IMG/VR virus record: IMGVR_UViG_3300030098_002554
Span: 1 to 32,398 of that record
DNA length: 32,398 bases
From: a virus
Strand: one strand, 5' to 3'
This document shows positions 1 through 32,398 of the stretch, in pieces. Each line of letters begins with the position of its first letter. The stretch's first letter is position 1. The notes beneath the pieces were generated by a model. The model had not been told where the DNA came from. It saw only the letters and a program-made list of their open reading frames with translations, and did no database searches. A program made the position numbers and the translations under genes.

Positions 1-437
1 CAATGCACAAGGCTGGATGCAAGATTCCCCCAATTACCACAAGACCCTGTTCCTCTATTTGCAGAACTACTGCCCACCGTGAAAGGCAGACCCTTCAGAA
101 CGCATAAACCACTAATTGTTCCTTTTGCAGTTAAATTAATATTGCAATTTACTACAACTAGCCTTCCTATTTTGGTATAAGTTGCTGGACTCGTCCCATA
201 AGACTGACCGCTTTCACCAGACAGCCCACCGATCACTGGCGTCCAAGTACCTTCCTGATAATCGTCTAATGTATTTGCATCTGCACTTGCAACCTGTGTT
301 GCAGGGAAAGCTACGTTGCCTGTATGTGCTGGAAGATTAGTAAGACTAGCTCCCGATCCACTCAAAGGATTGTTCAGTACAATGTTGCCAGACCCTGAAA
401 CGGTTTCCAATTCATCCACTTTTATTTTACTTGCCAT
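1..437 (-). CDS. Second tail-fibre / receptor-binding-like protein, partial (C-terminus beyond window)
   Basis: An open frame begins with ATG at 437 and runs off the window edge after 145 codons with no stop. An AAGGAT ribosome site lies just upstream, and the start falls ten bases after the stop of the preceding tail fibre gene. The protein opens MASKIKVDELETVSGSGNIV and contains a segment around DANTLDDYQEGTWTPVIGG, followed by YTKIGRLVVVNC. From recall, this type of short beta-rich segment is common in tail-fibre and spike proteins of marine phages. Position after a gp17-type fibre, where T7 carries lysis and terminase genes, suggests an extra adhesion module, perhaps docking on the first fibre. 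Family assignment is by recall, not alignment; length and C-terminal domain are unknown. Confidence 0.7.
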   Translation of the reverse strand, partial: MASKIKVDELETVSGSGNIVLNNPLSGSGASLTNLPAHTGNVAFPATQVASADANTLDDYQEGTWTPVIGGLSGESGQSYGTSPATYTKIGRLVVVNCNINLTAKGTISGLCVLKGLPFTVGSSSANRGTGSCGNWGNLASSLVH

Positions 438-446
438 GATTTATCC

Positions 447-1913
447 TTAAATTATTGTCCAAGTTGAGCCACTAGCAACCGTCACCGCATAGCCGTCAGC
501 TACAGAAATTGGCCCCACACTTGAGCCGTTCTCATTTCCTGTAAAAGTTATGTTCTCGCTAATTGTCTTAGCATTTGTGCGAATTACTGAGTCAGTGCCT
601 AATGATGGGCCACCTCCTGTAACCTCTGCCCATACTGGATTCGCACCGCTTCCCTGCGTTTTCAAGAAGTAACCTGATGTTCCGGCAGCTAATCTTGCAG
701 AGGTAGAAGAATCACGATAAATAATATCGCCCTGTGTCGTTAAAACATCATCCACATCCCCTGCTGGGCCTTGTGGGCCTGTCGCACCTGTTGCTCCTGT
801 ATCACCTGTAACAACTCCAAAAGTAAAATCAAATGTAGCAGCACTAGAAGTACCAGAATTGGTAACACTAGCTGTAGCTGTACCTCCAGCTGCCACATCA
901 CTTGTACTAACAGAACCTACAGCTATAGTAGCAGCAGTACCTGTAGCTCCTGTCGGACCTTGTATACCTTGAATACCTTGTGGACCAGTAGCACCGAGAT
1001 TTCCACTACGAGTCATCCCTATGTATAATGTATCAGCGTTACTAAAAGTTCCACCAGAAGCGACATGAGTTACCGGAACTTGTAACCATGAAGTATTATC
1101 TGTGACTCCACCAGTTACAGCATATACAGCAAAAGTAGAAGGTGCTCCACTCTTTCTAATTGTAATAAAACCTTCATGTGAATTATTAGTTCCATCATCA
1201 ATACTAGCAATTAAATCGGATATATCATTACTCTCAGCCGTCTGTGCATCAAACGCTATATTGGTTACTGATCCTAGTGTTGCATGATCTAATCTTACAT
1301 TACCAGCAGCAGGATCACCCATAGTTGTACTACTATCAAAAGTGTATTTCCAAGCTATAGCACCAGTAATATTAGCTGTATTAGTTTCACTAGCAGCAGC
1401 ATTGGTAGCACTTGTGGCAGCAGCCGTAGCTGAAGCAGCAGCGTTGTCAGCATTGGTTGTACTTGTGTCTATCTGTGCGTCTACATAAGATTTATTAGAA
1501 GCATCATTAGCATTAGTAGGAGTAGTAAGATCAGTAATCTTTTTAGATAACGCATCCCAACTATCAGCTCCTGATACGTCTAATGCTAAGTGACTATCGC
1601 GTTCATCTAAAGCTTCCTGGGCCATGTAAAACGCTTGTTTACTATCTAAGTCAAGATCAGTTTCAGTAAGATTACTACCGTCTACATAGTCAGTTAATCT
1701 AGTATTAATAGAGGTACTTCTAGATATTACTACTTTATCATCGCTACTTACTGTAGGAGTTGTAATAGTAATAAGGTTATCATTATTCCATGTAAACGTA
1801 GCCGTAGCTCCTCCCACAGTAACACTTACATGAGACCTACTGATGTATGGAAAAGTTACAGCAAAAGATTGTGTAGTACCATCAGCTGTATATGTTACTT
1901 TTGAATTAGCCAT
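447..1913 (-). CDS. T7 gp17-like tail fibre protein with collagen-like repeats
   Basis: 488 residues. Residues 1 to about 110 match the N-terminal T7 tail-fibre domain that binds the tail hub: they open MANSKVTYTADGTTQSFAVT and continue through VISRSTSINTRLTDY to a helical DLDLDSKQAFYMAQEALDER. An Ala/Thr/Asn-rich stalk follows. Two collagen-like Gly-X-Y stretches lie near residues 306-325 (GATGPQGIQGIQGPTGATG) and 369-384 (GDTGATGATGPQGPAG). The remaining C-terminal region is short and beta-rich. T7 gp17 is 553 residues. Start ATG 1913 directly follows the gp16-like stop, with AGGAC upstream. Role: trimeric host-recognition fibre; the C-terminal half is not recognisably T7-like, so receptor specificity is unknown. 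Confidence 0.9.
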   Translation of the reverse strand: MANSKVTYTADGTTQSFAVTFPYISRSHVSVTVGGATATFTWNNDNLITITTPTVSSDDKVVISRSTSINTRLTDYVDGSNLTETDLDLDSKQAFYMAQEALDERDSHLALDVSGADSWDALSKKITDLTTPTNANDASNKSYVDAQIDTSTTNADNAAASATAAATSATNAAASETNTANITGAIAWKYTFDSSTTMGDPAAGNVRLDHATLGSVTNIAFDAQTAESNDISDLIASIDDGTNNSHEGFITIRKSGAPSTFAVYAVTGGVTDNTSWLQVPVTHVASGGTFSNADTLYIGMTRSGNLGATGPQGIQGIQGPTGATGTAATIAVGSVSTSDVAAGGTATASVTNSGTSSAATFDFTFGVVTGDTGATGATGPQGPAGDVDDVLTTQGDIIYRDSSTSARLAAGTSGYFLKTQGSGANPVWAEVTGGGPSLGTDSVIRTNAKTISENITFTGNENGSSVGPISVADGYAVTVASGSTWTII

Positions 1914-4900
1914 TTATTGTTGTCCTAAGTTAAAAAGATCATTAGAAACTCCAGCTTTAGGAATCGTTTCAGTAGACATATTTAATAAATCATCTATTTG
2001 GTTATTTAACGCAGCATCCTTAATTCTAGAAAATTTATTTTCCGTTTGAATTTGCGCTATTTCTTTATTAAGTTGTATATTCATTTCAAGTTCTTCTAAT
2101 TGTGCTCCTTCAGGCATACTATTAAAAGCTTTAGAAGCAACTCTTTTTTCTAATTTTTGATTTAATCCAGCCCATGTTTGAGCAAAATACTGGTGTTCTT
2201 CTTGTGATAACTTAACTCCACTTATAGTTGAAACAAGTTCAGGACCTTGTATTGTTGAGTCTAAATAAGCTAATTTATTCATTACAGCACTCTTTGATCT
2301 TGTTCCTCCTGCAAGTGGATTAAACATACTATTAAATACGTTGGACATAACTTCTAAAGGTTCAATATGTAGATCATCACTATAAGAAGTGCCTGGAAAA
2401 AAGCGTTTTTCTCCAACTAAATTAATAGAGGCTGGTCTTTCTTTACCTATACCAGGAATTAAGGATAAAGAATTAGCAAATATCTTATCTAATTCCTGAA
2501 CACTAGCTTGGTATCCTGCTGTAATAGGATCACTAGCTTCTAGATCTTCTTGTTTAATTTTAGTTTCTCTAACTGGATTAAATCCTCTATGAAGACCACG
2601 TCTAAAACTAGAATAAAAACTTGCAGTAGGATCAAGAGCTGTAGCTAATTGAGTAAAACCTCTACTCATTCCCCTTTGATCGCCTGTAACTACATCAATC
2701 ATATTACCAAAACCCTGTAAGTAATGACGATCTGTTACCATTCTAGTTATACCAACAACTGCATTAGCAAAAGTAGCTTGATAAGCATCAAATAGTTCTT
2801 GATCATACCCTGATTTAGCACCATGTTGTGTTAGATTTATTAGAGATTTAGCGAGATCTGCCATAACAGTAGCACCACTCATAACAATACCTAGAGGATC
2901 AAGTCTATTATAATTAACCCAACCTTTATCGGTCATCCATGAGTACCAAAACGGCCCACCCATAGCGTCTTCTTTTCTTCTTTTAAGATCAATATCAGCA
3001 GGGGGAGCACCAGTAAAGGTTCCTGTCATAGCCAAACCAATAGCTGTAGCCCATATCATATTACCGGTAGCTATCTTAGCTTCTGCAAGTTGTCTAATTG
3101 CAGGATTCTGAGACTTCAAATCTGCCATTAAAGAATCACTCATTCTCCTGATTAAAGGAGTACGTTGTCCTGCATGAGATAGCAGATTAACTGGAGTTTG
3201 AAAGAAAGGTATAAATACTCTCATTAACCCTGTAGGGTCTCTATCAATGAGTTTTTTAAATGTCCTAGACATTCCTCCTACTTGGGTAATATCTCCTGTA
3301 TTAAAATCAATTCGATCAACTTCTGGTAATCTATTAGTGAACGTATTAATCTCAGAAAAACTTTTGGCTTGTTCCATTAAATCAGGATGATCTAATATAT
3401 TATTTTTAATGTCAGCTACAGTTTCAGCTAATATACGTTTATCACCAATAGCTCCTACTTTTGATTTAGCTTTTCTATAAGCCAAAGCATCAAGTTCAGC
3501 CCTATAACTTAACATTTTAAAAGATTCGTCAGCAGATAATAGGGCTCTACCTGGAATATTTACAACTTTACCAAAGTAATCTATAGCTTTTGCAAAATTA
3601 CCTTGAGCATTAAATAATTCAGGAGTGATAGCTCTATCATGTGGCTTAATCATATCTAGTTTAACTGCACCATCACTAGGACCATGTTTTAAAGAATAAT
3701 GAAACTGTCTAAAGAAATCAGGCAGAGAAGCCACATAAGACCATGTTAATTGTGCAGCTTCACCTATAGTTACACCATCTTTAGATACATTAGTAAGTCC
3801 TGCATACCAACGCTCAATAATACTAGACATAATAGCAGAAGTATTACCAGCCATATTAATTACACTAGTTTTAATACTAGATAAAAGACCGTTAATATAT
3901 ATTTCAGATAAGACATCTCTAGTTTTAGCTTTAGCAGACATCATAGTACTTTTATATCTAGCTCTAGTCTGCATTTGTTCTGCTGAAAATATTTCATTTA
4001 GTTTCTTTTCAGCTTTAAAAGCTTTAATCTGATCCATTATCTCTTGTTCTTTTGGAGTCCTAGTTCTTTTAGAGGTTTTATCTTTTCCTGCTTTTAAGTC
4101 CTTTAAATACTTTTCTAATCGTTTAATATTTCGATCAGCTAGTTGTTCTTCAGTTAAAGGCTTTCTAGGAGCACGTTCTTTAGCTATTCCAAGGTCTTCT
4201 TTAGCTTTTTTGATTTGTTCTTTTAAAGCTTTCTCTTCTTCTGTAATAACTCTTTTTCTTTTAGGATCAGGAATTTTACCAGCATTTAAATCGTCTAGTT
4301 CTTTTTGTAATCTTTGAATATTTCTTTCAGCTAATTCTACATCATCTAATTCTTTTCTAAATCTTTCTGGATTTTCTTTACGTTCAAGTGCTGCAATTTC
4401 ATCTAACTTAACCATAACTGAAGCACGTTTTTTACCTAATTCTGGTGTAGAGGTAATAATATCGTGCATCATTTTAGCTTTCATTAAATCAGCTTGACTA
4501 GCTAAATCTCCCATATCAGCAACGTGTTTAAACTCAGCTAATCCTCTACCAAAAGCTGTACTTAAACCACTAGCTCCTCTTGCTGTTTCTACTGAATTAA
4601 CTGTTGCTTCTGTGAAAGCTTCTAAATCTTTTGGGTCTTTACTTTTTAAATAAACTCTACCTAATTTAAGACCTTTTTGTACTTGAATATCAGTTATAAG
4701 TTTAGAAGATTGTATATAAGCTATAGCATCTTCTACGCTACTTGTAACAGTTTTAAGATGTCTAACAAATGATTGAGGGTCAACTCCCCAATACTTAGTA
4801 ATCCTATTAATTTCTTCATCTAGAAACCTTCTGTTTGCTTCTTTAGTTTGTTTACTAGCATTTCTAGGAAGCTTATCTTTCATTATTTCGCCTAACTGCT

Positions 4901-6074
4901 TAATAACTGAAAGACGTTCTTGAGGGGAATTAAGTTTAGATATATTAAAAGGATTAAGAAGATCTAAATCTATGTCATCTAAAGTCTTACCTTCTATAAC
5001 ATCTGTAAATATTTGGACATATTTATTCTTTTCTTCATCACTAGCTTTATTGTAATGTGAAGCAAAATCTTCAACTTCTTTATTAACTTCGTTATAGATA
5101 GCAGCTTCTTTAGAATCTAATTTAGAGCTAACAAAAGCAAGTTCTTCTTCTGGTAGATCTCGCATAGGATCAATGCGATTATGTACTATATCTTCTGCTA
5201 CATTGTCAGCGAGTTGTTTTGTTAATCCTCTATCATCTACAGCTTTTTCAGCATCTTCAAGTTTAGGAGGAGTAGTTGGAGTTTCTTTTGATCCAGCAAC
5301 AAATACAGTATCTCCTACAGATGGATCAGTTTTGATAAATCCTGTATCACCTTTAGTAATATTCTTAACAGCACTTATTCCTGCTTTAGCAGTACCACCA
5401 ATTAATTTTATAAGTCTTTCAAATAAGACAGTACCTATAACACCTGTTAAGGCATTTTTAGCTCTAGCTATAACCTCTGGATCATCTGATTTAACTGCAA
5501 GATATTCTTTAACTGCTGCACCAGCTCTTGAATCTCCTGAAATACCTAACGCACCTATAGCAAAATTAAATAAGTTACCATCTTGAGGATCAAAAGCAAA
5601 AGCATCTACAGGCATACCAGCAAGCATAGAGTCAGTAGCAGCTTTTAATTTAGGAGATTTAGACAATATATTTAAACTTTTAGTTCCTAATGAAACAGCT
5701 TTTACAGCACCAAGATAAGGTATTCCAAATTGACCACCAGTTTGAACTATGGCACTAAAAGTATCATCAGGATCATTTAAGTTAAATGGATTTTCAGGAC
5801 CACCAAGAGCCGTAACTACTTCACCTACACCTCTAGCACCACCTACAGCAATATCAACAGGGATCTCAAAAATATTTTGTAAGATACTATCAGACTTATT
5901 TTCAGCTTGTTTTTCTAACTCTTCTTCAGCTTTAGGAGCTGTAAATTCTTCATGGGCTTCTGTATAGTCATCAAGTTGTTGCTGTTCAGAACCTTCATAA
6001 TCGTTTCTTATATTACTATAATTATAAAAATCCTTAGTGAGACTTTCAACATCAGGTTTAATTATATCTACCAT
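1914..6074 (-). CDS. Internal virion (ejection) protein, T7 gp16-like
   Basis: 1386 residues, the largest gene and in the gp16 position between the gp15-like protein and the tail fibre. T7 gp16 (1318 residues) is released from the capsid core and forms part of the conduit for DNA across the cell envelope. Unlike T7 gp16, the N-terminus shows no transglycosylase motif; that domain ends the upstream gene. Residues about 570-700 are a highly charged coiled coil holding two related repeats, beginning LAERNIQRLQKELDDLNAGK near 577 and LADRNIKRLEKYLKDLKAGK near 643. A hydrophobic stretch (MIWATAIGLAMTGTF) lies in the C-terminal half. ATG 6074 abuts the previous stop, with AAAGGGG upstream. Assignment rests on order, size and architecture more than on motifs. 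Confidence 0.82.
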   Translation of the reverse strand: MVDIIKPDVESLTKDFYNYSNIRNDYEGSEQQQLDDYTEAHEEFTAPKAEEELEKQAENKSDSILQNIFEIPVDIAVGGARGVGEVVTALGGPENPFNLNDPDDTFSAIVQTGGQFGIPYLGAVKAVSLGTKSLNILSKSPKLKAATDSMLAGMPVDAFAFDPQDGNLFNFAIGALGISGDSRAGAAVKEYLAVKSDDPEVIARAKNALTGVIGTVLFERLIKLIGGTAKAGISAVKNITKGDTGFIKTDPSVGDTVFVAGSKETPTTPPKLEDAEKAVDDRGLTKQLADNVAEDIVHNRIDPMRDLPEEELAFVSSKLDSKEAAIYNEVNKEVEDFASHYNKASDEEKNKYVQIFTDVIEGKTLDDIDLDLLNPFNISKLNSPQERLSVIKQLGEIMKDKLPRNASKQTKEANRRFLDEEINRITKYWGVDPQSFVRHLKTVTSSVEDAIAYIQSSKLITDIQVQKGLKLGRVYLKSKDPKDLEAFTEATVNSVETARGASGLSTAFGRGLAEFKHVADMGDLASQADLMKAKMMHDIITSTPELGKKRASVMVKLDEIAALERKENPERFRKELDDVELAERNIQRLQKELDDLNAGKIPDPKRKRVITEEEKALKEQIKKAKEDLGIAKERAPRKPLTEEQLADRNIKRLEKYLKDLKAGKDKTSKRTRTPKEQEIMDQIKAFKAEKKLNEIFSAEQMQTRARYKSTMMSAKAKTRDVLSEIYINGLLSSIKTSVINMAGNTSAIMSSIIERWYAGLTNVSKDGVTIGEAAQLTWSYVASLPDFFRQFHYSLKHGPSDGAVKLDMIKPHDRAITPELFNAQGNFAKAIDYFGKVVNIPGRALLSADESFKMLSYRAELDALAYRKAKSKVGAIGDKRILAETVADIKNNILDHPDLMEQAKSFSEINTFTNRLPEVDRIDFNTGDITQVGGMSRTFKKLIDRDPTGLMRVFIPFFQTPVNLLSHAGQRTPLIRRMSDSLMADLKSQNPAIRQLAEAKIATGNMIWATAIGLAMTGTFTGAPPADIDLKRRKEDAMGGPFWYSWMTDKGWVNYNRLDPLGIVMSGATVMADLAKSLINLTQHGAKSGYDQELFDAYQATFANAVVGITRMVTDRHYLQGFGNMIDVVTGDQRGMSRGFTQLATALDPTASFYSSFRRGLHRGFNPVRETKIKQEDLEASDPITAGYQASVQELDKIFANSLSLIPGIGKERPASINLVGEKRFFPGTSYSDDLHIEPLEVMSNVFNSMFNPLAGGTRSKSAVMNKLAYLDSTIQGPELVSTISGVKLSQEEHQYFAQTWAGLNQKLEKRVASKAFNSMPEGAQLEELEMNIQLNKEIAQIQTENKFSRIKDAALNNQIDDLLNMSTETIPKAGVSNDLFNLGQQ

Positions 6075-9002
6075 TTACTGAAGAACCCCTTTATCTATAA
6101 TATTTTGAACATATTTCTGAGTAGCTTTCGGAAAATAAGGAAAGATGTCAGAGAATATATTAGGGTTTTTACCATCTTTTTTAGCTTTATTCGTGGCAGT
6201 ATTAAATGCTTTATTAGACATATTGTATTTAGCCATAGCAAATTTCATAGGATGATCAACCCCTTGTTTTTTAAATCTATCTTGGTCACTTTTGAATAGA
6301 AGTATTCCTGCTCTAATATTATCCTCATCATTATCTAGAATATTCTGAGCTTTTTCTTCTCTAGTTTTACCTTTAAATTTAGAAGGATCAATATCCACAA
6401 TATCTAAAGCAAGTTTTTTAGTGTGTATTTGAACTAAACCTTTGGCTCCAGATTTAGGATTAACTATTCCTGATATTCCAGAACTTTCTTCCTGTATAAT
6501 AGCGTCTATTAATTCACGACTAAAACCTTCGTCATCAGCGACAGCTTGAGCTAAAGTCATAGACTTAGCACCTTTAGCTTTATCAGGTTTTACAGCTATT
6601 TTCTTAGGAGCTTCAGCACCTTCCGCTTTCTTAGTTCCCAAACCAGGACCTTTAATAACATCAAGAGCCTTTTTAACACCTTTAGTTGCTTTTTTAGCTG
6701 TGGGTTGTATAGCTTTAGAGGCAGCTTTAGAAGCTTCTTGTAAGTCTTTATTTAATTGTTTTGGAAGTACATCAAAAAAATCTACAAATTTATCCCAAGC
6801 AGAAGGCTCCTGAAGTTCCATAGGTTGTTGTATTTCAGTTGCTCCTGCTATTTTTAAAGTAGCTAAATGTCTTCTAACTGTTGGATCAGGATTAGAAATC
6901 TCTGCAATCTCTCGTATTTTTGTAGGTACTCTTAAATTAAAAGGATTATCACCAATGCTAGTAATCATCGCTGCTCTTTTAGCATAACTAGCTTCTTTAA
7001 ATTCTTTTTGAAGTTTTACAATTTCTTTTTTCTTTTCATCAAAAGCCTTTAATTCATCTGTAGCCTTTTGTACATAATCTTTTTTAGCTTCTGGATCAGT
7101 AGAAAATAAACCTTTTTTAGAATTTATAATAGCTACAGGTTCAATTGTTGTTAATTCTGTACTATGTTGATTTTGTCCAGCCTGTATTTTTTCGCCAGTA
7201 GTCTTTACTTCGCTTTTACCTGATTCATCAACAGATGTCTTCTTATCGTCTCTTTTAATTCCAACTAAATTATCTATGAGGGCTTGAGCTTGATTTTTTG
7301 CTTCACTAATTAGTTCTTTTGAATAAACCGGAACATCAGGATTATTTCTAATTAAATCTTCTAATATAGAACCAAAAGCCACCTCAGCATCTAATAGTGC
7401 TCTTATTTTTAACCCTACTTCACCTTTAAGTCCTAATTTTTTCTGGATTAATGGATCAGATAAAACTACCTTCTTATCTCCAAATCGTTCTGCAAGTTTA
7501 TTGTATTTGTCAAGTAAATTATATTGTTTAAGAACCCCTTCTGCTGCTTTACCAAAATTCTTTTTTAGTTGTACGATAGGTTCTTGAGCCATAAACTCTG
7601 CTCTTCTTTTACCTCGTTTTGTCTTTGGGTTAGCTAGATTAACAGCTAGTTTTATAGTCTCAGGGTTAAAACCATTCTCGGCTGCATAAGCTCGGAACCC
7701 CATCTCATCAAATTTATCTGTTTCTACATTATAATATTTATCAGCTCCCTCTTGAATTAGTTGTGAAAACTCCGGATGGCTTGCATTTTTTGAATGTTTC
7801 TTTTTAAAGAAAGTATCTATAAATTTTAAGACTGCACGTTGTTCAGAAGGATCATTAATAGAAGCAGCCAATGCTTCAGCTTTTTCTCTAGTATTTACAC
7901 GTTCATCATTTTTTAACAAACCATCCATTACATAATTAGAAATTCTATCATCCCTAGCTTTTTCATTGTTAGTTCGTTTCGTCTCTAAATCTTTTAAAGT
8001 AGCTTTTACACCTTTATTGTAATCGTTATTTATAGTTTCTAATACTTTACCAAAATCAGATTGAGAGTCTATTTCATCTCGTAATGTTACATCTTTTGTA
8101 CTCCCTTTAACATTAGATATAATATCTCTCATCATTCCTTCGTTAACTAACTCAGGATTTTTACCTATCATTTTGATTAATTCATCACCAACTATAGTTA
8201 ATGCTGTAGCTTTGATGTCCTTTATATCAACTCCTAAATTAGTCCTAGAGATTTCAACTACTGCACTATTAAACCACTTAGAGTTGATATGTTTAGCAGT
8301 CCAACCAGCATGAAATTTACTAAGTTTTTCAGCATATTGACTAGGAGATAACTCATTTCCTAACTCATCAGTATCAGAAACTTTAGGCATAAGTTCTAGA
8401 GCAAAAGCTAAGTGTTCTTTAAATAACTGTCTAAAAGAATTAGCAGCTGTAGCCATAGTTTCTTGTTTCTTGTCTTTAGCTAAAAGAACATTAGCTTTCC
8501 CCATGACTTGATTAAACATGGTATCCATGTCTAAAAACATCTCGCGAGCATTAACCCTAGAAATACTAGCTTTGCCTTGATTTAAAATTCCTAGTAATTG
8601 GTTTTTAAAAGAAGTTGCTCTAGTTTTTCTATTAGTACGATTGTCGCTTAAAATATCTGATCCTTCAATTAACAGGAAATCCTGCATTTGTTGGATAACC
8701 CTACCTTTAGTGATTCTATCTACAAATTTATGATAAGCTAATTGAGCTTCAGGCTCTAATCCACCTGGCATTTCTTTTTCATAAGCTGCTGCTAATTCAG
8801 CAGTGATAGTATCGTTATGAATTTGATCAGCTTGTTTTGTTCTAGCTAGTCTTGTAAATGAATCAGAAAGATCAGATAAACCTGAAGATAATCTCTGTTC
8901 ATTTGCAGAAGTATCTAAAGGCTGTTGCACCACTACATTGGCAACAGGAGCTGTTAAATCAGTCCTTATAGGATCAACTTTAAAAATATTATCTTCAGCC
9001 AT
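6075..9002 (-). CDS. Internal virion protein, T7 gp15-like, with C-terminal lytic transglycosylase domain
   Basis: 975 residues against 747 for T7 gp15. The N-terminal 600 or so residues are helical and charged, in the gp15 position. A Lys/Ala/Pro-rich linker (about 740-810) leads to an SLT-type transglycosylase domain at about 820-965. It shows IIQEESSG with likely catalytic Glu839, then SGAKGLVQI, an acidic helix containing NIRAGILLFK, and AMAKYNMS near the end. The domain would cleave peptidoglycan locally during DNA ejection. In T7 the equivalent domain is at the gp16 N-terminus, so its linkage is switched here. The start overlaps the previous stop as TAATG with AGAGGA upstream, and the next gene begins immediately after the stop. 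Confidence 0.87.
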   Translation of the reverse strand: MAEDNIFKVDPIRTDLTAPVANVVVQQPLDTSANEQRLSSGLSDLSDSFTRLARTKQADQIHNDTITAELAAAYEKEMPGGLEPEAQLAYHKFVDRITKGRVIQQMQDFLLIEGSDILSDNRTNRKTRATSFKNQLLGILNQGKASISRVNAREMFLDMDTMFNQVMGKANVLLAKDKKQETMATAANSFRQLFKEHLAFALELMPKVSDTDELGNELSPSQYAEKLSKFHAGWTAKHINSKWFNSAVVEISRTNLGVDIKDIKATALTIVGDELIKMIGKNPELVNEGMMRDIISNVKGSTKDVTLRDEIDSQSDFGKVLETINNDYNKGVKATLKDLETKRTNNEKARDDRISNYVMDGLLKNDERVNTREKAEALAASINDPSEQRAVLKFIDTFFKKKHSKNASHPEFSQLIQEGADKYYNVETDKFDEMGFRAYAAENGFNPETIKLAVNLANPKTKRGKRRAEFMAQEPIVQLKKNFGKAAEGVLKQYNLLDKYNKLAERFGDKKVVLSDPLIQKKLGLKGEVGLKIRALLDAEVAFGSILEDLIRNNPDVPVYSKELISEAKNQAQALIDNLVGIKRDDKKTSVDESGKSEVKTTGEKIQAGQNQHSTELTTIEPVAIINSKKGLFSTDPEAKKDYVQKATDELKAFDEKKKEIVKLQKEFKEASYAKRAAMITSIGDNPFNLRVPTKIREIAEISNPDPTVRRHLATLKIAGATEIQQPMELQEPSAWDKFVDFFDVLPKQLNKDLQEASKAASKAIQPTAKKATKGVKKALDVIKGPGLGTKKAEGAEAPKKIAVKPDKAKGAKSMTLAQAVADDEGFSRELIDAIIQEESSGISGIVNPKSGAKGLVQIHTKKLALDIVDIDPSKFKGKTREEKAQNILDNDEDNIRAGILLFKSDQDRFKKQGVDHPMKFAMAKYNMSNKAFNTATNKAKKDGKNPNIFSDIFPYFPKATQKYVQNIIDKGVLQ

Positions 9003-9586
9003 TATGAGAATCCTCTTGCTTTAACTTTACCATCTGCATCAGTATAATAGCCAAGATCAGTGTACTTCTCAATGCCTAAACCTATAGTTTGAGCAACTAA
9101 TCCAGTAGCATCGGGTATAGAAGTTAGACCAGAAAATGCTTTATTATTTCTACTTAAAGTTTCTAAAGAAACATTTTTGCGTCTTGTTTTGAAGTCATTA
9201 AGTTCTGTTTGAAAATTTAAATCTTTTCTAGCTAAAGCTTCTAACCCTTGTCTTTCTATATTTTGTATTCTTGCTAAACCAGAACCTATAGTAGAGTCTC
9301 CACCTTGAGATTCCATTTGAGCCATAGCTGAGGCTTTAGAAGCTCTAATTTTTTTATATATAGCTGCAACATCAAAAGCTCGTTTAACTGTAGTTAGCAT
9401 CTGTTCTTCATTAATATGAAGATAAGAATTGTAAGCTAATTGATTATTTAATGCAGCTTGTCTATTAGCTGTATCTATACGAGTGTAATGATCTCTAACA
9501 TCTGCTTGAAAAGAGGCTCTTTTGTTTATTGCACCCATCGCAAAAGATGCCATCTGTAGCATTTCGTATCCTTTAGGAAGTGCCAT
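9002..9586 (-). CDS. Internal virion protein, T7 gp14-like
   Basis: 194 residues, almost the length of T7 gp14 (196), in the gp14 position. It opens MALPKGYEMLQMASFAMGA and is helical throughout, with an Ala/Gln-rich middle (SKASAMAQMESQGGDSTIGS) and a conserved-looking RIQNIERQGLEALARKDLNF helix. T7 gp14 leaves the capsid first and forms the outer-membrane part of the ejection channel. The start overlaps the upstream stop as TAATG, and the stop overlaps the next start the same way, so the three internal-protein genes are likely translationally coupled. No catalytic motif is visible. The assignment uses order, length and helical character. Confidence 0.75.
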   Translation of the reverse strand: MALPKGYEMLQMASFAMGAINKRASFQADVRDHYTRIDTANRQAALNNQLAYNSYLHINEEQMLTTVKRAFDVAAIYKKIRASKASAMAQMESQGGDSTIGSGLARIQNIERQGLEALARKDLNFQTELNDFKTRRKNVSLETLSRNNKAFSGLTSIPDATGLVAQTIGLGIEKYTDLGYYTDADGKVKARGFS

Positions 9587-10032
9587 TAGACTAACCTACA
9601 GAATTCATAAAATTTCACTTTATTAATAACCTTTTCTCCAATTATCTTAAAGCCACACCATTTGATCCATTTAAGGTGTACTTCATTTCTAGAGTCAATA
9701 ATATTACAGAGATGTGGAAATACTTTATTCATCTTGTCCACCTCTGATCTAGATTGTTTAAGAAAAGCAGTCTTGATCTTAACAAGACCTTCAGTACCTA
9801 ACATCCATACTTGTCCACACTTATCTGATAACGGAACTACACCATAGATACCTACAGTTCTACCTCTATTATCTATAATAGTTCTGCATATATAACTATT
9901 ACCAAATGCTAAAGATAAAGCCTGATCTACTTTGTGACCTAATGTTTCAACTTCACGTTTATCTTCATATCTCATATTTAAATAGAGATAAGTTAAGTCA
10001 TCTAACTGCGACTTTCTATGGTACGGCTTCAC
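9586..10032 (-). CDS. GNAT-like protein in the T7 gp13 position
   Basis: 148 residues starting with GTG at 10032, overlapping the tail tubular B stop as TAGTG; GGGAGAAGG lies just upstream and supports this start. T7 gp13 (138 residues) occupies the same place, is needed for virion assembly, and resembles GNAT acetyltransferases. The fold pattern is visible here: an N-terminal helix region (LDDLTYLYLNM), beta strands around RTVGIYGVVPL and QVWMLGTEGLV, a helix, then HLKWIKWCGFKIIGE, which is the C-terminal GNAT-like 'x-x-GF' element. A canonical acetyl-CoA binding loop is not evident, so catalysis is doubtful. It could be an assembly factor with a dead acetyltransferase fold. Confidence 0.65.
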   Translation of the reverse strand: MKPYHRKSQLDDLTYLYLNMRYEDKREVETLGHKVDQALSLAFGNSYICRTIIDNRGRTVGIYGVVPLSDKCGQVWMLGTEGLVKIKTAFLKQSRSEVDKMNKVFPHLCNIIDSRNEVHLKWIKWCGFKIIGEKVINKVKFYEFCRLV

Positions 10033-12464
10033 TACCTTCTCCCTACTGTCCTCACTACATAGTTACCTTCCCAATCTGCGCCAGTAAAAGCACAAGGAAG
10101 ATAAGAGTCAGACACAAGTTCTATCTTTAAATCTTTAGCATCAGCTAATATTAACTTTTTAAAATTACCGGTTTCAAAAGGTATAGTACCAATCTGATTT
10201 AAAGGTGAACCTAAGATTCTACCAGTAAATGTATGAATAAAAGCATCTCGACCAGGAGCTGTTACTCTCATATTAAAGAAACCAGTTTTAAAGTAATCTA
10301 CATTAAACTTACGGATCTTTAAGACACCACCAGATAAAGAACTAAGTCTACCTTGTACCTCAGTCTTGATTGTGGGCTCTGTAAACTCATATAAGAACTG
10401 ATATTCTTTACCTATCCATACAGGATAAGTAGAGAAATCTCCAGTAGCTACAAGGTTTAATGGAGAGGTTTGAGTAACTCCTTGTATCAGTCCACCTTCG
10501 CTACCTTCCCACTCAGCTCCATATATTAATCTAAAAGTAGAATCAAAGTCATCAGGATAAGGCATAACCCATCGTGTAACATCCTGTCCTGAATCGTATA
10601 CTCCTTGAATAGATGAGAGTCTATCCAGATGTGGTTTAAAAGAGAGTTGACTACTGGATTCTGCTAGTCCTACTAAGTTAGCATCCTGTAAAGACATCGT
10701 ATCTATGTAAGTACCATCAGGTCTTACTATAATAAAATAAGCTACATAGTCTATTACATATAAACCTATTACTTTTTCTTCTTCTTTAAATGTCCACTTA
10801 GACCACGAACTAAGTTTCTTAGTTCCAGCTTGAAATAAATACTTATAATGGAAAACTTCATTCTGATTTTCGTCAGACAGTACAAACAATGCTTCATCAT
10901 GTGATACAATTTCAGTACCTCTACCTTTGATATAACTTGGAACATGAGATGTTACATTCTCAGCTGTCTCTTCTTGTAAGTCTTCAACAACACCAAATTC
11001 TCTAATGGTAGTAAATCCATCGTTGGCATCAGAAAAGTAAATCTTTCTACCATTTAATCTTGGTTCTATTCTATTATCATGCTCATATTCTGTAAGTAAA
11101 GAAAACTTAGCATTAGTAGGAGTAAGCCCACCAGCAGCAAATTCAGACAATTGGAATTGCCCAAAGTTACTAAAGACAATTAAGTTCTCATTGAAAGGTA
11201 TAGCATGGTGTAGAATACTTACTTCATTGGTAGGAGCTGCTAAATCTATTACATCTGTATCTAATAAATCTGTAGCAGTAGTAGCATAGAAATTAAAATA
11301 CTCACCTAATTCAGATAAAATAATATTTTCATTAGCCAAGAATCCTAGACGATTCTTGTGGAAAAACATATCATTTATTGTATACCCTATAAAACCAGGA
11401 TCAGGTGCTGTTTCCTCATCTCCTGCTGCTCTATCAACCCATCCAATTTGATCCAAGGTAAAAACACTTTCTCCAAAATCAGTTGAGAAAGAAGCATCCC
11501 AAGGATCTTCACTAGTTCTTACTAGCTTTAAAGGCATTGTAGCAGGATCAATAGAATTAGCTAATCCTGGTTCTACAGTTTCTACCCATTCACCTACATC
11601 TTCGTCTGCGGAGTTATTATGTTTAATCCAATAATCATCTGTACCACTACTAGGATCACCAGTAATCTTAATAGTATAACCATCTTTAGTTCTAGCTGGT
11701 AGATCCGTAAAGTCTACTACAGTATCTTTAATTGCAACTAAATTCTGTTCAGGCGCGTTACAATGTAATGTAAAATCAGCCCCATTAATTCTGGTTAGAT
11801 GTATATTACTACTACCAAACTTAGTGATAGTAAAAGTAGAACCTATAGCTGTAGTAAGATCACTATAAATATCATCAATCTGTGTCTCTGCATCATTACT
11901 AGAAGTTACTGTAGATACAAGAGTACCATCTACATAGACTGTCATAGTAGAAGCATTAGTAGCTTGCTTTAGAAATATAAGTCCTTCAGGATTTCTAGAA
12001 GTTCCTAATGAAGAACTCTTAGCTGTTACTTTAGTTTTATTTAAGATAAACGTATAGTCAGCTATAGAGAATAAATGTAAATTATCTCTAGCATTAGTGG
12101 TAGTTATATAAGCTAACTCATCTGAGGTAATACCATTAACACTTTGTTTTATACCATCTAAGGTACAAACATCTATTTCTGTTTGTGTAAAGTCTGTACT
12201 AAAAGCTTCATCAAATTGACTAGAAGTAATCGTAACTACATATCGTTCTGTAGCATCTCTATTAATGAAGTGAACATTTTGTTGAGTATCGGTATATGGA
12301 GTGTGCTTTTTAAGATGTTCTAATGGAGGTCTTTTTTTAAGACCTTCAGCTACAGTGGGTAAACCGTTTTCCTGTACTTCACACTGAGAAGCAAGTCTTA
12401 AACTAGGTGGTTGCTGTGAAACCCCATTGATTAGATTGCTTATTTGTTCTGTAATTAGTGGCAT
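10032..12464 (-). CDS. Tail tubular protein B (T7 gp12-like)
   Basis: 810 residues; T7 gp12 is 794. The N-terminus carries the family signature LINGVSQQPPSLRLASQCE, and the rest is beta-rich with long loops as expected for the nozzle of the short tail. Motifs recalled from the family include FHKNRLGFLANENIILSELG and FSNFGQFQLS in the centre and YPVWIGKEYQF towards the C-terminus. It forms the hexameric nozzle below the gp11 gatekeeper ring through which DNA leaves. ATG 12464 directly follows the TAG of the upstream gene, with AGGAAAT as ribosome site. Its stop overlaps the GTG start of the next gene. No oddities seen. Confidence 0.95.
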   Translation of the reverse strand: MPLITEQISNLINGVSQQPPSLRLASQCEVQENGLPTVAEGLKKRPPLEHLKKHTPYTDTQQNVHFINRDATERYVVTITSSQFDEAFSTDFTQTEIDVCTLDGIKQSVNGITSDELAYITTTNARDNLHLFSIADYTFILNKTKVTAKSSSLGTSRNPEGLIFLKQATNASTMTVYVDGTLVSTVTSSNDAETQIDDIYSDLTTAIGSTFTITKFGSSNIHLTRINGADFTLHCNAPEQNLVAIKDTVVDFTDLPARTKDGYTIKITGDPSSGTDDYWIKHNNSADEDVGEWVETVEPGLANSIDPATMPLKLVRTSEDPWDASFSTDFGESVFTLDQIGWVDRAAGDEETAPDPGFIGYTINDMFFHKNRLGFLANENIILSELGEYFNFYATTATDLLDTDVIDLAAPTNEVSILHHAIPFNENLIVFSNFGQFQLSEFAAGGLTPTNAKFSLLTEYEHDNRIEPRLNGRKIYFSDANDGFTTIREFGVVEDLQEETAENVTSHVPSYIKGRGTEIVSHDEALFVLSDENQNEVFHYKYLFQAGTKKLSSWSKWTFKEEEKVIGLYVIDYVAYFIIVRPDGTYIDTMSLQDANLVGLAESSSQLSFKPHLDRLSSIQGVYDSGQDVTRWVMPYPDDFDSTFRLIYGAEWEGSEGGLIQGVTQTSPLNLVATGDFSTYPVWIGKEYQFLYEFTEPTIKTEVQGRLSSLSGGVLKIRKFNVDYFKTGFFNMRVTAPGRDAFIHTFTGRILGSPLNQIGTIPFETGNFKKLILADAKDLKIELVSDSYLPCAFTGADWEGNYVVRTVGRR

Positions 12465-13070
12465 CTACCATAATTTCCTGTGAAGCTGAGTCGTATTTAA
12501 CATATCTAGTGTTCCATAAGCTACGTTTAATCCTGATCGTTCTGCATCATCATCTAATAAATCTGCATAAGCTTCTGCTTCTTCTTGTCTGTTAACAGTT
12601 TCTGCTGATACTTGTCCTATAATTTCTTCTTGGAAAATCCTTGCTGCTCTTACAGTAACATACTGCCTAAAAGTGTTAGGTGTATCTATAAAATCTAATA
12701 ATGTAATAGTAACAGCAGTAGTTAAATTCTTAGTCCAAGTAAATGTATTATTATCTAAATCATACGCATACATTGTACCTGATTGCCCTCTAATGGTCAT
12801 GAGTTGTCCAGGCTGGTGTACAGACAAAATGGAATTACTTAAAGGTATCTTATTCTCACTATTTCTAGTAAGTGTCACATCCCATTCTGTATTGAAATGC
12901 CATCCTTTTTGTTGAGCTGCTCTGTTAACATTAGAAAGTAAGTTCTTTGCTTGTGTTACTTCAACTGTAGTAGCTGTTTCAAGACTAGATACAGCAGCTT
13001 CACCTACAGCAGCTAGAAGCATATTAACAGCTTCTAGTTCAGTCATAGGTGTGACAGATATAAATGACAT
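12465..13070 (-). CDS. Tail tubular protein A (T7 gp11-like)
   Basis: 201 residues; T7 gp11 is 196. The N-terminal helix LEAVNMLLAAVGEAAVSSLE and the following AQKGWHFNTEW segment are family hallmarks, and the C-terminus has the AARIFQEEIIGQ helix and paired acidic residues. The protein forms the ring between portal and nozzle. It starts one base after the stop of the preceding decoration-like gene. No strong Shine-Dalgarno sequence is visible (only a weak TTTGGTAACTT region), so translation may depend on coupling to the upstream gene. It is immediately followed by tail tubular B. Confidence 0.93.
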   Translation of the reverse strand: MSFISVTPMTELEAVNMLLAAVGEAAVSSLETATTVEVTQAKNLLSNVNRAAQQKGWHFNTEWDVTLTRNSENKIPLSNSILSVHQPGQLMTIRGQSGTMYAYDLDNNTFTWTKNLTTAVTITLLDFIDTPNTFRQYVTVRAARIFQEEIIGQVSAETVNRQEEAEAYADLLDDDAERSGLNVAYGTLDMLNTTQLHRKLW

Positions 13071-13071
13071 T

Positions 13072-13632
13072 TTAAGTTACCAAAGAATAACCAACAAGAT
13101 TAGCATTATCTACTGTTATATTTTCTGTACCATCTATATTAGCTACATAAATAGAAATGTAATCATTAGTAGCCATAGAAGCCAAGGCAATTGTAGATAC
13201 ATTTCCTGGCTTATTATTAGTAGCAGGGGATAAACGAGTAATTGTTGAACCAGTTATAAGTGTACCATTCTTATGTAATTGTAGACCACATTCTTTTGAT
13301 GTTGTACCTGAAGCCATTTGCATACTAGTAGTAACCATGAACATACAGTTAACCGTAGGTGTTCCTGTATACCTAAGTCTACCATTAGTATTCATATCAA
13401 ACTCATTGGCTGTAGGACTCGTAGATAAAGTCCAAGTACCAGCAGCTTCTACATAAACTCCACTACTTGAAATTGTAGTTGCAGAAGCTGAAGAGATATA
13501 GATACTACCTTGTTTAACCTGAGTAGTTTCAACAAAATCACGCAAGTCCTGTGGTGTTATTGAACCTGCTGCTTGACCATCTTGAAACAGGTTAGTTGTT
13601 AAATCACTTACTGTGCGTGATGTATCAACCAT
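13072..13632 (-). CDS. Beta-rich virion protein after the capsid gene, possible head decoration or fibre
   Basis: 186 residues. The N-terminal segment (TVSDLTTNLFQDGQ, then SITPQDLRDFVET) is a short helical element that, from recall, precedes variable beta domains in phage structural proteins. The remaining 140 residues alternate Ser/Thr-rich strands (GVYVEAAGTWTLSTSPTANEF, shortened here to its key residues W, T, L, F; then MFMVTTSMQM, LHKNGTLITG, YISIYVANIDG). This pattern resembles a C1q/TNF-like jelly roll. T7 has no gene here, but other marine podoviruses encode extra capsid-associated proteins between capsid and gp11. It lies downstream of the strong capsid terminator, so it would be expressed less than the capsid protein. 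AGGAG precedes the ATG. Function is inferred from position and composition. Confidence 0.55.
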   Translation of the reverse strand: MVDTSRTVSDLTTNLFQDGQAAGSITPQDLRDFVETTQVKQGSIYISSASATTISSSGVYVEAAGTWTLSTSPTANEFDMNTNGRLRYTGTPTVNCMFMVTTSMQMASGTTSKECGLQLHKNGTLITGSTITRLSPATNNKPGNVSTIALASMATNDYISIYVANIDGTENITVDNANLVGYSLVT

Positions 13633-13645
13633 TATGTTCTCCTAA

Positions 13646-13688
13646 TTTAAAAAAAAAGAGGAGCCCAAGTTTCCTCAAGCCCCTCTTT
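13646..13688 (-). terminator. Intrinsic terminator after the capsid gene (T7 T-phi analogue)
   Basis: Read on the minus strand, AAAGAGGGGCTTGAG pairs with CTTGGGCTCCTCTTT across a GAAA loop. The 15-pair stem contains a few G-U wobbles and is followed by a run of about nine U. It lies 12 bases after the capsid stop, the place where T7 carries its late terminator. It should reduce transcription of the tail genes relative to the capsid gene. Confidence 0.9.
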
Positions 13689-13699
13689 AGTAGACTTAA

Positions 13700-14680
13700 T
13701 TATGAAGTCTTAAATTCAATACAGCCTTCTGGACGGATAAATCCATGACCCATAGCATACTTAGCCACGATAATCCAACCTTGATTCTTAATGCTGTACT
13801 CAGTTTCTACTGCAAGATTTAACAACTTAACAGTAGCTACAGAAGACTTGTGCATAACAAGTGCTTTAGTCGTACTGAAGTCACCATCATGTGTTGTCAC
13901 TTGAGAGGAACTAATATTACTAATAGGTAGGTTATTGGTCTTCACAATGTGAATACCGGCTACCTTCATTACTTCACCTTCTGAATAGACTCCACTTCCA
14001 CCCCAATCACGATTGATCAGGTTAGTAGTTTCAGCCATGAGATAATACTGAGCCGGACGCACAAACATATACCTGTCATTCTCAGGTACATTGTTCTCAT
14101 CCAATTGTTCAGCAGCATCAAACAAGCCACTACCCAAAGTAGAACCAGTATCACCATAGTTAGCATTGGTAAGTACAGAACCACCATTACCACCACTAAC
14201 CAACGTAGCGGAACGTGCGCCTAGTACACCCTGTTGCAATACATTCTGATCCCATTGTGTACCCAAGGCAATACCAGCTTCCTTAGCATAAATAGAACGT
14301 ACCTCAAAGTGAGACATAGCCTCATCAAGGTTATTCACAAAGTGATCAGCAATCAAAAGACCATCAATAGTAATGACCTTCTCATTCTTGTGGATGATTG
14401 TACCATCCAATTCAATCGCGGTGGTTCCAGTATCACCTGAGCCATTGATATAAGCATACTCAGTAGCAGCAGTCTTCCACACTAGAGGAAACTGTGCAGA
14501 AATACCACTAGAGATACTACGGATAACGTGCTTATCCATCGTAACTGAAGCTTGCTCAAAAGCAGTCAATACTTCTCCTGCATATACTTTAAGAAATAAT
14601 GCAGAGGAATCACCAGCAGAATTCGCTTGACCTGTCCTTGTCATAGTTAGGACAGGTGCAGTAGTAGCCGTAACTGACAT
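13700..14680 (-). CDS. Major capsid protein (T7 gp10-like)
   Basis: 326 residues; T7 gp10A is 345. Recognisable family segments are SALFLKVYAGEVLTAFEQAS near the N-terminus, then KVITIDGLLIADHFVNNLDE followed by HFEVRSIYAKEAGIALG, and near the end HKSSVATVKLLNLAVETEY. The ATG at 14680 is preceded by AGGAG with ideal spacing. A strong terminator follows the stop, which fits a highly expressed gene. No frameshift site for a minor gp10B form is obvious; the slippery A/T run beyond the stop lies in the terminator itself. It assembles into HK97-fold capsomers on the scaffold encoded just upstream. Confidence 0.94.
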   Translation of the reverse strand: MSVTATTAPVLTMTRTGQANSAGDSSALFLKVYAGEVLTAFEQASVTMDKHVIRSISSGISAQFPLVWKTAATEYAYINGSGDTGTTAIELDGTIIHKNEKVITIDGLLIADHFVNNLDEAMSHFEVRSIYAKEAGIALGTQWDQNVLQQGVLGARSATLVSGGNGGSVLTNANYGDTGSTLGSGLFDAAEQLDENNVPENDRYMFVRPAQYYLMAETTNLINRDWGGSGVYSEGEVMKVAGIHIVKTNNLPISNISSSQVTTHDGDFSTTKALVMHKSSVATVKLLNLAVETEYSIKNQGWIIVAKYAMGHGFIRPEGCIEFKTS

Positions 14681-14813
14681 ACTATTCTCCTAGTTATAAA
14701 TTAATAAAAAGTACCTAACAATATTAGCTATACTTTTCTTTAACTTTCGACTAAAAGTTATCAACCGCAGTTGGCTTCTGTTTACTTGTTTAAATACTTT
14801 ATAGCAGTCCTAC
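14681..14813 (-). promoter_or_regulatory. Capsid leader region, likely site of a phage late promoter
   Basis: This 133-base gap is one of the few in the structural half. It carries a 7-pair hairpin (741-747 with 754-760, loop of six) and a smaller CAAC/GTTG hairpin (762-773). On the minus strand the AT-rich segment AAAAGTATAGCTAATATTG follows the hairpins, about 45-65 bases before the capsid start. T7 places its strongest promoter before gene 10. No match to the T7 promoter is visible, so the promoter element itself is not identified. Confidence 0.35.
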
Positions 14814-15599
14814 TTATAATCTCCCTTGGGAGAAAATATCTGATCGTTCTAATCTATCAAGTACATCCTGCCTATAAGCAGTATCATACTCATACCTTGG
14901 ATCTTTCATAGCAGCAGTTACTTCAGCATTAGACCTAAAGACATCTCCTGAACCCTCAGGTTCAGCTTGTGTGCCTCCATAAGTTGTGCCTTCATTACCA
15001 GCTACATTGGTATAATCAGAACGTAAACCTTTAGCTGCTATAATAGCAGTATTAACATCACCACTATTTACAGCTTTATCATAAGCTTGTATTTGTTCTG
15101 GAGTATAGTTAGCTTTAGCCCACTCAACCATATTACTATACTCTTGGTCTCCACCTACAGCAGTCTTAACTTGATTACCTATTTGTTCACCTAAAGCTTT
15201 TACTCCTGCTATATATGTATCAGCATATTCTCTACTAATACCAGCACTTTCTAATTGATTATAACTGTCTTCACTTAGAGCACCGGTATTCATGTACTCT
15301 TGTTGTAAAGCAGCCATATCAAATGCTCCTTCAGTTGGTTCAGGAGCTTTAGGTATACTTAAATCTGAATCTTCTGTAGGTTCTATTTGAGGTACTGTAG
15401 GTTGACCTAATTTCTTTTCCAGTTCCTGATAGCTTTGCATAAGTTTATCATAGTCACCACCAAACTTATCCTGAGGTTGTACTTCAGGGGCAGAAGTAAT
15501 TTCCTTAGCTTCTACCTTCTCTATCATTTCCTGATTGTGTTGTGCTTCTTCAGCACTTATCTCTACTTGATCGTTTTCAACTACTAATTGGTTTGCCAT
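14814..15599 (-). CDS. Capsid assembly scaffolding protein (T7 gp9-like)
   Basis: 261 residues from ATG 15599, which has GGAG six bases upstream; an in-frame ATG four codons earlier contains that ribosome site and is less likely. The protein is very acidic and Gln/Glu-rich, with a low-complexity N-terminal half (QLVVENDQVEISAEEAQ, then a Pro-rich LGQPTVPQIEPTEDSDLS). The predicted helical C-terminus (RQDVLDRLERSDIFSQGRL) would contact capsid subunits. T7 gp9 is 307 residues. It overlaps the end of the small upstream gene by 23 bases. The position between portal and capsid is the main evidence. Confidence 0.85.
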   Translation of the reverse strand: MANQLVVENDQVEISAEEAQHNQEMIEKVEAKEITSAPEVQPQDKFGGDYDKLMQSYQELEKKLGQPTVPQIEPTEDSDLSIPKAPEPTEGAFDMAALQQEYMNTGALSEDSYNQLESAGISREYADTYIAGVKALGEQIGNQVKTAVGGDQEYSNMVEWAKANYTPEQIQAYDKAVNSGDVNTAIIAAKGLRSDYTNVAGNEGTTYGGTQAEPEGSGDVFRSNAEVTAAMKDPRYEYDTAYRQDVLDRLERSDIFSQGRL

Positions 15600-15816
15600 A
15601 TCGCTCTCCATAAGTTTCTTTTATTGTTCCATTCCGTAACTGTATCTTAGTGTACGTTGATGGTAGAGAGCCTGGAGTTCTTACTTCAGCTTTCTGCTCT
15701 AAAACTTTATTAACAACTTCAACATTCTTTAGCTCTGCCTTACTTGTAATAGACTTAGCTATTTTAACTTCTTCTTTAATTTCTTCTTTCTTATTTGTAT
15801 CTTTAGCCCTGCTCAC
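15577..15816 (-). CDS. Small basic protein between portal and scaffold, unknown
   Basis: 79 residues starting with GTG at 15816, inside the last codons of the portal gene; AAGGAG lies nine bases upstream. The N-terminal 45 residues are Lys/Glu-rich and probably helical (DTNKKEEIKEEVKIAKSITS), and the C-terminal part is more mixed (YTKIQLRNGTIKETYGERYG). It overlaps both the portal end and the scaffold start, so the three genes look translationally coupled. I do not recognise it. A small virion or assembly factor is plausible from position only. Confidence 0.7.
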   Translation of the reverse strand: MSRAKDTNKKEEIKEEVKIAKSITSKAELKNVEVVNKVLEQKAEVRTPGSLPSTYTKIQLRNGTIKETYGERYGKPISS

Positions 15817-17356
15817 TTTGTTGTGCTCCTTCTCTAATCATTTCTCCACCTTGCGTAACAGCATTAGGTGTCGCAGCTTTTAACATCTCTGCTTGTTGTT
15901 GTGCTTGTTGGGCTTGTTGTCTCTCTTGTTGTACTTGTTCTTCTGTTTTAATTAGACCTTTCATGTCTATACCAAAACCTACTCCTAGACGTTTAAGAAC
16001 ATCACTAGCATTAGTGTATCCTAATACAGCTTCTGGTCCTAAAATCTGTGTCGCAGTCTGGAGAAAAGTAGCAAGCTTATTAGCATCATTACCTCTACCT
16101 AATGCTTCAAACCCTGTAATAATTACAGGCTCTACTGTACCCTCAGGTAACTTAGGTAGTTTCTTTTCTCGTTCAAGTACAGATATAATTCGTTTGACTA
16201 GTGGTAACTGAAGTTCATGCGAAAGAAGACTATAGATACCACCTAGACTAGTCTCTAGTTCATTAGCTAGAAACCTAATCTCTTCAGCAGTTACTCTCTC
16301 AGCATCCCTTTGTACACTTTGGTTTAACAAGAAGGCAGCAGCTAGTCTACGCTCTACACCTTCCATTGTCTCTCTTGCTACTCTGAAGTCACTAAACTTT
16401 TCTACTTGTACTACTGTGACATCATCTTTATTTCCTTGTCTAACAGCGAGATTAGGCGCGTTACTGATAGTACGCATCTTGGTAGTACCATTAGGTTTAA
16501 CCAAGAACAAGACCTTAGCAGCAGCAGCTGTACCCTCAATGATAGCTTTGCTTAATCCTTCGACTGTCTTAAGATCACCTAAGTATTCCTCTACAAACCC
16601 ACGTCCATAGTCCTCACCATCAATAGCATTATACCGTAAGGCTAACCAAGGGTTCTTATCTAAAGGATACTCAGAGTCTGTACCAGGAATTCTCTTATCG
16701 TTTACTTCTTGTCTTACTTTTATCTTGTCTCCTACACGTCTAATTGAAGTATAGAGACTTAATTCTTTTTCATTACCATCAGCTGATGTACCGGTTTCTT
16801 TAGGTGGTGCTGAATCAAACAAGTCTTTATATAACTCTCGACTCATTTGTTCTTTAACTACAACCTCCAGTACAGCTCCTTGAGGATCGCGTCTTACTAC
16901 ATACTGATCTAAATGAAATACTCTCATAGTATTATTCTTATCAGCATGGAGTAAAGCATTACCAGTAATAAGTAGATGACGTATACACTCATTGAGTGGT
17001 ACACGCATAGCTTTACTTTCAATCTCATCCATTACTGCACGTTCCATAGAGTTAAGTCCTTCTTCTACTGGAGCGCGTTGAGCTTGTAGTTCTTCTAGAG
17101 TAAAGTCATCTATTTGAAACTTAAAGAATGGAGAATTAGGAGGAAATAAAGTTAACAATAATTTTGCTGCTAAATTATTTACACCTCTTGCTCCTACACC
17201 TTGATAAGGAGTAGGTAATGTCTGATTGTATGTAGCATTTCTAGGAAGAATAAAAGGTAAAGTTAACTCAGCTGCATCCCAAGCTTCCTCCAAGAATGTC
17301 TGTCGAAATACAGCTAGATCACTGTACTTCTTACTCAATGCAGTTTCTTGTGTCAT
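15803..17356 (-). CDS. Portal / head-to-tail connector protein (T7 gp8-like)
   Basis: 517 residues; T7 gp8 is 536. Signature segments are GARGVNNLAAKLLLTLFPP near residue 60, the CIRHLLITGNALLH helix, LDQYVVRRDPQGAVLEVVVK, and the AAFLLNQSVQRDAERVTAEE stretch that T7-like portals share. The C-terminus is Gln-rich (EEQVQQERQQAQQAQQQAE), probably a helical barrel facing the capsid core. The start forms an ATGA overlap with the preceding gene; AGGA lies about eleven bases upstream. It would form the dodecameric ring at one vertex through which DNA is packaged and ejected. Confidence 0.96.
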   Translation of the reverse strand: MTQETALSKKYSDLAVFRQTFLEEAWDAAELTLPFILPRNATYNQTLPTPYQGVGARGVNNLAAKLLLTLFPPNSPFFKFQIDDFTLEELQAQRAPVEEGLNSMERAVMDEIESKAMRVPLNECIRHLLITGNALLHADKNNTMRVFHLDQYVVRRDPQGAVLEVVVKEQMSRELYKDLFDSAPPKETGTSADGNEKELSLYTSIRRVGDKIKVRQEVNDKRIPGTDSEYPLDKNPWLALRYNAIDGEDYGRGFVEEYLGDLKTVEGLSKAIIEGTAAAAKVLFLVKPNGTTKMRTISNAPNLAVRQGNKDDVTVVQVEKFSDFRVARETMEGVERRLAAAFLLNQSVQRDAERVTAEEIRFLANELETSLGGIYSLLSHELQLPLVKRIISVLEREKKLPKLPEGTVEPVIITGFEALGRGNDANKLATFLQTATQILGPEAVLGYTNASDVLKRLGVGFGIDMKGLIKTEEQVQQERQQAQQAQQQAEMLKAATPNAVTQGGEMIREGAQQSEQG

Positions 17357-17895
17357 GCTAATTGTAGTCCTGTGGGTGCAAAAGATGATGTATCAATACT
17401 AAGATCACCAATATCTTCCTGTGTTAGTTTACGTTGTTTACTTCGTTTAATAGCTTCCGCTAAAGAAGCAGCTGCCTGTCTACCACCAGTACCTGTAACA
17501 GTCATAGGTTGACTACTGAATTGTTGGGCATACGAATAAGCAGGATAAGATGGAAAATCTGGAGCTTGAGGTGACATCATTCCCATAGCTATGGAACCAC
17601 CTAAACCCATCACAGATGCACCTGTAACTGCTGCTGCACTTACACCCGAACCGAATACTCCTGCACCTAAAGCTGCACCTGTTGTAGTTGCTCCTTGCAA
17701 ACCAGCGGAAGCACCCATTTTCAGTCCAACAGTAGAAGCAGTAGAGCCAGCACCTAAACCACCCATACCACCAGTGACTCCACCTACTGCACCACCTATT
17801 AGTGCTCCTTCCAGTATGTTGCCACCAGTAGCTGCTGCACCTACAGCTCCAGTAGTTGCTCCAATAGCAATCCCTATAGAAATTGGATCACACAT
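17353..17895 (-). CDS. Gly/Ala-rich pre-portal protein, probable virion or membrane-active component
   Basis: 180 residues. The first 110 are extremely Gly/Ala/Val-rich with glycine-zipper spacing (GALIGGAVGGVTGGMGGLGA, then GAALGAGVFGSGVSAAAVTG), able to form membrane-associated helices. A Pro/Tyr/Gln patch follows (PDFPSYPAYSYAQQ). The basic C-terminus AIKRSKQRKLTQEDIGDLSI ends with PTGLQLA, echoing the PTGLNIG end of the neighbouring gene. It is in the place of T7 gp7.3, a tail component needed for adsorption. The stop overlaps the portal start. The family is not recognised with certainty; similar MCDP-starting proteins occur before portal genes in marine podoviruses, from recall. Confidence 0.65.
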   Translation of the reverse strand: MCDPISIGIAIGATTGAVGAAATGGNILEGALIGGAVGGVTGGMGGLGAGSTASTVGLKMGASAGLQGATTTGAALGAGVFGSGVSAAAVTGASVMGLGGSIAMGMMSPQAPDFPSYPAYSYAQQFSSQPMTVTGTGGRQAAASLAEAIKRSKQRKLTQEDIGDLSIDTSSFAPTGLQLA

Positions 17896-17898
17896 AGA

Positions 17899-18159
17899 CT
17901 AACCTATATTCAATCCAGTTGGTCCACCAGAACCGGAAGTTACAAACCTAGCTTTTCCTTTAGCTCTTCTAGCTACTCTAGTTCTACCTTGAGTAGTTGC
18001 TTTTTCTTTAGCACTACGAGCAGTACTAGCAGGAGCAGCTGACACTGTAGCTATAGGGGCTGGAGGACTTGGAGGTGGTGGAGGAGGAGGTGGGGGTGGG
18101 GGAGGGGGAGGAATTCTAGGTGATCCTCCGCACATAAGTACAGACAATAAGTGTAACAC
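17899..18159 (-). CDS. Polyproline protein with T7 gp7.3-like C-terminus
   Basis: 86 residues from a GTG at 18159, chosen because AGGAGA sits five bases upstream. An in-frame ATG at 18135 would give a protein beginning MCGGSP. Next comes a run of 14 prolines, then an Ala/Ser-rich spacer and a basic C-terminus: RTRVARRAKGKARFVTSGSG followed by GPTGLNIG. T7 gp7.3, also located just before the portal gene, ends in a comparable basic segment followed by a Gly-rich stretch and NI. I infer a tail or virion protein of that type. The proline run is likely a rigid spacer. Confidence 0.6.
   Translation of the reverse strand: MLHLLSVLMCGGSPRIPPPPPPPPPPPPPPSPPAPIATVSAAPASTARSAKEKATTQGRTRVARRAKGKARFVTSGSGGPTGLNIG
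18071..18112 (-). repeat. Polyproline codon run (14 CCN codons)
   Basis: Forty-two bases of GGN triplets on the plus strand encode 14 prolines on the minus strand. The third base varies (GGA, GGT, GGG), so the run is not a perfect microsatellite. It is strikingly GC-rich for this AT-rich genome and may change length between relatives. Confidence 0.9.
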
Positions 18160-18164
18160 AGCGT

Positions 18165-18170
18165 TCTCCT
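18165..18170 (-). promoter_or_regulatory. AGGAGA ribosome site deciding a GTG start
   Basis: AGGAGA lies five bases before the GTG at 18159 and also contains part of the upstream gene's TAG stop. It is too far from the in-frame ATG at 18135 (29 bases), so it supports GTG as the real start of the polyproline protein. Confidence 0.65.
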
Positions 18171-18384
18171 AACTAGTATCAATAGTAATTTGATCTGTTT
18201 TATTAAATTGTTCTTCTCTTAATTCTTCTTGTTTATCTTTTAACCAATGTAAAACTTTAAGTTGACCTTTAAGTTCACAAGTTTTATCCCAAGTATCACA
18301 AGTATATACTAAATGAGCCCCAAAGTTATTCTCTAAAACTCTAATTAAACCATTGGTTATCACTATATCATTCTCAAAATCCAT
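18169..18384 (-). CDS. Small acidic protein, unknown
   Basis: 71 residues with AGGAGA eight bases before the ATG. It opens MDFENDIVITNGLIRVLENN and has two cysteines ten or so residues apart in VYTCDTWDKTCELKG. The second half is a charged helix (LHWLKDKQEELREEQFNK). No known family is recognised. It is the first gene after the short 47-base gap that separates the nucleotide-metabolism block from the virion block. Its stop overlaps the ribosome site of the next gene. Confidence 0.7.
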   Translation of the reverse strand: MDFENDIVITNGLIRVLENNFGAHLVYTCDTWDKTCELKGQLKVLHWLKDKQEELREEQFNKTDQITIDTS

Positions 18385-18431
18385 CTAAAATGTCTCCTAA
18401 AGAGTTGAAATTTATGTATAATTATTTCATA

Positions 18432-18878
18432 TTATAACTTTCTACCCCAACATATTTTTTTGCTTTGTGGTTGATCGGTTCTTCGATTCATCCGTGAAGG
18501 ACAATTCCAATCACCACCCTTGGTTGTTCTTAATATTTTCCAACCAACAGCTTTTAGACTCACACCTAATTCTTCTTCTAAAATATATGTTTGGATAAGT
18601 TTATATCCTAAATGTTTCGATATGGTTGCTGCTTTTGCATATAAAAAAGAACACGAATTTTTTGTTCCATCAGTACATAGTCTGGTTATTTCAATTACTT
18701 TTCTAGGATTTATTGCTCTAGATACTGGTCTTCCAACAATACATACCCCAACCAAAATACCATCTTTTAATGCACCTATAGAAAAGCGGTGTCCAACCAC
18801 AGGCTTATGATGTCTATGATGTTTGTCAATAAACTCATTAGCGAGTTTTAACTCCATTTGAGCAACTTGCATAATCAT
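18432..18878 (-). CDS. XF1762-like protein, GNAT-fold / Mom-related
   Basis: 148 residues, start forming an ATGA overlap with the RNR stop; a second Met two codons in is equally possible. Segments typical of the phage XF1762 family are present: ANEFIDKHHRHHKPVVGHRF, SIGALKDGILVGVCIVGRPV, EITRLCTDGTKNSCSFLYAK and LGVSLKAVGWKIL. The pattern of strand, helix and late 'GWK' element fits a GNAT fold. From general knowledge this family is compared with phage Mu Mom, a GNAT-like enzyme that modifies adenine in DNA; substrate and reaction here are unknown. The conserved HHRHHKP and CTDG motifs look like an active site. Coupling to RNR hints at a nucleotide or DNA role, which is inference. Confidence 0.75.
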   Translation of the reverse strand: MIMQVAQMELKLANEFIDKHHRHHKPVVGHRFSIGALKDGILVGVCIVGRPVSRAINPRKVIEITRLCTDGTKNSCSFLYAKAATISKHLGYKLIQTYILEEELGVSLKAVGWKILRTTKGGDWNCPSRMNRRTDQPQSKKICWGRKL

Positions 18879-20809
18879 TTAGTAGGACAAACACCAGTAG
18901 CACACTCATCATTTTCTATCTCATGTGAGCTATCAGTATCACTAAAATCTACTTCAGTTAACTGTGAGACATACTCATTATAGACTTCTTCAGTTACTAC
19001 TTCTTGCGGTAAGTACGAATAGACGGTATTAGTAATGGGAAGAAAGCTAACACCAACGTAACTAGACCAATTATTTTGGAGCCAATCTCGAATAGCAGGG
19101 ATCTCATCCTCTTTATAATAAACTGAAATCGAGCAGTTCTGTTCAACGTAAGAATCCATGAGTAACTTGTAGCGTTCCAGCTGTTCAATAGCCGTCTCGT
19201 TATTAACATATTTATCTCCATCTTTAGAAAATCTAATGTTCTCCCAAGCTACAGGAAAAGTAACAATAGCATTATGCTCATCAACAGGACTATTAACCAC
19301 ATGGTATCCTGCTTCCCTAAGTTTAGGTAACATAGGATCATTAACAGAAAAATTAACATTATTAAATACATACCTACCAATAGGTTTATGACATCCCTCA
19401 GTAGTATCCATAATTTTACTTAGAGTACCACTAGGTTTAACAGTAGTTACATTCTTAGGACGTTGAGTACCTAACTCATCTGCCATAGAATACGCGCCAT
19501 GTACTGCTATGTTTTTGAAACGCTTATAATCATACTCACTGAGGTCATCTCTTGTTGTAATTCCGGTGAGCCCCACTCCACACAAGCGGAGGTATTCGTT
19601 ATTCTCATGCCAAGTTCGTTGAAGTATTCCATCATCCAAGTTAACCAAAGTTTGTCTGTAGTTTGCTCTTGCAATAATATAAAGTGCTCGTTCAAGTCCT
19701 CCACTGTCATTCCTGAATTTACTAAGATCGACTTCGGAAAGGTTACAGAAACTTTTATTCCCAAGCAAGATTTCAGCACAGGGATTAACTCCTGTAAACC
19801 AAGGTGCTCTTTTTCTAGCAGCTTCGCCATTGATAAGTCCTGGTTCTGATCCTCCTGATTCTTGAACGATGTTGAAGAAATCTTGTAACTCTTCATCTGT
19901 GGGTTTCCTCCAGAACACTACTGAATTATTAGATTGAGACCGATGTGGAAATTTATTAAGATCATCTTTAGCTCTAGCAAAAGCTTCCCACTCTGGAGTA
20001 TCATAGTAAGCCAAAGCTATCTCAGCTGATCTACGAGAAGATAATACTGTACCTAACCAATTCATGATGTCCAGTATATCTATCTTACCTAGAAGTTGAC
20101 CGGATTTCTTACTTAAAATTTGAACTATTGCTGTGAAGGCTTTAGCGAGGGGAGCATCACCGCTTGAGATCCATCCATACCCACTGAGTCGTTGTCCAGC
20201 TGGTCTGAGTTGTGAGAGATCGAGTATGAACTTTGTAGCTTTCCCTTTGAAAGCCAAAATTTTACCGATAGACTTTGCCCACGCTTCAGCGGAGTCTCCA
20301 ACTGTAAGTGTCCAAGTCCCGGAATCGAAAGTCTCTTTGTTTCCTTCATGGCCTCCTTTCTTAGTTCTTCTTGAACGGATGACTTGCACATCTTTGATCG
20401 GGGATGTGAAACCCGATAGTGTTCCAACAACAGGTGTAAATCCCACGCCACATCCCTGCAACAAGAGCCATAAAGAGTCAACCACGTCATGTATAGTCTC
20501 CAATTTTAAGTGAGCACAATTAAACTGACTAGCTTCTCTACGTTTAGCTACCTCAGTTCCTCCTAGCCACAATGTTCTACCGCTAACACACACCTTACGA
20601 TCTAACATAAGCTGACGTAATTCTTTTAATTCATCATTGATCTCTGTATACTCAGGGGTCTCTGGTTTACCTAAAGCTCTATCCCAAAGCCACCCTTGAT
20701 GATGTATCACCCTGTCTACTGTTTGTTCCCACGTCTCATACCCTGTCTCTGTAGGTCTATTGTAGGTACGTCTTGTTATGACTTGTGCTCTTACCGATGG
20801 TTTATTCAA
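18875..20809 (-). CDS. nrdJ: Adenosylcobalamin-dependent (class II) ribonucleotide reductase, monomeric RTPR type
   Basis: 644 residues. Reduces ribonucleotides to deoxyribonucleotides using a B12-generated radical. Visible residues: Cys98 (SQFNCAH) and Cys355 (SFCNLSE) as the redox pair; Cys344 with Glu346 in GVNPCAEILL as radical and acid residues; and a C-terminal CATGVC pair (636 and 641) that regenerates the active site. The 11-residue spacing between Cys344 and Cys355 equals that of Cys408 and Cys419 in the Lactobacillus leichmannii enzyme. It is about 95 residues shorter than that enzyme. The start is TTG, overlapping the MazG-like stop as TTGA with GGAGGG upstream; the first in-frame ATG is far inside the domain. 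It supplies dNTPs for replication and needs host or imported B12. Confidence 0.95.
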   Translation of the reverse strand: MNKPSVRAQVITRRTYNRPTETGYETWEQTVDRVIHHQGWLWDRALGKPETPEYTEINDELKELRQLMLDRKVCVSGRTLWLGGTEVAKRREASQFNCAHLKLETIHDVVDSLWLLLQGCGVGFTPVVGTLSGFTSPIKDVQVIRSRRTKKGGHEGNKETFDSGTWTLTVGDSAEAWAKSIGKILAFKGKATKFILDLSQLRPAGQRLSGYGWISSGDAPLAKAFTAIVQILSKKSGQLLGKIDILDIMNWLGTVLSSRRSAEIALAYYDTPEWEAFARAKDDLNKFPHRSQSNNSVVFWRKPTDEELQDFFNIVQESGGSEPGLINGEAARKRAPWFTGVNPCAEILLGNKSFCNLSEVDLSKFRNDSGGLERALYIIARANYRQTLVNLDDGILQRTWHENNEYLRLCGVGLTGITTRDDLSEYDYKRFKNIAVHGAYSMADELGTQRPKNVTTVKPSGTLSKIMDTTEGCHKPIGRYVFNNVNFSVNDPMLPKLREAGYHVVNSPVDEHNAIVTFPVAWENIRFSKDGDKYVNNETAIEQLERYKLLMDSYVEQNCSISVYYKEDEIPAIRDWLQNNWSSYVGVSFLPITNTVYSYLPQEVVTEEVYNEYVSQLTEVDFSDTDSSHEIENDECATGVCPTK

Positions 20810-21180
20810 TTAATTAATCCCTCCAATATCGGAGGCTCATAGTTAAGTCCTTTCTGGACTTTCCCACTAGCGTCCTTGATTAATGGTAATTTACTCATGT
20901 TAGATTTATGGACTAACTCAAAGGCTTTATCAAAGTCCATACCAAATGATACTGCCATCCCCTTTATAACATATACAACGTCACACATTTCTTTTAATAA
21001 ATCCTGCATCATTACATGACGTTCTTCCAAATCTAGATTAGTTTCAAGTTCAAGAGCTACCTCTGCTAATTCTTGTATCTCTTCAAAGATAAGCTTTAGC
21101 CTAAAGTCCATTAACTCTTTACTATATGGTTGATCAATGGCTAACTCCATCTTCTCATGAAACTCTCTAACTTTTTTCAT
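20806..21180 (-). CDS. MazG-like nucleotide pyrophosphohydrolase
   Basis: 124 residues, all helical. The metal-binding signature of the MazG / all-alpha NTP pyrophosphatase superfamily is visible as FEEIQELAEVALE in the first half and LKEMCDVVYVIKG in the second (EExxE and ExxD). The C-terminal segment SNMSKLPLIKDASGKVQKGL resembles phage PRA-PH-like members. Such enzymes hydrolyse (d)NTPs or alarmone-like nucleotides to the monophosphate. The ATG overlaps the DUF3310 stop, and the stop overlaps the TTG of RNR, so the cassette is translated as a unit. Substrate not deducible. Confidence 0.88.
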   Translation of the reverse strand: MKKVREFHEKMELAIDQPYSKELMDFRLKLIFEEIQELAEVALELETNLDLEERHVMMQDLLKEMCDVVYVIKGMAVSFGMDFDKAFELVHKSNMSKLPLIKDASGKVQKGLNYEPPILEGLIN

Positions 21181-21496
21181 TGTAATAAAACTCCTTCATC
21201 ATCTCAATACATTTTATTGCTTTGTTTAAATCTTCAACACCATTCTTATCGCGGTGTCGTACAACATACTTAACTACCGAACCTACATCCATCCCTAATT
21301 GATTCTCTATAATAAATGTCCAAGGATCAATCTTATATTTAGCGTAGTAACTAGGACGGATATTAGTACTACCACCTTTCCACTGATCATTCAACTTCTC
21401 TTCTTCTTTATCATCCCAACCGGTTTTACAGTAAGCCATGTGCATACCATCAACTTGTTGACAATCATTACAAACTTCTACTTCGTTGGTTGCCAC
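21167..21496 (-). CDS. DUF3310 (SaV-like) domain protein
   Basis: 109 residues starting with GTG at 21496, supported by a perfect GGAGGT six bases upstream. The C-terminal 65 residues match DUF3310: SYYAKYKIDPWTFIIENQLG, then DVGSVVKYVVRHRDKNGVED and LNKAIKCIEMM. The N-terminal extension has CNDCQQ and AYC, a possible partial zinc site. DUF3310 proteins are widespread phage nucleotide-metabolism neighbours of unknown function, from general knowledge. Here it sits between the exonuclease and the MazG-like enzyme, overlapping both. Confidence 0.85.
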   Translation of the reverse strand: MATNEVEVCNDCQQVDGMHMAYCKTGWDDKEEEKLNDQWKGGSTNIRPSYYAKYKIDPWTFIIENQLGMDVGSVVKYVVRHRDKNGVEDLNKAIKCIEMMKEFYYNEKS

Positions 21497-22218
21497 AGTA
21501 TTACCTCCTCCTTATGAAAGTTATAATCATCAGCTCTTAATATTCTAGCTACTCTAGCTTGTACTAGTGCATCCTCTTCAGTCAATCCTGCTTTCTCAAA
21601 AGCTTTAACAACTGAATCCCAAGTAGGCTCTTCTAGTATCTCTGTAGCTTTCTTAGGACCTACACCAGGACATCCCTTGTAATTATCTGTAGCGTCACCG
21701 ACTAGTGTTTGATACAGGTGCATATAGTTTGCAAGAGTTTCTGTTACAGTCTCCGTTACTTCAGTGTCCATGTTAAAATACTCACATGGAATCGTTAACA
21801 TATCTTTATCAATACTAACAATAATATTCTTAGCAAACATTCCATCTGTAGCTAAAATACCTAGCGCATCATCGGCTTCACAATTAGGTAGTGTAAAAGT
21901 ATTATACATTTCTTTAATGTACTCTACCAGAAAGTTGTATCCTAAAGGTTTCTTACCACCTTTTCTGTTAGCTTTATATTCCTCTAAAATTTTGTGCCTA
22001 AAATATTTTGACCTTTTATCAGAGAAACAAATCATAAATATAGATACATTCAGTTTCTCTTGCCAGTATCTTAAAGTATTTTGAGTTTGAGCTGCCAGTT
22101 CTTCTAAGTTGGTAGCCGTAGTAATAACACCATCACCCCAATCTACTTCATTCTGTACAGCCCAACAAGTTCTGTATGTAAGTATGTCTCCGTCTATTAA
22201 TAGCCTTGAAGTCTTCAT
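21478..22218 (-). CDS. 5'-3' exonuclease (T7 gp6-like, FEN family)
   Basis: 246 residues; T7 gp6 is 300. Acidic metal-binding motifs of the flap-nuclease family are visible: LLIDGDILTYR at the start, LPNCEADDALGILA, VSIDKDMLTIP, and the helix-hairpin-helix region VGDATDNYKGCPGVGPKKAT. It removes RNA primers and degrades host DNA to feed replication. Start ATG 22218 has GGGAGA six bases upstream, although it lies inside the end of the HNH gene. The stop overlaps the DUF3310 start. Confidence 0.95.
   Translation of the reverse strand: MKTSRLLIDGDILTYRTCWAVQNEVDWGDGVITTATNLEELAAQTQNTLRYWQEKLNVSIFMICFSDKRSKYFRHKILEEYKANRKGGKKPLGYNFLVEYIKEMYNTFTLPNCEADDALGILATDGMFAKNIIVSIDKDMLTIPCEYFNMDTEVTETVTETLANYMHLYQTLVGDATDNYKGCPGVGPKKATEILEEPTWDSVVKAFEKAGLTEEDALVQARVARILRADDYNFHKEEVILWQPTK
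21503..21508 (-). promoter_or_regulatory. Consensus GGAGGT ribosome site for the DUF3310 GTG start
   Basis: A perfect GGAGGT lies six bases before the GTG at 21496, inside the exonuclease coding region. It decides this GTG as the start and should offset the weaker start codon. Confidence 0.75.
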
Positions 22219-22546
22219 CTAGATCTCCCATTTCAGCGTGTCTTTGATAATGACAGTTTTCACATACATAGACACATTTTAATATTTCTTTAAACACTTT
22301 TATTTTATCCATACTATTTGTACTCATTAAAACACCAATTTCTTTTTCTTCTGGATTTACATGGTGAAAATTTAAAGTTCTTGTATCATTCTTTAAACCA
22401 CAGTCTTGACAAGTAAAATTAAACAACCAAGCATAGAATCCAGCTCTTATTTTATACCTATAAGAGTCATAATTATTCTTTTCATGTTTCGTTCTTTGTT
22501 TTGTATGTGGATTACTTCTTCCTATAATAGAATTCATTTGATTCAT
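22148..22546 (-). CDS. HNH homing-type endonuclease
   Basis: 132 residues from ATG 22546, 26 bases after the DNA polymerase stop. The HNH core is clear: FNFTCQDCGLKNDTRTLNFH, then HHVNPEEK, and near the end VYVCENCHYQRHAEMG, giving two CxxC zinc pairs around the HH and N/H residues. The upstream part is Lys/Arg/Asn-rich (RSNPHTKQRTKHEKNN), typical of DNA-contacting flanks. The frame stays open back to an ATG at 22693 inside the polymerase gene, so the exact start is uncertain; GTG 22552 is another option. The C-terminus overlaps the first 71 bases of the exonuclease. Freestanding HNH genes between replication genes are common selfish insertions in T7-like phages. Confidence 0.8.
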   Translation of the reverse strand: MNQMNSIIGRSNPHTKQRTKHEKNNYDSYRYKIRAGFYAWLFNFTCQDCGLKNDTRTLNFHHVNPEEKEIGVLMSTNSMDKIKVFKEILKCVYVCENCHYQRHAEMGDLDEDFKAINRRRHTYIQNLLGCTE

Positions 22547-22571
22547 AAACACAACTAAATCTTCTAGAGTC

Positions 22572-24377
22572 TTAATGTGTTTCAGCCCACGTTTTTCCAA
22601 TGTGGCTAGTTGCGGAAAGTGGGCAGCCAAATTCAAAGTACTCTCCTGCTCTGGAAATAGATTCAGCTGCGTGTGATGCGATGTCTTTTGCATATTCTTC
22701 TTTAACCTCTATTTGAAACTCATCATGGATGTTAGCCACAAACTCATAATCACCTTCTTTGTAATACTGTTTGAGACGTTCATCCAATAATATTAAAGCT
22801 TTCTTCATGAGAATAGCTCCTGCGCTCTGAAGCAACGTATTTAAAGCAGAGTGTTCAGAACGTATGGATAGTTTCCTACCGTCAAGTCCAATGAGATGCC
22901 CACGTCTTCTGTATGCTTGCTTAACCTTTTCGGTAAGTTCCATAAGACCCCTGACTCCAGATAAGAGGGCACTTCTGCCTTGTCTGCCGCGATTTGCACT
23001 ACCCCCAAGAATTTTACCAAGCTTCTGATCTCCTGCCCCGTAAATGAACGCATAGAAAAAAGTTTTTGCAATATCTCTTGATGATAGTCCAAGTGCATCT
23101 CTATTGAGGGAGTGAATGTCAGTACCTTTGTCTTTAGTGCCATCAACTGCTGCTTTTGCATATATACCTCCATCATATCGTTTAAGATAACCGGCTAATG
23201 CTCTTAACTCTAAACCATCAGCATCACAACCCACCAATACAAAACCTTTACTAGCTCTAAACAACCTACGACAGTCAGTACCGTACGGACTGTAGGATGC
23301 AGGAACCTGTGCCACATTAGGGCTACTATGAGTACACCTACCAGTGACGGCCCCATTAGTGTTAACGGACCCATAGATTCTACCATTTCGTTCAAGTTTA
23401 AGCCAAGCATTGTTTCCCTCCGCTAATTGTGAAATACGTTTAGAAATTAAAAAGTGTTCTTTAAGTTCTTTACAATTGGGTAACTGTAATTCACTTAAAA
23501 CAGTCTCATCTATCTTAGGTTTACCGCTGGCAGTAAAATCTGAAGGTTGCCAACCTTGTTTCATTAAGCACCTAGAAATATGATCCCTGGAATTAGGGTT
23601 AAACTCAATACGTTTAATTTTATTATAAGATGAGCCCTTTGCAGTACCTCTCTTCTTGTTGTTAACTTTCGGAGTTACTACACCTTCTGATATAAACCAA
23701 CTACCATAACTATTTCTAAGAGTAGAGCCTAATTCTTCCTGCTTCTTGAGTAACTTCACATATAGTTGTCTAGCTTTATCAACATCAAAAGCATAGCCAT
23801 GCTCTATCTGCCTCTGAATAATCTCAGCAAACTTATGCTCTAGTTGGATAGCTTCTAACGAATAATCAATATGATCAAAATGATATTTAAGATGTGTTGT
23901 AACGCTTACATCCTGAACACAATACTCAGCCATAGCAGGAGTAAACTTAGACCACAGATCATCATCCTGAGTTCCTAAGCTTTGCTTGAGAACTCCTATT
24001 CGTTGACCCCAAGCTTTTAAACTATGGGAACCATAAAGTTTATTATCGATACTCCGTTCCTTAACATCTAACTCATATAAATCAGTATGACATAAACGTG
24101 AAAGAACGAGAGTATCCACAATCTGTGTATGTTTACTAGGAACCCATCCTAAGATCTTTTTTAAAACAGGGAAATCATAACCAATAATATTATGTCCAGT
24201 AATAGACTTGGCTTCACTCATAATTTCCAAAGCATTATCAAGACAATCATAAGGTTCTTGATTAGCAAACACCTGTCCAGCTTCAGCTCCGGCTACTGAC
24301 ATACCAATACAATGTACTTTAGTTACAGTAGGAATTAAACCGTCTGCTTCAATATCAATAATTAAGTCAAGTGCCAT
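22572..24377 (-). CDS. DNA polymerase, family A (T7 gp5-like) with reduced thioredoxin-binding region
   Basis: 601 residues; T7 gp5 is 704. The 3'-5' exonuclease domain has Asp8/Glu10 (IIDIEADG), TGHNIIGYDFP, and Tyr152/Asp156 (EYCVQDVS). Polymerase motif A is GCDADGLELR with Asp385, motif B is AKTFFYAFIYGAG with Lys438 and Tyr442, and motif C is NIHDE with Asp552. Distances from motif A to the C-terminus match T7, but motif A is 90 residues earlier. Much of the loss lies between GSWFISEGVV and IEFNPNSRDHI, where T7 carries its thioredoxin-binding insertion. GGAGAG precedes the ATG. It replicates the genome with the neighbouring helicase and SSB. Confidence 0.97.
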   Translation of the reverse strand: MALDLIIDIEADGLIPTVTKVHCIGMSVAGAEAGQVFANQEPYDCLDNALEIMSEAKSITGHNIIGYDFPVLKKILGWVPSKHTQIVDTLVLSRLCHTDLYELDVKERSIDNKLYGSHSLKAWGQRIGVLKQSLGTQDDDLWSKFTPAMAEYCVQDVSVTTHLKYHFDHIDYSLEAIQLEHKFAEIIQRQIEHGYAFDVDKARQLYVKLLKKQEELGSTLRNSYGSWFISEGVVTPKVNNKKRGTAKGSSYNKIKRIEFNPNSRDHISRCLMKQGWQPSDFTASGKPKIDETVLSELQLPNCKELKEHFLISKRISQLAEGNNAWLKLERNGRIYGSVNTNGAVTGRCTHSSPNVAQVPASYSPYGTDCRRLFRASKGFVLVGCDADGLELRALAGYLKRYDGGIYAKAAVDGTKDKGTDIHSLNRDALGLSSRDIAKTFFYAFIYGAGDQKLGKILGGSANRGRQGRSALLSGVRGLMELTEKVKQAYRRRGHLIGLDGRKLSIRSEHSALNTLLQSAGAILMKKALILLDERLKQYYKEGDYEFVANIHDEFQIEVKEEYAKDIASHAAESISRAGEYFEFGCPLSATSHIGKTWAETH

Positions 24378-24378
24378 T

Positions 24379-24501
24379 TCAGAACTCTCCTATCTGATTG
24401 TTCATCCACTTTTCTAATTTAGAAATCCTGCGATCCAATTGATCTATCCTGTTCCATTGAGCTTGTTCCACATTCTTTAAGTCTTCCTGTGGTTGTGTCA
24501 T
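24379..24501 (-). CDS. Short coiled-coil protein overlapping the primase-helicase end
   Basis: 40 residues from ATG 24501, with GCAGGAAGA upstream at good spacing. The first 28 codons overlap the primase-helicase C-terminus in another frame; the rest is unique and ends two bases before the DNA polymerase start. The sequence is an amphipathic helix (EQAQWNRIDQLDRRISKLEK) ending WMNNQIGEF, like small phage coiled-coil proteins. The frame is open further upstream to an ATG at 24678 (99 residues), but that part lies wholly inside the helicase core. I favour the short form. No function recognised. Confidence 0.55.
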   Translation of the reverse strand: MTQPQEDLKNVEQAQWNRIDQLDRRISKLEKWMNNQIGEF

Positions 24502-26092
24502 AGTAGAGTCTTCCTGCAAGTCCTGTAGATGAGCCCTTATATCTTGCTTTAAGTACTCTAACAGTAGTCTCACCGTCCGATTGTTGGTCTCTTTCAAGTC
24601 CAATGACGAAATCACTGAGTTGAGCAATTGCTCCTGACCCTCTAAGATCGCTAAGAGTGACTTGTTTCCCATCTTCATGGCCCTTTCCTTGTTGTGGTCT
24701 CTTCAGATGTGAGACAATAAACATTCCTATCTGTAATTCTTCGACTAAAGCTCTGAGCATAGTCATTAAATTATCAATTAATCTTCTCTCATCCCCACCT
24801 TCAATTCCACTGACCATAATACTGAGATGATCAAGCACAATCCAAGAAACATCGCAGGAGTGAACGAGATAACGGATACGATTAGCCAAAACAATACCAT
24901 TCAAACTCCCCCAATGATCGTATAAATATAAACGGTTATCTCCGAAAACTTTTTCCCAAATACTTCGCTTTGATTCTTCATCTAAATCTTTTTCTAAATG
25001 AAGCATCCTGTTAGCTTCAATAGACATAAAATCTAAAGCAGCCTGTCTAACTGATTCCTCAAGAGCAATATAACCTACAGTTTCACCTTTGGTAAGAAGA
25101 TAAGAAGCAATTTCCTTAACAGCTGTAGATTTCCCTGCACCAGTTCCTGCACAGAACGTAACAATTTCACCTTTTCTAGCACCTAAAGTTCTATCGTTAA
25201 GTCCTTGCCAAGGATACTCATGATCGCTAGGGCTCATAGGACAATTAACTAAATCCCATGTATCAACTCCTGCTATAATACCGTCTGGTCTATGTACTCT
25301 AGCTTTCCAGATAGCATCAACTATTGCTGACCCTCCTTCTTGACACAGTACATCACTCGCGTCCTTCTTTCCTAAACGAGCAACTTTGCATCTACCTGGT
25401 GGGAAAAGTTCTGCTACTTCTTTCGCAGCTTTTTGACCAGAACTGTCCATGTCAAACATGAGTATCGTTTCTTCAAACCCAAGCAACCACTCCAAATTTT
25501 TTGCAACAACTTTTTTTGCAGACTTGTCACCATTAGGAATGGAAACTACAGGCCATTTACAGTTCTGAGCTTCTGCAACACTAAGCGCATCTAGTTCTCC
25601 GGTGGTAATACATATTTTCTTACCATTACCCCATAGATGTTGACCCCAAAGATCAGAGCAATCGCCTAGTGATCTAAAGTCTTTACCTTTAAGTCGTACC
25701 TTTTGTCCTACTACTTTTCCATCTCTGATAAACGTTGCAAGGTGGGCAGACTTTCCTTCGTACTTTCCAATTTTATACCCGAACTTCCTACAAGTAGATT
25801 CCGATATTTTTCTCTTTGGTATCTCCTTGAACTCTCCTGCAACTGGAGTGAAAGTTCCTTTATTTTTTTGTGTTTGATTCTGATTATTACTAGAAGGGCT
25901 ACGATCAGCATACTCATAATGATCGCAGTCAATACTAAAGCAGAAAGCGTGACCATCATCGTACCTCGCTAAATTATCTTTTGATCCACAGGAAGGACAG
26001 GGTTCATGTCTTAGGCAGACACTCTCTGAGCCAACTGTCTGGTATGCTTCCTTTGGAAAAGCTAAATCCATGCTTTTTGCACCACTCTCCAT
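24419..26092 (-). CDS. DNA primase-helicase (T7 gp4-like)
   Basis: 557 residues; T7 gp4A is 566. The N-terminal zinc motif has Cys32, Cys35, Cys51 and Cys56 (PCPSCGS, FCFSIDCDHY), so this is the full primase form. The TOPRIM core shows TGELDALSVAEA and LMFDMDSSGQKAA. The DnaB-type helicase has Walker A CAGTGAGKST (Lys321), Walker B SWIVLDHLSIM and the H4 region LRGSGAIAQLSDFVIGLERD. It unwinds the fork as a hexamer and makes primers. The start overlaps the endonuclease by about 89 bases; a Met seven codons in, with GGAGAG 13 bases upstream, is an alternative. Confidence 0.97.
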   Translation of the reverse strand: MESGAKSMDLAFPKEAYQTVGSESVCLRHEPCPSCGSKDNLARYDDGHAFCFSIDCDHYEYADRSPSSNNQNQTQKNKGTFTPVAGEFKEIPKRKISESTCRKFGYKIGKYEGKSAHLATFIRDGKVVGQKVRLKGKDFRSLGDCSDLWGQHLWGNGKKICITTGELDALSVAEAQNCKWPVVSIPNGDKSAKKVVAKNLEWLLGFEETILMFDMDSSGQKAAKEVAELFPPGRCKVARLGKKDASDVLCQEGGSAIVDAIWKARVHRPDGIIAGVDTWDLVNCPMSPSDHEYPWQGLNDRTLGARKGEIVTFCAGTGAGKSTAVKEIASYLLTKGETVGYIALEESVRQAALDFMSIEANRMLHLEKDLDEESKRSIWEKVFGDNRLYLYDHWGSLNGIVLANRIRYLVHSCDVSWIVLDHLSIMVSGIEGGDERRLIDNLMTMLRALVEELQIGMFIVSHLKRPQQGKGHEDGKQVTLSDLRGSGAIAQLSDFVIGLERDQQSDGETTVRVLKARYKGSSTGLAGRLYYDTTTGRLKECGTSSMEQDRSIGSQDF

Positions 26093-26429
26093 AAGTTGTC
26101 TTGGCTCCCTTGTATAGTTTTTGATTCGGGTTAGTAAAGATGAATCGTATATCTAACTCAGGGTGTTGCTCCTTGATCAGAAGGTGTTTAGACCGGTCTG
26201 AAGCAAGGAACCTACCCTTAGTTTCAATATAAAACTTAACTCCCTTTCCTTTTAAAATAAAATCAGGAGTATAAGTTTTTACTTTAGGGATATAAGGGAT
26301 ACGTTCAGTCTCATATTCCCACCTAACTTTAGCAGCGTTAAGTTGGGCCCCTATTGAACACTCAAGTCCTGAACGATACCCCTCTTTAATACCCCTACGC
26401 AACTGACTTCTAGAAATCTTCTTCATCAT
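26004..26429 (-). CDS. Endonuclease I, Holliday-junction resolvase (T7 gp3-like)
   Basis: 141 residues; T7 gp3 is 149. Catalytic residues are all visible: Glu23 (RSGLECSIGAQL), Asp56 (TYTPDFIL), Glu69 and Lys71 (FYIETKGRF), matching the T7 Glu20, Asp55, Glu65, Lys67 pattern. The domain ends with FTNPNQKLYKGAKTTYGEWC. It resolves branched replication intermediates and breaks down host DNA. The start is within the last 20 bases of the SSB gene, with GAGGAAG upstream, and the stop is inside the primase-helicase gene. Confidence 0.96.
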   Translation of the reverse strand: MMKKISRSQLRRGIKEGYRSGLECSIGAQLNAAKVRWEYETERIPYIPKVKTYTPDFILKGKGVKFYIETKGRFLASDRSKHLLIKEQHPELDIRFIFTNPNQKLYKGAKTTYGEWCKKHGFSFSKGSIPDSWLRECLPKT

Positions 26430-26967
26430 CTACTGCTTCTTCCTCAAATTCATCCTTAGGAGCAACATAACTACCCTTCTCTTCACCCCAATCTGTACTA
26501 TCATTTTTAGATTGGTATTCAACAAGGTCAAGTACTCGTACTTTCTTCATTCTCAAACTAACACCACCTCCCATAGAATCATAAGGCACAGCTTCGTATG
26601 CTACTTGAAGTCTACTTCCACCACCTATAGCTGCAAGCATACGATTACCATTAGAATCAACTAAGACAGGTTTCTGATCAAACTCATCACCACCTTTGGT
26701 TTTAACATGAGCTTTCATTTTAAAGTTAACTACATAATTCCCTGTTTTTTCACCCTGATCATCTACCTCAGGTTTAATAGGATTATTTTTACCACCGTTC
26801 ATAAGTGGCTTTACAACATCACTCACTTTCTTAGTTGCAGCCTTACTAAACACAAGCTTAACAGAGAAAATCCCATCTGGATCAAACTTAGTATCAGGTT
26901 TGTTAAGCCAAGGGTATACTGCAATTCCAGGTGGTGTTATATGAGTTTGAAACTTCTTTTTTGCCAT
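26410..26967 (-). CDS. Single-stranded DNA-binding protein (T7 gp2.5-like)
   Basis: 185 residues; T7 gp2.5 is 232. It opens MAKKKFQTHITPPGIAVYPW and has the OB-fold-like strands FDPDGIFSVKLVFSK and SRLQVAYEAVPY. The C-terminal tail is strongly acidic and ends in Phe (FEEEAVDDEEDF), the feature through which gp2.5 contacts polymerase and helicase. AAGGAG lies close to the ATG, and the start overlaps the previous stop as TAATG. It coats single strands and promotes annealing and recombination. Confidence 0.93.
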   Translation of the reverse strand: MAKKKFQTHITPPGIAVYPWLNKPDTKFDPDGIFSVKLVFSKAATKKVSDVVKPLMNGGKNNPIKPEVDDQGEKTGNYVVNFKMKAHVKTKGGDEFDQKPVLVDSNGNRMLAAIGGGSRLQVAYEAVPYDSMGGGVSLRMKKVRVLDLVEYQSKNDSTDWGEEKGSYVAPKDEFEEEAVDDEEDF

Positions 26968-27233
26968 TATAGTTCTCCTTTAATGTAGCGTTCAGCTCCC
27001 CCAAATTCGGGAACTTTAGTTCGTTTACAATCTTGTCGCATAGCATCTACCATATTCATTACGTCTGTAACACTGTACACCTCCCCAAGTTTATGGTTAT
27101 ACAAACAATTAAACACACTAATTATAATCGCGTGTTTCTCAGCTGTAGAGAATTCATGGATAGCATCTACTAAAGCCATCATCCCTCTAGATACTTTCTT
27201 TACATCTGAATTAGCTAAAAAAGAATTCTGCAT
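26967..27233 (-). CDS. Small helical protein between RNA polymerase and SSB, unknown
   Basis: 88 residues, predicted mostly helical (KKVSRGMMALVDAIHEFSTA, then AIIISVFNCLYNHKLGE). The second half has MNMVDAMRQDCKRTKVPEFG. GAGG lies nine bases before the ATG, which sits inside the last codons of the RNA polymerase gene; the stop overlaps the SSB start. T7 has gp1.x and gp2 genes here, the latter an inhibitor of host RNA polymerase. No similarity to gp2 is evident to me, so no function is assigned. Confidence 0.75.
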   Translation of the reverse strand: MQNSFLANSDVKKVSRGMMALVDAIHEFSTAEKHAIIISVFNCLYNHKLGEVYSVTDVMNMVDAMRQDCKRTKVPEFGGAERYIKGEL

Positions 27234-29613
27234 CTTTTACATCCTCAACATTTAATTTACCATAAGTAGGTATCTCCGGTAAACTGAGATCACCTTGTTC
27301 TTCCTTAAATCTATGTAAGACATCTTCCTGATATATTTCAGTAAATGTTTCTCTTAAAATAATTCCTAATCGTTCTATATCACAGGCATGAGTACCAAAT
27401 GAGTCATGTACTACCGAAAAGGATTCTATACCATATTTATCTTTAGCTTGCACTATCGTTTTCATTAAATGGCAAGCATCTAAACTATGTACAAAGTTAG
27501 GAGCAATACCGTTAACCTGTCTGGAAGGATTTATTTTTTCAGCATTACTAGTTCCTGCAAACAAGGAGGCCATCCTTCCATTTATAATCGTTCTAATTTG
27601 TTTAACTGTAGATTTAATATATTTCTGTTTAACAACAAAGCCAGTAGGTAGAGTCCAATAAATAGGTCTCTTTTCTTTATTAGCAACTTTAGCTACATCC
27701 TGTAGCCACTTCATGCCTAACCTACTGGAGACAACCACCCTTCCAATAGCTTCGTAAATATGAAAAGCAAGATATTTACAATGAGGCCACAAATCAGTAC
27801 CACTATCAATACCTGGAAATACCACACCTTTATCAAGCTGTTTAGTAAGTTCTTCATGTATTTGATCCCTCATACCATATAGAGTAGCTCCGTATGGAGT
27901 AGTCATTACTGGACGTTTAACAATGGAACGAGATAAGCAACCACCAGCACCCCATAAAGTATAATTAGAGTCGTTGTCAAGAACCATAGCTTTTTCTGCT
28001 TCTTCTCTGACGATTTCATAGATGTCCTCTGGTTTCTCATGGTTGATAAGGTTAGTTGCAGAGCCCCCAACTTCATCCCTAAGCATAGCGGAAAAATGTT
28101 GGAGACCGTTGCAACTACCATCCACCGTGACAGGAAGATGTGAAACATAATTTTCATTGTTGTTACAACAAACATACTCAAAGCAAGCCCTGAGGAATTG
28201 CCAAGGTTTGTCTGCTTCCATCCATTCACGGTTTCTAAGAGGATCAATACCTACACGCTGTATTAGGTCCTCGTTGTTTTCAGTCCATTCAAATCGGTCT
28301 TCCAAGGATGCCTTATCGAACCCCCAAGTATTGCTGACGTGTACCTTGAGCCATGATAGTCCTGTAGAACCCAAAGTTTTTCCCGAAGCAAACTCCAGCA
28401 AACCTTTCGCGGAATCCTCACCTTGGGGATTGAGGAAGGCTGTGTTGGCATACATACGTCCACGAAAGTCCAGGGTATGAGGGAAATAGATAGCTTTCTC
28501 ATTTTTAAATTTCCTTGTCATCCACATTAGTTGTGCAAACTGGATGCGCTTTGTTTTTAATCTTACATTCTCTGAATGGAGTAGAGTAGCTCTTCTTTTC
28601 CATTCAATTATTTCATCCTTCGTTCCGTTTTTAGGGTATGGCTCTTCCATGTGTCTTTGTCCTGCTTCAGGGATAACCTGACACACTGATTGATTGTCAT
28701 ATAGGGCTTCCATAACCTCAAAGACCTTACTGTTAATTCTCCAGCTCGTTCCCTGTACGATATTGGTTGCATGAAACACCTCCTTTAAATTAGTATTGTC
28801 TAATTGTTGAAGATATGCTGCATCTGAAGTTTTAACCAAATTCATATTAGTGTACTGATAGTAACCACCAGTATAAACACTATCCCATTTTCTAGGATAG
28901 ATAAGACAAGGCATCTTAACAGGACTTAATAGTTCACATACACTATTTTTATTATCTATCCACTTCAAAGAAGCTTCTGTAGCTTCTAACCAAAATACTT
29001 TTTTAAATTTACCGGAATGAGTATTACTATGTTTCTTAATTTCAAATAACTTAGTACACTCACAAATAAGCTTAACCAATAATACACCTAACCTGGTTTT
29101 ACTGGAGGTAGACCAATGATGCCACTCTATACCAGCTTTATTCGCGGAGTGTACTAGTACTCGTTTTTGTTTTCTGTAGTTAGTAGTTCTTTTTGATAAG
29201 TCTCTAGTAACTACACCAAATAATGCAGGATTCTCTTTAGCAAAAACTCTAAACCTAGTTTCATCCTCAATGAAGGACCCTACTTCTATAGCTATCTTTG
29301 TTAGTTTAACAGGAGTAGAAAGATGATTAACACAAGCTTTTAAAGCTAAGAAAGCAATCACGTCAGAAGGAATTGAATCCATAAGTAAAGACATGACTTC
29401 TTTTTCACATTGAACTGGAACACCTTTGGTATAATCCAAGATCAACTTATCGATAGCTTTGGTTATTTTACCACAACCTTTTCTTATGAACTGAATACCA
29501 GCTGGAGTAGTAGACTCATGTTTACCGCGCTTAGCATCCAAGTTTTCCTGACGATACCTTTTGACTCCTAAAGCTATCATCTCTTCTTCTAAGAGCTTCT
29601 GCCTGTGCAACAC
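27211..29613 (-). CDS. Single-subunit DNA-directed RNA polymerase (T7 gp1-like)
   Basis: 800 residues from GTG 29613, which overlaps the oxygenase stop as TAGTG with a GGGGG stretch upstream; an in-frame GTG five codons earlier is possible. Catalytic residues: Asp498 in DGSCNGLQHFSA (motif A), Lys566 and Tyr574 in KRPVMTTPYGATLYGM (motif B), Asp737 in VVHDSFGTHA (motif C). The C-terminus DAEFFFS resembles T7's aromatic foot. The promoter-specificity loop region before GIAPNFVHS differs from T7, so promoters will differ too. It transcribes middle and late genes and defines the family. Confidence 0.97.
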   Translation of the reverse strand: MLHRQKLLEEEMIALGVKRYRQENLDAKRGKHESTTPAGIQFIRKGCGKITKAIDKLILDYTKGVPVQCEKEVMSLLMDSIPSDVIAFLALKACVNHLSTPVKLTKIAIEVGSFIEDETRFRVFAKENPALFGVVTRDLSKRTTNYRKQKRVLVHSANKAGIEWHHWSTSSKTRLGVLLVKLICECTKLFEIKKHSNTHSGKFKKVFWLEATEASLKWIDNKNSVCELLSPVKMPCLIYPRKWDSVYTGGYYQYTNMNLVKTSDAAYLQQLDNTNLKEVFHATNIVQGTSWRINSKVFEVMEALYDNQSVCQVIPEAGQRHMEEPYPKNGTKDEIIEWKRRATLLHSENVRLKTKRIQFAQLMWMTRKFKNEKAIYFPHTLDFRGRMYANTAFLNPQGEDSAKGLLEFASGKTLGSTGLSWLKVHVSNTWGFDKASLEDRFEWTENNEDLIQRVGIDPLRNREWMEADKPWQFLRACFEYVCCNNNENYVSHLPVTVDGSCNGLQHFSAMLRDEVGGSATNLINHEKPEDIYEIVREEAEKAMVLDNDSNYTLWGAGGCLSRSIVKRPVMTTPYGATLYGMRDQIHEELTKQLDKGVVFPGIDSGTDLWPHCKYLAFHIYEAIGRVVVSSRLGMKWLQDVAKVANKEKRPIYWTLPTGFVVKQKYIKSTVKQIRTIINGRMASLFAGTSNAEKINPSRQVNGIAPNFVHSLDACHLMKTIVQAKDKYGIESFSVVHDSFGTHACDIERLGIILRETFTEIYQEDVLHRFKEEQGDLSLPEIPTYGKLNVEDVKDAEFFFS

Positions 29614-30143
29614 TATCGCAACCCCCACATAACTAAAGTTTTTCTAACACCGTGAGTGACAGGTGTTACTCTATGTCTCCACCCTGCTGGAAATGAGGTA
29701 AACATCCCAAATTCTTTCTCTACTGAATGTTTACCAAAGCTATTCTCTATTTCCAAAAGGCCACCTTGATACTCTGTGGGCTCACTCAACTGGAGAGTTC
29801 CAGATATTACCCTGTCACTCACGATTTCATCTCTTGCGCCTATATCCCTATGCCATTCATAATGACCTCCTACAGTATATAAACTATATTGAAAAGCTTG
29901 TAACATAGAGATAGGCTCTAGTTGCCAAAGTCTACTGACTCTTTTAAATATCCAAGAAGTTTCTGGATTTTGGTGAACCCAAGCTATTTTAGTATTTCTT
30001 TTATTATGATCTACAGTATCCTGACCTTTAACTAAAACAGCACCTTCTATTAGTTCTAAACTTTTACAATAATCCAGTATAGATTGTAGTTCTTCACTAG
30101 AAAACAAACTACTGTGATGATGTAGGTGCATAGGTTTACGCAT
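29613..30143 (-). CDS. 2-oxoglutarate/Fe(II)-dependent dioxygenase
   Basis: About 176 residues from ATG 30143 (another Met, at 30131, gives MHLHHHSS). The 2OG-Fe(II) core shows GGHYEWHRDIGA (HxD iron ligands), TLQLSEPTEYQGGLLEI, and FPAGWRHRVTPVTHGVRKTL (distal His and the 2OG-binding Arg). This is the PKHD/prolyl-hydroxylase-like phage type. It couples oxidation of 2OG to hydroxylation of an unknown substrate; related phage proteins are proposed to act on nucleic acid bases or proteins. The start overlaps the membrane protein gene by eight bases, and the stop overlaps the RNA polymerase start. It thus lies in the same transcript as the polymerase. Confidence 0.88.
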   Translation of the reverse strand: MRKPMHLHHHSSLFSSEELQSILDYCKSLELIEGAVLVKGQDTVDHNKRNTKIAWVHQNPETSWIFKRVSRLWQLEPISMLQAFQYSLYTVGGHYEWHRDIGARDEIVSDRVISGTLQLSEPTEYQGGLLEIENSFGKHSVEKEFGMFTSFPAGWRHRVTPVTHGVRKTLVMWGLR

Positions 30144-30354
30144 CCTTCTTTTTACCTTTGAAATAAGCTTCCAGGTAGACATACGCGAGTCCAACATCTA
30201 TCAAGATGAAACCATATTGTCCTGTGTATATCCACATGGAAACCCACAAGACCTGACCTATCCATCCAACGATAGGTCCAGCCTTGTGGCCTTGAGCTAA
30301 CAGTCTTATAGCAACTAAAGCCCATATAGATAGAAAGCTCTCAATCCAGATCAT
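30136..30354 (-). CDS. Small membrane protein with two predicted helices
   Basis: 72 residues. Two or three hydrophobic segments are seen: MIWIESFLSIWALVAIRLLA, then GPIVGWIGQVLWVSMWIYTG, and FILIDVGLAYVYLEAYF, followed by a basic KGKKKDA tail expected in the cytoplasm. Similar small proteins are found in other phages, from recall, without known function. A holin-like role cannot be excluded, but early-region position argues against a lysis gene. The ATG overlaps the previous stop as TAATG. Confidence 0.75.
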   Translation of the reverse strand: MIWIESFLSIWALVAIRLLAQGHKAGPIVGWIGQVLWVSMWIYTGQYGFILIDVGLAYVYLEAYFKGKKKDA

Positions 30355-30548
30355 TAGTATTGCATATCTTTAATAATTTCTAATGCAGCTCTGTGCCCAT
30401 CTAACATTTCTATAGTTTGATGGAACTTATCATGAGCTTCTTTATCTCTACGTTTAATCATATCTGTAGCTTTTTCTATTACGTCTGCTTTAGTTTTACA
30501 TTCATCAAACAGGTCTTCATACCATTCATCACTAGGCATCCAGTTCAT
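30354..30548 (-). CDS. Small charged helical protein, unknown
   Basis: 64 residues, preceded by a strong AAGGAGA. It is rich in Asp, Glu and Lys and probably one or two helices (WYEDLFDECKTKADVIEKAT, then MIKRRDKEAHDKFHQTIEML). No family is recognised. The start overlaps the preceding gene's stop by four bases. Position shortly before the RNA polymerase suggests an early host-interaction gene, which is inference only. Confidence 0.72.
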   Translation of the reverse strand: MNWMPSDEWYEDLFDECKTKADVIEKATDMIKRRDKEAHDKFHQTIEMLDGHRAALEIIKDMQY

Positions 30549-30850
30549 TTTTGTTTCTCCTTATGTTTGTATGTTTTTGTTATTGTGGTTTCCCACGGTC
30601 CTCTAACCATAACAGGATAATTTGTATCTGCAAGATAACAAACTTCCTGACCCATTGACTTGCCATGATAAACTACCCAACCTGGTTTAGTAGGTTTAGT
30701 ATGACAAGGTACTTGAATAGCCGAATAACTAGCTTCTACTCCAGATTTAAAAGTAACTTGAAGTTGATTAGGTATTTTATTGGTAGTCCAGCGTATACCT
30801 TTAGAAGCTGGAGGTATCACTAGCATGATAGTAATTAATAATTCATTCAT
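30545..30850 (-). CDS. Early protein with hydrophobic N-terminus, unknown
   Basis: 102 residues from ATG 30850. The frame remains open to a TTG at 30904, which would add a hydrophobic stretch (YLFILVFSTTTMNELLITIM) and give 119 residues; neither start has a clear ribosome site. The body is beta-rich (NQLQVTFKSGVEASYSAIQV, GWVVYHGKSMGQEVCYL) with a basic C-terminus (TYKHKEKQK). It is the first gene after the early terminator. An inner-membrane-anchored or exported small protein is possible. No homologue recognised. Confidence 0.6.
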   Translation of the reverse strand: MNELLITIMLVIPPASKGIRWTTNKIPNQLQVTFKSGVEASYSAIQVPCHTKPTKPGWVVYHGKSMGQEVCYLADTNYPVMVRGPWETTITKTYKHKEKQK

Positions 30851-30932
30851 AGTAGTAGTAGAAAAAACCAGTATAAATAAATAACTACACTGACTGTTAC
30901 ACAAATAATAGTTCTAAACATAATTTCACTGC

Positions 30933-30978
30933 AAAAAAGTTAGGGATTCAGCTCTATCTAGAAATAGAACTGAACCCC
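30933..30978 (-). terminator. Intrinsic terminator ending the first early transcription unit
   Basis: On the minus strand GGGGTTCAGTTCTAT pairs with ATAGAGCTGAATCCC across a six-base loop (TTCTAG), a 15-pair stem with two wobbles, then TAAC and six U. It lies about 95 bases after the stop at 31073 and before the operon holding RNA polymerase. Host RNA polymerase may partly stop here; it would then limit polymerase gene expression. Confidence 0.85.
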
Positions 30979-31072
30979 AAGGAGAGAGACAAAAACCATC
31001 AAACACTCTCTTACTAACATATTTTTAAAACCTATGCAACTCTGAATACCCCCATATAACATAATAAAGGTA

Positions 31073-31300
31073 TTAGTACAGTTTACCAAAAGGACTCTTC
31101 TCATGTCTCATCTTCTCTAAGTTTATGAACTCCCTGGTTTTACAATTATAAGCATACTCATGAAGTTTATCACCGGTAATATAAGTACTATTGGTTACTT
31201 CTCCTTGTTTATCATAGGTAGTTACTTGTACCCCGAATATCTTATCGTTAGTCCTAGAGTTCTGTAGTCCTTCTGTAGATTTATACACTTTGTTATTCAT
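31073..31300 (-). CDS. Small early protein, unknown
   Basis: 75 residues with AAGGAG close to the ATG. The sequence alternates short strands (IFGVQVTTYDKQGEVTNSTY) with a central HEYAYNCKTREFINLEKM, so it is probably a small mixed fold. No known family is recognised. It sits between the AT-rich repeat block and the terminator. Being early, it may act on host functions, but nothing in the sequence shows this. Confidence 0.72.
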   Translation of the reverse strand: MNNKVYKSTEGLQNSRTNDKIFGVQVTTYDKQGEVTNSTYITGDKLHEYAYNCKTREFINLEKMRHEKSPFGKLY

Positions 31301-31312
31301 AGTGTTCTCCTT

Positions 31313-31545
31313 TAGTTAACTTATAGTTTTACTATGGTTTTACTATAGTACTTTCCCTAAGCTTATAATTATACTTGTTATTATTATTATAGTTATACTT
31401 GTTTTATTATTATTATTATAATTATATAAGTATAATATACAAGTATAAAGATAAGTATAATAAGTAACTACAGTATAACTATAGTTGTACTTAAGTTAAA
31501 CCTATAGTTATACCTATAGTATACTTATATATATAAAATAAAACT
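31313..31545. repeat. AT-rich block of direct and inverted repeats, candidate origin or regulatory region
   Basis: No gene lies between 31301 and 31579. The unit TATARTTATACTTGTT occurs at 31364-31379 and 31388-31403 (24 apart). A short inverse form, AYAAGTATAA, occurs at 31426, 31439 and 31451. The two sets flank a TTA-rich run (31404-31420). CCTATAGT is repeated at 31501 and 31513, and a palindrome AACTATAGTT lies near 31478. The plus strand at 31326-31348 holds a tandem GTTTTACTATGGTTTTACTATAG. T7's main origin is an AT-rich segment linked with promoters near gene 1.1, so an origin is a reasonable inference. Confidence 0.6.
31501..31520 (-). promoter_or_regulatory. Paired ACTATAGG elements, candidate phage promoters
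   Basis: Read on the minus strand, ACTATAGG occurs twice 12 bases apart, upstream of the gene starting at 31300. The last eight bases of the T7 promoter core before and at the start site are ACTATAGG. Upstream bases do not match T7. The same 8-mer occurs at least three times inside late coding genes, so chance is not excluded. Confidence 0.35.
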
Positions 31546-31579
31546 TTCTCAAACTAAAATACAGTATTTCCCTTCATTT

Positions 31580-31975
31580 TCATATATTTACAGGGTCTTT
31601 TTCTGTGGCAGCACTGCTACTCTTTACGAAAGCTCTGTAATTATGTTCTTCTCTTTTCTTTTTCAGAACCATCTGTGAACTAAAGTTTACTAGTTTATAG
31701 TCTGTAACCTCCTGTTTTTGTCTATTGAAGGTCCCTTGAGGATGAGTATCAGCTAGTATATCACCATTCAATTCTATGTGTATGATAGATTTATAGCAGT
31801 TATGACACCAAACCTGGAGCCCTCTTACAGTAAACCCTACGTCTAAATTACTTTTATCCCTATTGCAGCACTTGTCGCACCGTATATATTCAGTTATACT
31901 CTCGTCATTCAATAGGTTTCTAGCTTTTTTTGCTTTGTTTGGTGCATAGCTTTTACGGTTTAATACGAATTTCAT
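31580..31975 (-). CDS. Zinc-ribbon early protein, unknown
   Basis: 131 residues with AGGAGA five bases before the ATG. Residues about 33-60 form a four-cysteine zinc ribbon: RCDKCCNRDKSN and, after a beta hairpin (DVGFTVRGLQV), WCHNCYK. The N-terminus is basic (KFVLNRKSYAPNKAKKARNL), and the C-terminal half is charged and probably disordered. A nucleic-acid or protein-binding role, for example on host transcription, is plausible but not shown. It is preceded by the hairpin cluster and an ACTATAGGAGA sequence. Confidence 0.75.
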   Translation of the reverse strand: MKFVLNRKSYAPNKAKKARNLLNDESITEYIRCDKCCNRDKSNLDVGFTVRGLQVWCHNCYKSIIHIELNGDILADTHPQGTFNRQKQEVTDYKLVNFSSQMVLKKKREEHNYRAFVKSSSAATEKDPVNI

Positions 31976-31983
31976 GTCTATCT

Positions 31984-31991
31984 CCTATAGT
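31984..31991 (-). promoter_or_regulatory. ACTATAGGAGA, combined ribosome site and possible promoter start
   Basis: On the minus strand TTACTATAGGAGA lies just before the ATG at 31975. It looks like the T7 promoter end (ACTATAGGGAGA), but AGGAGA also serves as ribosome site, so the resemblance may be accidental. Transcripts starting here would have an 11-base or shorter leader, which weakens the promoter idea. Confidence 0.25.
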
Positions 31992-31997
31992 AATATC

Positions 31998-32099
31998 CTC
32001 AGAGAGGCTCTGAGTAGCCATATAAGCCATTTTAAGGGCTTACCCTAAGCCAGTATATAGGTTTTCTATATTCTGGCCTAGAATCAGCTCTCAGGAGCT
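31998..32099 (-). other. Cluster of hairpins between two early genes, possible RNA-processing region
   Basis: Within about 100 bases there are four stems: 32086-32099 (AGCTC/GAGCT), 32047-32079 (14 positions each arm, one mismatch, five-base loop), 32023-32042 (TAAGCC/GGCTTA) which competes with 32035-32046 (AGGG/CCCT), and 31998-32014 (perfect CTCAGAG stem with a three-base loop). None is followed by a U run, so they are not standard terminators. T7 early mRNA is cut by RNase III at intergenic hairpins, and the long stem here could serve likewise. Confidence 0.5.
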
Positions 32100-32359
32100 T
32101 ACAGTGCTTCTTCTAGTTTATCGTAATAGTTTTCTTCAACTCCTTGTCCTACCATGAGCTCTTCTGATAGATTAGTAATTTCGCATCCTAAGTTATAGAT
32201 CCTGTCAGCAAAATTGTTAACCTTTAGTCCGTCCTCGTCAGATTTAGGACAATTTAGTTGCTCTGGTAGATCATTTTCCTGGATTTCTTTTTTTAGTTTA
32301 TCTGTAAGTTCTTCCAATTGCTGCAATTTATCCCAATACTCGTTATCTAGGTTTTGCAT
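32099..32359 (-). CDS. Small acidic coiled-coil early protein, unknown
   Basis: 86 residues with AAGGAG seven bases before the ATG. Two acidic helices are likely: YWDKLQQLEELTDKLKKEIQ and LGCEITNLSEELMVGQGVEE, joined by a Pro/Asp-rich loop (NDLPEQLNCPKSDEDG). Acidic early phage proteins often mimic DNA or block host enzymes, but no such family is recognised. It is the most upstream gene seen; the 39 bases beyond it hold only its leader. Confidence 0.75.
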   Translation of the reverse strand: MQNLDNEYWDKLQQLEELTDKLKKEIQENDLPEQLNCPKSDEDGLKVNNFADRIYNLGCEITNLSEELMVGQGVEENYYDKLEEAL

Positions 32360-32398
32360 TTATTTCTCCTTTTTAATATCGTCAAAAACCCATAGTAA

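Follow-up and report, generated by a model that had tools for sequence, protein, structure and literature searches.

Which subunit of a T7-type ejection complex carries the enzyme that cuts peptidoglycan? T7 has a transglycosylase at the N-terminus of gp16. A sequence-only reading of the locus studied here had placed the motifs of an SLT lytic transglycosylase at the end of the upstream, gp15-like protein instead (residues 820-965), with none in the gp16-like protein, and had explained this by a stop/start boundary that moved past a domain that itself stayed in place. The window, that is, the whole stretch of DNA analysed, comprises 32,398 nucleotides (positions 1-32,398 of a 34,945-base record), and all coordinates below are window positions unless another locus is named. 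Its minus strand holds a T7-like structural cluster in the order gp10-gp11-gp12-gp13-gp14-gp15-gp16-gp17. The cluster encodes a major capsid protein, a gp11-like protein, a gp12-like tail tubular protein B (10032..12464, phrog_457), a gp13-like internal virion protein (9586..10032, phrog_308, E 6.7e-34), a gp14-like internal virion protein (9002..9586, phrog_15746, E 5.5e-4), a gp15-like ejection protein of 975 aa (6075..9002), a gp16-like internal virion protein of 1386 aa (1914..6074) and a T7-type tail fibre. In the tail fibre gene (447-1913), the T7-type N-terminal domain PF03906 is above its cut-off and a collagen-like stretch, PF01391, is below it. We place the virus in the T7-like group because it encodes a T7-type single-subunit RNA polymerase, also on the minus strand (27211..29628).

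We name the two proteins gp15-like and gp16-like on the grounds of gene order, matches to phage profiles and weak fold similarity. The 1386-aa protein matches phrog_6651, 'internal virion protein' (E 1.4e-13), and genes in 33 phage records, mostly annotated as internal virion proteins, at 21-29% identity. Gene order and the phage profile matches set the 975-aa protein between the gp14-like and gp16-like proteins. Sequence searches detected no direct homology to T7 gp15 or gp16: the profile of the gp16-like clade aligned to T7 gp16 with an hhalign probability of 0.6%, a PDB sequence search with the profiles of both proteins returned nothing relevant (for the gp15-like profile, no match at E<=1), and the full gp15-like protein, run by tblastn against phages, matched nothing. 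Gp15-like proteins are described as diverging beyond what sequence searches can detect (PMC8954989). The predicted model of the gp15-like core is almost entirely helical. VIA-align superposed it on T7 gp15 (7k5c_A; Z 7.6, rmsd 5.1, 223 residues) nearly collinearly, with model residues 54-336 on 57-302 of 7k5c_A, and on the PhiM1 ejectosome (8vb2_E; Z 7.4, rmsd 7.5, 231 residues); for helical proteins, scores at the level of both matches can arise by chance. Foldseek with the same model found no PDB match at E<=0.001, and the BFVD viral structure library returned, for example, the 'Internal virion protein' of Ralstonia phage RSB3 (E 7.4e-5, prob 1.00). The gp15-like label is well supported by gene order and moderately by fold.

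Does this protein carry an SLT domain? A Pfam search finds PF01464 at residues 819-946 (6165..6548 by codon positions, minus strand), with E 1.7e-6 and 28.1 bits against a curated cut-off of 21.3 bits; the match spans model positions 4-114 of 117. The score is modest. When the C-terminal 191 aa are searched alone, it rises to 31.8 bits (E 1.2e-7). Lytic transglycosylases of the SLT family release 1,6-anhydro products from peptidoglycan, and SLT domains have as their hallmarks a catalytic Glu before a Ser, a GA.GL.Q motif and a YN motif. All three are present in the gp15-like protein, as E839-S840 within QEESSG (residues 837-842), SGAKGLVQI (residues 851-859; 6426..6452, minus strand) and AKYNM (residues 924-928; 6219..6233, minus strand). 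The predicted catalytic acid, Glu839 (codon 6486..6488, minus strand), pairs with Glu37 of T7 gp16 in a small MAFFT alignment, with Ser840 next to it. A figure legend in PMC8954989 gives Glu37 as catalytic, and Glu839 is likely to be the catalytic residue of the gp15-like protein.

No PF00959 lysozyme was found in the gp15-like protein by Pfam at E<=1, and no SLT in the gp16-like protein, either by Pfam or in a six-frame search of the whole record, whose single SLT is the one described above. On these points the sequence-only reading was borne out: the motifs lie where it had put them, the domain is encoded between the gp15 and gp16 cores, the profile search matches SLT in the gp15-like protein and not in the gp16-like one, residues 820-965 do yield an SLT match and the gp16-like N-terminus has no second one. 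Structure prediction was poor for the SLT domain alone (pLDDT 43.6); a model of the full-length gp15-like protein, built on an alignment of 10 rows, is usable in the core (40-580) and falls below pLDDT 50 over most of 757-975. Searches for kin or a donor of the domain found none among phages (tblastn, even at E<=10), none among viral contigs beyond the contig of L001, and none among genome contigs.

How did the domain come to stand there? We gathered relatives by scanning IMG/VR with gp16-like and gp12-like alignments, which yielded a clade around the window; in the closest members the gp16-like proteins are 77% alike. In a tree of gp16-like proteins (quick method, SH-aLRT support), the window groups first with L103/L104 as its sister (99), next with L105 (99) and then with L002 (100); L106 with L107 and the remoter groups branch further out. 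The program flagged long branches in the four outgroup rows. Gene order, gp16-like protein and gp15-like core are shared by L103/L104, L105, L106, L107, L002 and L025, but the C-terminal domain of their gp15-like proteins is not SLT. The window's gp15-like core aligns with that of L103 at 66% over residues 1-766, with that of L105 at 47% over residues 4-759, and with that of L002 at 52% over 46 residues (720-765), the L002 contig holding just the last part of the core. All three alignments end at 759-766. Counted per 50 residues, identity to L103 is 40-88% up to residue 750 and at most 30% beyond.

The DNA draws the same limits. The conserved core (6778..9002, minus strand) is 78% identical to L103; similarity reaches down to 6778, is gone from 6777 to 6076 and is back at 6075, the base with which the gp15 stop codon ends and at which similarity to L105 and L002 also restarts. 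Across 6076..6777 on the minus strand, about 700 bases that encode a charged linker and the SLT domain, the DNA comparison found no similarity to L103, L105 or L002. The gp16-like ATG adjoins the gp15 stop or overlaps it by one base in the window, L103, L105, L002 and L106; in the window it follows directly. Since DNA similarity stops at 6777 and restarts exactly at the gp15 stop, we read 6076..6777 as a replaced cassette.

What do the relatives carry at this junction? The gp15-like C-terminus of L103/L104 matches phrog_3108, a family of unknown function (E 2.7e-17 for L103). This may be an unrecognised muralytic family, since a few weak tblastn matches are annotated as endolysin. In L103 it lies at 5390-6001, the slot where relatives have wall-cutting enzymes. 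L105 and L106 end in a Phage_lysozyme domain, PF00959 (E 7.5e-14 and 2.6e-5, respectively). The C-terminal lysozyme of L002 is below cut-off (E 0.0018; 4.9e-4 for the domain alone), and the same domain matches phrog_4290, 'lysozyme domain-containing protein' (E 5.1e-5). An endolysin family, phrog_873, is found at the C-terminus in L107 (E 1e-12) and L025 (E 5.1e-11), and LysM in the gp15-like tails of L119 (E 6.1e-14) and L111 (E 1.5e-7), where a weak lysozyme-like match follows (phrog_2083, E 0.0014). Four further members, L028, L112, L114 and L032, have short gp15-like proteins (590-595 aa), and between the gene for these and gp16 lies a separate ORF (245-309 aa). The separate ORFs of L028, L112 and L114 gave no family match; that of L032 matches SLT (E 0.0026) and phrog_3108 (E 2.3e-4) weakly, and is the only place elsewhere in the clade where a window-type SLT was found. 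By eye, the L114 ORF (L114:2992-3768) has a GSAH...D / HLHLH pattern like that of M15 peptidases, an assignment left unconfirmed by PF08291 (0 of 15 records) and by tblastn, which was negative. Over the 18 labelled of the 21 rows of the gp16-like tree, the label of the C-terminal module changes at least eight times, a number that depends slightly on labelling (the LysM of L111 and L119 were labelled separately).

We extended the comparison to a survey of 47 records, made up of 42 of the 80 gp12 loci together with L002, T7, SP6, LKA1 and phiKMV, in which absence means not found by the profiles used. SLT is above cut-off in just three: T7 (E 1.7e-31) and L051, both at the gp16 N-terminus, and the record of L052, for which we infer the same location from the layout of the record, which closes with gp15 and opens with the SLT frame. 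Another four records have SLT-like matches that are weak and fall short of the cut-off. Phage_lysozyme is above cut-off in five records, with L002 as a sixth below it. The domain is at the gp15-like C-terminus in SP6, LKA1, phiKMV and L093, and in a free 137-aa ORF in the record of L100 (G042); in phiKMV and in LKA1, a separate lysis gene gives a further match. CHAP was found in two records, L099 and L100, near the C-terminus of very long gp15-like proteins (L099:10417-14349, 1310 aa; L100:13352-16879, 1175 aa), and phrog_873 in one. Sixteen further records from the gp16-like scan contain no SLT, and three of them (L105, L106 and L117) have a lysozyme, each time in the gp15-like protein. Many members have short gp15-like proteins in which the profiles used found no domain, and SLT is absent from the records of marine phages such as HTVC011P, HTVC019P, P-SSP7 and Syn5.

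The explanation that we hold to be highly probable is that a T7-like gp15-like protein, the protein of the periplasmic tunnel, gained a C-terminal SLT lytic transglycosylase when a cassette was exchanged at the fixed junction of gp15 core and gp16, and that this domain takes over the job of the T7 gp16 N-terminus. Could the boundary have moved instead, so that an SLT which in the ancestor headed gp16, as it does in T7, was put on gp15 by a changed stop and start? The SLT is indeed coded between both cores, T7 and L051 do have it on gp16, and the weakly SLT-like ORF at the junction of L032 suggests that fission or fusion may occur. However, close relatives have unrelated domains at that very junction, the DNA boundaries fit a replaced cassette, and among the relatives sampled from the window's gp16-like lineage, none begins its gp16-like protein with an SLT. 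The window SLT also matches a lytic tail fibre family, phrog_14342 (E 1.8e-5), slightly more strongly than it does phrog_342, which is of the gp16 type (E 3e-4). Compared across relatives, the C-terminal domain appears to have been replaced at a fixed junction and not shifted, so that this part of the sequence-only reading now looks improbable; cassette replacement at the gp15 C-terminus appears to explain the data better.

A replaced cassette could still have lost its enzyme function, the SLT fold being kept as a structural or binding domain. The modest Pfam score, the divergence from characterised SLTs and the failure to find close relatives would suit such a loss, but the motifs and the catalytic Glu are retained. 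Moreover, selection for activity is suggested because relatives put other wall-cutting or wall-binding domains in the same slot, and we consider loss of function a little less likely again than a moved boundary. Finally, the record is an environmental virus contig, in which an assembly or frameshift artefact might have joined the two parts. The frame is open, however, and the same gp15-like/SLT fusion occurs in contig L001, 98.9% identical in DNA over 12,076 bases. Because L001 carries this arrangement too, it is not a one-off assembly error, and we give an artefact hardly any credence.

A wall-cutting domain on a gp15-like protein is in itself known already. The gp36 protein of phiKMV is described with a C-terminal lysozyme, and SP6 gp36 and the PhiM1 OEP with a lysozyme on the gp15-like protein (PMC5380687, PMC11440229); a wall-cutting domain has likewise been published for the gp15-like proteins of K1-5 and K1E (PMC5380687, PMC8954989), and reviewers have already remarked on domain swapping between ejection proteins. 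The window shares this placement with phiKMV, SP6, K1-5 and K1E, but the domain of phiKMV, SP6 and LKA1 is a PF00959 phage lysozyme (C-terminal by Pfam), whereas that of the window is an SLT lytic transglycosylase. According to the cryo-EM account of PhiM1 (PMC11440229), its octameric gp15-like OEP has a lysozyme-like domain at 718-903, described as absent from T7, and its gp16-like TEP is without the N-terminal transglycosylase and has a second, endolysin-like insert. PhiM1 thus resembles the window in both the enzyme domain on the gp15-like protein and the gp16-like protein without N-terminal transglycosylase; it differs in having a lysozyme-like domain instead of SLT, and in the TEP insert, of which Pfam finds none in the window's gp16-like protein. 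The N-terminal transglycosylase of T7 gp16 belongs to the same Pfam family as the window SLT and probably does the same job, but T7 has it on gp16, whereas in the window it is on the gp15-like protein and the gp16-like protein starts without it. Our search, which covered open-access literature, found no report of SLT at a gp15-like C-terminus, nor of close relatives that exchange enzymes of several families at a single junction. What is new is this position of the SLT, along with the rapid swapping of unrelated enzymes at a single fixed place.

How might the fused domain work? In T7, gp14 is described as the outer-membrane pore and gp15 as the periplasmic tunnel, on which the N-terminal transglycosylase of gp16 forms wings; gp15 is an octamer in the virion and a hexamer after ejection, and four copies of gp16 are visible (PMC8954989). 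By analogy, we infer the activity, virion location and timing of the window SLT. The gp15-like protein would be packed in the virion core, with the SLT built into its ring, would be ejected before the DNA and would form a tunnel across the periplasm. Its C-terminal SLT domains would cut the peptidoglycan locally around this tunnel and let the tunnel and the gp16-like protein get to the inner membrane, which would be the job of the T7 gp16 N-terminus. The copy number of the SLT would then track gp15, not gp16. The sequence-only reading had claimed that the enzyme changed its subunit and, with it, its place in the envelope. The change of subunit, to gp15-like instead of gp16, holds; the change of place is a weak claim, as the enzyme is on the same tunnel either way. 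Because the T7 gp16 SLT also sits on the gp15 tunnel, the envelope position is probably hardly altered.

Is the junction of gp15 core and gp16 a dedicated exchange site? We propose so tentatively: the wall-entry enzyme might be swapped there as a cassette, as receptor-binding proteins are, so that it fits the peptidoglycan of whichever host the virus currently infects. The options at such a site would possibly include SLT, lysozyme, phrog_873, phrog_3108, LysM-containing tails, CHAP in more distant relatives, and a separate ORF.

The locus suggests that peptidoglycan cutting, as a step of T7-type DNA entry, is a function that can be detached: gp15, gp16 or possibly a protein of its own can bear the wall enzyme, and its family can differ between viruses as close as the nearest relatives described here (77% alike in gp16-like protein). 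Host-wall adaptation of podovirus entry can be tested by comparing cassette with host, and gp15-like C-termini stand out as a likely source of diverse, unnamed wall-cutting domains. Annotation on the T7 template, in which the enzyme is gp16, can mislabel genomes. The gp16-like genes of phiKMV, SP6, LKA1 and KP34 (L009, L010, L014 and L015) are annotated 'internal virion protein with endolysin domain'. No Pfam family matches any of these four gp16-like proteins at E<=0.01, and the annotation may have been transferred from T7.

Gp16-like proteins of two relatives contain an inserted domain. That of L002 (L002:1113-5669) has it at about aa 282-478, and it is absent from the window's gp16-like protein; that of L025 (L025:11268-16079) has it at aa 295-416, with a match to phrog_14016 (E 9.5e-8). 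By eye, the inserted domain looks methyltransferase-like ('DIGGG...YDPFNR').
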